Below are positions 1 to 64,000 of a stretch of DNA of 64,000 nt, one piece after another (the first letter of the stretch is position 1; each line of letters opens with the position of its first letter). The notes beneath the pieces were generated by a model. That model saw only the letters and a program-made list of their open reading frames with translations, searched no databases and was not told where the DNA came from. Location: NCBI GenBank assembly GCA_010015675.1, contig ML977022.1:288767-352766 (forward strand). The letters run 5' to 3'. The position numbers were made by a program, and so were the translations under genes. Source of the stretch: Byssothecium circinans. Its lineage: Eukaryota > Ascomycota > Dothideomycetes > Pleosporales > Massarinaceae.

Positions 1-1398
1 TGTTGATTAGGCAGTGAAAAATCTGCTATACCATGTCGAGACGTTGAAGTCGAATGTGGCGGTAGCTGAAAGGGCGGCGTAGTGCTGCTACCAAGACACT
101 GTCATTTGTGTGCAGTAAACAGCGTACGACCTAGCGCCCGAGATAGGAAAGGCGACGCACGAGACAGGATTTAGGTTGGCATTGTTGGATTTGATTGGTG
201 AAGAATCGCCTCCTGAGGCTGAGATGTTTATTCTTAGCACGCAAAACGTCCCAGAGTTGTGGTTTGAGCTGGGGCTGGCTGAACATATGAGTAAGCCAGC
301 TCCGGAAGCCAAGTCGGCACACGACAAGCATTTAGTCTCACATATCCCCAACCCTCTTCCTCCTGATGCAGTTGGGAAGTTACCATAGTCGCATATATTT
401 GACGTTTATGGCATTGAGAGGTTGCAAATGGGCACTGATGGTGCATAGTTAGGAGGTTCCGGTGAACCGGTCGCGATTTCGGTAGCACGCTATTTACCGG
501 CAAGACGTAAGCAACCGTGAGTCTGTGCACCGAACTCCGGGCAGCTTGCACACCAACGTTGGCCGAACTGTTGTGTTGCAGATCAGGTTTTTGATTTGAA
601 GTCTGATCACATTGGCCCCCACAAAGTAACAGTAACGCCTGCCATTTGCCTCCATTACAAGGGCGGTATTGCGTCGTCTTTGGCCATGACTTGATGCCGT
701 CAGCATCAAATTATTGAGGCTCAGATGCCGCCGCCTATGAGCGAAACAGTCAGCCTCGTCTCGTCTGCCTTCATCTGAATCAGGACCGGCAACTGGGGAG
801 CCACATGTGTGGCTGGGCGTGTGCAACGGCCCGCCCGAGTGTGTATGCGGAGGTTATCATACCTGAGCGATCAACAGATACACTATAGTCTCCGCTAGCT
901 CTTTCTCTCCGCTTCTCTGCCAGCGTTCGTGTTTTGACGATCCCATACCCTCCACCGAGCGATAACAGAGAGAAGAGGGCAAGGTTACGAGGACTGAGTA
1001 TGGCAGAGTCAGCACAGCTCACTGGTACTCAGGCAGCAGAAAGCAGCAAGGAGCTTCTCAGAGGGCGAAAAGCTTACGTAAAGAGTCTTGAGTAAGCCAT
1101 TGAGTCGATTTGCAATAAGCAGGTGATGTGAGAGAGCTTAATGAATCCGATAAATGTTCGTATCGGTATCTGGGAGCGGTGACGAGAAGAAGTGTTGAGC
1201 AACTCCACCTCACACGACACTTTCCCCTCTCACCCTCTGTGACGCACGAATTCTGGATCCGCAGCACACGAGTCATGCTATCGATAAGCGTCTTGGCGAT
1301 TCTGGCAGAAAAGCCTCACCGCCTTCCCATGGCCAAAATTTACGCGCAGAAGGAATGACACCAGACGCACACCTCGGCCCAACAACTCCACCGTCGCA
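1..1398. other. intergenic, no gene seen
   Basis: No open frame here exceeds about 110 codons and none reads like a known protein. The small frames on the two strands overlap each other, as expected of non-coding DNA. The last few hundred bases must hold the ESF1 promoter and 5' UTR, but I could not pick out a convincing core element. Confidence 0.6.
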
Positions 1399-3486
1399 AT
1401 GCCGCTCCCGAAACGCCCGAAAATTGCGTCGAGCTCGCAGAAGTCGCGCATCAAGGACGACCGCTTCGCGAGCTTCGAGACCGACCCCAAGTTCCGGCTG
1501 CCCTCGAAGAAACAGGCAAAAACGAAACTCGACCCACGCTTCTCACGGCTGCGCACCGACCCGGACTTCCAAAACAAAGCTCCTGTAGATCGATATGGAA
1601 GGCGCATTTTCGGGGAAGAAGTCAAGAAGAATCTGGGACGTCTATACGGTTCTGACCAAGAGGACAGTGACGACGCGGAGCTCAATACGGAAAAGGCCCA
1701 ACGGAGAGACAAGGCGGTGCGAAAAGAACTGGCGAAGGCACAATCGCGTGGACTAGATCCGATTCGCGATGGTGGTCTATCCTCATCTTCTGAAGAAAGC
1801 TCTGATGAGGAGGAGGAAGAGGTGGAGGTGGAGGACCAAGCAGAGCTGGCTGGTGACGACGACCAAGTGCCAACGGGAGATGTGACGGCACGCCTCGCCG
1901 CGGTGAACATGGACTGGGACAACATACGCGCGACAGACATCATGGCTGTCGCCCATTCCTTCTTGCCAGCCGATGGGCGGATACGCAACGTCATCATATA
2001 CCCGAGCGAATTTGGTCTTGAGCGACTGCAGCGCGAAGAGCTTGAAGGCCCGCCTCGAGAAATCTTCGCAAATTCGTCAAACTCAAAAGAGAAGGACATT
2101 ACCGGTATCGACGAGCTTGCAGGGAGTGATTCAGACGACGGGGATCAGGCCAACGATGACCTAGATAAGGAAGAGGGCGAAGATTTCGACTCGAAAGCAT
2201 TACGTACCTACCAGCTGGATCGCCTGCGCTACTACTACGCCGTTATCGAATGCTCCTCACCAAACGCCGCCAAGTCAATATATGACAACCTGGACGGCCG
2301 CGAGTATCTTTCTAGCTCCAACTTCTTTGATCTCCGCTTCGTCCCAGACGACGTAGAATTTGACGCCGAACCCCACGACCAGTGCGAAGACCTTCCAAAA
2401 GAGTACAAGCCGAACGAGTTCATCACTGGCGCTCTATCGCACTCCAAGGTCAAACTGACCTGGGACGCCGACGACACCACACGTAAGGAGGCACAAAAGC
2501 GCGCATTTACTCGAAAGGAAATCGACGAGAACGAGCTTCAAGCATACCTTGGAAACGAATCAGATTCATCCGAAGATGAAGCTGAAACCACCAAAGCCGA
2601 CAAAGCAGCAAGCCTACGTGCGGCACTAGGCCTAGGCCCATCTGGAAAGTCCTCACAGCCCAAAGTGAAGTCCTCGTCAAAGCGTGATCGCGACTTTCAA
2701 AAACCCGACGGCGAAATGGAGGTCACCTTCACATCTGGTCTCTCTACTGGAAACACAGGCTCCGTCTTCGAAAATGAGCCTGAAGAAAACACGCTCGAAA
2801 AGTACGTTAGGAGGCAGAAAGAACGCAAAGAGAAGCGCAAGCAACGGCACAACGCCATAAAAGAAGGCCGCGATCCTGGGGCCGTAGAGGAAGCTGCGAC
2901 AATCGTTGGGGCGCAGGACGACGAGGACCCATGGAACGACCCCTTCTTCGCCTCCGACCCCGAAACCGAAAAGGCCATCGAAGCGAAATCCAAAAAATCA
3001 AAGAAAGCCAAGAAGCGCGAAGAGCGCGAAAAAGCCGACACAGAAGCAGCAGCTGAGCGCGCCAACCTCGAACTCCTGATGGTCGATGACGATCAGGAGT
3101 CCAAAGTCCGTCACTTCGACATGAACGAAGTCCTGAAAGCCGAGAAAGCAAAGAAGAAGAAAAAGAAAGGCAAGAAGGGGGGGAAGGATGTTGCCGCGGC
3201 TATGGAAGATGACTTCAAGATGGATACAGAGGATCCTAGATTTGCGAAGTTGTATGAGAGTCATGAGTTTGCTATCGATCCGACAAATCCGCGGTTTAAG
3301 GGAACGGCGGGCATGAAGGCGCTGTTGGAGGAGGGTAGGAAGAAGAGGAAGAGAGTGGAGGGCGAGGGAGACGGGGGTGAGGTGGGTGAGAAGAGGAAGA
3401 GTAAGAAGGAGAGGGTGGAGGTGGATGGGGAGGATAGTTTGAGTAAGCTGGCGGCGAGGGTTAAGGCGAAAAGTAAGAAGCATTGA
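1399..3486 (+). CDS. ESF1: ESF1-like pre-rRNA processing protein
   Basis: An uninterrupted 695-residue frame. It matches the nucleolar Esf1 family, which is needed for 18S rRNA maturation in the small-subunit processome. The start shows the family pattern of short DxRF/DPRF repeats (DDRFASFETDPKF, then LDPRFSRLRTDPDF) followed by VDRYGRR. The middle is acidic (EESSDEEEEEVEVED) and then carries a globular part with WDNIRATDIMAVAHSFLP. The C-terminus has the NUC153-type motif (DPRFAKLYESHEFAIDPTNP, roughly residues 612-631) and long lysine-rich runs typical of nucleolar proteins. Length fits the family. The first ATG of this frame starts with MPLPKRPK and no intron is needed. The downstream neighbour is convergent. 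Family assignment is confident; the role is taken from yeast. Confidence 0.93.
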   Translation: MPLPKRPKIASSSQKSRIKDDRFASFETDPKFRLPSKKQAKTKLDPRFSRLRTDPDFQNKAPVDRYGRRIFGEEVKKNLGRLYGSDQEDSDDAELNTEKAQRRDKAVRKELAKAQSRGLDPIRDGGLSSSSEESSDEEEEEVEVEDQAELAGDDDQVPTGDVTARLAAVNMDWDNIRATDIMAVAHSFLPADGRIRNVIIYPSEFGLERLQREELEGPPREIFANSSNSKEKDITGIDELAGSDSDDGDQANDDLDKEEGEDFDSKALRTYQLDRLRYYYAVIECSSPNAAKSIYDNLDGREYLSSSNFFDLRFVPDDVEFDAEPHDQCEDLPKEYKPNEFITGALSHSKVKLTWDADDTTRKEAQKRAFTRKEIDENELQAYLGNESDSSEDEAETTKADKAASLRAALGLGPSGKSSQPKVKSSSKRDRDFQKPDGEMEVTFTSGLSTGNTGSVFENEPEENTLEKYVRRQKERKEKRKQRHNAIKEGRDPGAVEEAATIVGAQDDEDPWNDPFFASDPETEKAIEAKSKKSKKAKKREEREKADTEAAAERANLELLMVDDDQESKVRHFDMNEVLKAEKAKKKKKKGKKGGKDVAAAMEDDFKMDTEDPRFAKLYESHEFAIDPTNPRFKGTAGMKALLEEGRKKRKRVEGEGDGGEVGEKRKSKKERVEVDGEDSLSKLAARVKAKSKKH

Positions 3487-5637
3487 AGATACCCAAAGAT
3501 GGAGAAGGGGCGTGGGTAGTGAAGATGTAGTTCAGGAAAAGAGATCCTATTGTGCAGTGTGTTAAACCTCCCACCTTGAACGCGATTTCATTCGTCAAGA
3601 CTGTTACACTCATCTTTTTCAAAAGAAAGACCTGTTACCCCTTAAATATGTTCACGTCTACATCTACATCCCCGGGAAATCAAACTGCAAATGCATAATC
3701 CCACATCTGCCCCGTGATGTCCATACTAAGCAAATACCGTAGACTATCTGATCCCGCACTATTTACGAATAAAAGATTGAATTTGTCAATTTCAATTCAT
3801 GTTACGTCAATCATATTGACCGCATGTTCGCAGTCCTCATAACCAAATAAGAGCTCATAACCCTCTCCGCAGCCTTCCTCTACAATAAAAAGCATAGGCC
3901 ATCTATACGCGCCCCTTTCCTTCCCCTGATTTGTTTCGTTTCACTTTGTCCGATCTCTGATACACACAGCCTCGAATCGATATCAGCACAGCCCGCTCAC
4001 CATCACGTGACGCAGCCGCGCGCTTACAGTGATACAAGGCTCCGTATTTTACATTTCCGTACGTGGGTAAAAGTGTCACAAAACTGCAGTGGAGCCACAT
4101 GGATTGTAGAGGCTTGTCAGCACCCCCTAGCTCTTCGAGCATGTCGGTTATACCGGTAATTATACGAAACCTGCATGTGCAGACCCAGGAGGCTAAGCCC
4201 CTACTTTCGAGGGCCGGACATGCTACCTCGGGTAGGAAAGGAATGGTATGGGTTTAGGGTTAACGCCCGATCTATTCGCCTGTCCCTAATGCGTTTAAGA
4301 TGGTGGATACTGTAACAGTTGGTCGGGAATGGGTAGATGCGATGTGATGTTTAGGGAGTTGGGATTGTTTAAATACTGAAGCGAACGAAGTGCTTGGGAT
4401 GCCGCCGGTCCGTCCAAACGAGCGTTGGGTGTTGATCATCAATGATTCTAAATCACAAATGTCTTTGAAGAAGGTAGTCAAAATGGAGAGTTACTATTTG
4501 TGCCGTGATTATCAAGGCACTAGATCTTCCTCATGGGCGGGCAAGGAGCTTCGGGCATCAGGAACGCACTCCATGCCCGTTCATCTAAAGTTGTGAAATT
4601 CTGCATTGAGGAAATGGCTGGCCTGATCTGAATTCCCGTGGATTCGCTTTTCTCCGCGTCGCTCCCGCCGTCTCCGCCCTCTCTTGGAGTCGCTTCATGA
4701 TGGGGCGAATGCGCCAAACTTGCTTTGTGTTAAGCTCACCGTATTCTACCCGTTTATCCCGATTTTCTACTATCTGAAAGACTTTGGATATATTCAGCAG
4801 TAGCGCGCACGTTTGCAACTTGGGAACCAACAAGCCTCGCAAGCTATCAACTGGTCGCACTCTCTGTCACTGTCTCGTCTATACGTCGAGTTCACACGGT
4901 GGTCTTCAACTTCACTGCTCGGGCTCAGAAAGAACCCCGATAATTCAGTGATACACACCACACCGGGTTTTTGTTAAATACGCTAGCGTATGTTATACGA
5001 AAGAGGCCATGATGCGCACCGAGAATTTCCGAGAATGGACAAAGAAAAGGTGGGGATCGGATTTAGACTGCGGGAAGGAAATAAGTACGATTGGGTGACC
5101 TTCTTTGGGGGTTGGAAGAACTTGGAGGGACGAATGGCAGGGATAGCATTCCCTCTAAAGTTGGTGTTTTAGAATAGCGACAAGCATCTCAAGACTCTAA
5201 AAAAGAAGGGGCGGTACATTGTATTATATTTACTATGCAACAACACACGTCGGTGTTTAGGATAGCAAGCTTCCCCGGCGTGCATTTAACTGTGACGACC
5301 TAGTTGGAGCACAGACGGCGGGCTGTTATGGCGGTGGGGGCCACTATCCAAACCGATTCGCAGGGTGGTACGGCAGAGAGAGAACTCCGAGGATCCGGAC
5401 AACAGAAATAGGAGAACTTGGAGGCTGAATCACGATGATCTGCTTGCTCGTTCAGGAACCACAATTGATCCCCACATTAGTTCCGTCGGCCTGCAAGGAC
5501 GAATTTTACGACTCGGAGATATCTGTCCAGCTCTGGGAGCAGACCCATTGAGAACATGTTAGTCTCTGGTGTTTGAAACGAATCTGGGACTAGAAGTGGC
5601 GCAGCTAGTGAATGGGAAACTACCAGTATCAATTGAC
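3487..5637. other. tail-to-tail intergenic region
   Basis: This lies between the 3' ends of ESF1 (plus) and the exopolygalacturonase (minus). It has no convincing gene; the longest frames are 60-90 codons and unrecognised. A perfect 14-base palindrome, ATACGCTAGCGTAT, sits at 4978-4991, with no function I can assign. Confidence 0.5.
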
Positions 5638-6971
5638 TTAACATCCAGAGCCAACAAGGCCCTCTACACCTCCAGGTGCAATGTACCTGCAAGTTCCGTT
5701 TACATTTTCCGTCCCATTCACGCCGTTTGTGAGATGTATGTTCTCAAACTCGATGTCGAAACAAGGATTGGCGTTGCTGCAACTGACACTTCCCTTTGTA
5801 CTCTTCTTATTCAGATAGCCGGTGAAGTTGACGAAAGAGATGCCACTAACGAGCATTTTGCTCGTCCCAGAGAAGCTCCCGTTATTCCCGTTGTCCTGCG
5901 TGATGGTGGGCGGTGCGTCGGCGCCCTGGACTCTGAAGTTGCTGAGCGTGATATTCGTGACGTTACCCCAGCCGCCACCGCGTGGTTGTCCTGCGCTTTC
6001 GTAATTAGATTGTGGCACTGGAACGCCGATCCACGTCTTGATGTATGCGCAGTTGCGCATATCCTCGTTATACCGAACTACGTCAACATTGTCGACCACA
6101 ACGTTCTCAACTGATGAATCCTCAAGGTACTGTCCAAGCGACCCGATAGCAATGCCATTGCCACCATGACAGTACACATTCTTCACCGTAATATCGCATG
6201 ACCTCGGTTTGATCGCAATACAATCATCGCCCCCCTGATACCATAGCCCATCCAAGGAAATATTTTTTGCATCCATGGTATCGAACCCATCAGTGTTCTG
6301 CACCCAGTTCTCTCCGTACGGCGCCTGCGTTGCAGTCGCATTGACTTTGATATTGTTGAATGCCATGTTCGTCCCGTTCATGATATTCAAGGCCCAGAGT
6401 TGGGGGTCTTTGATGTGGAAATTGGAGACGCTGACGTCGGATACGTTCCAGAAGACGAATGGCATTGGGCGACCTACTTGTGTGTCACCGGCTTCGGTGT
6501 TGTACCATACATCGCCGTTGCCTTGGATGTGGATTTTCGAGGTGCTGTGACCTTCAATATGGATTCCTGTACCGCTGAAAATGAAGCCTGCGCGATGATT
6601 TTGAAAGGGGATTAAGTAGGAGTTATTTCTCCAGTAGGCAAGGTCGTCAGAAAACTGATCTGAAGTCAGCTGGGGTTAACGCTATCATCTTGCGATAATC
6701 ATACCGTCCACTGGCCCTGCCAGTCAATTTCAACATCGTTGACTACTGGGTTGAAGCGTTGGGCAAGCCAGTACTCTTGGTTCTCAGGGAAGATAACGCG
6801 GCCGCCATTCCCGCATTCTGAAAATGCATGAAGGATGTTTGGAACATCATCTTTTTGGTCTCCTTGCGCATAAACGGTGCATGTAGTTCTTCCACGATCA
6901 AAGCCTTTGCGTACCAGCGGACTGGCGAGGACAAAAGGCAGTATCAACGATAGCCGCAGTATGCGAAGCAT
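5638..6971 (-). CDS. GH28 exopolygalacturonase, secreted
   Basis: Two exons on the minus strand, 6971-6705 and 6654-5638, joined across a 49-base intron, give 427 residues. The chosen ATG opens a hydrophobic signal peptide (MLRILRLSLILPFVLAS); an in-frame ATG 15 codons upstream would spoil it. The right-handed beta-helix core carries the GH28 hallmarks in order: NTDGFD, GGDDC, then CHGGNGIAIGSLGQY. The usual RIK of endo enzymes reads YIK (YIKTWIG), which, with the GIAIGSLGQY form, points to exo-acting enzymes that release galacturonic acid from pectin ends. Many N-x-S/T sites fit a secreted glycoprotein. It suggests plant tissue as a substrate. Family is secure; exo mode is inferred. Confidence 0.92.
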
Positions 6972-7430
6972 ACTGAATGTAGAGAAAAGACGGTGAAGCT
7001 GGTACGTATTGAACAAACTTCAACAAAATAGTAGAAAAGTCGACAAGATATATTCGGATACTATGAGCGAATTCATCGACCTGCAGGGCCTACCCAGCAC
7101 ATCTCTGCGTCAGTATCTCAATCATTCGTTCCGATTGCTGGATTCATTCGCTCCGCCGTGATAACTGAGTGATCGACAACCGTCTTTGTGGGGCAGCCAT
7201 TCATCCAGCCATTCATCTATTATTGCTTCTCACTACTTCTCAAGCAGTTCATTTAGACGTGCGCGATGGGGTGCTTGAATTCCCCACGAAAGCTTGATGT
7301 AATGGAAGCACTTCGGATGAAAGGCCTTTCGAAGCTTAATTTTAGCGCCTTGGCGTGATGACATCTCGCGTTTCTCTGCATCATCCGTTCAATCATCGAT
7401 CAAGAGCGCGATACTACAACCTCCATCGAC
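6972..7430. other. divergent promoter region
   Basis: A 459-base spacer between the exopolygalacturonase (minus) and thioredoxin (plus) start codons, so it must contain both promoters. I see no clear TATA box or operator that I could assign to either gene. Confidence 0.5.
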
Positions 7431-8031
7431 ATGATCACTCGGCCAGTATTCCCACGCACTTTTAAATTGCAGGTACCACATGCTGCAGCTCGACGAACCC
7501 TTTTCACCGGCTCCTCTACGCGCCTAAATGAGACCCGCGTCTTCGATAATATTCGCCAGCCCAGTGATCTGCATACACTCACGCTTCTCTCTGCAACAAA
7601 CAACCGACCCTTGGTCACCTTATGGAGCACTAGTTGGTGCTCGACCTGTCAAGCGGTGAAGCCGTTAGTGAAGGGATTGATCGAGGATGAACGCGTTGGG
7701 GAGGCAGAGGGGGGGTTGGCATTCGCGGAAGTTGAACTAGACAGTACTCTCATCGGCGACCTGGGGGTGCAGTACATGGTGCGCGCTTGTTTACTCTTTC
7801 ACTTGGTTGGTAGTCAAAGAAAAGATACTAACAGGGCTTATTTAGATCACATCAATGCCAACATTGCTCGCCTTCAGCAGACAGGAAGCGCAGTTTGATA
7901 CCAAACTTGTCAAGCCTGATCTCATGAAGAATAAGGATTATCTGAGAGAGTGGCTGTTGAACGAGGCGAGAAGAGGAGGTCGAGTTGGTGGTGGCGGTGG
8001 AAGTCTTCTGGGAGGTTTGTTTGGTCGTTGA
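7431..8031 (+). CDS. thioredoxin-fold protein, likely mitochondrial
   Basis: Two exons, 7431-7778 and 7846-8031, give 177 residues. The intron opens GTGCGC and has a TACTAAC branch site and a TTTAG acceptor. The protein begins with an arginine-rich stretch without acidic residues (MITRPVFPRTFKLQVPHAAA), which resembles a mitochondrial presequence. The active site is W-C-S-T-C (Cys70 and Cys73), and the second exon supplies the cis-proline loop (ITSMP then TLLAF). It ends in a glycine-rich tail (VGGGGGSLLGGLFGR). This should be a disulfide oxidoreductase of the thioredoxin superfamily. The CSTC pair differs from the CGPC of classical thioredoxins, so the partner is unknown. It ends 109 bases from the convergent giant gene. 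Confidence 0.85.
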
Positions 8032-8140
8032 GAAGCGTTAGGCAGAATACGTTGAGTGAGTCCAATACAGAAATAACATTATACAATTCAAGAAACCCGT
8101 AACCTCAACCGTAAGAGAATTACATAAGGAGATGTACATG

Positions 8141-11100
8141 TTATAACAAGAAAGCCACCTTCGCACCAAGATCCGGTACATCGTTCAAAAAGTCGAGTCC
8201 TCCATCGCCGTCATCACACCAATCAACCATCTCAACATCCTCGCTCTCATAATCCCATTCATTAGCATCTTCGAATGCTCTGTGTTGCTCCTGGCTGCCA
8301 GGACCCCTGTCATCGTCTTTGAATTGCCATGGACGCTCCTTGCTAATAGTAAAATCAACATTATTCCCATGATCGTAGGGGACCTCTGTTGGTGAAAGTG
8401 ATGCCAGTCTCGCATCATCTTCCCCATGAAAGATATCGTGTACCCATTGAGCTAGAGTACTTTGTCCCTCCTGCCTTACTGTTGCTATGAATCGTCTGTC
8501 CAATGGCACGCCATCGACTTTCGTCTCGACGGTAAGCTCCCAACAGAAGAGCCAAGCTACAAGTGTCCTCCAGTCCAGAACACCACCTACTGCAAGCTGA
8601 ATTAAGCCAAGGAATTCACTGTACATCTTTTTCTTTAGAGAGTGACCTGTATCTTCTGCCAGTCTGCCGACGTTGGGTTGAGGTGTTAAGCCTAGTGCAA
8701 GGATCCAGGCATTCATGATGGTATGAAGTCCACAGGTCCAATCTCCAGCTTGCGCGAGAACCGTGACTTCACGTGGGTCTTTCGAAAATTTTACTTGTGT
8801 ATCGCCCTCGTCGTTTCTGTGCTTGGCCCAGCTCGTGTTGCGTGCGAGTTGTTGGGTTTGGTTCAATAAAGTCGTCCTATGCAGATGCCTGAGATGGTGC
8901 GGAGCACTGTCAAGGAAGTAAACACGGAACTCTGTACCTTCTTCACACTTTTCCTCTTGTAGTACCGTGAGGAAGGTGTGTATACGACCTTTGTTGTCAA
9001 AAACCCGGGGCAAAAGCCAGCATCTTCTGGGCCTCGAGGCGATGATGTCCATACCCGAATCCGAGGAATTACGGGATGCAAGTGCCATTTGGAGGGCGAT
9101 GTCCTTTGCGAGCGTAAACCCGCCCGCAAATGGTGAGTCACTTCGAGCCTTCTTGTAGGTTTCGTGCTGGAGCTGATCGATGGCCTGTACCACCGAGGCT
9201 ATGCCCTCCACCACACGGTCCTGATCCCAATGTTCTCCACTCTTTACCCATTGGTCTCCCTTACTCAACTGTAGTTGCTTTTGATTATTGAAGAGATGAT
9301 TCAACCTTTTCACCATCCCGGAGGCGAATATACACGGATGTTCGTTGCTTCTTGCGTCATTCTCCGGCCGTTCCCACTGAATGTGTTGTTGAAAGCTTCT
9401 CAATAATGCCCGCCGCGAGTCCTCTGACTGTTTTTCCATAGTCTCGTCGATCTTTGAGATGAAATCATCGTATTCGGCCTTGACAGTATTGCTACTGTCG
9501 TCGAAGTCGTGTAAAGTAGAATCAATCTGTGATTTGATTTCGCCCCTGTCAGCATTCAAGTCGAGTCTCCCCAAACTGGCGAGTAAAGGAGCATCTTTAG
9601 TCCTCGTATTGAAATCCCAGTCATCACTCGCACGCTTCTCGTTATGAAAGAAACCGCTTTCTCTGAGGGTAAGTCTGTTTTGGTCTGAGGCGAATGGCGT
9701 CAAACCAGTGGGCGGGGTGAACTGCTCCATATCCTTCAATACGGCGATTTCGTCTTCCAAGTCGACTTCATTCATGAGTCTTTGGGTGGATGTAAACCTC
9801 CTTGACATATCAACATCCTGTCCGCGTCCAACAAATCCGTAACATCGCAGGAAAGCAGTTATCATATCGAGATCCGCAGCACCGACACGAGCCAGGTGAA
9901 TGACATCCAAGGCGTCCCGGAAAAGTTGGCTTGATCGAACGGTCCAATTTTCTCGAAAGTCCATATTCGGTTCTAGGCCAAGAGCAAGAGCCCAGCCGTT
10001 GAAGATAACATGATATCCGCAAGTCCAGTTTGTACTTTGCATGGCACATGGGATCCACTTAGCAGCAGATGGTATCGGCGGGTTTGTCGAGTCAGGATTA
10101 TTCAATTTCGTGATCAATCGAATGGCTATCTGGTACAGCGTCTGACGGTGTTCTCGTGTGTAATGGTATGATCGCGAATCCACGATGGAGATGGTTGGTA
10201 CTTTTTGGTCATCATATTGGATGACTATAAGTACAGCGTGATTGAAATAAACGATTGGCACGAGAAGAGGACGGCCGTTGCCGGAGACGCCGTTAAGAAG
10301 ATGAGACGACTCGTCTGTCCAATCAGCACAAGCCTGGACTGCAGTCATCGTAACGTGACTGAAGCCCTCACGTCCATTTCCATTTTTGGTGATGGCTAGT
10401 GTTAGTGATGCAATGGCTAGCACGATTTCATCGAGTCGGAGGTACAGCGTTTGCTCCATAGAGACTTCGAGTGGTGGTGCCCTGATCGTCTTTAAGTCCT
10501 TCGCCACTTTCTGATCTTGCAATTTAGAGTCGATTGCCTGTCTGAGCTTTTGGCATGGCTCATTTCTTAAAGAGTGTGAAAGGTCAACTTTGGAGCTTTT
10601 TGCGGAGTCATTGTCGTCGCCTTTGTCGCCACTGCCTGAGGGTCCCTTGCCCTCGAACGTCCATTTCCCGTTGTTGAAATGCACATTGTTCGATCGAAAA
10701 TAGGGAAATACCTTGGTAGACACGTTTTCAAGCAGCTCCGATTCTCGTTCGCGTATTATCGTGAGTCTGTCCTCTAGCGTTGCACTGCCTGATTGCCTGA
10801 ACGTGGTTGAGAATCGTCGGTCGGCCGGCACTTCCCCCACCATCTTTTCTTGAACGAGGTCATGACAATTCAACCACGCGAACAGTGACCTCCAATCCAA
10901 CACTCCCGCGATGGCTAGTCTGAGAACTTCTGCCAATTCTAGGTAGGCCTGAGCACTCATCGGGGTTTTTGAAGGTGTGAGACCTAACGCGAGGATCCAA
11001 GCGTTCATAAGAGCATTCCAACCGGACTGCCAAACTCCTTTTGCTTCCTTCGGCACTTGTACTATGTACGGTTCCATACAGTAGTCGGGAGCTGTGTTGC

Positions 11101-14100
11101 TCGAACCTCGGAGGCGATGCTGGGACCATCCCAATGACGAAACAATCTTCTTGGTCTGTTCAAAGAGAACATTGCGGTGTTTCTTGAGATGCTTTGGCCT
11201 GCTATCGAGGAAATAGACAGAAAATTCTGCCTTACCATCTTTCAACTCCTCTTGCACAACTACGAGAAAGATATGTGGGTGTTCATTGCCACCGAAGGCT
11301 CTAGGCATGAGCCAGCACCTCCCAGGTCTCGAGGAAATACCGCGTGTCTCCACTTTACCATTTTCAACAGCGCGAGCTGTTGCAAGCGTAAAGCCTCGAG
11401 CAAAAAGACGGTCTGGGTCTCCGTTATCAGCTACTTGGAGCTGATCAATGGCCTCGAGAACTGATGCAACGCCAGCCATCAACCTTTCCATAGACAAGTC
11501 AGTGCCCGCATGAACTTTTACGTAAGGCTCGACATGTTTTTGCATCAGGAGGGCTTTGTACTTTTCGTAGGAGCGGTTCCAGAAATTGCAGGAGGATTGG
11601 TTGATTTCATTCTCGAGCCGCTTGTCCTGAGATTTGTCATGCAATTGCATATAACCTTGATACTTTTGTATCATCGCTTCCGGGTCGCTCTCCCAGGATT
11701 CCCCGATTGTCGCCAAAAATCCCTTATAGAATTTGTGGGCTCCAGTCTCATCAGGGATGTTACATTTTCTTATGCTGGTAACAAAGCGTGTGTTGCCGAA
11801 ATTGACGTTGTTGGTGTGATCATACGGTCGTTCAGATCTGGGTAATGTACCCAGAGGGATCTCAAACTGATCGTAAATGTTCTCCAACCTAGTCGCCATT
11901 GCAATATCCCCAGCGTCCTGAGACCCTTTTTGTCTTAGTGACGATTCGAACCGGCGATTTTCTGGCACATTATCCATAGTTCTTTCTGCAGTGACCTGAT
12001 TGCAGAAGAACCATGCGACCAGGGTCTTCCAGTCCAAGGCACCAGCTATTGCTAGCTGCAAGATGGACATGAACGAGCCAAAGCGGCTAGATAAATCGAA
12101 GTTTCGGTTAGGAGTCAAGCCCATTGCAAGGATCCAGGCGTTCAAGATGGTATGGTAGCCGCACCTCCATCCATTGTCTTGTTGCGCCACACTTACTATA
12201 CGTAGATCTTCGGTGAAAGTTACATCTCCATCAATACCTCCGTTACGATGGGTTGACCATCCAAGATCGGCAGCTGCCTTTCGTATTCGCTGGAAAAGAG
12301 CGGACGGGACGTCTTGTAAATAAGTCTCCAAGCTATCGAGGATAGAGGCGGTAAACACTGTTTGTTCGTCCTCGGTAACCTCTTCCTGTACCACTGCTAG
12401 GAAGATGTGGGTTCTTCCGTCACCTTTGGTTTTCTGCCCAGCAATATCATCCTCCGTCTCGTCCCCTCCTCGCAGTCCTCGCAACACACCTCGCCCGACC
12501 GTTATAGGCATAAGCCAGCATCGCCGTGGTCTTGATACAACCGCGTTTTCTGGAAGTGACGTACTCCTGCTTATACCCATCGCAATGTTATAAGATGATG
12601 CGAGTGCAAAACCACCGGCGAAAACTTCCGAATCCAGGTGGGAATTCGCTTGATGTGTGTCAATTGCTTCAATGACTGATGCTATTCCAAGTGTTACATT
12701 CCAATCATCAACGTATTCCTCTTCTGGTGGAAATTGGAAAGGTGGAGAAAATGTTGTCTTCTTCGCTAAATCGTCGTAAACCTTCATCCTTTGTGCCAAG
12801 AAGTCACAAGGCCTGTTGTCAATGTACATCTGGTCAGACTCTTTCTTCGCAGCGTCTTTTACACCTAGAACTTCATGAACGCCCTTTGTCACCTCTAGTA
12901 AGTCAGGATTTATAGGATTGCCATTGGCCCCTTCATTGCCTTCCACCTCGTCGAGAGGTTGATCCCGAGCTTTCCATGCGGCTTCAATTTCCTCTACAGT
13001 GGAATCTGGATCGAGTCGTCCTAAGCGAGCAAGCTCTAAAGCCTGATCTTTGACGGCTTGCTCTTCCCAATCATCACTTTTGAACGCGGAATTGTGTCGC
13101 TGGCCTTGACCCTCGAATCGAATTCTCGTAGCTTCCAAATCGATGGTGGTCTGTGGGTTTTGGCGCCAAAATTCGTTCTCGTCGCTGAAGCTTCTCTGGA
13201 GTACGTGCCCTCGGTCTCTGTCTGTGGAAAACTTCTGAGTTTTGTCGAGCTTTCTCTTGGGGTCTGCGGGTGATAGAACAAAGCGGTAACACTCGAGGAA
13301 TTTGGCGAGAAATTTGCTGTTCGCTTCACCTTGTTGAGTGATGTATATTGCTTGTACGAGGTCCTGGAAGAATTGACCTTCTAAATCCCAGCTTTGGAAA
13401 AACTTAGTGTTGACTGTGAGACCAAATGCTTTTGCCCAGGCATTCATTATGACATGGTATCCGCTTGTCCAACCCTCGCTTTGTATCGCACATGGATACC
13501 ACGTAGCGTAAGGCGGTACCGCATCGTCTGTTGAGGAGGAATGTACGTGTTGCCACCACTTAGCCTTCTTATATAGACTGACTGCTGCTTGGTAGACTTT
13601 TTGACGCTCTGCTGGAGTCTGGCTGTACGGCCTTGAGTCCATGACGGAGATTGTCGGATCGTTGCTCTCGTTGTACTGGATTACAATGAGCACCATATGA
13701 TTCTTGCTATCATTCTTGATCTCGTACGGTACAATCAAAGGCCTTCCGGGGCGGAGAACAGACGCAAATGTCTCCCTTTTTGCTATCCAGCGTCTGAAGG
13801 CTTCCGGTAGGAGCACACCATATCCTCTGGGTTTCTCCTCATTTTCAGAGATAGACAGAGTCACCGTTGTAATGATCCTCAAGAGATCCGCTGCTGGCAG
13901 GCCTGAACCGTGCTTGGCTTTTTGGTTGATTTGTGCTCGTTGGTCCTCCGTCTGGTTTTTCCTAAACTTCCTTATGCGATCGTGAACGTATTTGCAGGCC
14001 TCTTTTCGCAGTTCTTCTGCCTTTACCGCTCCCATTTTTGCCTCTCTCTCTTTGGCCTCTCTTGCTTTTCTGGGCTTTTCCTCTTCAGTCGTTGCCTTAG

Positions 14101-17100
14101 CTCTTTCATTCATGAGCACAGCGAGTTCGTCAACATGCAGCTTCGAGATACGAGTTCCCGTCCCCGCATAATGCTGTACCAATCTGGGTAGTGACTCTGA
14201 GTCAATCTGTTCGTCAGACCAAGTGTCGGTTGGAAAAAGCGTTCTGTGCTTCATGCCTCCCTCAACAGGAATTGACCGAATGATTTCGTTTGTCCGTGGG
14301 GTATTATTCCCAGGCAACCGGGCAAGTTTCTCGATATCTCTGTCCAGCTGACTCTCACTTAAGACCAAGTCAAAGCGATTACCACGCCGGACTTGGATCT
14401 CATCGCTTATAAATGCTTGACTATCATCGGGGTTACGATTGTCAACAAACCCCATGCAGGCTAGAAAAGACCATATTAATCTCCAGTCAGCATAGCCCTT
14501 ACTGACTGCGCGAATTACTTTCCGGCATGACCTGAAGGTCTTGTGTTTTGACTTGAAGAAAGGATTGACTGGTAGCCCTAGTGCAATCGCCCATGCAGTC
14601 ATAATAGTGTAGTATCCTGTCTGCCATGGCATTGCGGCTTCCACTTTTGTGATCCAATTTGCTTGCAGGTCGGGTTTGAAATTGCCATCTAAGTAATCAA
14701 GTTGGCCCTTATTGCACAGCATGCCCTTTACATCGTTGTATACTTCGCAGCGTAGTTTGGGTCTCGAGAGCCAGGGCGCTGAATCAAAGACAGCTATTGA
14801 AACACGGCTGGTGTCTGGTGACTGAACGACGACAAGAAAACTGTGGCCATTAACCGTATAAGGCAGCAGCATTGGTTGAGCACCAAACAATGCAACATCT
14901 CTCTTGCTGGCGGCCAGAGATTTTAGGGTGTCGAATGTCATAACTCCGAAGCATTCTTGCGGTTCTTGTTTGTGGTCGACAGCTTGGATGACGGCGGCGA
15001 CGCTCCTGAAAATGGTTTTCTCATCGAGTTCCTGACTTGCAGATGTGTCTTTCCCCATTAGCTTTTTCATTTTTGGTTGTTCAAGCGTGTCTCGGAGGTA
15101 GGCGCAGGCCGGGTTGATAACCTGAGATTTCGTCTTTTGACTCCCATCTTCATTTTCCGAGTCACTAGTATCCGAGACTCGTATCACGGATGAACTATCC
15201 GACTCTTCCCCACTCGGCTCTCCTTCGTTCGACCATCTATCATTTTCTCGCCTCAGCTCTCCAGTAAACAGTACCATTGTCCCGTTATCAAGCTTCTCCG
15301 GCGCTAAGGCATTGCCCCTTCTCCCCTTCCAAGCCTGCATTAATATGTTTTCTCTTTCTTCAAACTTTCTCGCTTCCGCAGCGGTAGCTTGGAACCTTCT
15401 GTCATCTTCAGGTACATCCACGCCGATCGCCACGATGTTCCAGCACTTCAAGAAAGCGAATATCAGTTTCCAGTCTAAAGCGAGGTTGATGGCGAAGAGA
15501 TTGGCGATTACATCAAATTGTTCCCTAAAATACTCCTCATTCTCGGTGGCCAACTTGAACCCAGGGTTCAGCGCTAGACCCAATGCCAATGCCCAAGCGG
15601 AAAGAACCATAAGCCGGAAGCTAATCTCGATATCGTCGTGGCGAGGCACTCCGGCGACCCAGAGGGAGTGGTCCCCGTCCGGGAATTTTCCGAAATCTGC
15701 ATCGATCTTGTTTAGCCAGTCGTGAGCTTCCACGAAGTTCTTTGCTTTCTTGCGCACCGAGCGTCGTTGTCTTTTCTTGGAGTCGGCTGTGGGGTGTATG
15801 ATGTGCAGGCTAATCTCCCTTTTCTTTGATAGCTGTATGATGGCAAGGTGTGTGTCCTCAGCAGGGAGCAAAACTGGACGGCCGGGTAGGAACAATCTAT
15901 CACCCAATGGCGTAGCAAAGCCAGCCATGTTGGGGTTATTTTCTTTGTTCAGATTGTGATTGTTGATAGCTCTTGGGACGAGTTGGACGAGGAATGTTAT
16001 AAAGCCTGAAGCTTGGATGCGGTCCTCATAAGCTTCCTTATTTGACATGACTATTGGCCTGAGCTTTGCAAGACGTAGGCGCAAGTATCTAGAAAATATA
16101 TCAGCAAAAGAAATCGTAGAAGTTGATAGTGTCAAAACTTACAGGCAAAAGTCGGAAGTCTTTTCCAATACAGTAGTACGGTCAATAAACCCGTCACCCT
16201 GTGCCAGCTGTTCTAACTGTTGCCGTGCTGCTTCCTGCTTCTCTTTCTTCTTCTTATCTGCTTCAGCTTTCGCCCTCACAGCCTCCTCTTTCTTCTCCTT
16301 CTTCTGATTAGCTGCCTGTATCTCCTTCTTTCTTGCTTCATCTACCGTATTCTTCTCAGCCGCCTCTTCTGCTTTCTTCCTCCTCTCTCTCTCTTCTTTT
16401 GCAAGTTTCTGATCAATCTTTTCTTTTTGGCCTGCTTCATACTCTGTAAGTCTCTTATCAATGGCCTCTTTCCTCCCCACTTCATACTCCTTTATCCTTG
16501 TTTGAGCGTCTCTTTCAAATTTCTTTTGCAACTGTCCCCTAATTTCTGCCTCAGACTTTCCTGCAAAGACTTTCTTCACGGTCTCTGGGTCGAAGGCTTC
16601 AATTGGCTGCTGCTGCTCAGTACCAACGGGTCCCCTATCCGTCGACCATATAGTTGAAATGTTTTCCGTGTTCTGAGAATTATGCCGTGCTTTTCTCTCA
16701 ACATCGTCAAGAACAAAGGTGCGCTCGTCCAAGCTCCTTGTGAGCTCAGTAGTGCCACCTTGCCAAAAGAAAATAGGCTGTGAGAGGAGCTCGATCGTGG
16801 CGAAGGAGGGCAAGGGGCCGATGAACAGCTCGTCCGTATCACCAACATTGCGGAACGTAGAGGCGTTGACAGTGACAGATGTATGAACTGGAACGACGAC
16901 GAAATAGCGTAAGCCTGCGTCGTCGGCTCCTTGGATAGGACGAAGGTCTATACTGGCAGCTTCAGATTCTTCATTGGATTTGCCACGATTCCGCGCGTTG
17001 GTGCTAAATCGCAACTGTTAGCTTTGGCGACTTGCCTTGATCTACCAGAGTGACTAAATACTTACACTTTAAACGTATGATTGCCCATCACGGAGAAAGG

Positions 17101-17658
17101 GCGAGGGACACCATTAGATGCCACGACAGCACACTCCACTTCAGCCACTCCCTCCACGAACTCATCCCCATCTTGCGCAAATGCTCTTACAAAATGATGA
17201 TACGCAAAGTCCCCCAAGTCTCTGTTTGACTCTCTCTCAATGCGTCCAAATAATTCTCGAAAAGCATCTGAGGCGCCGATGCTATCTAAATCATTGGAAG
17301 GCTTTGGATTCTTTCGCGTTACTCGCGCACCCGTATTGAGTACTTTAGGCCGCCCAGGTGGAACCACTGGCGACCGAATAATTGCTGTTTCGAGGGATGC
17401 AGTCTGCAAATTGTGAAGCTCTCCCCATGGACGGTTAAAGAGGGCTTGAGTGAAGCTATCGACTGTGGAGGGTACTCCAGCACTGCCACGAGAGGGTTGG
17501 GCGGGAAAGACCCATTGGATATCCAGTCTATCTTCAACTGGGATTCCGCCGTCACTTGGGGATTCGGAAACTGTGCTTTTTGTCTTTGGCTTCTTCGGGT
17601 CCTTGCCTCCTCCTTGTTTCGTCGCTTTGCGTTTGGTTCCAGCCTTCTTTGGCGGCAT
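8141..17658 (-). CDS. giant protein with seven Ulp1-like peptidase modules
   Basis: Three exons (17658-17066, 17003-16143, 16088-8141) splice in frame to about 3133 residues; both introns (62 and 54 bases) have GTAAGT donors. Residues 1-30 are lysine-rich and NLS-like (MPPKKAGTKRKATKQ), about 40-330 form an unrecognised domain, and 349-466 are a highly charged coiled coil. The rest is seven modules with the His-Asp-Gln-Cys order of C48/Ulp1-type clan CE peptidases, which cleave SUMO or related conjugates. Catalytic positions: module 1 His565 only; module 2 His900, Asp920, Thr975 for Cys; module 3 His1282, Asp1302, Gln1354, Ser1360 for Cys; module 4 His1712, Asp1736, Gln1788, Cys1794; module 5 His2090, Asp2113, Ser2173 for Cys; module 6 His2435, Asp2455, Gln2502, Cys2508; module 7 His2855, Asp2878, Gln2931, Cys2937. 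The C-terminus is acidic. Clan assignment is from motifs; substrate is unknown. Confidence 0.85.
8471..16033 (-). repeat. seven-copy peptidase-module array (coding)
   Basis: Approximate module spans, N- to C-terminal: 1 at 15371-16033, 2 at 14381-15022, 3 at 13211-13888, 4 at 11936-12718, 5 at 10796-11494, 6 at 9776-10444, 7 at 8471-9232. Each has a leading helix (like GIASVIEAID), a His-containing strand (HIFLAVVQ, HMVLIVIQ), an Asp strand ending DS, the Cys helix (WTCGYHVIFNGW or variants), then a trailing helix with an AFLxC-like core and usually a V-x-x-x-RRF box. Modules 3 and 6 resemble each other (type A), and 4, 5 and 7 resemble each other (type B, with a shared RPRRCWLMP-like box). 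Boundaries were set by eye. Confidence 0.8.
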
Positions 17659-18456
17659 CGTCGCACCTACTAAGATATAAGCAAGTTCAGGGACGAATTC
17701 TTACCGTTTCAATCGAGAAGCATAGAACAGCACACGAAATTCAAAAAAAAATTGTAATTGGTGAAAGGGCATGAGTGTTGACCGTGAATACGCAGGGCAG
17801 TATCTTCGGCTGGAGTAATTCGCTTTGTTGCGATGCATGGACAACGAAGCGTGCCGGAAACGGAACCTGGGAAGCAAGCGTGAAAAGCGAACGTCAACAT
17901 CATATTTCCAAAGGGCAAAAGTACAAAACAACATCTCGTGCTAAAGAAAGAAAATGTATAATAATCCGCAAACGTCGATGGCGTCCGGTGAGGCTTGTAT
18001 AGGCTTGGCTCTACCACGATGGCCACATGGTGTAGTGCTCCCTTCATCCTCTTCCAAGACTTCTATTACTGACAGCTTCAGTCCTACCAACTTTTAGGGC
18101 TGGCGCTTCCCTCGGGTGTAATTGTTCGATGCCTTATAGAAAGGCTGCATCGTCCAATCTCATTCCGGTTCGGAAGCTCCGAGTGTCTTGGCAGACACGC
18201 TGGAATGTCACCAAACGGGACATTCCTATGACGGCAATCCATCCGCTCTTATCCGTCCTGTCGGGGCCTTGCAGAGAAACCGAAGTTTGGGGCATGTTCC
18301 CTCTGTGTCGTATTTGATAGTAACATCGTGTTCTGGGACAGAGGCGCAGCAAGTCCGCGACGTTTCTCCCCGCATTGGCAGTTCAGTGTATTCAGAGGCT
18401 CTCGATTACGTCCGGATCGTTAATGGTTGTAGGTTCTCTCGGCGTCGCGCACATCT
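17659..18456. other. intergenic, promoter of giant gene
   Basis: About 800 bases between the start of the giant gene and the end of the bZIP gene (both minus strand). It should hold the promoter of the giant gene and the bZIP 3' UTR. No credible gene or repeat seen. Confidence 0.5.
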
Positions 18457-19421
18457 TCATCCCCTTTGCGAGCTTGTGTATCTATCCATCGCATTGAACA
18501 CTCCTGAGTGACGGTTCATCTCGTAGCTCTGACCTGGCACACGATAACACATTGGATTAATGAATCCAGAACCGAAGTCTGACCTCATTGTTCGTATAAT
18601 AGTCGCAGCGTCCTCACACGATGATGTGGTCGCGATGTATTGACTTGCAGGCTCGGTCACGTATTGCGCTTCGGTGGAGTATGACCAAGCTCTGTTATTG
18701 AATGATGATTGATCGTACATCGTGTATTGTTGGTACTCTTCGCTCTTGATCTCAGGTGTGGGTGGCATCGGCGAGTTGTAATATGGCGAGCCTTGACACC
18801 CAGGCGGTGTGTCCATGCTTGACACAATCGAGTGAGGGCTCGGAGGGTCGTTAGTTGCGAGCGGAGCATTCGAGCGTGGCGCTGGGATAACGAGTGGGGG
18901 CACTGACGGCAAGTGCGAAGCATTCAGCCCAGCGAGCGACGAGTGTCGACTAGATGGTGAGTTAGTACACAATAGCCCATCGCACGCGATTCTACGATCG
19001 AGCATCGCACTGAGTGATGGTGCTGCAGATATGTGATCGTATGAACGGTCACTCGCACCGCCCATGGCAGCAACGATTTCGTTATCGGACACTCCTCGTT
19101 CGTGTAAGATGGACCGTAGCTTTCTGTTCTCGTCGAGGACTCTGCGAGCGGCATTTTGGATCTCGGCGGAGGCTTCGATGCCCATTTGTTCGCAGTTGCG
19201 TAGCTTTGTTTCCAACTCGTTGAGATACTCTTTCCTTCGTGCTCGCGATCTTCCTAGGTAGACGTTAGCCTAACTCAGCCTGAAGAAATGGCAAAGGTTT
19301 CTGAGCATGACTCACGCTGGTTGTCTCGAATCCGAGCTAAGTTCTGTGTTTTCTGAACCACCAGTCAGACGCTTGTCTCCGATAATACGAGAGATTGTGC
19401 GCTTGCCTTGGAATCACTCAT
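18457..19421 (-). CDS. bZIP transcription factor
   Basis: Three exons on the minus strand (19421-19389, 19343-19316, 19253-18457) splice in frame to 285 residues. The basic region is split across exons 2 and 3 and reads NLARIRDNQRRSRARRKEYL from residue 12. It has the diagnostic N-x7-R spacing (Asn19, Arg27) of DNA-contacting bZIP helices. A rather poor leucine zipper follows (LNELETKLRNCEQ), then a proline- and serine-rich region probably used for activation. This NQRRSRARRKEYL basic region is a common fungal type with few characterised members, so no target can be named. The N-terminus is very short, so an upstream start cannot be excluded. The two small first exons were inferred from splice signals and frame. 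Confidence 0.85.
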
Positions 19422-20135
19422 ACCGAAGGGTCCCGGTCCAGTGGACGAAAGTGAAAAGTGGGGAGTGAGTTGATTAGTAGGAGGTCGCGAAGACTAAGAA
19501 ACCAACTGCGGAACCTTGAGTACTAGAAGATGGTAGTTGTCAAAGTACAAGACGTTGGAGCTCGTTGCTATCATGCCAGCGGTGCGGTCATAGTGGCTAC
19601 ATATTTGCTCCGGGCGATCTCGAAGGATGTAGCGACCAGGTCAGTTAGGGAAATGGACGCCTCAGACATTTGCAACTTGCAGGGGCTCTGAAGGCGTCAG
19701 TGAGCCTTACTCGCTCCCTCCTTTGTCTGAGCAACCCCGACCCCGTCCTTGTCCCCCGTCCGAGTAGACGCGGGAGCAGAACGGGGGGTTCGTGCATGGG
19801 AGCGTAGACAGTTTCTTCTAGTGCCGGCGCTACGACTCTGACAAATCCTGTTTTTATGATGTTTTGAAACGTTTTGAAAAGTTAGCGTGAGAGTTAAGCG
19901 CGGTCATGTGTCGCCCCAAATCGGACGTGCACATGCCGACGGCGTTTCAGCTCGGAGATTTGCTGCCAGACTCAACACCAAGGCAAGCAATGCGTTGGCG
20001 TTGCTGCGCCGTGAGACAAACGCCGCCTTACGCTAAGCCTCTCGCCCTTGGAAACGAAACACCTGTCTACAAGAGCTCGCAAATGCCGTCTGTACCCACA
20101 CGATCGCACCTCCATCGATAACCAATACCAAAACC
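19422..20135. other. divergent intergenic promoter region
   Basis: A 714-base spacer between the bZIP gene (minus) and a membrane-protein gene (plus), so it carries both promoters. No gene-like frame or assignable site was found. Confidence 0.5.
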
Positions 20136-21021
20136 ATGGTTATCTTCAACCGCTCAGCTCCGCGAGCTGAATTCGACCCGACATACCGATTTACGACTTC
20201 GTGGATTCTCCCTACATCTGTGCTCTTTTTCATTCGGGCAGCGCTGTCGATATACGCTTTCACAACACTTTTCTTTATTCTGGCCTGGCATGGCACTCAC
20301 AACAACCTTCTCGAAGCGAGACAGTCGTTCTCCTACTTCACGGTATTGACGTATTGGGGGCTTGCATTCTACTATGGTTTCGCCGCACTTCACACCGGTA
20401 GCTACTGGCGGACTGGCACACCTCTGCTCGCCCGATGGCCAAAGTTTCTCCAGGTGTCACATAGCTTGTTCTACTCCACCATTGTCATATATCCCTTCAT
20501 TGTAACCGGTAGGTACCTTTGAATCGCTGTCGCAAGACCGTGCTGACTTGACCATGTTAGTCGTCTTCTGGGCTCTCCTCGCGCCTGAAAATGGCTTCCC
20601 CTCCATTTTCGCAACGTGGTCCAACACCTCGCAACACGCCATGAATTCGGCGTACGCGCTCTTCGAAATCATAATCCCTCGAACCGAACCGCTGCCATTC
20701 CTCCACCTCATAGCCGTCATCATCATCCTAGCAATGTACCTAGGTCTGGCGTATGTCACACATATTACCCAAGGCTTCTATACATACGACTTCCTCAACC
20801 TGCAGACAAACTCCTCAGGGAAAGTTGCGGCATACATTGTTGGGATTTTGGCAGCGGCGGTCATCATCTTCCTCATCGTGAGGTACCTGATAATGCTCCG
20901 CGTGTGGGTGACGGAAAAGAAGATGGGCAAGATGGGTAAATTCTCAGCTCGGCGTCCAGGACGAGTAAGGATGGATGAAGAAGAAGGAAAGTACCCAATG
21001 TACACTGTGACAGCAAGGTAG
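20136..21021 (+). CDS. polytopic membrane protein, FAR-17a/AIG1-like
   Basis: Two exons, 20136-20508 and 20561-21021, give 277 residues; the intron starts GTAGGT and ends TTAG. About six hydrophobic segments are visible (for example VLFFIRAALSIYAFTTLFFI, LTYWGLAFYYGFAAL, LIAVIIILAMYLGLAYV and AAYIVGILAAAVIIFLIVRY), followed by a basic cytoplasmic-type tail with KKMGKMGKF and an acidic end. The arrangement and the SxxHxxFYSTIVIYP stretch resemble FAR-17a/AIG1-like fungal membrane proteins, a group that in animals includes lipid-ester hydrolases. I infer an internal membrane location but cannot assign an activity. Gene structure is firm; family is moderately so. Confidence 0.82.
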
Positions 21022-23976
21022 TGCGTCTTGTGTCATCTTATTCTACATTGATCACCCTTGTTTTTTTACTGTTACTCATGTGCTTTGGATACCCACCCCC
21101 ACGTTAATAACAATGCGCTAAATTTCCCGTGTTCTCTACTTGCTCCCTCACGTTTTTCTTGGATACTACATTCCGATCCTTTGCCACTATCCCGTCACTG
21201 CCCGTCCCTTTTTCTGCGTGTCTGCGAGCAAACCTCCGACGTTTGAGCGTGAAGGACGCAATGGCCATTGGCCCCTAGGTAACCAGCCACCCACACGGGA
21301 GATGCGTGTGTGCGCCAGGCTACTGTTTGATCCTTGTGAAAATGGCCACGCCTTTTGCAACATCTTATGATTGCTTGCTTTTCCTTTCTTGCTGCTGCAG
21401 CTGCAGTCCTGCACACCAACCAGGAACCACCATTTCTCATCAATGATCGACGACCTCGAAAGGCCCCTGGTTTCCTCCATAATAGACTCGGGGTGTACTA
21501 GGAAACGCCACGAATCGTTGCAAAGCCCCCTCGAGCGTTATGCCCCCATTGGTACGAGGCGTATTCTCACGGCGGTGTGAGTTCCGCGTCTCTTTCGCCT
21601 ACGGATACATCATTTACCACATTGTGGCTGTCGGCTGATGAAGTGGGTGGCAGATGCATGGTCGTAACGGCTCAGATCATTGGGCTATTATCCGCTCTGT
21701 TCAAGCCTACTTCTTGGTAGGAAGATTCGAATCAGTACAAGAAGCGCACGGTGCGTATAGAAGCTTAGCGACTGACTCTATCTTTGTCTACGTATAACGG
21801 TTTTCCAGGCTCAAGACAGACGCCGCACACCGTAATCGCTTCCTTGGGACTCAGTTCGAGTGTCGCAGCCCAGGGTTTCCTTGCACTGTCTAGAATGCGT
21901 AAACTTCACTAGCTCCCTTCGAAAGAAATGAGAGCTGAGAGTCATGTGTCAGGACTGCAGAATGTAGTCAGAGATAGAGTTTATGCGTCGCCCACCACGC
22001 TGAATACCAACTGCGCGATTTTTGTCCATTCCCACGAGGCATACGTACTTTTACAATCAGAGCTTCTATATTAAACAAAAGCCTTTCTCCGATTGTCAAC
22101 GCAGAGCTGTCTTGTCACCGAAATTCTTTCACGCCCAGAACCTTTGGTTACAAGGTTCTGTTTAGTGACGACCCTCTTGATACTGAAACGCGACAATGGT
22201 GAGGAAGTCTGCCCGAGCACTGCCCCTCGAGAGCTGTGCTCCGATCTTCGCGATCGTATCTCTTGATGGCAGTGCATTGAAAGCCTTCAATGCAGCCAAG
22301 TACTCATGCCTGCTGGTTATCCCCTGTCCCTATCCCACAATTACGCCGTACCTTACCATCCCAAGGACGTCTTCTGCATCCGCTATAGACGATTACAATA
22401 TTTCTGTACCTATTCCTTACTCCTAGCCCCCAAATACATGACTTAAATTAGTATCAACTTTGCTACCAGTTGACAGCTTAGTCTTTAGGTCCACCACCCT
22501 CCTGCGGGCTTGGCTTACCAACCTAGGTAAATGTCCATGCGTGTTCCCGCCTTTCTGTTCGGATCGTCGAAGGTATACCCACTCCGATGGCGACAGCTCC
22601 CCACAAACCACTCTAGTTTGACATCGGGCATCTACCCTTGCGATGCTTGAAGATTGGGCAAGCCAATGTACCCCTCGCAGTGGGCTGTGTGTTGGTAAAG
22701 GGCTTTGAAACGCTTTCTTAGGCTGTTTCATGTGTACTGCCCACGTATACTTTGCCAAAATAACACCAATACCGTTTCGAGAGGTACCATAGTATGCAAG
22801 CGGGGATCCACAACGTTAAGAAAAAGGAAATAAAACATACATTGTCATGCACTTGTATATAGTAGCATACACCACGAGAAGAGCATACGAACTCCCATCT
22901 AACGCAGCATTCTCAAGATCTTAACGTCAGTATCATACGCACTTTGCACTCTCATATCCATCCATCCTTTTCCGGTTAGCTCCATTCTCTATTTCAAGGT
23001 TCCGTGAGTAACTCTTCCCCTGGTTTCAGCTTCAGTAGTCTTCTCGCAGGATACGCGGGGTTTGGTGGCCTGAATCACAACGTCGCCGACTTCTTCTACA
23101 CTAAAACCACTGAATTCTTCGGACAGCGTAGGGACAGTCCTCGACGGCCCCCACCTATGCTTCTTCGCCCTAGAATAACCGGTGAATTTTTAAAGCATCA
23201 TACGGAGGTATTACTAGGTTACATGGATCCAGAATACTTTCTATCTACTTATGCCACTTGAATTCAAAAAAAACTGTAGGGTCCTCGGGATCCCCGAAAT
23301 ATCACCCCATACGGCAGGTAGGCAATGGCAGGGCTTTCAAGCGGAGATTTTCAATGTCCTGCGCATAGAAGACCTCGGGATTGTCGTTCACGTGAATTTC
23401 TTACTTCGATTTATAGGCAGCTGCAGTAAAATTACGGAAAAGGGGTAGAGGTATGAAGGTGGCTGGGATACCGGATCTGTGTCGAACGCGGTTTGAAGTT
23501 GCGGACGTGGGGTTTGGCTGCAGGATGCAATGATGGGGGTGGTTGGTTGGTCCGGCGACAGATGGAGGCCAATGGGTGGATATGACGTCGTTTATATTCG
23601 GGCTTGCATAGCGTGGAGTGAATCAAATGCGAATCAACGGGGTTTGTCGTCAAACGTATGCGGGTGGTGTTTGATCGGTGTGATGAAAACGGTAACAACA
23701 AGGGCCCTAAATGGACTTTGTCGTGTCTACACAGCCCTTAAGCTGTTTACGTATTGTCCAACAATGACGATTGGTTCTACCACCATGAGTTTTATTCTTG
23801 GATTGATCCACAAGGCGGCTCTGGCACATTTCATTCACAGGTTTCTTATCGATAACAGTTCAGTAAAGTACATATACCGGTAGCCGAGGCAACGACTAGT
23901 ACACCAATATCCACACATTTCAAAGCTCAGCGATACATCAACAATTCACTACACAAAACGATTCTCCGACGCCAGT
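21022..23976. other. gene-poor intergenic region
   Basis: Nearly 3 kb without a convincing coding region. Frames of 60-120 codons occur (such as 22423-22758 minus, 23004-23261 plus and 23530-23883 plus), but none reads like a conserved protein or joins into a longer spliced frame that I could find. Base composition is ordinary, with pyrimidine-rich patches. Confidence 0.45.
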
Positions 23977-25333
23977 ATGATAGAGGTGATCTACATAATA
24001 CGACATGCCGTACGTCTCACTACCCGTCAAAAACCCCGCCTCCCACCAGTACCCAATACCCAGCCCCATACGCCGTCAACGTTGCAACCCTGCAACGCAC
24101 ATGCATTGTTACATCCACTCCCTCTCCATCCTTCAAATCCTCCTTCGAAGCCATCTGAAACTAACACAACAGTGCGGCGCAGTTCCGCGCCAATTGGGTA
24201 GTCAATGCACAAACCGGCGAATACACAGCGTCAACACGGACACCAACGGGCATCCCGACAGACCCGCCACTTGCGGCGAAAGGTGTCGAGCAATCCAAGG
24301 AGCTCGCCGCACATCTGTGTCAACTTGATCCCCCCATCGAGAGGGTATATTCGAGTCCTTTTTATCGATGTTTGCAGACGCTGAAGCCGACTACGGAGCG
24401 CTTGTTTAGAGAGGGGAAGGCAGGTGGGAAAATTAAGATCGATAGGGGAATTGGGTACGTATGCTCATGACTCTATCCAAAATGATAGTCTCGGAGTATG
24501 GAAGAGTTGGTTTGGTGATGATGTGGAAGTCTGGTAGTGTTTTGGGGAGATGTACGGAACTTTGCTAACGCTGTGATTGTAGTGAATTCTTCGGCCGTGC
24601 CTCTTTTACCCATCCAGAACCGCCAACTCTCGCACTCCTAGCCGCTCACTTCACCAACCTAGACCAAGACTATCAATCTCTCCATATCCCCGCGCCAAAG
24701 GGCGAACTAATCGTCGAGCTACACGAGCGTGTCAACCGTGCAATCACCCGCATCATTAACGACCTCGATAACGACCCCGAGCAGCCAAAGACCGTACTCA
24801 TTTGCACGCATGCAGCGACCATGATCGCGCTTGGCCGCGTGCTCACAGGAAACATGCCCGAAGATCCCGATGAGGATGACTTCCAGTGCTACACCGCTTC
24901 ACTGTCGAAGTTTGTGAGGAAGAGCGACGACGCTCAGAAGGGAGTTGTGGGGAATTGGGAGTGTGAGCTCAATTCCGAGACGAATTATTTGTCTGGAGGT
25001 GCGGAAAGAGGATGGTGAGTTATCCATATTTACTACTCGCGTTATGGTGTGCCTTCCCTTATACTTGGTTCCCAGGATCTTCGCGGAGCATAGGGTCGAC
25101 GAGCTGGATGCAGAGTTCGAGAAGTCTGGATGGTCGCTACCCGAAGGGGTTTCCTTCATGTCTTTCATCAATTCTTAGACCGACAAGACTTGTACACCTT
25201 CATCGACTTCCATTCTCCTTGACCGAGAGCTATATGACTAATGTGCCTGCTCTATAGGAAGTTCAACGGCGAGGAGAGCTTTATTGCATTTCCCGACGCC
25301 CAGCTTGATGATAAGGAGTCGGCAAAGTTATGA
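23977..25333 (+). CDS. TFIIIC tau55-like histidine-phosphatase-fold protein
   Basis: Four exons, 23977-24009, 24183-24454, 24583-25014 and 25258-25333, splice in frame to about 270 residues. The start MIEVIYIIRHA followed by FRANWVV matches the fungal phosphoglycerate-mutase-like family that includes the tau55/Tfc7 subunit of RNA polymerase III factor TFIIIC. Other fold markers are YSSPFYRCLQT, the ICTHAATMIALGR block with the second histidine, and the closing YLSGGAERGW then FNGEESF. The usual RHG triad reads RHA. The last intron is long (243 bases) and contains an internal acceptor ending at 25075 that would give another short C-terminus. Exons 2 and 3 are secure, the first and last less so. 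A TFIIIC role rests on family resemblance; a stand-alone phosphatase is possible. Confidence 0.8.
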
Positions 25334-26005
25334 GAGATAGGAGGCTATGAGGCTTTTCCGTGTAAATTCAGGTGCGGCAGGCACTTGACCAGCGAGGAAA
25401 GAGATCCTCATCATTTTGTACCCAGGTACTTCACCATTTCCATCTTATATCAGTCAAGTCCATTCGTCACTGTCTGACAAGGCTACACAGATCTCTTCGA
25501 TCAACTAGACCAGACACCCTACAGACTTTCAGTATTATGCATTCTCATTCAAGGTCAATCTGTGCTCATCTTCAGATCATGTGGTGTCGATTTGCTGCGC
25601 CTTTGTCTGCTCTCCTTCCTTAGAATTACAATCTGCATAATTGCCCTCCATAGTGATCACTCACCCCAGATGAATGTTGCAGACCATCGAGAGCAGCAAT
25701 ATTTGCGAAGCTTTCAGCGATAAATACAAATCCAAGATGCAAGCATAATTCCGTAGGAACTGCATAAAAGCGAGCACTGAATTAATATTGTAGGAGCCAT
25801 CGTTATTCATCGTAGTACCAAGTGGACCTTCCCCCCGGAAATAAAGTCGAAGGTTTGGCGGTTCGCCAGACAGATTGTGATTACCGATGCTCCAACTTCG
25901 ACCTTAAAACTACACGAATTCCCCGCGTCGAAGCCTAGTAACTTTAGAAAAACCCAGTTGTTCATCATCCGAAGACCTGACAATCATTGCGATTACGACG
26001 TCAAA
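25334..26005. other. intergenic, nothing recognised
   Basis: About 670 bases between two plus-strand genes, with moderately AT-rich stretches. It should hold the 3' UTR of the upstream gene and the promoter of the tautomerase gene. No gene or repeat seen. Confidence 0.5.
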
Positions 26006-26615
26006 ATGCCACACTATGAAATCTTCCACACAACGCCCCTCGCCCGCTCCCAACGCACTCAACTCGCCTCTGCAATCACAAATCTGTACTGCACCACATT
26101 CTCCGCCCCCTCAATCTTTGTGAATATCACATTCCACTACTACGACGCGGAGAAGGCGGAGGAAAAGGGACATGTAAAGACTTCGTTCGTCGGTGGGGAA
26201 GAAGTACGTCACATCACATGATCCAAACATCACGCCCTATCAACTCAACGTCTCCGTCCTCATTAACAGCCTCATCCTAACCATCCCCAAGGTCAAGCAC
26301 ACAAATTCCATATCCGCGCACCTCCGGCCCCGCGAGAACTCGCGACCCAAATACCTCGACATCATCAATTCCCTCTCCAATCTCTGGAACGACATCGTGA
26401 AGCCCGAGGAACCAGGTTGGCTGTTCGATCCGAAAGCGCTTGATAAGGTCTTTATTATGGGGGATATTGATGCTGGGGTGGAGCAGGGATTTGTTCTACC
26501 GGTTGCGGGACCAGATGGGGATGGCAAGTGGCTGGAGGACAATATGGAGGCTTTTAAGAGGAGGGCGGATGCTGGGGATGAGAGTATGAGGAGGTTGGTG
26601 GAAGATGTGGGGTAG
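26006..26615 (+). CDS. tautomerase-superfamily protein (cis-CaaD-like)
   Basis: Two exons, 26006-26203 and 26292-26615, give 173 residues. The intron opens GTACGT, has a CCTAACC branch and ends CCAAG. It starts MPHYEIFHTTPL, leaving Pro2 as the candidate catalytic N-terminal proline, as in tautomerase-superfamily enzymes. Two stretches match the fungal group related to cis-3-chloroacrylic acid dehalogenase: an N-terminal half with FSAPSIFVNITFHYYD, and a C-terminal half with SISAHLRPRENSRPKYLDII, GWLFDPKALDKVFIMGDI and EQGFVLPVAG. These proteins are cytosolic and their natural substrates are mostly unknown. A start upstream at 25877 would bury the proline, so I chose the MPHYE start. Family assignment is good; the reaction is not assigned. 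Confidence 0.87.
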
Positions 26616-26903
26616 GTAGGAAGGTAAGAGAGAGGTTGGTTAGTTGGGGGGATAAGTTGCTCCTTCTGCTTCTATTTACACCCTCAACACGTGCTAAGCA
26701 CATTGCCCAGGTGCGTCTCGATAACACCAGACGCTGCATTTTCTCGCGCATTTTTGGGCCGAACCTCACGCAGCCATTCCCCACCTACCGTTCTCCCCTC
26801 ACCATTCGCCTCAAGTCCTGGCAATGCCATTCCTAACCGCATGTTCATATTTTGCCTCTTGCGTCCCTCTCGATCACGACACTCCCGTATCGTGTCATAG
26901 CCC

Positions 26904-28175
26904 ATGCCTGCACCATGGGTCATGTTCGATAGCACGGCTATCTACGATGGGGACTGTGCAAAAGGAGCAGAACCGGATATTGCTGGCGTTGGCGTACCTG
27001 CACCTTTCTTCTCTCCCCCGTTCTCACTCTCTTCAAATGGTCCTATGGTATACTGACAGGGTATTGTTGTGCATAGGTAGTCATATCGTTCGTCACCGCC
27101 AGCGTCATGACGACCACAGCCTCGATACTTGCTATGCTTCTCGACCAAGCCTTCGACACCAAAGGCCAATTCACGTTCCATGCACCTATTCGATATATAC
27201 GAGAGAGGTTTCTGGATACCGAGTGGAAGAAGAATTATGCGTGGAGGCCGTTTTTGGATCCGTTGATTATTGGGTTGGGGGACCAGCAATTGATCACGGG
27301 ATATGCTGTGTTGTTGAGTGGATGGATAAAGGTGCATTTCCATCTCTGCTTCCTCATAGTTTGCTCAACCACTATTACTGAGCGGAAAGCTGACCGGTGG
27401 TGCTGAGTTACAGGTCGCGCAAAACTCGTTCGAAGTTCAAGGCGCGCATTTCGTCCTAATCCTCTATATCTGCGCCCTATCCTCTTCCTCACACCTCGCC
27501 GCCCTAATCACCCTGCGCAAGTACTTCCGGCGCTACAAACTCATCGCAAAGATCCGCATCACCTTCGTCGTCATCTTCGCGCTTTTCCTCTTCGCCTCCA
27601 TGGTGGCAGCCATCAGCATGCCGGAAACCAGCTACACAAATGACGAGGGAATTATTGAACATCAGATGCGTGTCCAACGCTTGTCGTTCCTAGTCCCAAT
27701 GATCTTCATGCTGATCGGCTTCTCCACCGCTTTGGTCACGACTTTATACATACCGCACCATGCAAGTCTTTCAGTGTCTCCTCGACGGACGGACTCAGGG
27801 GCTTCGCATTATTTTCACTTCCCGTCTCATCCTCGACGTCGGCTATCCGCCACTGAACACGTCACCATCCCCGCAAAACGCAGCCTCAAGCTCCTTGTGC
27901 TGATCTTCCTCAATCCACTCATCTCGTTCATCATCCAAATCATACTCGCAACCCTGTCGGTTATTCTGGTTCTGAGTCAGAAGTTCTCGATTCCTGAGGA
28001 ACCGGAGAAATGGTGTGGATTGATGGGGGATGGGGAGAATGGTTGGGGGTTCGGACAGACGTTGAGTGTGGTTATGTTGCTTCTGCCAACGATGAGTGCG
28101 GGACAGGCGTATCTGGAGGGACGGCAGCATATTAGAGAGGGGCGCGGAGGTGATCATGGATCCAAGACGCCGTAG
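26904..28175 (+). CDS. fungal multi-pass integral membrane protein
   Basis: Three exons, 26904-26993, 27077-27331 and 27414-28175, give about 368 residues. The N-terminal half has the fungal-specific PDIAGVG motif running into VVISFVTASV across the first intron (83 bases), then GLGDQQLITGYAVLLSGWIK. Further hydrophobic stretches follow in exon 3 (FVLILYICALSSSSHLAALI, ITFVVIFALFLFASMVA, FLVPMIFMLIGFSTALVTTL and a C-terminal pair around LVLIFLNPLISFIIQIILAT). Similar DPDIAGxG...GDQQLxTG proteins are common and uncharacterised in Pezizomycotina. No transport or enzymatic motif is visible, so I give no function. The stretch after TLYIPHH is odd and may hide one more intron. Confidence 0.8.
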
Positions 28176-28409
28176 ACGTTGAAGTTGAAGTTGTGTGGGT
28201 AATTGGTATACCTCATGTCTAGTCAATCCGGTCTTTTTACGACTCTGTGATTCAGGGTATATCATGCGCAATGCGTTGGGTGGTATCCTATCTTCTTCTC
28301 ACTTCCCCTTGAACTCAACCCCAGAGGGGGATTATCGGAACGTTTACGCTCTCGGAAGAGTCCTCGCTGGAAATGCCTATTTCATCATCAAGACTTCCCC
28401 CGCACTCCT

Positions 28410-28978
28410 TCACCCCTCCTTCACCCCTTCGCCTTTCTCTCCTTCCTCCTCCTGCCCATGCATCGCCTCCGCAAACCCAACCCACTCCCTCATGCCCCTA
28501 ACAAACGCATCCTTCTCTTCATCCACCGTCTCCGCATGTCCCCAAACGACCACCTCGTCGAACTCCCCCAGCACCTCCACTACCTTGACTTCTTCACGCA
28601 GATCCTCGTCCTCGTCTTCTCTTTCTTCCCCGTCTGCCTGGTCTTGGGGATGTATATGCGATTGGGTCTGGGATTGAGGAAGCAGGTTGTCGGTGATGTG
28701 GACTACGGCACCGGTGTGGGTAGAGGGGAGTGCGACGGTGGTACCGTGGAGATGGCGGCCGCGGAGGTAGACGTGCGATGTTCCTACACAAATATTTTAG
28801 ACGTGCGCATTTCTCCAATTTAGTATGGAGAGATAGCGTATAACTTACCCTTATCGTCTTTCGTGGGCCGGAAGAAGCGCTCTGTGGAGTTTATGGGGCC
28901 GTTGTGGTTTATGCGTGCGGGGAGGAGGTTTGGGGTGCTTTTCTGCGGTTTGGAGGTGGGGGGTTGGATGGATAGCAT
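28410..28978 (-). CDS. ribonuclease H2 subunit C
   Basis: Two exons on the minus strand, 28978-28849 and 28783-28410, give 167 residues; the intron has a GTAAGT donor and a TGTAG acceptor. RNase H2 removes ribonucleotides from DNA, and this non-catalytic subunit stabilises the trimer. The first exon carries ARINHNGPINSTERFFRPTK, and the second continues GTSHVYLRGRHLHGTTVALP; this CxI.HNGP ... YFRGRxLxG pattern is typical of fungal subunit C. Towards the end, GEFDEVVVWGHAETVDEEKD then FVRGMREWVGFAEAMHG fits the family's conserved W-GHE and terminal helix. The region between is acidic and low-complexity. It ends 234 bases from the convergent membrane-protein gene. Corresponds to yeast Rnh203. 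Confidence 0.85.
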
Positions 28979-30064
28979 TGTGCTTTTCTCTGTGTCTGTT
29001 CCGGATTATGGAATAAAGGTTTTGCTTGGGTCTGAAAGGGTGAATTGATAATGGCGTATTCGTTGGCGCGTCGTGAGATGTTGGGTGACGCGTAGACGCG
29101 TTGGGTGAATAGAGTGATGCACGGACTCTGTCGCTTAACTCCGCATTTGCTGTACATATGTATCGCCGAGAAGCTCATCCTTCTCCTAGCGCACGACCAA
29201 CAAACGTTGCCAACGTCTAACTAAACTTTCGATTTAGATGCTTATCTTCTATTACGAGTCGTCTTCTAGTTAATAATTCGCAGGCCAGGAGGTTTTCTTC
29301 TCCTCTCTTGGATGGGATATTCGGTGTCATTTTCCAGCCAACATACACTCGTCAGCCCGCAAGCCTCACTGCCGAACACCAGCACCAGCACCGGCAGGTT
29401 TCCATTCTCGCCAGGAACTTAATTCAAGTGCCGGCCAGCCTGGACAGTTTGACGCCAAACTCGTTCCTCCGGAATAGGCCGAGCCGAAACAATGACAAAG
29501 GCATCCCCTTGCATAAGCTCGCCCTGCACCCTGCATGACAGCTACCCCTCGCTAAGGAGCTCACAGCACGCACTGCATGCATCGTCAGAACAAGCTGACA
29601 GCAAAGTATCTTTCCTCCACACAAACAGCCCGGATCCCGAGAAATCCAGTGCGGAATGACGCTTGCATCAAAGTCCCTGGTTTGGCCACATGAAAGAGAG
29701 CGGTGCTGGAGGAACCGCCGCCCGCTCCAGACAGCAGCGGTTCAAAACGTCATAGAATGTCTTAAAGCGGCAAAGTACCCTCGTCGATTCTGCACCTCAA
29801 ACAAAATGCCACACGCCATGGGGAAGAAGTGGAAGTTTCTGCGTGGCCTTGCTTGCCGTCGGCTTTTGGTCGTTCCGAGGCCATTCGTGCGAAGTAATAA
29901 TGGCGTTGATGTCGCCGCGTGTTAGGGCGGGTGTCACTTTTGTGTTTTTTGTCTCTTTCGCATTCGGAACCAAAGTCTTTCACGGTACTCAGCTTTGCCA
30001 TTGAAGGTTGTGACCAGTCTTTTGCTTCCTGTACGAGGTTGAGCAACAAAACACTCCTGGACTC
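28979..30064. other. intergenic, nothing recognised
   Basis: A 1.1-kb divergent spacer between the RNase H2C gene (minus) and the cyclopropane-synthase-like gene (plus), so it contains both promoters. There is a short CACCAG repeat near 29380-29395. No frame worth calling. Confidence 0.5.
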
Positions 30065-31566
30065 ATGGCGATATTGAGCTCGATAACTAGACCTGTAGCG
30101 ACTGTCTGGAATACTGTTACTTCGCAAGCTTGGGAGCCGCTGGTGTCGTTGTGCAGAAACGGGACCATTGCCCAATTGCAAAATATCAAGGTTGGGAAGC
30201 TCGCTTTGTACGACACGAACTTGAGTAAAGCTTCACTGGTGTTTGGAAATGAGGAAGACGGCGCTCCAGTAGCTGTGCTCAGCGTCCACGATGATAAATT
30301 TTGGGTCCGGTTGGCATTGTTTGCGGACATGGTACGTCTCACAATACACGAGTTAGAACTATCCGAGCATGGTCAGAGAGGTGGACAAAAAGCTTACAGC
30401 TGGTAGGGCTTTGCGGAAAGTTTTATGTTGGGCGAAGTTTCGTCTCCAGACCTCACAAAATTCTTTGAGGTCAGTTCAGAAGCATTCCCCCAACAGTTCC
30501 CTAACATTATCAGCTCTTCATCTTAAACCGAAACCACCTCTCCAACGGCTCGACCCTCACCTCCATTATCTCCACCACCCTTGCCGGCCTCGTCCGCGGT
30601 AGCAACAACCTCAAAAATGCGCGCCTAAACATCATGGCACACTACGACATCTCTAACGACATGTTCGCCGCATTCATGTCGCCAGACATGACATACTCAT
30701 GCCCAATCTGGCTCCCAAAATCCGACCCCCAGCACCTCACAGAAACCCTCGAGGAAGCACAAATGCGAAAACTAGATCGCTTCATAGACAACACGCACCT
30801 CAAACCCAGCGACCACCTCTTAGAAATCGGCACAGGCTGGGGCAGCCTAGCCATCCGCGCCGTCCAACGAACCAACTGCCGCGTAACCTCCGTAACCCTC
30901 TCGCTCGAGCAAAAAGAACTCGCCGAACAACGAATACGCTCCGCGGGTCTATCCTCTAAAATAAAAGTCCTCCTCTGCGATTACCGCGACCTGCAAGTGC
31001 CCCCCGAAGGCCCCTACGATAAGCTCATCAGCATCGAAATGCTCGAAGCCGTCGGCAGGGAATACATGGAAGAATACTTCCGCTGCATCCACAGACTGCT
31101 CAAACCCGAGGGCGCCATCGCGGCGTTCCAATGCATCACCATGCCCGAAGCGCGCTACGATGCTTACGCCAACTCGGACGATTTCATCCGCAGATACATC
31201 TTCCCCGGCGGCCACCTGCCCACCGTGACCCAGCTCGTCTCGTCCATAGCCACCGGCTCCGCGGGCGCCCTCGTCGTCGACAACATCGAGAATATCGGGC
31301 CGCACTACGCGAAAGCGCTGCGGTTGTGGCGGACGGAGTTTTTGGACAATTGGGAAGGACGTATCAAGCCGATGTTGGTGAGGGAGCAGAAGGGGAAGGG
31401 CCTGGAGAAGGGTCTGGATGAAGAGAGCGCAGAGGTTTTCCGCAGGAAGTGGGAGTATTATTTTAGGTATAGTGAGGCGGGGTTTGTGACGAAGACTTTG
31501 GGGGATGTTATTCTTACTGTGGGGAGGGAGGGCGCGGTGCAGATGTTGGAGGATGTGCCGTTGTGA
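30065..31566 (+). CDS. cyclopropane-fatty-acid synthase-like methyltransferase
   Basis: Three exons, 30065-30331, 30407-30469 and 30514-31566, give 460 residues; the 63-base middle exon reads GFAESFMLGEVSSPDLTKFF, matching the family's GFAESYM-like segment. This family uses S-adenosylmethionine to methylate or cyclopropanate unsaturated acyl chains of phospholipids. The SAM-binding loop is LLEIGTGWGS (residues 212-221). It is followed by LLCDYRDL, SIEMLEAVGREYMEEYF, and then DDFIRRYIFPGGHLPT, a conserved lipid-site segment. The N-terminal segment about 20-110 is the family's usual pre-domain. In fungi close relatives act on lipids or sterol-like substrates, so the product is uncertain. Exon joins keep frame and give expected sequence, making the structure firm. 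Confidence 0.92.
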
Positions 31567-32447
31567 TGATTTTTAGCGTTTTTGCTGGCGGTTTTTTTTT
31601 GTTGTGTTTGGGTAGATGGGTTTGTTTGGGAGATGGTGCCGCTAGAGCGCGTGTGTAGATGGGTAAGGTGGTGAGGGTGTGGGGAAGAGAGGTAGTGTGT
31701 GATTGAATGCTCCTTGAGGCATGCTGGATGGTGATGCTATTGTATATCCCCATCACTATTTATATCAAAGTTGCGCGGAATAACAGTCCCATCGCCCTCC
31801 TCTGTTCAGTCGGCTCCTTTCCTGGCTTCCTGGCCCAAAAGCATATTCTCCAGGGGCTATCCATCGACCCATTTCACTGCCATGTTCGAACAAAACGCTC
31901 TCCCTCTCTTCACCAAACATGATGCGACCCATAATAACCTCCTCATACTTCCCCTTCCTTCCTCACCTTAGCGTGCTGTCTGCGATCTCCTTCACTTCGC
32001 ACCGGTACCTGTCGTATCGATTGATGTGGATGGCGTAACAGCGGAATGCGAGTCTATTCGGAATTCGGAAGCGGGGAATAAAGTCCAGTCCTCGACTGTT
32101 GAACATGTGCTTTCAAGCCCGGCGAGGACGACAAGGGGACGGGCGAAGGACGTGTAGCGCTGGAGATAGGGCTGGATGGATGAGGGGTCGATGCTGATTC
32201 GGGTAATTGATGCGCTTGCGCTGCTTCTTCCAGCCGCGATTCTGGTTTGAGGATAGAACCCGAGGATGCGACTGTAGAGGGTCGGAGGTCGAGAAAGGAT
32301 TCCGCCTTGTCGATGAGGATATCAGTAGGCGGAGAAGCTTTGCAGAAAGGCTGGAGTAATATATTGACACGAGCACGAATAGGATAGCAGTTAAAGGGGT
32401 CGGAGACAAGATCTAATATGGAGATGATCAGCATAGGTGAAAAGAAC
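31567..32447. other. tail-to-tail intergenic region
   Basis: An 880-base region between the ends of the cyclopropane-synthase-like gene (plus) and Clr2 (minus). A T-rich tract sits at about 31590-31600. It should hold both 3' UTRs. No gene seen. Confidence 0.5.
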
Positions 32448-34355
32448 TCAGCCAAAGTTGAAATCTTGACCAAACGGCATGCCCGCATCATCTGCTCCGT
32501 CCAGGTTCATAAACGTGTCGAATGTGAAGTCCGTTTCACCTGTCAGGTCGATAGGCTCCGGGGCCCTCATGGGTGGTGGTGGCTGGGCGGTCTTGTTCGG
32601 TTGCTCAGGGGGCGGTTCCAATCCATCGACAAGCTGCAGATTCTTGGGGACTGCGTTGCCGAATGCGTCGAGGCGACGGTCACAAGGAGTGCCGGCGAAT
32701 TTGCCTTGACCTGTAGCGTCGCCTCGCGCATTCATCCAGATGCCGTTACCGCCTTCGCCTTTCTGGACGGCTGCCTTGAAGTAATCTTCGAAGAGGATGC
32801 TGGATTCGTACCAGCGGCCTTTGACTTCTGAGATGTCGATGGTGGCACCAACGCTTACGAGATCCCAGTAGGCTATAGTGCCCGTGTTGGGTATGAGGAT
32901 GCGGTTCCGCCAATTGATGTCCTCCCGCATTCGTACGGGTATCTGGTTGTTCGTGGGGGGCTGCGGAGGAGCGTTTGGGTTTGTTACAGGCAAAGTTTTG
33001 TAAGAGTAGACGTCCCCAGTGAAATTGACCTTAGCAGGAGACCCTGGCGCTACTTTTTCGGTGATCGTGGTAACGACCATGATGTCTGTGCCGAGGGCGA
33101 GTCGTAGCCGTACTGGTTCTCCATTCCAGATCTTCTCTCCACCCAGGTATATGCCGTTGTATTGTCGATACTCCATACCCCCAACTGCGTTGGACTTGAT
33201 GCGCTCAAACAATGTGTATGTGATGTCGACTGCCTTTGCTGCCAGGATGGAAGCGTCGACATCGGGTATACCGTCGCCATAGCGGCCAGCCAGCAGATCA
33301 GCCCAAGGAGCGCTATTGTAGGTCGTATGGGGATTCTGCTGGAGCCATGCATACGTGCACGATGGAGCTGACCAGGCGAGCCATGGCTTGATCTGATCCG
33401 TGACAAGCTCTTGAGCGGGAGAATCGAAGGGGTGCGAGAGGGGTTGCACGAGATATATGTGTGTCTTGTTGTCCTTGGTCCAACGGCGGGCCACGAGTCC
33501 CAAGCCCCAGGCAGCTTTGGTTGGCCTAAAGAACCACACCACCTCTCCAGTGCGCGCCATCCACTTGCCATATCGGGCGTCCATTCCTTGTTCTTCGTGG
33601 CGAATCGGGGGCAGGTCTGTGGGTACCTTTCGCTCTGGCGCCCTGATCTGTGTGCTTACGTTAGGGTTTGGGGTCGCGGGTTTGACGTTGGGGCTCTGGG
33701 CGGTGGGCGTGCCGGCGCTCTGTCGGCGGATAGGCATAGGCATAGGCATCTGCTGCACGGTTGGGCTGCGGCCCACGGGGGTATTTTCTTTCCTCATGAA
33801 TGTCTCCGACTTGGGCTCTACTTTGAACGGTGGCGGTGGGGCAGTTTTCTCAGCCTCGAGCTGCAGAGGGGAGCATATTCGGCAGGTGCAGTTCTGGTAG
33901 TCGCTGGTTTCGTCGGTGGAGAGCCATAGCAGGTGTGGGAAGAACTCGATGGGGCTGCGGAAGCGCTTCTTCGGGCCTTTGGGGTATCCGTATAGGTAGG
34001 CATCTTGTCTGTCGCCGGGATTGCTCTTTCCTTTCGACTTGATGTGCTCGTAGAGGTGGTAGCCGTCGGGGAACTCGTGGAGGATGCATTGATTCCACTT
34101 GTCTTCGTGGGCCTTTCCGCCCACCTCGCGGAGCAGCATGCCACCTAGCTTCTTCCGCCATTCGATATGCTTGGGGTCGTCTTTCTCAATCTTGCGGTAG
34201 TAGTCGGATATGCCTTGCTTGTTCGGCCCGTTGTTGAGCTGCTCTTCGGTCGGCCCATTGCGTATGACGTTGCCTTTCTGGTTGACCACCGGCTGACCAT
34301 CGGATTTGCAGGCGAATATGGGGTAGAAGGCAGTGAGGGGCTGCGACAGGGACAT
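32448..34355 (-). CDS. clr2: Clr2-like transcription-silencing protein
   Basis: Single exon, 635 residues. In fission yeast Clr2 belongs to the SHREC histone-deacetylase/remodeller complex that silences heterochromatin. The N-terminal domain here reads GPTEEQLNNGPNKQGISDYY, then HIEWRKKLGGMLLREVGG and ILHEFPDGYHLYEHIK, ending in the cysteine cluster CTCRIC; these are hallmarks of the fungal Clr2 family. The second domain includes the aromatic block YGKWMARTGEVVWFFRPTKA, with further conserved C-terminal sequence. A long proline-rich linker lies between. I chose MSLSQPLTAFYP at 34355; an in-frame ATG at 34403 would add 16 proline-rich residues. It is divergent from a SNF2-type remodeller gene, a suggestive neighbour. 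Family is confident; complex membership here is inferred. Confidence 0.88.
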   Translation of the reverse strand: MSLSQPLTAFYPIFACKSDGQPVVNQKGNVIRNGPTEEQLNNGPNKQGISDYYRKIEKDDPKHIEWRKKLGGMLLREVGGKAHEDKWNQCILHEFPDGYHLYEHIKSKGKSNPGDRQDAYLYGYPKGPKKRFRSPIEFFPHLLWLSTDETSDYQNCTCRICSPLQLEAEKTAPPPPFKVEPKSETFMRKENTPVGRSPTVQQMPMPMPIRRQSAGTPTAQSPNVKPATPNPNVSTQIRAPERKVPTDLPPIRHEEQGMDARYGKWMARTGEVVWFFRPTKAAWGLGLVARRWTKDNKTHIYLVQPLSHPFDSPAQELVTDQIKPWLAWSAPSCTYAWLQQNPHTTYNSAPWADLLAGRYGDGIPDVDASILAAKAVDITYTLFERIKSNAVGGMEYRQYNGIYLGGEKIWNGEPVRLRLALGTDIMVVTTITEKVAPGSPAKVNFTGDVYSYKTLPVTNPNAPPQPPTNNQIPVRMREDINWRNRILIPNTGTIAYWDLVSVGATIDISEVKGRWYESSILFEDYFKAAVQKGEGGNGIWMNARGDATGQGKFAGTPCDRRLDAFGNAVPKNLQLVDGLEPPPEQPNKTAQPPPPMRAPEPIDLTGETDFTFDTFMNLDGADDAGMPFGQDFNFG

Positions 34356-34839
34356 GGCGGGTGGGGCGCGTGGTTGGAGAAGTTCAGGTGGTGGTGGAAG
34401 CAATCAATTATCATTTACCAGAGAGACTGAGAGTCGCGTCGGAGTTACGAGGCTTATCGATAAGCTTGTCGCCGACGCCGCGCGACCTCCGATCGCGACT
34501 TCTCACTTCTGAGCAGAAATTGGAAGCGACGCGTTCGTCACCAAGTCTCCGGGGTCATTTTGCAACCCTCCTCACCACAACGTGTATTTTGTTGTTCTAT
34601 ACACCTCCATCTCCGCCACTCCCTATACCATGGCTCGAAAGACCTAATTGCCGCGGTCACTCTCATCTTCACCCTCACCTTCACTCTCGATATGCCGCTA
34701 CTCCTTGGTTTCATCCTCATCCTCACCCTCACCTCGATGTGAGGTATATAGATCGCCCGTTGCAATCCTGCCTCACCCGTTCCCTGCCCTGCTGTCTCTT
34801 ACCATTCTCTTCCTATAGTGCCGCACAAGAGACTCCACT
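34356..34839. promoter_or_regulatory. bidirectional promoter of Clr2 and SNF2 genes
   Basis: A 484-base spacer between divergent start codons, so it must serve both genes. It contains a perfect 14-base palindrome GCTTATCGATAAGC at 34452-34465, which holds two inverted GATAA/TTATC cores, and a CACCCTCACC-rich patch at about 34670-34735. Regulatory use of the palindrome is inferred from its symmetry and position only. Confidence 0.5.
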
Positions 34840-37800
34840 ATGGACGAGCGACCTCGCTTCAAACTCGGCTCGCCCATCCCCAGTACACCGCCGAAGAAGC
34901 GCGGAGGAGCATATGAGAGTCTCCTTGCACTTTTTGGATCCATGAGCTCGGCGACATCGGCGACGAAAGCCCGGCGCGAATCGTCCCTTACTGAGGCAAA
35001 GCCAACACAGCCGGTGGACAAACCGACGGAAAGCAAACAGACAGTGCGTCTAGACAACCGACCGAACCGCGCTCCCTTAATTCGATCGCGGAGCCCTAGT
35101 GCAGAATCCTCTACCACAAAATCATCTCTCGCTCACGAGGGTACCGACTCTGCCGCCGACAACACCAGCAGTGAGGAATCAGAGGAATCCAGCGAAGACG
35201 AACCCGCCGCGCCTGTCCGCCGGGCTCGTACACTACAGTCAAGACACCACCTGGGAGAGCTGAAGATGGAGGCCAGGAAGAAGGACCCCACTCCGCGCCG
35301 AAGTGCTCGCAACCGGCCATCCGACATATTAGCTTCTGATACGGTCGCGCCCACTCCTCCTCGAGCCGTGCCACGGCGCATACAACAGCCCCGGAGGCTC
35401 GGTACTGCGCGTGCCCGGCTACGTGACGATATCGCGCAGAAGACCAAGGCCAAAGCCAACAACTTTTTCGTCGCCAACCAGGACCGCTTCCTCCCGCTGC
35501 TCCCGGAACATAACTATGTGTCCCGTCTTGTCTCAAAACAGCAGGTCGGCCCCATCGTGGAGTATGAGTCGCTCAAGCAGCAGCCTGAGGGTGTGACTGC
35601 AACCATGAAGCCTTACCAGCTCGAAGGGTTGTCATTCCTGGTCCATCTGCACAACAACGGTTTCTCAGGCATTTTGGGAGACGAGATGGGTCTTGGAAAG
35701 ACTCTCCAAACTTTATCCCTCTTTCAATACCTGGAAGAGAAAGACCGAGAATCTGGCACAACGTCTGAGGAGCTACGGCCGTATCTTGTTGTGTGCCCAC
35801 TGAGTGTGCTCAACTCCTGGTTCGTTTCCAATCACTCAAAAAACTGAATACATACTGATGCAAAGACAGGGTCAGCGAAGCACAGAAATGGGTACCCGAG
35901 CTAAAAGTGCTTCGCTATCACGGCAACCCAAAAGAGCGGGACCGACTCAAGAGGGTTGCTCTAGGCCTTGAAGACCAGCGCGGTAACGAGACCACCCAGG
36001 CAAGGCAGCGGAAGGCATCCAAGAAAGCCGGGGTAAAGGTCACCAAGCTGCCCACTGAAGAGACATCCAACTCGTTCAAGATTGTCGTAACCACATACGA
36101 AACGTTTCAGGCGGAGAAGGCTTGGTTTGGCCACTCTTTTATTTGGCGCTATGTTGTTCTAGACGAAGGCCACAAGATCAAGAGCAGCGCCACGCAAATC
36201 TCAACCTCGCTGAAGAACGTATCTTCCGAATACCGTCTCATTCTCACCGGAACACCCCTCCAGAACAACCTCGTGGAAATGTGGGCTTTGCTAGCCTGGC
36301 TGTACCCGGACGTTTTCACCGAGAACACACAGTCCCTGTTCAAGGAGTCATTCGACCTCTCTCGGGGAAAGATCAATCGCAAGACCTTGGATGATGCCCG
36401 AAGCCTACTTGAGCTCATCATGTTACGGCGTATGAAGGATAGCCCGAGCGTTAACTTGGGTCTGCCGGAGAAAGAGGAGGTTCTTCTTTTTACCCCTCTC
36501 ACGCCCCTGCAACGGCTGTGGTATACTCGTCTGCTTACACGCATGGATGATACCGTGCTGGACGAACTCTTTGTGGATAGCAAGTCTAAAGAGAAGGCGG
36601 CTCTAGAAGAAGACAAGCATGATGAGCAACTCCAAGCGCGTCTCGAGCATCTGGAGGCCGGGGACGACGAGAAAGATGATCAGTGGGAGAAGACTGCCGA
36701 GATGATGCGACAAGCGATCAAGAAGGAGCAAGAACAGCAGGCTGCTGGACCCTCCAAGTCCGCTTGGCAGAAACTCATGAACCTCGTGATGCAGCTGCGG
36801 AAATGCTGCTCGCACCCATATCTAATCCCAGGCGCCCGGCCAGAACCCTACGCCGTTGGCCAGCATGTCATTCGGGCGTCTGGCAAGTTCATCTTGCTCG
36901 AAAAGTTGTTGAGGAACAGCATCTTCATGCAGGGTAAGAAGGTTCTCATCTTTTCTGGCTTCACCACGACTCTAGACTACTGCGAGGATCTTCTCTCGAT
37001 TTTGAGCAATTTTGGGCAGGAGTTCAAGTACTTGCGCTTGGACGGTAGCTCTCAACGCGCTCGGCGTAACCTGGACATTCGCCTTTTCAACGATGCAAAG
37101 TCCGACTACAAGGTGATGCTTCTGTCCACTCGTGCTGGTGGACTGGGTATAAATTTGACCACCGCTGAGGATATCGTATTCCTCGATGAGGACTGGAATC
37201 CGCAGATCACGCTACAGGCCGAAGCCCGCGCCCACCGCATTGGGCAGTCCAAGAAGGTCACCGTCTACAAGCTTTGTACTCAGGGTACAGTAGAGGAGCA
37301 AATGATGGGCCGCATTCGCAAGAAACTCTGTAAGTATTCCTGCGCGATACATGTCGTTTCTAGACGAAGCGTATTGACTCACATTTGCATGAGCTTTGCT
37401 GACTTGTAACAGATCTTTCGACAAAGATTACAGAATCCATGAAGAGCGTTCATGGAGACCAAGCGTCGGCCGGGCGGGCATCACTTGAAGAAGATGCGCC
37501 GGAGATGAGCACTAATCAGCTTAAATCTTTGATTCGTCGTGGAGCTCAGACGCTTTCGCACCCCGACATTGATGTCACGGATATGCTCTCTTGGGATCTA
37601 GACAAGATGATGGAAAAGTGCCGTGACAAAGCAGCAGACCCACTGGTGAATCCAGATGTGACGGCCGCTGAGGTTGATGAGGAGAAATGGCTCTCGACCA
37701 TGGAGCGTGTCGAGTGCGCAGTCCTAGATGGCAAGCGGTACCAGCGAAACCGTGGCAAGGTTGAGAAGGCTACCGATCACATCTTGCCAGAGTCGATCTC

Positions 37801-38959
37801 CCGACAAGATCGCCGCAAAGGGAAGAACACCACTGTCATGATAGACGGTTTCGCCATCAACAAGGAGTCCCTCCACTGCGGAGATTGGGAGGCCGTCCCC
37901 ACTATGGCTGGAAAGGATCCCCGCCTCGCAGATGTCAAGCGTGAAAAGCGCCGCGAGTTCCAGCATGAGGGCCACTGCCTTGGCTGTTTTGATGGTGCTG
38001 ACTCTGGACACTTGATTGGTTGCAAGAGCTGTCCTCGAGCCTATCATTTCGACTGTTTGGAGCCTGAGTTCCAAGAGAAGGTTAAGGGTTTTAATGGATT
38101 CTTCTGTTCACAGCATGTCTGTTGCGAGTGTGGCAAAAACACTACGGATGCAGGGGGCTTGATATACCGTTGTCGTTGGTGCCCCCGCGCTTATTGCGAG
38201 GATTGTTTGGCGACAGCAGGCACTGAAGAGCTCGTCGGCGAGAATCTCCCAGAGTTCGATATGATGGGCGAAGGTAAGTGACGTGTACCGATAATCCTTG
38301 AGAAGAATTCCGCTAACGTTCGTACAGGTACGTGACTTACACTGACAACCCCTTGAAGGAGCTTTACTAACTTCGATATAGGGCCTACAGCTACCGGCTT
38401 CTACATCAAATGTCCCGAGTGCGTCGGCGCGGTTGCAGAGGATGAGGAGCGACTGGAGTGGATGCGAGGCATGGAATTGAGCTACAATGAGCAGCATGAT
38501 GAGTGGATTAAAATGAAAGAGGAAGAACAGCGTCAGATCGAGGAGATGCAAGACGCTGCAGCCGCTCAAGAGGTAGCCCGCCGCGAGAACAGCCTCAACG
38601 TCAACGGCAGTCGTAAGCTGCATCTACCTCAACAGCTGCTCGACGAGTTCAACTCTAAGCGTTCTATCCCTGTCATTGACCTTAGCTCTGACTTGGACGA
38701 CGATTCAGGCGCGTCCCCCCCTGCGCTTACCGACAATTCCTTCGCCACACCCATCACGGGCGAATCCGGCTTTAGCACACCGCGCCGCATGCACGACCCC
38801 TACCGACCGCCAGGATCTGGCAAGAAGCGTGCTGACGCTGGCTTTGGCGATACGGACGGATATCGTGCTAAGAAAAGGACTAAGGTTGAGCAACATGCGT
38901 ATGCATGGCAGAAGGAGGACACGGCTGATCCGTACAATGGCTGGGCCTTCGGTAATTGA
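34840..38959 (+). CDS. SNF2-family chromatin remodeller with PHD-like fingers
   Basis: Four exons, 34840-35819, 35870-37329, 37413-38273 and 38382-38959, give about 1292 residues. It is an ATP-driven remodeller of the SNF2 superfamily. After a disordered, charged N-terminus (1-200) come motif I GDEMGLGKT (280-288), motif II DEGH (425-428), LTGTPLQNN (about 452), and in the second lobe STRAGGLGINL and QAEARAHRIGQ. Residues about 1002-1080 hold a Cys/His-rich block (CLGC...CKSCPRAYHFDCL...CCECGK...CRWCPRAYCEDCL), a PHD-type chromatin-reading module. A charged helix and a basic tail follow. I see no HAND-SANT-SLIDE, so it is not a plain ISWI. The third intron position holds two abutting 54-base introns. 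Divergent from Clr2. Confidence 0.92.
38274..38381 (+). other. two abutting 54-base introns in the SNF2 gene
   Basis: Between exons 3 and 4 lie 108 bases that split exactly into 38274-38327 (GTAAGT...GCTAAC...TACAG) and 38328-38381 (GTACGT...ACTAAC...TATAG). Each half has its own donor, branch and acceptor, with the branch at the same offset. The halves match at about 32 of 54 positions without gaps (hand count). No exon base lies between them. Confidence 0.75.
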
Positions 38960-41041
38960 GTGGCGGACCTCAGCTCGTCTTCGCAGAGAACCAACCCCGG
39001 TTGCTCGTCTCCACGATAAGAGAAAGACTATTGGGATCACGCAGACATGGCATCACACAGCCTTTTTTTTTTTTTTTGTAGTTTATATACCCCCCTTTGA
39101 CGGTCTCCTTTGGGACTGTGCCAATGGCATTAGCGGTCTCTTTTGGATTGTAGTACAGGCATGGCTGGATGGCGATGGCGATGGTGGAGAGCTAGATGGG
39201 GTCGTTGAAATGAATTCGTATTCGGACCTCGGGGTTCATGGCGCGACGTTGGTTTGTTCGACCGACTGGCTGATGGGTGTGCTTGAGTCTGCTAGGTTGA
39301 GATAGTATAGTCTCGACGGGGCCGTTGTAGGTGTGGGGAATGTGGCTCTCTGCTTGAGCTGGACAAAACGATATAGGGAAGCGAAATGTGGTAGTGGGTT
39401 TAGTTGAGGATGAGATGGGTTATGTATAATTGATAATGTGGATGTATGATGAGTTGTTTAGTGCCTGGGGATGTGCGTCTTGTACTGTTCACGCAGGGAC
39501 TAGTATTATGTGGAGGTGTTTTTGGTAGACCTTTTTTACTTTGTTCGAGGATGGTGGCTTCTTGGGAGCGATATACTGTATATCCATGAGTCCGTTGATT
39601 TGTCGGTGAAGCTCGTCAAGGAAGTGAAATATCATATACCCAGCTTCCACGCTCCTAGCTTACAAAGGAAGAGATGGAATCTAGTACTGAGCGCATTTAA
39701 GCTACACTAATAACTATGTCATCGTACCGTGGTGTCAAGATGTATAGACTAATGATGTCATAGTACAATGACAGCCTTAAAGATACTCTCGAGATCTAGA
39801 TCTTAGAACAGTGTCAAGGAGATCGCAGACGGATATATGTTCTACCTAAAGGCTAAGAGTGAAGGAAAAAGATCAGTTAAAATATTCAGGAAAAATGCAT
39901 GAAGGAAAATCCTTTAGAACTAAGATAGCGTTGAGCATCTTTTCTAAATAGTCATAGAGCATTGTATTGAGCGTGCTACAGCTCGGCAAAAGTTTGAGTT
40001 GTTGAGACGCACCTGGATCCGCTTGTATGAACTGTTCTCCTCCACAGGGTTTTCTTGGTCGAACGATAGGGAAAGTTCGTTATGTTCTAAAGCTTATTAT
40101 CGAAGTCGTTAGACATATTAGTTAATGATACGTTTAATAATCTATCATAGGTAATAGTTCTCTTCTAGCAAGAGCTACACTGAAAGCCCCACAGTACCGC
40201 GTGAGATTTGAACAGCTTCCAAAACGGTCAGTTTCAGGCTCTTCTCAGCAGGTGAATTTACGTAAGTATGCTGGGGAGAAGCGACAGTGATAGAATAATC
40301 GAAGTTTGCTACTGTTTCGTAGACTGACACTCTTTCTGTGTGCAGTGGCCAGCAAGCTGCTGGTTTTAGGATATCCTTGAGGTTGGAGAAACTGGTATGC
40401 CTATGAGCTCTATATGTTACACAGCGTCTTTGCACGTTGTATTTTTTGAGCGGGCCTTATGATAGTTTAGGTGATGGATTCAACACTGCAGGTAAGCAGC
40501 GTGATTGCGAAAGCATCGACACTGCGGACACTGTCATGTTGAGACGCACCTGTGAAAAGAGAGATTGCGAGACTCCGACTAGTTTTTGTATCTGTACTTA
40601 TTAGAGCTATTGAGATTTAGGATTATAGAATTACATATCAACGTGCAGTGTGAAGGCTGTCGCAATAGGAAAAATCTTAATAGAAAACACGATGTTAAAG
40701 ATTCCTCACGAATATGATTAAAGGTTATATAATATGTAAGAGTTTATATTAAAGATTACACACTATAGTGTTTTCATTTCTCTAGTCTTCCCTTCTGCAA
40801 AAGGGTGCTATGGTTCACTTGCAGTAAGCTAACCGCTCTTGTCCATTGCATCCAACCTTGCAACGTCGTACACAGAACGCATAACCTCGTATTCTGCCCC
40901 TCCATACTTTCCGAATAATGATCATACCTAGGTAGACTCAGATACCCCTTCAATACCATTTTCACGTTTTATCCATGATTGTATAGAATACTCCTATCTT
41001 AGCTCTATCACACATTCACACCAGCGACCATCTCCATAAAC
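38960..41041. other. AT-rich intergenic, possible repeat relics
   Basis: About 2.1 kb with no credible gene. A poly-T run sits near 39064-39079. The part from about 39700 to 40770 is AT-rich with many TA steps, resembling decayed repeat DNA. The 16-base sequence TGTTGAGACGCACCTG occurs twice in the same orientation, at 40000-40015 and 40537-40552. The last hundred or so bases must hold the monooxygenase promoter. Confidence 0.5.
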
Positions 41042-42799
41042 ATGAACTCCACACCCCGTCCAGTAAACGGCCAATACGACGTCCTAATCATCGGTGCGGG
41101 TCTATCCGGAGTCTACAGCCTCTACAAAATCCGCCAGCAGTTCCCCGACTGGCGCATCCGCCTCCTCGAAGCCGGCACCGACGTCGGTGGAGTATGGTAC
41201 TGGAACCGATATCCCGGCTGCCAAATCGACACCGAGTCAGTATCCTACTCATTCTCCTTCGACAAGGAGCTGTTACAAGAATGGCAGTGGAAAGATACAT
41301 TCGCTTTCCAACCCGACACTCAACGCTACATCCGGCGCGTGGCCGAGAAGCACGACTTGTACCGAGACATGCAGTTCAGCACGCGGGTAAAATCCGCATG
41401 GTGGGACGATAGTTCGCATGCATGGACATTTGTGGATGAGAGGGGAGAGAAATATGTAACGAGATTCTTTGTGAGTTGTTTGGGCTTTTTGTCGAATCCG
41501 ACACTGCCTGCGATACCAGGCATCCAGGACTTCGCAGGCCAAGCATTCCATACATCGCGCTGGCCCAAGGACGTAGACATCCACCGAGATTCCAAGGACA
41601 AGCGTATCGGTATCATCGGCACCGGAGCAACCGGTATCCAATGCACAACGGCCCTCTCCAAACTCGCCGACATCAAATCCCTCACCGTCTTCCAACGCAC
41701 TGCAAACTGGGCCGCACCACTACGCAACGAAACCCTCTCCCCCGAGCAAGCAGAAGAAATCAAAACCACCTACGATGACGTCTTCGCCCTCTGCGCCAAA
41801 ACACCAGCGGGATTCTGCCACCAAGCCGACCTCCGAAACACCTTCGACGTAACGCCTTCCGAGCGCCTCGCCCTCTACGAGAAAACCTACTCCGAACCCG
41901 GTTTCTCAAAATGCTTTTCCCTCTTCAAAGACACGTACAGCAACCGCGCCGCCAACGACGTCTACACGGCATTCATCGCCTCGAAGATCCGCGAGCGCGT
42001 GCACGACCCCGACGTCGCTGAAAGCCTGATACCAAAAGATCACGGCTTCGGCTGGCGCCGCGTCCCCCTCGAGAGCGGATACTACGAAGCCTTCAACCAA
42101 CCCCAAGTCCACCTCGTAGATCTGAGAAAGACGCCTATTGAGCGCATCACGAGGACTGGGATCCAGACTACAGACGGGACGGTCCATGAACTAGACGTTC
42201 TCATCTATGCGACAGGTTTCGACGCTATTACCGGCGCCTTCAACGCCATAGACTGGCACGCAAAAGATGGAAGGCCTTTAATAGCCCCCAGCCCCAGCCC
42301 TAGCTCCGGCATCGACGACAAGGCCTCTCTCCAACCCATATGGCCCGACCACCGCCCCAGCACATTCTTAGGAATCCACATCCCCTCCCTCCCTAACACC
42401 TTCGTGGTGCTGGGCCCACACCAGCCCTTCGGCAACGCAACGCGCAGTATCGAGCGCACCGTCGGCGTCATCGCAGACTTGCTTGTCTTCTGCGCCGCGA
42501 GGGGCTACACGTACGTGGAGCCGAGGACGGAGGCGGTGGAGCGCTGGACGAGGCATGTTGTCGAGTGTAGTCGGGGGAGCTTGGCGGGGGAGGTGGATAG
42601 TTGGCAGAGTGGGGTTAATGGGAATGTAGAGGGGAAGACAAGGAGGGCGGTGGTGAGGTATGTGGGGAGTGGGCAGGAGTTTGAGAGGTGGTGTGAGGAG
42701 TGTAGGGAGGGGGAATATGGGGATTTGATCTTGAAGAAATCGGGGGAGGAGAGTGCGGGGAGGTCAAGGGGTTTAGGGAGGGGGGAGTCGAGGCTTTGA
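41042..42799 (+). CDS. Baeyer-Villiger-type flavin monooxygenase
   Basis: Single exon, 585 residues, the usual size for a type I Baeyer-Villiger monooxygenase. Such enzymes use FAD, NADPH and oxygen to insert an oxygen next to a ketone. The FAD-binding GAGLSG is at residues 18-23, the BVMO fingerprint FAGQAFHTSRWP at 164-175, and the NADPH-binding GTGATG at 193-198. A late ATG motif, LIYATGFDAITG, marks the second FAD segment. VWYWNRYPGCQIDTES is typical of cyclohexanone/cyclopentadecanone-type members. The C-terminal 60 residues are low-complexity. There is no adjacent biosynthetic core gene, so substrate cannot be inferred. Family is certain from the fingerprint. Confidence 0.94.
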   Translation: MNSTPRPVNGQYDVLIIGAGLSGVYSLYKIRQQFPDWRIRLLEAGTDVGGVWYWNRYPGCQIDTESVSYSFSFDKELLQEWQWKDTFAFQPDTQRYIRRVAEKHDLYRDMQFSTRVKSAWWDDSSHAWTFVDERGEKYVTRFFVSCLGFLSNPTLPAIPGIQDFAGQAFHTSRWPKDVDIHRDSKDKRIGIIGTGATGIQCTTALSKLADIKSLTVFQRTANWAAPLRNETLSPEQAEEIKTTYDDVFALCAKTPAGFCHQADLRNTFDVTPSERLALYEKTYSEPGFSKCFSLFKDTYSNRAANDVYTAFIASKIRERVHDPDVAESLIPKDHGFGWRRVPLESGYYEAFNQPQVHLVDLRKTPIERITRTGIQTTDGTVHELDVLIYATGFDAITGAFNAIDWHAKDGRPLIAPSPSPSSGIDDKASLQPIWPDHRPSTFLGIHIPSLPNTFVVLGPHQPFGNATRSIERTVGVIADLLVFCAARGYTYVEPRTEAVERWTRHVVECSRGSLAGEVDSWQSGVNGNVEGKTRRAVVRYVGSGQEFERWCEECREGEYGDLILKKSGEESAGRSRGLGRGESRL

Positions 42800-45700
42800 G
42801 GACGCGGGAGGTGGGTGTGTAGTCAACTGTTGTGGATACAAAATGGACGGATAGATGGATAGAGGCGCATTTGATATTTGGGTCCAAATCTAGAAATACT
42901 TTTCAATTTTGGGAATTGCTGCATTAAGCTTCTTCATCAAGCATTCCTACCCTAATCCCGCCTAGTCACAAAATGCACCGATGCCCACATCGTACAACCC
43001 CAGCCGCAACTCCGATCGGTGACGCTGAGATAAGACAGCGTGATCAAGCTTATTACAGGGACTGGAGATTGGGGATTGCGCCACAACGCAGTCTCTTTGC
43101 CGATGGCCGGTAAAGTGACTGGTGACCGGTGCAGTAGTGTGGTGTGGTAGGTAAGCGAAGCGAATACGCCTTCCACCTACATACCTTGCGGAGCACTTGA
43201 GCTAGCATTTAGCAGTTCGGACTTGGAATAAACCTGCAAGATGGCTAATCTCTCCAAAGATGCTTGAACGGCGAACCCGAGAAGAAGGGTAGAAGCACAA
43301 AGGCAAATCCTCACTGAAAGGAGGACAACGATGATCGCGGATCCAGGCAGTCTACCTTCCATAAACTCGCATCTGCGTCGTCAGAGTACGCGCCGCACAT
43401 GCTCCCATCTCAAGAATCATGCGCCAGCCATACAAACTCCCCTCGCCCAGTTCCAGAACCGCATTCCCAAATCCCCAGTTCCCAATCCCCATCCTGCCTC
43501 ATCACACATACAAATTCCCTGCACAAACGGCCCACCATCCCAATCCTTCTAGGTCTCGTTCTGCGTTCTAGCTTCTGCGGTGCTTCGATATTAAATCCTC
43601 GCTCGAAGCGGAGAAGTTTAGCGATAGGGCGTTCGTATATGCATGTGTTCGACAGGGGGGCGTGACCTTAACGCTTACAGGGAGTTTTTAGCCCCTGGGG
43701 ACTGGGAGATAGATATTGGGGTCTCGACTCCCGATTGATGGGCGGTGAGCAGATACGTAGGAGATATAAGGGATCCGATGACTTGGTGTAGAGGAGATGC
43801 ATGGATGGGGATACCGGGTTCAGGCGCAGTGTGAGAAGGTGAGATATACCATGGTATGGATTAGGATCAGCATCAGCAGGGAGGTAATATTGACATTCTG
43901 TGAGGAGAATTACGTTCTTTGGTAGATTAGATTGATGCGTTAAATGCCGATTTTATACGTGCCTTCGACAGCCTTTCTAGAAAACTCTCGAACGCTTCCC
44001 GCTTCTGTCTTCCCTTTGGCGCGCAAGCCGCCGCTATGCGCGCATCCACGCTCTAACGAACAAACTTACGTCGCGCTCAATGTTCACAAGCCTTTTCCCC
44101 TTGACCCTATCCCATCTCAAATAACCAAAGCATAATCTTTCCACCTTTGAACCAGTCTGCCCCTATCCCAATCTCCATCTCCCGCTACATCATAACACTA
44201 ATCGCAACTCCCCTCCCTCCCCTCCCGTCTCGCATCTCGCAACTCCAAACCTCACCATCCCCAGACCCCGCAAGCCGCAAGTCGCAAACTCTCCACCATC
44301 CATCCCATCCTCCCAAAACACCTGTGGAAATGAAAGAGATACCGTATCGCACCGTACCCTACGCGAGTAATATATCTAATTCTCCACACGAACCTTAATC
44401 CCCATCACTAATATTCCTTCCATCCTTTCCATGGAACTACGATGGAAACCACTACCGCCACCACCACGGCCCTACGCCCGCCTCGCATTTCCATTTTACC
44501 CGACCGAGCCGCCTCCTCCATTCCTTCCTCCACCGCCACCATGACCGTAAACGTACACATCACCCGCTCGCTCGCTCGCCAAAACTTCCGAGGTAACAAA
44601 CCCAAATCGTGGCGGTCGCGAGTCGCGAGATTTCCGATCCCTGCTTTCCTTTTCTTCTGATTGGCCGACCGACCGACTGGGCGGTAAAACGATGGATTTC
44701 CCATTTCGGCGGTGGGGGCGGGGGTCGATCATTAGACTAACGAGCCACCGAGATACGATACGATACGGTGAAGGATTTTCAAAGGAGGATTTCGAAGGAA
44801 GGATCCATGGAAGGAAGAAACTCAAAAGATGGGAGTCTAGACGGCGCCAGAGCCAGGGCAAGGGCAAGGGCTTGCAAGGGATGTACTGTACAGTACAGTA
44901 CAGGGGTGCTGCATATACTATGTCAGACTGTAAGCGCATATCTATCGATTTTCCACGCTAGATATCTGGATGTTCGATGTTCGTTGATATCACACCCCTT
45001 CCCCCCCACCCCCTTTCTTTCTTCGAAAGAGTGCGATGCGCGTGCTGCGGGGTTGGGGATTTGGGAATACGATGGATGGATGGGATACGGGTACGAGGGT
45101 TTGGTGATATGATGTGCAAAGGGGGATGCAGGAGGAGGTGTCGCGGCTTGTCGTGTCGTGTCGTGTTGTGTTACATGGCGTGGCGTGGCGTGTGTAGCTG
45201 TAGCTTATACGGTCGGTACACAGTCTCTCTCTCTCTCTCTCTTACAAGGTTTCGGGGTTGGAAAAGGACAATCACGGGCGTTGGGTGTTGGGTTTGCGGT
45301 CCAGCGGTTGTGCGACGCGGACATGACCTTTGAGTATAGCGTAGCTCCCTTCCCATTTGCTTTAGTACCTTGGCTTAGTCTCCTTATCTATCAAGAGTTT
45401 AGAGACGATTGGGATCTAGTGGAAAGGGTGGAATGTACCATGTAGGTAAGGCGATTCAAGGTGAGCGTTTTCGTTCGCTATTGTAGACGTACGTAGCGTA
45501 GGACGTTTGTCAATTAGATCGATTCCCTTGGGAGCATCAGGGGAGGGAAGGATGGAAAATAAAAGCTCGAATCGAATGCACAAAAGCGAAGGGCGGAAAC
45601 GACGAGATATCGTTTCGATTCTTTGTGTATGCGACAATAAACTACCCCTTCCAACTGCGGACAGACGTAAACACAGAGCCCCTTCAACGTAAACTCATAA

Positions 45701-46660
45701 ATTGTAAGAAGCGCAATTCATCTATCTACCATGGTCGTGCATTCTCCGCCGTACGCTCGATGTCACGAAAGGAGGAAGTTTTAGTTCGGGGGAAGCCCCA
45801 ACCCACAGCAGCCACCGTACCACAAACACCGCGTGCAATCCGTACAACCATCCGCAGACTCCATTTGCCACGCTCTCCCACCCATCACATCCCAGCCCAG
45901 CCCAGCCCCACTCCACCATTGTTTGTACCACCAGTCAGACCACGACCGCCTATACGTAGCATACACATCGTACGAGAAACCGTCCCATCACTCACCACAC
46001 CGCTCAGCGCATGTGGTACAACATCGATTTCTTTTTCGTCACCCGAAAGGTCGTATTCCCTCTCGTGGTGATATGCGCTTGAGAAAATGAGTACATGGGT
46101 TCAACGATAATAGGAGGTATGGGAAGTGGGCACCCGCGGCCCGCGGCGCTGGTATTGTCGGTTGTTGTGTAAGGTGGTAAAACGGCGTGGTTCGGACGAG
46201 GTGAAGCGAGACAGGTGCGGGTACCGGGTTTTTGACGTTCATGGCGACGCCCATGGTGCTACGGGGGCCCGGGTCCATGCTCGGGTACAGTTCAAGGTCG
46301 TACAGACCGGTGCGTGCGATGGCGGGATACTAACGTCGGGGAGTAGTCGGTGGAGCGGGTGCATAGCCTAGATGCGGGTGTATCAAAATATAGGAGTAGA
46401 AGAGGCGGTCTATGGTTGCGACGTAAAGTTGCGGTAGGTATGCACGACGAGAATGAAGACAGGCAAGCTGGGACAGAGCGAACACGAGAAACCGGCAACT
46501 GCTACACTGAGCAGGGCAAGTAAAATAACATTCGTTCGGCGAGGTAACACCGTTATCAAATTGTTCGAGTCTAAGCAGTGAGGTATTGTCGTTTGGAACG
46601 AAGAAGCAGTGAAGTGGAAATGAAATGTCGAAGGGAAGAAAACTAGGAGCGAAGAAACTT
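42800..46660. other. long gene-poor region with simple repeats
   Basis: About 3.9 kb with no supportable gene. Frames on both strands are short and low-complexity (poly-Ser/Pro). It has marked purine/pyrimidine runs, a (CT)n tract at 45224-45242, GTCGT- and GGCGT-type repeats near 45150-45190, and a TGTACTGTACAGTACA palindromic repeat near 44882. Could be long UTR, non-coding RNA or simply spacer. Confidence 0.45.
45224..45242. repeat. CT dinucleotide microsatellite
   Basis: An uninterrupted run of about nine TC units within a gene-poor region. No function inferred. Confidence 0.9.
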
Positions 46661-47883
46661 CTACACAGGTGCAGGTGAATCGTCGTCGATCTGGAAGGCT
46701 CTGAGTTTGGCCTCTACAGCCTTGACCACTTCAGGGTCATACTTGCGGTCGGCTTTGGCGCGTTTAAGCCTGCACATTGTTAGTGGAGCTTTGGATGCTA
46801 AAGGTGGGGGGGCTGACGGTTTCCTAATACACTTTTCGCACTTCCCATGCCCACAGCCAGGACACTGAGACGAGCCCTCGATGAACAGATTGTGGCACTC
46901 TTCGCATTCCCAGCGCACTCTCGTTCTCGGCCTCCTCCACATGCGTTTGCTCTCTTCTAGATCTTGATCGAGCTCGGTGTCGCTGGCCGGGTCAACGTCG
47001 CCAGGGTAGCCCTGAGGCCACTTGTCGAGCTTCGCAGGCTCTCTCGGACACCTAGTGCATCTAATGTGGCGACAATGCTCGCAGATGGTGGCTGAAGACG
47101 GGACGAAGACATTCTGGCACTTGTGGCATGTACGTCTGACACGCTGCTTCGTGTGTCGATAGACCAACTCTCCGCCCGTCTTGGAGGTGAGGGTGAGAAG
47201 CTTCTTCTTTTTAGGTTTCACCAGGCCCTCTTCCGGCTCTTTGCCCTTCTCCACTGGCGTCTTTTTCTTGGGGAAGCGGGGACACTTCTTGCAGCGCTTG
47301 TGCTCACATTTTGCGCACACCTTGTCGCCGCCATACGTGGTGCCGCAGCGGTGGCAGGTGCGATGCACACGCATGCGAATGGGCTTCTCGACACGCTGAA
47401 CAGTGATGGGATGGGCAGGGGCAGAGATCCATTCGTGAGACTCGAGAGTGAGGCCGTATTTGGCGAAGAGGGCGCGGGCTCGCTCCTGCTGGAGGGCACT
47501 GCGGTTAAGCTCCTGGGTCGTAGTGGCAGCGGCAGCAGCAGGCTTGGGCTCGGCAGTAGCCGTAGCCGTAGCCGTAGCCGTAGTAGCAGGAGTAGGGGTC
47601 GTCTTGGGAGCGGGCGTGGTAGTAGGGCTGAGATGCGGTCAGTATAGGTGAATGGAAGGGTCCCTTCCCAATGCAGAACTTACGCAGTGGTGGCTTCCTG
47701 CTGCTCCTCGAGCCTGGGCGTGGATGCGGAAGCTGCGTCGGGACTCGTGGAAGGAGCGGTCTTGGTCTTCTTCTCGCGACGGAAGACGCTGCTCATGCGC
47801 TTCACATATTTGGTCAAGCTCTTGCGACGGTCGTCTTTGGCCTCTTTGGCGTCCGACGGGCCGGCGCCTGGCGGAGTCGACAT
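46661..47883 (-). CDS. triple zinc-ribbon-like protein, function unknown
   Basis: Two exons on the minus strand, 47883-47684 and 47627-46661, give 388 residues; the intron has a GTAAGT donor and a CTCAG acceptor. After a basic N-terminus (DDRRKSLTKYVKRMSSVFRR) and a Thr/Ala/Pro-rich linker that includes an (AT)n repeat, three related cysteine motifs follow: CHRCG...CAKCEHKRCKKC, CHKCQ...CEHCRHIRCTRC and CEECH...CPGCGHGKCEKC. Each has a CxxC knuckle, an 8-10 residue loop and CxxCxxxxCxxC. They probably bind zinc. The tail RAKADRKYDPEVVKAVEAKL is helical. I recognise it only as a conserved-looking filamentous-fungal type with no known role; nucleic-acid or protein binding are both possible. Structure is fairly firm. 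Confidence 0.82.
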
Positions 47884-48269
47884 GGTGTTGATTTTGGAAT
47901 TAATATTTTAATGGGGAGGACAGCGAAGTGGGTATACGGTGGATGTAAGATGTTGTGGGTATCTACTATCCACGGCGCTGGGTGCTTGGAGCTGGCTGAG
48001 ACAGCGCGACAACCGGGGCGACCGACAGCGCGGTAAAGGGCAGCAATTAGGCTGAGCGGGGGCGAGCTTAGGTGTTGTGCAATGCTGGGTGCCGGCGACG
48101 AGGCCGTGGCTGTCGTGGGTGCCGTGGGATGGATTGGACAGTGGCGAGCTGGAGGTTACGAGCAAGGCTTGGTCGGGGGTGGGTGGACAGTTATTATGTG
48201 CGGGCAGAGTGCAGCGGGTGCAGCAGCAGAGTGCCAGTGCCAGTGGCAGTGGCAGAGTAGCAGCAGGCC

Positions 48270-48308
48270 GTGGGCCGTGAGCCGTGAGCCGTGAGCCGTG
48301 AGCCGTGG
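48270..48308. repeat. GCCGTGA heptamer tandem repeat
   Basis: About five head-to-tail heptamer units with slight variation at the ends. It lies upstream of the zinc-ribbon gene start; no role inferred. Confidence 0.85.
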
Positions 48309-51300
48309 CCGTCCAGGTGTGTTCCAGCAGATTGGATTCGACCCCGAACACCGCACAAGCGTCGAAGCGTCTAAGCGTCTGAGCGTCCTGCGCGCCCGTT
48401 CGTCGCACATGCACGATGCAGGTTGGGACGGGCGGCGAATGGGCAGTTTGGGGGTATTATGGCCGTGATGCGTGATGGTGGAGCACGGCTGCCATGCCCC
48501 CGCGAACAATAATAATGCTGGCGCACCGCAGGAATGTGCAACAACGATAACAATGGGCAGCGATGTTCCCGGCGCAGAGTGGTGGAGCCAGGTCGTGGCA
48601 TGCACGGCGCGCCGGCTGAGCAAAGAAGACCACAAGCGAGCTGGTGGGAGCGGGAGAGAATAATAATGGGCAGATTTCTCGATTCCTGTCTCTCCATGGT
48701 CTGGTCTGTCTGGTCAGTCTGGTTGCGGATAGCAGCGCTCAGCCTTGGCAGACGCAGACCCGAGGGCTTGGACGCGAGCACGGAGGAGACTGCCCAATGG
48801 AGAGGAGAGACTGGCATTGCCAAGAGAAGCCTCCGCGGAGCAGCAGACCCACCCTCCGCTACTATCTGTTCTTCTGCCCTTCGCACTTCGTTAGACACCG
48901 TCACGTCGCTCGAAATGATCTGCAGCACCCTCTGTGTCCCTTCTGTTGATGGCTGATAGCCAGGCCGTGGTGGTGGTGACGACTGAGACAGCCAGGACGC
49001 GCAAGAGATAGACACCGGATCCCATACCAATATCAACGTCACCCATCGTCCGCAGCTTCCTATATTTATTTCTCCGGCATAACCAGACCTGCACCTGCCT
49101 GTCAACTTCCAACGGCTATCACGCGGTTGAGTGGCCCCTTCCCCATCTGGCAGCCCGCACCTGCCTGCATATCCGGGCAGTTGCACCGTGACGGAAGGGA
49201 GGGACGATGGACCTCATCTCCCCTTATCCAACTTCCACCTCATTATTATTCATCTCACTCCTCTCAGCTCTCGTCTACCCAACCCAGCCATGCATCACCT
49301 CTCATGCATCGCTCCGATTCCTACGATTCCTACTCCACGGCAGCAGGCTCCCAGTCCCATATGCGACGCCCCGACAACCTGGGTGGCAAGCACGCCCCTG
49401 CAACGCTTGTGTCACCCTGTGATTCGCCTGCCCGTACGAACTCATGCACCGAAGACCCAAACATCCATCCGACTGCATCTTTAGTACACATGCATTGCAG
49501 TCATCTATTCTTTGAGTCTTTGCCGTGCAAGTAGTAATTTGCTCGCTACACTCGTGCTGCGTCTCCGACAAGCAGACGCCAACATGTCCGTGTCTCAACT
49601 TTCTATCCACCGGCAAAAGTCACCCAGGGGCAGCATGCGCTCCAATCCGAAATTTAATGCTCTCTCCACCGCAGCCTGCTCTCTACTCTATAGAAAGTCA
49701 TGAGATCGCATAAAGGCCCACATGTCGAGCACACACGAAACTTTATCGCCGTCTTGATGGGGAATATGTCGCTATCACAAGGCCTGCTAGTCATACCTGT
49801 ATGCAGCTCATCTATCGCAATCACGCGTGCCGCCGCAATCACACAGAAGACGCTTCATCGCCCTCGAGTCCATCCCTCAGCCAGCAATTGCCCCACCACT
49901 CTCTTATTTTCCTTTCTTATTATTAGCCGTCTTGAAACATGGCAGTCTCCTCAAATGCCGAACCCTGCCGTGGTAGACTGGCAGCGACTAGTGAATCCGG
50001 GACGTCCGTATGGGACCATCAAACACGGGCCCTACTTCGATCAAACATACCCCAACCAACCCGCTAGTCAGTCGCTATCCCGAGAGTCCAGAACGCGTTG
50101 GTCGGTTGCAGCTCTTCCGCCCATGTCTCCACACAAAACAACGTCAAGAACACCGGAATCGCAGACAACACACAACAAGGGGGGATGAGGTGCAGCCGTG
50201 TTTGAAGTCAAGTCGCAGCCTTCCATTACTCACCACTCCGATCTAGAAGTCCTATCTTAAGAAACGAAGCTCACGAATCACTATCCGCAGTGGAATCCGC
50301 TTACCAACCGTTCAACCGTTCTCCCGCCTTTCCACAGCGTCCCAGTACCGAACCAGAACCCTGACCAGGGTATATGTGCGGCGTCATTCAGAAACGGAAA
50401 TAACATTTATTCAACCAATCATTCACGACACCGAAGGAGCAGCGGGAGAATCGCCGACTCGAACATCGCGCTCCACCGATAATTATCCGAACGCCGCAGT
50501 GATGCGTCCGAACATGGTTGGATGCGGTGGTAAGGCCCCATTCAGGTGGTGATTCCGTGACGTTACTCCTTCACGGATTGCAGTGGCAAGGGATACGATC
50601 GTAACGACGTTGGATCAGGTTTCGAGGAGGAGAAGCCCTGATCATTGTGGATCGTCCTTTTTAACTCTATTGCTCAGACGATGGTTGGGCATTATTTGTG
50701 GTCTGACTTTGTTGCAGCTTCTCTACGCTAGGTGCTAGTTACATTTTACGAACTGTTTTCTGGGGCCCTTCCTAGCTCGCTGGAAGGATACGCAAGGAAC
50801 TTGAGGGAGACTGAGCCTCGGGAGCACCCGTTCCGCGCCACCCTAGATCTGCACTTTCTGGGAGCCTAAGCATCACCGTTGAATTCTAGTTCGGGATTGC
50901 TCGTATGTATGGCCTGAGCCTCAAGCCGTTTTTCCGCTCCACATTATTTACGACCCGAAGAGAGCACCTCTATTTCCGAATCGGCGATACTTCGCCAACC
51001 GGGAGCACCCTTCATTAACTTCTAAGTTTCTGGTCCCTATCTCCTACTACCGATGTCATGCCACTATATGGAAGTTCTCTATCGAGAAATCTCACATTCT
51101 CAAACAGTCAGAATCTCCATCACTGTTCCCAGCTCTACCTTTCACTCCTGTTTCAAGCACTATTTTTTAGCTCAACCATCCAGGTCTCTCTCTGGTTCTT
51201 TGTATCCGTACGCGATACACAATTCGCCCAACACCTCCCTTCCATCACATCCAGTATCTACCACCTGCAGTAGATCTCTCCACCGCCATTCATCCCACCA

Positions 51301-52164
51301 TTATTCCCGACCGCAATCACACACCGATTGATGCAGCAATCACCCACCCCTCATCTATTTAAACTTTTTCATATATTTACCCACCTGCAGCTACAGCACG
51401 CACAACCGCAGATCGCACAACGCTGATCACTGATCAACGAACGTTGATGTCGATCTCTTCCCCTTTCCCCTCCCCAGAATGATCCGCCACCCCGCTGAGC
51501 GGGAGGAATCCGCACCCAGCACCCAGCGAGCGGCAACCCACGCACCCGAAGGCACGCAACCTCGACCCCATGGCCACGTGTTGCGAGCTTCCCAGAGATC
51601 TGAGAGTTGTGTTGCGCGGCGGCGTTGGCGTAAGCCACAAAGCTTCTTCTGTTGGTAAGGTGCGTTGGCACTGTACTGTACAGCAGCGAATTTTTGTACA
51701 TTTGGGAATTAGCATGTTGAGGTGTGTTGGGGAGTTTGGACTGGGCTTGATTGGCTGTGATATATTGTGCCGTATTTGGTTTTGGAATGAGGAGGGGAAT
51801 GGAATGGAATGTAGCGGACGCGAGCGGGGTAGCGAAGTTGTCGTTTCTTCAGAAACCTTGAGGAATACTTTAATTTGAATTCAGGATGCGATGCGATGTG
51901 ATGGGAGACTACGGCATAACAGCATTCAAATATTTCAGAGTTTTAACGAGTGGGGTTTTTGCACGGGACTCGCACAACAACGACAACGATACGAACAGCT
52001 TTCCAGAGTCCATCTCAGAGGACAAGTACTAACCTACCTCAACATGGAAAAAGTAATAATACGGGGATTAATTAATTGATATACCCAGAATTTGAGTTTG
52101 CGAGGGGCGTGGTGTACCCTTGGACTGAGTTCGAGTCTTGTAAAATGTTGGGACGTTTCCATAT

Positions 52165-52196
52165 CCTCTCCTCTCCTCTCCTCTCCTCTCCTCTCC
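52165..52196. repeat. CCTCT pentamer microsatellite
   Basis: About six CCTCT units in tandem, ending in a C run. No function inferred. Confidence 0.9.
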
Positions 52197-52370
52197 CCCT
52201 TAAACTTCTAGCCAACGGAGTTAGTTATACCTACCTACCTACCCAGATGCTTCATGAACATAGTAGGCGGGAAAAGCTGCCGCCGTTTTAGTTTTAGTTG
52301 TAGGTTTCTACCTACCTTTGTGCTGACTTCCTTTTCCTTATCCTTCCCTTTCCTTTTCCTGCTCCACGAT

Positions 52371-52399
52371 ATCTTATCTTATCTTATCTTATCTTATCT
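52371..52399. repeat. ATCTT pentamer microsatellite
   Basis: About six ATCTT units in tandem. No function inferred. Confidence 0.9.
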
Positions 52400-53261
52400 G
52401 CGGAGAAGGGGAAGAGGTAGCGGCACGTAGAGTGGCTCACAATTCAGAGTTGGAGTCTCTCTCTCTAGAAGAAATTGGAGCGGCACCAGCACCAGCACTA
52501 GCTGGGCGGGGATAGGGGTTAGGCTTGGACTTAGGAGGTCGTGGTACGGTACTGGGGTGTCTGTCGTGGTATGTATGTACTATTATAGCCTCCCTAGCTA
52601 GCTTAGAGTTTTAGTTTTAGTTTTAGTTGGGACTCGAGAGTTGGGAGTTGTGAAGGGAGGACAAGCAAGCAGCAATACTGTACTCAAGAATCGATAATCG
52701 ATAATCGGCGATCGTTCGCCGGGGAGTAGAAAAATATGCTTTCTGCATGCAACGGCTGATCTGGTCTGATCGGATCGGGTTTGATCCGGCGTGGTGATGC
52801 GTAGTGAGTTGAGTGACTGCATGTGGAATAAGAATAAGACTTCACGAAAGCGCTGCAAGGTAACTAACCCTGCGAGAAAAAAAGTTTGAAGAACATGAAC
52901 ATGGGAGGGTTTTGAAAAAGTATTACATGTATTTTACATTCCTTCTCCCTCTTCCTCTTCTACTTCTCCCTCTTTCTCTTCTACGACTTTCTACTTTGCT
53001 ACTAGTATACATACAAGCCCATTCCAATCCAAAGCAGAGCAGAGCAGAGCAGCGCGGATGGATTATACAAAAACAAGATACACATCCTCTTTTACACGTA
53101 TCCTCTTCATCTCATCGCCATAACCTTAGCATCTCAGAAAAACATGAGAGGGGGGGAAACATGACGCTCTCATCCCCATAAAACCCAATAAATGCCCATC
53201 CATATAAAAAAAAACGCCTTTCCATGCCACATTTCCACCTTGCGCCTTGACCACCCCTCCT

Positions 53262-56200
53262 CTATGAGAAGAAGTACTTGCTGTCCCTCAACCTCGAAAC
53301 ATCCCAACTCCCCTTCTGCGGCACCGGCGGAAACGTCAGCGGCAGCCAAACCTGCAGCACCGCCTTCATCGGCACACTCCTCTTCGCCGTCTGGCTCAAC
53401 CTCTCCGCTCTTTCCATCCCCTCCTTCGCATCCTGCTCCGTGTCCGTAGTCGCGTCCCTGACCGCTGCTGTGGATTCCCCTGTCGTCCCGACGAGCGAGG
53501 CCTCAGTCTCGGGGTCGATTTCCGAAACGTCTAGATCTTCGGCCTCGGCCTCAATGGCCGCGGCGACGGGATCGGCGGGATTGTCGGAGGAGGAAGACCC
53601 CTCGACTTCAGCACTGAGAACCTTATCCTTAACTTCTTCAAACTTCTTGGCGCCTTTTTGCTTCGTTTCTCCCAGAAGTGTAAGGCGGAACGATGCCAGG
53701 GCTTTAGGGTCCTGGTTCGCGAGCCAGATACTCGTCGGCGTGACCATGGTTTCTCCCTCAGCTCTCTCTTTGGGATCTTCGCTCTTCAACAATTCCTGCC
53801 GTCTCGCTTCCAGTGCAACTTCCTCAAACGAGGCTTCCCGGAGCTTACCCTCCGCAGTGCCCCCATAGAGTACGCCCCGATGTTCCTTCCTCCACGCCGC
53901 GATCTTGCGACCCACGGGCGTGGCGCTAATGAGGGTGGCGCGGTACATCGAGTCTGCATATCTAGCTTTGAATTCCACCGCGAGTCGTCCCATGATGTCT
54001 TCCGAGTGCATGCGCACGAAAGCTTCACGGAGAATGACGTTGAGATTCGGGATATCGGCAGCGTGGGTCCAGAAACTGTCATGTACGGCGGCGAAGTCGA
54101 GACCCATTTCGCCGCACTTGAGGGCGGAGAGAAGCATGTGAGTGGCGTCGAGGGAGTGGATGAAGTTGGGAGGGAAGGCTTGCAGCTGTTTGCGCTTGTC
54201 GACTGCACCCGTACCACTGCGCTTTGTGACGGTGATTTCCTGCAGATGTGTTTTGACTACCTGCCTGCTCTCTTTGCGGTAGGGCTGCACGACAGGCATC
54301 TTCAACGGCGTGGTCCAGATGATGCTTGTCCTGAATGTCTCGTCGTTCTTGGCAATCTTCTTGGACGCCGCGTCGGTGATTTTCTTGTATTTTGGACCAT
54401 ATGTCGTGGCTCCGCCGTTGATACGTTCCCTTATCTTTCTTATCTGTTCGGCAGAAATAGACGTTGTGATTCGCTCGCCGCATTCTCCGAGCCAGTATTG
54501 GATTTCCTGAGCACCATTGAATATTTTCCCTAGCGCCGTGAAGATCTTCAGAGCAATATAGAGGGCTGGTTGTGCAAGAGATTTGACCTTGTCAGTGCCT
54601 GCGAAGTTGGGAAACACATCTTTCAGCTCTTGCAATACCTGGAGCTTCGCACCCATGAAAGTGACGCCGTAGACGTTGGTCATGACTGTCCGCTTGACCA
54701 CCTTGCGGGTAATCTTGTCCTTGACTAAGTTGGCCAAGTCGTGGCCATTGGCGGCATCTTCCGCCACCATTTCCCTCACAAGCTCAGCAACACCGGTATA
54801 AATATCCTGAGGCCGATCTGACGGCTCGAGATTGACCTGGCTGGCTCCGGCGTGGTCTCCACCGAGAGCAGCATAATGCTGAAGACCATTGCACGTTCCG
54901 TCCTGGTGGATCGGCAAATGAGAGACATAGCGTGTTGGATCAGCTGAATCCAAAGCGTTCTTCAGCTCCATGCAGCAAGCTAGGCATTGCCATGGGTCCT
55001 CAGCCTTGGTCCACCACCGTCGTCCCGTCAGAGGGTTGGTGGCGGAATCATAGATTTCGCTGAGATTGTCCATGGCGAACTGCTCTCGCTCCCGCAAACT
55101 GGCTTTGTCGAATCCGTAAAGATTGGCAAGCTGAACTTTGAGCCACTGCAAACCCACAACACCTAACTCTTTGCCATTGGCAAATCTAAGTATTCCTCTC
55201 GCCAAATCGGCACCGATGTGGTTCAAGAGAGGCGGAATAGGATACGCTCTGCCACGGAAGTCGACGCTGTGGGGGAAGTATATCCGCTCTTCCTTCAAGT
55301 AGGCTCTCGCAATCTCGAGCTGGAAATTTTGGAAGCACCGCTGTGAATGCTGGCCGGATTTTAGATTTCCCCACTCCTTCAATTCCTTGAGCCACAGTCC
55401 ACGTTCAAGGCTCGTTGCGGTGTGCGGAGGTTCAACAGGCCGTTCCGCATCGAATGAACCTGCTACCATGCCGCCGATGGCTTCCTCTTGATTCCAAGCC
55501 TGTGCCATGACCTCAAATACGTCCTTGTTGATTTGCCACGGCACCCTTCCAAGTACATCGAGCCCAGCGAGCACCTTTGTCATGTCACCGTTGGAGATGG
55601 CTGAGTGGGCATATGCACGCTGCGAAGGGTCGGTACCTCTTGTTCGGATGACGGCAGATCTCTGATTGTGGAAGCCTCCATCATCGAAACTTGTCCAAGG
55701 CTTTGGCTCGAACACCATGGGCAACTTTGTCGTCGTGATGCTGTGCATTGACTCGGTGCGTAGTTTGGTCATGATGTCGCTGTGAGGTGCAACGAAACCG
55801 AGTTTTTTCCCTTGGATAAATCCGGTATGATGATGGAAAGCGGGCTGGGTATTCGTAATCTGCTCGCCAGTCTTTGGGTCTTGTGCTGAGACCACGATCG
55901 TCGCCGATTTCAGCATGAGCTCGAGCACGAGTGCACCAATCTTAGTCTTGACCGTCAGGGGAAACCGCTTGGCGACTGATTTATCGTAGTCTAGAGATAC
56001 ATTTTGGTCAGTCGGCCCAGCTGCTGGAGCTGTCGATTCCGTCTTGCCGGCGTTCAAGCTCAGTTTGCTGAGCATCTCTCGTCGGGCTAGCCGACGTTGT
56101 TTTTTCACAAACGCCTTGTGCTTGACGCGGGCCTCCAAGTTGGCTTCCGCTTCAACGTCATCGCCGATTGCAGACGCCAGGATCGACACCTTGAGCGGGT

Positions 56201-57614
56201 TTGTCTCGTCTTGGGTACCTTTTGCACAGCTCTGAATGACGCGAGAAACAGTGAGAGCAGCTACTTTCTCAGGACTGCAAGCCTCGAGGAAGGGTCCGTA
56301 GACGTGCTTATCGTCACGCATGTTGTCTTCTGACGGCTTTGCGAGGATTTCTCTGCATTTGGCGATGTCCTTCTTGATGAGGGGTAGGAGCGCAGAGTAC
56401 CATTGCCACATCAAAGCTTGGACGGGCTTGGACTTGATGATGCCATGAACCCCAATGTCCTTCAATTTCTGGTCCTCGACTTTCCATCTCTGAATGGCAG
56501 CATTTGTGGAGTCATTCTCGAGCCGTAGTTGCCGCATGTACGCATACGCGCGGTCTTTCTCTTCCTTCGTTCCTTCCATCTCGTCGGGGTATGGGACAGC
56601 GTTGGTCTGGTCGAACACAGCAAGTGAGTCCTTGAGCGTATGGAGTCCGAGGCCTTTCTGCTTGACTTCGCGGATCTTGTGGGCGGGGTTGGGCAAGATT
56701 CCATGCTCGACAAGCTTGGCAAGCCCGAGGGGCGTGCTGATTTCAATGTCTTCGCTCATTTCGACCGCTGGTGGTTCCTTGAACTTTTCCGGCTGAAATC
56801 GGATCAGCGTGTCCCACTCCGTGTCGGAGAAGTCCTCTGAATTGTTGATCTCATCCACCATGTCCGGACTGCACTCCTGCGCCATGTTGAGGTATTTTTG
56901 GATGGCGTCGGTCCGCTCTTGCCCATCCAAAAAGGTCATCGAAGCGCGCAGCAGCGTCACAAATGTGGCTGCGCTGGGCTCAATCGCATTCCGCAACACG
57001 TGCGCATTATACCACCTCTCAATCTCCTCCATGGACGTCGGCGTCGGATTTTGCTCGGCCAGCTCGAACATGGTCTGTAGAAAGAGGTTATGTGCTTCGA
57101 GCACTTCGGGCGCATGCATGTTGTACACCCTCATGAGTCTCTCTACGATAGCCGTAGCCCTGTCCATACGGCCAACGCGCAGACAGGCATGTAGGTTCTG
57201 GTAGAGCTCGGTAGGGTCGCCGCCAATGCCGTACCGTTGGGCCGTGGTGGGCACATTGACGTGGTCGCGGAGGATGAGGGGCGTGGAAGGATCCCATGGA
57301 TCCAGTTTCGCCAGGCCTGGGGGCTGCAACCGCGACGAGCCCCAAGGCTGTATAAAGTCAAAAGGCATTGCCATGGACGATGAGGGCTGAACGTCGGCGG
57401 TCGTGACGAGGGAGCGCGTTTCGAGCCGTGGAGACAGCGAGGGTATCGATCGAGGTTTCCGCGTCTCATTGAGGTTAGCTGTCATGGGAGTGCTGGCCGT
57501 CCATCGCATCTGCGCATGACAGAGCCGTGGTAGCGTCAATTGCTCTGCCAGTTGTATGGGTGATCGGAACGCATCTCGTCGAAGCTTCCGCCGTGCTGCT
57601 CGCGCGAGCATCAT
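53262..57614 (-). CDS. RPO41: mitochondrial DNA-directed RNA polymerase
   Basis: Single exon. It is the T7-phage-type polymerase that transcribes the mitochondrial genome. The frame is open from 57812 (1516 codons), but I favour the ATG pair at 57614/57611, which gives MMLARAARRKLRRDAF, a typical mitochondrial presequence (about 1450 residues). Polymerase motif A is DGTCNGLQHYAAL (near 54902), motif B KRTVMTNVYGVTFMGAK, and motif C VHDSF (near 54083), supplying the two catalytic aspartates and the motif-B lysine and tyrosine. The N-terminal half includes the PPR-like segment usual for fungal Rpo41. The C-terminal portion has a long acidic insert (EAEAEDLDVSEIDPETEASL) before the final WLPLTFPPVPQKGSWDVSRL. 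Identity is certain; the start is a choice. Confidence 0.95.
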   Translation of the reverse strand: MMLARAARRKLRRDAFRSPIQLAEQLTLPRLCHAQMRWTASTPMTANLNETRKPRSIPSLSPRLETRSLVTTADVQPSSSMAMPFDFIQPWGSSRLQPPGLAKLDPWDPSTPLILRDHVNVPTTAQRYGIGGDPTELYQNLHACLRVGRMDRATAIVERLMRVYNMHAPEVLEAHNLFLQTMFELAEQNPTPTSMEEIERWYNAHVLRNAIEPSAATFVTLLRASMTFLDGQERTDAIQKYLNMAQECSPDMVDEINNSEDFSDTEWDTLIRFQPEKFKEPPAVEMSEDIEISTPLGLAKLVEHGILPNPAHKIREVKQKGLGLHTLKDSLAVFDQTNAVPYPDEMEGTKEEKDRAYAYMRQLRLENDSTNAAIQRWKVEDQKLKDIGVHGIIKSKPVQALMWQWYSALLPLIKKDIAKCREILAKPSEDNMRDDKHVYGPFLEACSPEKVAALTVSRVIQSCAKGTQDETNPLKVSILASAIGDDVEAEANLEARVKHKAFVKKQRRLARREMLSKLSLNAGKTESTAPAAGPTDQNVSLDYDKSVAKRFPLTVKTKIGALVLELMLKSATIVVSAQDPKTGEQITNTQPAFHHHTGFIQGKKLGFVAPHSDIMTKLRTESMHSITTTKLPMVFEPKPWTSFDDGGFHNQRSAVIRTRGTDPSQRAYAHSAISNGDMTKVLAGLDVLGRVPWQINKDVFEVMAQAWNQEEAIGGMVAGSFDAERPVEPPHTATSLERGLWLKELKEWGNLKSGQHSQRCFQNFQLEIARAYLKEERIYFPHSVDFRGRAYPIPPLLNHIGADLARGILRFANGKELGVVGLQWLKVQLANLYGFDKASLREREQFAMDNLSEIYDSATNPLTGRRWWTKAEDPWQCLACCMELKNALDSADPTRYVSHLPIHQDGTCNGLQHYAALGGDHAGASQVNLEPSDRPQDIYTGVAELVREMVAEDAANGHDLANLVKDKITRKVVKRTVMTNVYGVTFMGAKLQVLQELKDVFPNFAGTDKVKSLAQPALYIALKIFTALGKIFNGAQEIQYWLGECGERITTSISAEQIRKIRERINGGATTYGPKYKKITDAASKKIAKNDETFRTSIIWTTPLKMPVVQPYRKESRQVVKTHLQEITVTKRSGTGAVDKRKQLQAFPPNFIHSLDATHMLLSALKCGEMGLDFAAVHDSFWTHAADIPNLNVILREAFVRMHSEDIMGRLAVEFKARYADSMYRATLISATPVGRKIAAWRKEHRGVLYGGTAEGKLREASFEEVALEARRQELLKSEDPKERAEGETMVTPTSIWLANQDPKALASFRLTLLGETKQKGAKKFEEVKDKVLSAEVEGSSSSDNPADPVAAAIEAEAEDLDVSEIDPETEASLVGTTGESTAAVRDATTDTEQDAKEGMERAERLSQTAKRSVPMKAVLQVWLPLTFPPVPQKGSWDVSRLRDSKYFFS

Positions 57615-58364
57615 CTTGAGAGCTTCTTGAGAGCTCTGGGGGGAATTGAAAAAATAGACAAGGAGAAGGAGAGAGGAAACGCTCCAGCAATGCAAGCAAA
57701 GGAATGGAAGCCCCGCGCGAGATGTGGAGGCGCAGATGGAGCTCCTGTGGTGTTCAGAGAGAGTGTGCAAGTGAGATGATGCGCGGCGAAGGAAAAGTTG
57801 CGATGGATTCATCCCTTATGGTAAGCTAGACTTAATCCGACTAGCGTGCTTTTCTAGAAAAATCGCCGCACGGACGCGTCACGACTCGAGATCACGATGG
57901 AAGGGCATATTCGGTCGGAGCGCTCTGGCATCGTGAGCGATTCTGGGTGATCCAAACGTGATTGGAGGACATTTGTAAGTGGGGGTGGCCGGAGTCACGT
58001 GTAGGCCGCATGCTGGGCCGTAACACAAACTTTGGACTAGTATGAAATTGAGGGCAACTTGCAGCCTGATGCGACCCAAACTAGGCTGTGTGCGCAACAA
58101 TTAATGTAGTGAGGACTCGCTTGTTCTTTCCCTTGCGAAGATGTATAAGTAGTTGCACTGTATGTAGGCCAATGTGACATTTACGGTTAGAGCGTCGATG
58201 CAGCTTAAGCAATCTTGCGATCAGCAATACTGACTGGAATTCTACTATCAAATCTCTCTCCTACACACCTTTCCAAGACCCTTTCTTGCCATAATGTCCC
58301 ACTCTGCTGATTTCAGTTTGGCTTGGCCGTGACAGTTGTAGCCTGATGATGCTCACGCTTTGCA
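57615..58364. other. intergenic with transposon terminus
   Basis: Spacer between the polymerase start and the end of the Zn2Cys6 gene (both minus). It holds the polymerase promoter and 5' leader (still open in frame up to 57812) and, at 57980-58025, one copy of a transposon terminus described separately. Confidence 0.6.
57980..58025 (-). repeat. transposon terminus, left copy (inverted)
   Basis: A 46-base sequence identical, in opposite orientation, to 62153-62198. Read on the minus strand it starts TGTTACGGCCCAGCATGCGG and includes CACGTGACTCCGGCCACC. Similarity continues, with gaps, for about 50 more bases towards lower coordinates (shared CCAATCACG and GGATCAC), while the flank beyond the TGTTACGG end is unrelated. 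This sharp edge is what a mobile-element end looks like; TG at the edge and the CACGTG-CCGGCC composition recall fungal LTRs. Confidence 0.7.
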
Positions 58365-59848
58365 TCACAACTTCTGAACGGCCGCCCTTGGCCAATCCAT
58401 CCAAACAGTCCAGGCACTGCCGAGGCATTCATCAATTGCTTGCACCATGTAGCTCGGCTTGCTCTGCCACCACCACCACCTGCTCTTTGCTTCAGATAGA
58501 ACAGAGCCAGCCGTAGCATAAAAATATGCCAAAAGGATCAAAGCGATTGGATCATGAGTGTTGACCAGCGCGACGAATTTAGCAGGACAGAACGCCTGCC
58601 ATTCCAGGAAGCATAACAACAACTCTAGTGCTTCTGTTCTGGTATCATCCAGCTCCTCGGCTAGAGAGAGGAATGGGGCGAGAGACTCGACACATTCTTC
58701 GTATACCTCTCTGTTTTCGAGAAAGTGGGGAATGGGAGGTAAACCATTGAGGAGATTTATAAAATGTGCAAAAGGCCCTGTAGATGGTACGATTCGGGGA
58801 ATGGATCGTCGTGTCAATCGAGGCGGTGCCACTAAAGACTTGAAGACACCACTGTGGGCAGCGCGATGGTGGCTGGCAACGATTGACCGGATACCACGAA
58901 GGAAAGCGAGCGAGCTATCCTGGAAAGGAGTCGTGAGTGGATCCATGTGAACCGTAGAGCAAGCGTGGAAACAGAGCAAGAATGACGCTGCAAGTGCTGC
59001 GTCTTGATTTGCCGAAATGCTACTCTGAAATTGCTTGTTGAAGCTAGAAAGAGCATTATTCAGGTGGTGCGCTTCGAGAAGTCCATAGTTATAAAACGAG
59101 GGACTTTGAGCATAGCGGTGGGTCTCCTGGAGATGTCGGGCGGAGAGTCCGAGTATCGCATGCATAACGAAATCATGCTAAGGTATGTAGTTAGTGTTTA
59201 TACGACTTCCCCACCCCATTTTCGGGGTTTTACCTACTTGCAAGGCGAGTTGCAACACGTCCTCAACCCAAATGGATTGACTGCCAATAAGACTAATACT
59301 GGTAGTGGACTTGAAATGTGCCAAGAGGAAGACACCGTGAGTGTCGAAAACCGGAGCATCATCTGCAATCACCTGTGAAATCTGATATCCATGTGATAGT
59401 GAACTGTGAGGCAAGATGGAAGATGTTTTTTTGGGTTGGGCGGAAGAGCGAGCAGCGTTATCTTGACAGTCGGCTTTTGAGACCGCGGTAATCGACGAGC
59501 GGAATGTGGTGACTTGACTATTCCAGCTTGGCGCGCTAACGATGGAATAGACACAGACATGTGGACCAATCTTACACCGGGAGCAAGGACGCAACTCGTC
59601 ACACTAAATATAATCAGCTTTTATTCTAATTCTAACGGCCTGATTTGAATCAAACCAAGTTGACGAACACAAGTGGCCGATTTGATGTATAGGTGCAAGC
59701 ATCCTTCACCTGAACTCGATGTTGACTGACTTACCTTGACTCTTCGCTCCTTGCATCTTAGGCAACCTGACCGAGATCTTCCTTTTGATGCTCTAGTTTT
59801 GGCGACAGGATTACCACTTATCTTATTGGACAATTTTGGTACTGGCAT
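58365..59848 (-). CDS. Zn2Cys6 transcription factor
   Basis: Three exons on the minus strand, 59848-59735, 59603-59238 and 59177-58365, give 430 residues. The binuclear zinc cluster spans the first intron: C-LR-C-KERRVK-C-DELRP-C-SR-C-KIGPHV-C, exactly the C-x2-C-x6-C-x5-C-x2-C-x6-C spacing of fungal GAL4-type DNA-binding domains. The rest is helical and resembles the sterol-uptake-control (Upc2-like) group (HDFVMHAILGLSARHLQETH, and ASFLLCFHACST). It should be a nuclear regulator. It is divergent, across 1.1 kb, from the secreted CrtC-like gene and so may control it. The pair sits between two inverted transposon termini. Sterol control is only a resemblance, not a claim. Confidence 0.9.
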
Positions 59849-60953
59849 GCTTGGAGTCTTTGCAAATTTGGTTAGCAGTATAGAATGAGCGATAATAAAT
59901 GACGTTGCCCTATCTCCTAATAATCGAGGTGGTAGTGTGGATTGTAGTCAGATGTAGTAAATCACGATTGATATAGATCACACTACGAGCGGGAGGCCCG
60001 GCTAAGGCCAGATTAGTGGACTACGTGTATGGTGGCGCAGTAGGCGATCAATTCTTCATCAGTCTTAGCGTCATTGGAGAGCTTAATCCATTTAAGGAAA
60101 GTTACGAGGTTTGTTCTAGGGCCAAATGGTGGCATTTAATTAGTCAAAAGGCACTCTTGGCGGCACAGATAATACGCTCAAATACTTAGCCCCTGTAAAT
60201 TGGGTGTTCCCAGCATACAAAGGTTCCCTTCTAAGGGTCGATTTAATGTATCTTTCCAGGGATACCTTGCAATCGTAGTTCTCCCCCAATTAACAATCGC
60301 ACAGTTGCATTCCAGACCGACGCAGTGTACATAACCATAGAAGCGGACAGTACTCAGGGCGGCATCCTTTAGCGACTCCCTGCTCAAACGAGTTAGATCG
60401 CTAATGGTTGTTGCCTAATTACGGATGTCTTAGGGTTACAAGTCGAAGCTAGTCTCGAAATCCTTTGCTAGGTGGCTGGCCGATCAGACGGGATCGATGC
60501 GAACGTAGCGCGAAAAAGGCGACTGGGTTGCGGAATTGCGTACATTCACTTCGCCGACTGAGAAATATAGCTGGCACTCCCCAGTAGAAATCCCGACAGT
60601 TTTATTAGAAGAAGCTAGCTGACTTCGAGGCAGTCAGAGAGGGCATCAGTACACCTTGATATGATAACTGGGGAGCCTAGCACAATGAATATCTCGTATG
60701 CTTCCCAAAGAAGCATTGCTACTAAAAGGGATCACAATTACATCCAAAATAAGTAACTTACGCTTACGAGGACACATTAACTATGTCTGCTAATATGCAA
60801 CGGGGAAGGCAATGCCTCGCTTCTATGTAGGCTTCTTGACTATTTAAAAGCTCTATGCCTCTACATTGTTTGAGTTATCCAATTCCTCGGACACCGACAA
60901 TCTTTCCACAAACAGATAATCCGACTTCATCTTTACTCAACTCCTTGCCAATC
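59849..60953. other. divergent intergenic region
   Basis: About 1.1 kb between the divergent starts of the Zn2Cys6 gene and the CrtC-like gene, containing both promoters. It is somewhat AT-rich and holds no gene-like frame beyond the 5' extension discussed for the CrtC-like gene. Confidence 0.5.
60841..60850 (+). promoter_or_regulatory. TATA-like box of CrtC-like gene
   Basis: TATTTAAAAG lies 113 bases before the chosen start codon and only 4 bases before an upstream in-frame ATG (60855). If it is the TATA box, transcription would begin downstream of that upstream ATG, supporting the start at 60954. Confidence 0.5.
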
Positions 60954-62108
60954 ATGGCTGATATGTTTCTACTCGCCACTTTTCTGGCATCGGCAGTGAC
61001 TGCTACGAGTCTTGCCAAGCTAGGCTGCACTACCGACACCGTTCATGCCGGGGTCTCCACCAACGGCACCATTCGTATGAATGAAAATCCACTACTACCG
61101 TTTGATTCTCCGATGACGGATGGATTTAACTCTACGGTTGGAGAGGAGTGGTCATTCGAAGCTGTGTCCGAAGATGGGAAAGCCGGGATGGGTTGGATGC
61201 TCAGCCGCGGCACAATCGCCGGACACCCCTTGGCCCAACGCTCTATCATCACTATTGTCTGGCCCAACGGGACGAGATATATGGAGTCTGATTTCGCAGA
61301 CGTCTCTACAATTCAAATGTGTAAAGACTCGACGATTGGGACATGGTCTAATGAGACCTCGGGGATGAACTGGAGTTTCGAGTCATCCAACGACTACTCG
61401 CATACGGTTGTTACGATCGACTCAGCTACCATCAAAGGGACAATTACATTGGATTCACTGAGTCCTGCTGTTTATCCGAATGGCCTTGCCTACCCTGATA
61501 GCCGTGGAAACGCCCTGTTCGCACCCTATATCTACTGGGCTGAGACTGTGCCCGTTGCGACCACCGAGGTCAATCTTGTCGTCAATGGGACTCCATACAC
61601 CACCAAAGGTATCGGGGGTAGAGAGCGCAACTGGAATTCTTTCAATTGGGCCTCGTTGAGCTTGACTTGGAACATGCTTAGGGCGACTGCTGGCCCATAT
61701 ACTCTTATGGCCTGGGTTTATACATCAAAAGTCGACGGGCAGACGTACTTCACCAGCATGATTATGGAAGGAAAGGAAGTGGCATTCCGTACCCAGGAAC
61801 GAGAGGCATCGACAACCAGCACATTCGGCTCGTTCGACCTAGCATACGGCGGAGCTGTCCATTTGACATCGGACCCAAGCGGGGAGCCTTTGCCTCCGTC
61901 AAAGCACACGGGATATGTGCTAGAAATGGTGGATCCAGAGGCCAACAAACATTGGAAGTTCGAGATTGATTACACACAGACTGTGTACTTATTCCCGTCC
62001 AGTAATGTTACAAGGGTTGGTGGATTCGTTGGCGCACTGAAGGGAGGCTTGGTTGGTGGACCTCAGTACTTGGGACGGGCCAGTGGAAATGTGCAGGATA
62101 TGATTTGA
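60954..62108 (+). CDS. secreted CrtC/AttH (lipocalin-like) protein
   Basis: Single exon, 384 residues from the ATG giving MADMFLLATFLASAVTATSL, a signal peptide; the frame is open from 60855, but the TATA-like box argues for the later start. Two lipocalin-like beta-barrel halves are suggested by EEWSFEAVSEDGKAGMGWML and IITIVWPNGTRYMESDFADV, then GGRERNWNSFNWA and GPYTLMAWVYTS, ending GYVLEMVDPEANKHWKFEID and GGPQYLGRASGNVQ. This layout is that of fungal hydroxyneurosporene-synthase-like proteins, a family that includes pericyclases (Diels-Alder-type enzymes) of specialised metabolism. Many N-glycosylation sites fit secretion. The catalysed reaction is unknown. Divergent from a Zn2Cys6 regulator, it may be its target. 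Family is moderately sure. Confidence 0.78.
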   Translation: MADMFLLATFLASAVTATSLAKLGCTTDTVHAGVSTNGTIRMNENPLLPFDSPMTDGFNSTVGEEWSFEAVSEDGKAGMGWMLSRGTIAGHPLAQRSIITIVWPNGTRYMESDFADVSTIQMCKDSTIGTWSNETSGMNWSFESSNDYSHTVVTIDSATIKGTITLDSLSPAVYPNGLAYPDSRGNALFAPYIYWAETVPVATTEVNLVVNGTPYTTKGIGGRERNWNSFNWASLSLTWNMLRATAGPYTLMAWVYTSKVDGQTYFTSMIMEGKEVAFRTQEREASTTSTFGSFDLAYGGAVHLTSDPSGEPLPPSKHTGYVLEMVDPEANKHWKFEIDYTQTVYLFPSSNVTRVGGFVGALKGGLVGGPQYLGRASGNVQDMI

Positions 62109-62152
62109 GAACGTTACTGGCAATTTCGCAAGTCACTTCTCTATTTCGAAAT

Positions 62153-62198
62153 TGTTACGGCCCAGCATGCGGCCTACACGTGACTCCGGCCACCCCCA
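62153..62198 (+). repeat. transposon terminus, right copy
   Basis: Identical over 46 bases to the inverted copy at 57980-58025, beginning exactly at TGTTACGG, with diverged similarity further right. If this is an LTR, a candidate far end is the CGTCACA finishing at 63191, which nearly mirrors the TGTTACG start; the interval contains TATATAA at 63039. The far end is not proven. Confidence 0.65.
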
Positions 62199-62466
62199 TT
62201 CATTTCTCCCAATCACGCCTGGATCACGGTGAGCCTCACACGATCCACGGACGGGATCACCTCTCAACTATGGTGATCCACCTACTTTATGTACACATTC
62301 ATTCACTAGATAGAACAGTAGCTCTTCAGCTATCAATACCATTAGGGGGCAAGCAGCAGTGGTTGAATTATATCAACAACGTTTGCGAGATGATGTCAAT
62401 GATTGAAATATGATAGGGTTAATATAGTTGCTCCTACATTTTAGCCCTAAGATAATTTAAGCATAA

Positions 62467-62895
62467 AATGGTGTTGACATGGTGTTAAAAGGCTTCAACA
62501 TGCTTCTAACATAGTGTTATACACTTACTAGCCTACTATTTAGGAAGGAGCTATGATGGGCACTTGCTATTAATACTCATTAACGTTCACTACCTTACTA
62601 CCCTCAGCGCATAGCCCTGGGCTACCTAGTGCAGTGTGGGGATGTTGGTTTTATAGGATATTGACCTCCTGAGCATTCCTGCACCATATGCAGCGTTGTA
62701 GCGTTGATAACCACCTTATACAGCCACTACTAAGCTTGCCAAGGCTTATTGAACACCAAAGAAGGCCCTCTATATAACATATATCTATTATAACATATAT
62801 TAGGTCTAAAATACGTCACTGTTAAGACATAATTTAGTTAAGATATCACTAACAGCGTGTCAACACCATGTCAGGATTAACACCATGTCAGGATA
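62467..62895. mobile_element. candidate MITE-like insertion
   Basis: The left edge (from 62467) reads ATGGTGTTGACATGGTGTTA, and the right edge carries inverted versions: CAACACCATGTCA, then the 16-base AACACCATGTCAGGAT at 62862-62877 and again at 62879-62894. An AT-rich, non-coding interior of about 430 bases between inverted subterminal repeats suggests a small non-autonomous element. I could not define target-site duplications. Confidence 0.45.
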
Positions 62896-63353
62896 GAGAT
62901 ATATCAAGCCCTAGGATATGACACTTTGTAAGCTATCTCTATAAGCTTTTGAATTTTTGAAAGGATTGCTACACTATCACCAAATTGGAGACGATTTTGA
63001 CACTAATTCAACTACTTCTGCGTGCCCCCTACTAGTACTATATAAGTATCGTCTTCGCCTGTACCGTTCCTGGACTCAGACACCGCGCTTAGTGACTAGT
63101 ATTGCACACGATATCCCGGTTTACTTGTTAATATAAAAACAAACCTCTGTTCCTGCCTGCCCTATAGTCAGCTCCAGACCCGAGCGTCACAGAATTCAAT
63201 TCCAACGTGTCGGGTGGTGCTAAACACGCTGTGCTAAGGCGTGCGTTAAGCACCTATTGTATTTATAATAACTTAAAATATACACTAGTAACGTATTCCA
63301 CCACCGAGACGGCCAAACCACCGAGACGGCTACTTTTCCTTGGCAACACCAAC

Positions 63354-63809
63354 TTACTCAACTTCATCATCATTATCGTCCGCATCGCTACTTGACATAA
63401 TAAACTGAGTACTGGCCTCCAACTCAGATGAACCCTCTTCATCTACTTGACACGTTCTCGCGTTATGCTCAGCCTTACCGCAGTTGCTGCAGTAGCGAAT
63501 ACCTAGTTATCGCACTTCGCGTTCACCCTCCACCCTCGCCCTTTTATAGTTCTAAACCGTCCCTAGCGGTTCAGAACTAACCTGGTCTGCTGTAGGACCA
63601 AACTCCATAGTGCTACCCTTCTAAAGATACTTGCATTTGCGTGTTTTACGCTTAGTTACTACTGCAAGTTGCTGTTCAAGCTCTTTAATGCGCGCCTTTA
63701 TGAGCGCAGTATTATGCAGCACTAATTTAGTACCTTTAACAAGCTGCGAAAGCCTATCCTGCGCTATTCGTGGTGATCGAGTAATAGAATCACGTATAAA
63801 CTTTAACAA
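63354..63809 (-). pseudogene. broken C-terminal part of pogo/Fot1-like transposase
   Basis: On the minus strand one stretch reads DRLSQLVKGTKLVLHNTALI followed by a charged helix and KRKTRKCKY, the usual tail helix of fungal pogo/Fot1-type DDE transposases. A second, in another frame, ends with the family's C-terminal zinc knuckle CSNCGKAEHNARTC and an acidic tail (about 63354-63495). Stops and frame changes separate them, and the DDE catalytic part would lie beyond the window end or is lost. It is therefore a relic. Confidence 0.7.
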
Positions 63810-64000
63810 TAAGCTAAATTCGCGTGTATTACTTAGAGTCCTTGATAGCTATAGCGTCTCTAGTAGTAAGGGTCCTAGTAGGGTATATATACGCATATTA
63901 AGGTGATTAAGTACTACCTACGTGTTTAGAGGGACTAGCCCTATTACCTTAAAGGCCTTTTAATAGTTCTAAACTATAAACACGCTTAAAAACGCGTCTT

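Follow-up and report, generated by a model that had tools for sequence, protein, structure and literature searches.

The fungus Byssothecium circinans, placed in the Massarinaceae (Pleosporales) by taxonomy look-up, carries a gene for a predicted protein in which seven Ulp1-like clan CE peptidase modules follow one another in a single chain, some with a complete catalytic tetrad and others having lost catalytic residues. The gene, its modules and their tetrads, the predicted fold of modules M2, M6 and M7, the family of related arrays and the loss of catalytic residues by position were obtained by computation. The reading that we favour, while giving it somewhat less than an even chance, is that of an expanded member of a tandem clan CE family acting as a nuclear protease of ubiquitin-like conjugates, in which the dead modules would hold and the live ones would cut.

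Gene model and genomic context

The gene lies in the window, the whole 64,000-nucleotide stretch of DNA analysed; the genome examined comprises 48.4 Mb in 109 contigs. In agreement with the first-pass annotation, which had described one spliced gene at 8141..17658 with two introns and about 3133 residues, the model is identical, letter for letter, to the public predicted protein CC80DRAFT_554006 (P0001), labelled a hypothetical protein and, in one source, “Ubiquitin-like protease f...” (Table 1). All seven modules lie within the open frame of exon 3, so that no splice is required to join them. At the intron 2 junction, Cys484 is joined to Tyr486-Leu487, which by eye is like the Cys-x-Tyr/Phe helix start preceding other modules. 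A fusion of several genes by annotation, or an assembly error, is very improbable: although the public entry is likewise a prediction, one stop-free 8-kb frame contains all modules, the same order of module types (D1–D4) is found in 17 homologs, and the modules, just 18–43% identical to one another, are not an assembly repeat.

A further copy of the gene on contig C70 was considered as a true duplicate and rejected. C70 opens with 3000 bases that are identical to C46:246383-249382 (3000/3000), and the offset between the contigs is equal at three compared stretches, including the gene and an adjoining 4-kb piece. Given this common offset and a C70 start inside C46, the copy is best read as an end overlap of the contigs. 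The end of C46 (from 246383) equals the start of C70 at every place compared, so that genes in this unmerged overlap seem to be present twice.

A thioredoxin-like gene adjoins the array gene on the plus strand (window 7362-7898). In the Alternaria rosae model P0012, the array protein ends in a fused homolog of it (49% over 117 aa), which points to a neighbourhood that is probably of long standing and in which orientation has changed. Passages of PMC3212892 describe Crypton elements with C48 peptidases, and a transposon origin was considered for the array gene; no mobile element stood out among the ORFs flanking it.

Table 1. Features of the array gene and its product (positions in the window)
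Feature	Position	Strand	Description
Whole gene	8141..17658	-	ATG 17658, stop 8141; 3 exons; 3133 aa; identical to P0001
Exon 1	17066..17658	-
Intron 1	17004..17065	-	62 nt; GTAAGT...CTAAC...TAG
Exon 2	16143..17003	-
Intron 2	16089..16142	-	54 nt; GTAAGT...TAG
Exon 3	8141..16088	-	8-kb uninterrupted frame holding all seven modules
Basic NLS-like N-terminus	17569..17658	-	residues 1-30; by eye
Conserved beta-rich N-terminal domain	16760..17130	-	residues ~177-279; intron 1 inside
Lys/Glu-rich long helices	16199..16552	-	residues ~349-466; coiled-coil-like by composition and predicted model
M1	15365..16087	-	D1-type, pseudo, tetrad DHRS; profile match residues 538-721
SIM-like VIRV	15176..15187	-	residues 786-789, M1-M2 linker; between Ser/Asp/Glu stretches
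M2	14408..15109	-	D2-type, pseudo, HDAT, Thr975 replaces Cys; SENP-like fold (predicted model)
M3	13235..13999	-	D3-type, HDQS, Ser1360 replaces Cys
M4	11939..12811	-	D4-type, intact HDQC, Cys1794
M5	10799..11566	-	D4-type, HDES, Ser2173 replaces Cys
M6	9782..10558	-	D3-type, intact HDQC, Cys2508; Ulp1/SENP-like fold (predicted model)
M7	8477..9295	-	D4-type, intact HDQC: His2855, Asp2878, Gln2931, Cys2937; clan CE fold (predicted model)

N-terminal region and linker

The NLS-like N-terminus and coiled coil described earlier were both seen again, as a basic start (by eye) and Lys/Glu-rich helices. A basic MPPKRK-like start is present in 13 of 14 aligned rows (the protein and 13 homologs), the exception being P0009, and residues 345-480 consist of Lys, Glu, Arg and Asp to 51%. 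The core of the N-terminal beta domain (VTVNG-TY-N ... IGPL ... IELLSQPIFF) is common to the aligned homologs, with about half of the domain missing in P0007 and P0010. The domain had no Pfam match, and a PDB sequence search gave an E of 1.6 at best, which is not significant.

In the M1–M2 linker, VIRV is flanked by Ser/Asp/Glu stretches and resembles a SUMO-interacting motif of the phospho-SIM kind. A rule for such motifs, set after this one had been seen, matches 1.85% of 2000 block shuffles; applied to 37 proteins it gave one further match, in P0030 (581 aa), and found none in the other full-length homologs.

Seven modules and three complete tetrads

A profile made from 98 modules of other proteins, this protein being left out, recovers the seven tandem modules of the earlier description, M1 to M7 scoring 102, 179, 196, 219, 189, 228 and 217 bits, with M1 the lowest, against a best domain score of –0.5 bits in 200 block-shuffled copies of the protein. 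The expectation that each module would be recognized as C48 held in part: the custom profile finds all seven, and the whole of exon 3 passes Pfam C48 (PF02902) with 34.6 bits (cut-off 20.7), but when the modules were scanned singly one of seven was listed (13.4 bits) and none exceeded the cut-off. Among 13 modules of types D3 and D4 scanned, three list C48 at E ≤1 (best 5.6e-6). A profile of these 13 modules matched PDB 6dg4 at E 2.6e-6, all four tetrad residues (His, Asp, Gln, Cys) being aligned, and the chains following it had E values of 0.51 and 1.6. Matches to RdRP_4, MOSC, ceramidase and thymidylate synthase fell under the cut-off and were read as chance.

Assignment of the catalytic residues by alignment column shows a complete His-Asp-Gln-Cys tetrad in M4, M6 and M7. 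The first-pass annotation had this order in each module; the aligned tetrads bear it out for these three of the seven and contradict it for M1, M2, M3 and M5, M1 having none of the four catalytic residues.

In SUMO and NEDD8 proteases, the Trp after the catalytic His is part of the Gly-Gly tunnel. Trp directly follows this His in 0 of 48 intact modules and in 1 of 76 His-bearing ones (the second module of P0003, which is not intact), while HW occurs at the catalytic His of Ulp1-like, SENP8-like and Ulp2/SENP7-like sequences of the same genome, and of 6dg4. Judged from sequence, the missing Trp speaks against these modules being SUMO or NEDD8 proteases of the canonical kind. By eye, several D3 modules have a WL-x-D stretch similar to the one that opens the Ulp1 domain (WLND in L001); M6 has Tyr there. 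Since the genome has Ulp1-like, SENP7/Ulp2-like and SENP8-like sequences of its own, the array protein is an extra protein.

Predicted folds

AlphaFold models of M2, M6 and M7 find their structural matches among clan CE proteases, Ulp1/SENP included, and display the papain-like clan CE fold that the first reading had led us to look for; the M2 model keeps a SENP-like fold despite the loss of Cys and Gln. Sequence and predicted fold together put the modules with Ulp1/SENP and clan CE.

The fold searches bear on an alternative that we consider unlikely, in which the intact modules would be clan CE enzymes working on other peptides or in YopJ-type acyl transfer rather than modifier proteases. The uniform lack of Trp after His would fit such enzymes, as would the bacterial and viral clan CE proteins that make up the rows aligned on M7, although each chain is shown solely at its best-aligning place, so that these rows give no ranking of SENPs for M7; folds of YopJ type do occur, further down in the lists. 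Against this alternative, SUMO proteases come top by Z for M6 and M2 (with many rows tied), XopD and Ulp1 are at the top in Foldseek for M6-M7 (just three rows having E ≤0.001, all XopD), and the profile match is to a SUMO protease, 6dg4. The fold ranking and this match weakly suggest SUMO as the favoured modifier.

A family of arrays with loss by position

Protein searches returned 20 (query included), 9 and 8 proteins, the second and third scoring the 8000 candidates that shared most words. Modules were counted in 29 of the 37 proteins (P0001-P0029); the eight short relatives from the third search (294-581 aa, one named Bimuria) stand outside the count and the tree. Four modules, D1–D4 in order, are present in 17 homologs (P0004-P0020). 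The other arrays have seven (Byssothecium), five (Polyplosphaeria) or three modules (Massarina, Lophiotrema); seven short proteins have two, several of them beginning inside a module, and P0027 has five module pieces, some of them fragments. The named members belong to genera that we take to be of the Pleosporales, a placement looked up for Byssothecium and Polyplosphaeria. Within the patterns used, 53 viral and 17 prokaryotic stretches were found, and none was confirmed as a relative.

A maximum-likelihood tree of 95 modules of at least 150 aa, out of 105 found, groups M1 with D1 (95/97), M2 with D2 (98/91), M3 and M6 with D3 (100/93), and M4, M5 and M7 with D4 (100/100), giving a Byssothecium order of D1-D2-D3-D4-D4-D3-D4. 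Support is weak for some inner branches, and those leading to M1, M2 and M3 are long. An origin of the extra copies within the lineage is not rejected by AU tests (p 0.105 for M4/M5/M7, p 0.287 for M3/M6). From the tree and these tests, the D1–D4 array seems to be the ancestral state among the proteins sampled, with D3 and D4 types multiplied in Byssothecium. Such an origin, together with the long branch of M3 and the loss of Cys in two of the three extra modules, would also suit drifting duplicates, M3–M5 being relics in an array whose four-module ancestor works. We regard this as improbable, given a frame open over 8 kb, an intact M4, and M4, M5 and M7 that retain 36–43% mutual identity.

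A degenerate D4-type module stands ahead of D3 in Polyplosphaeria and Lophiotrema (third module of P0003, first of P0021) and is read as a separate array change.

The 17 four-module homologs include several close relatives and are not independent; among them, Cys is kept in 0/17 D1, 2/17 D2, 16/17 D3 and 16/17 D4 modules, and the full HDQC tetrad in 0, 2, 13 and 14, with the His-Asp part missing from one D3 row and one D4 row. On these residues, D1 and, in most proteins, D2 are classed as pseudoproteases, and the catalytic residues are retained in D3 and D4. The loss of Cys by position and the clustering by position in the tree indicate that the division into pseudo and active modules is old. 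Ala or Ser replaces Cys in D2 with His, Asp and Gln kept in eight proteins, several closely related (HDQA 6/17, HDQS 2/17). In P0009 and P0010, from Ascochyta, D2 is HDQC, unlike in the other 15 four-module proteins, and this is either an older state retained or a Cys regained.

Identities of D1/D2/D3/D4 in seven species pairs were 84/72/86/84, 62/45/63/68, 69/67/56/65, 52/39/34/45, 46/31/45/42, 50/29/45/48 and, for P0009-P0010, 65/75/85/82%. D1 is about as conserved as D3 and D4 in six of the seven pairs, which argues against its simple decay; in P0009-P0010 it falls well below D3 (65 vs. 85%). D2 is the least conserved module in four pairs.

Proposed function

According to passages of PMC5774762 and PMC3216068, yeast Ulp1 C580S stays bound to SUMO conjugates with a Kd of ~12.8 nM. 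The C580S-like Ser of M3 and M5, with the Ala or Ser of D2 in 8/17 homologs, led to our hold-and-cut proposal. The protein would be located in the nucleus, where its inactive modules may bind but not cleave ubiquitin-like modifiers (SUMO being the likeliest), and would thereby hold poly-modified proteins or chains; the intact M4, M6 and M7 would cleave the conjugates so held, and the extra D3/D4 copies of Byssothecium would raise valency. We infer the nuclear site, modifier binding, cleavage and valency as the point of the array. The original suggestion of a multivalent processor or binder is supported in part, as regards the modules and their clan CE placement, and is narrowed by only M4, M6 and M7 being intact.

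The hold-and-cut proposal competes with an active protease in which D1, D2 and the Ser modules would be spacers, allosteric partners or non-modifier docking sites, and only D3/D4-type modules would act on ubiquitin-like substrates. We judge this rather unlikely. D1, and sometimes D2, lacks Cys and in addition His or Gln, which may have cost these modules the modifier groove, and the fold retained in the M2 model would suit structural pseudo-modules; the trap-like pattern, by contrast, is frequent in D2 (the HDQA and HDQS cases above) and present in M3.

Taken further, hold-and-cut would make the array a natural trap-and-cut machine, with SUMO-type protease readers built in by Ser, Ala or Thr for Cys beside active copies, using valency to read poly-modified proteins or chains, and evolving by the addition of reader or cutter modules; this extension is possible but doubtful. 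Fixed dead modules beside live ones make a pseudoprotease role in ubiquitin-like signalling testable module by module, array lengths of 3, 4, 5 and 7 form a natural series for valency tests, and the dead modules could provide naturally occurring trap reagents for SUMO or other modifiers.

Comparison with known systems

To our knowledge, known Ulp1-type proteases act with one catalytic domain. Ulp1/SENP enzymes (MEROPS C48, PF02902) have one module, compared with seven in the array protein and usually four in its relatives; the array family differs further in its inactive modules at fixed positions, its extra N-terminal domain, and intact modules that, unlike Ulp1/SENP, are without Trp after His. 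The nearest solved structure, 6dg4, is the Ulp1-like SUMO protease of Chaetomium thermophilum. SseL, ChlaDUB, RickCE, OtDUB and ASFV pS273R are single-domain chains in the rows shown, and had no sequence match in the PDB profile search.

The protein is already public under a domain-level name; searches of open-licence papers brought up no account of a tandem multi-Ulp1 protein. In the relevant passages, “tandem Ulp1” in PMC10779208 denotes neighbouring paralog genes, PMC8146201 covers Ulp1 genes, and PMC11412873 has a 20-member “Ubiquitin-like protease family profile” orthogroup; either of these last two sets could include members of the array family.

P0004-P0020 share the family, the D1–D4 order and, in those aligned, the N-terminal domain, with four modules vs. 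the seven of Byssothecium. UTAG, an engineered SUMO trap based on Ulp1 C580S in passages of PMC5774762 and PMC3216068, is like M3 and M5 in carrying Ser for the catalytic Cys; UTAG is an engineered single domain, whereas M3 and M5 are natural, fused to intact modules and only putative traps. The parts are known and the arrangement is new: a conserved tandem C48-like array with dead and live positions.
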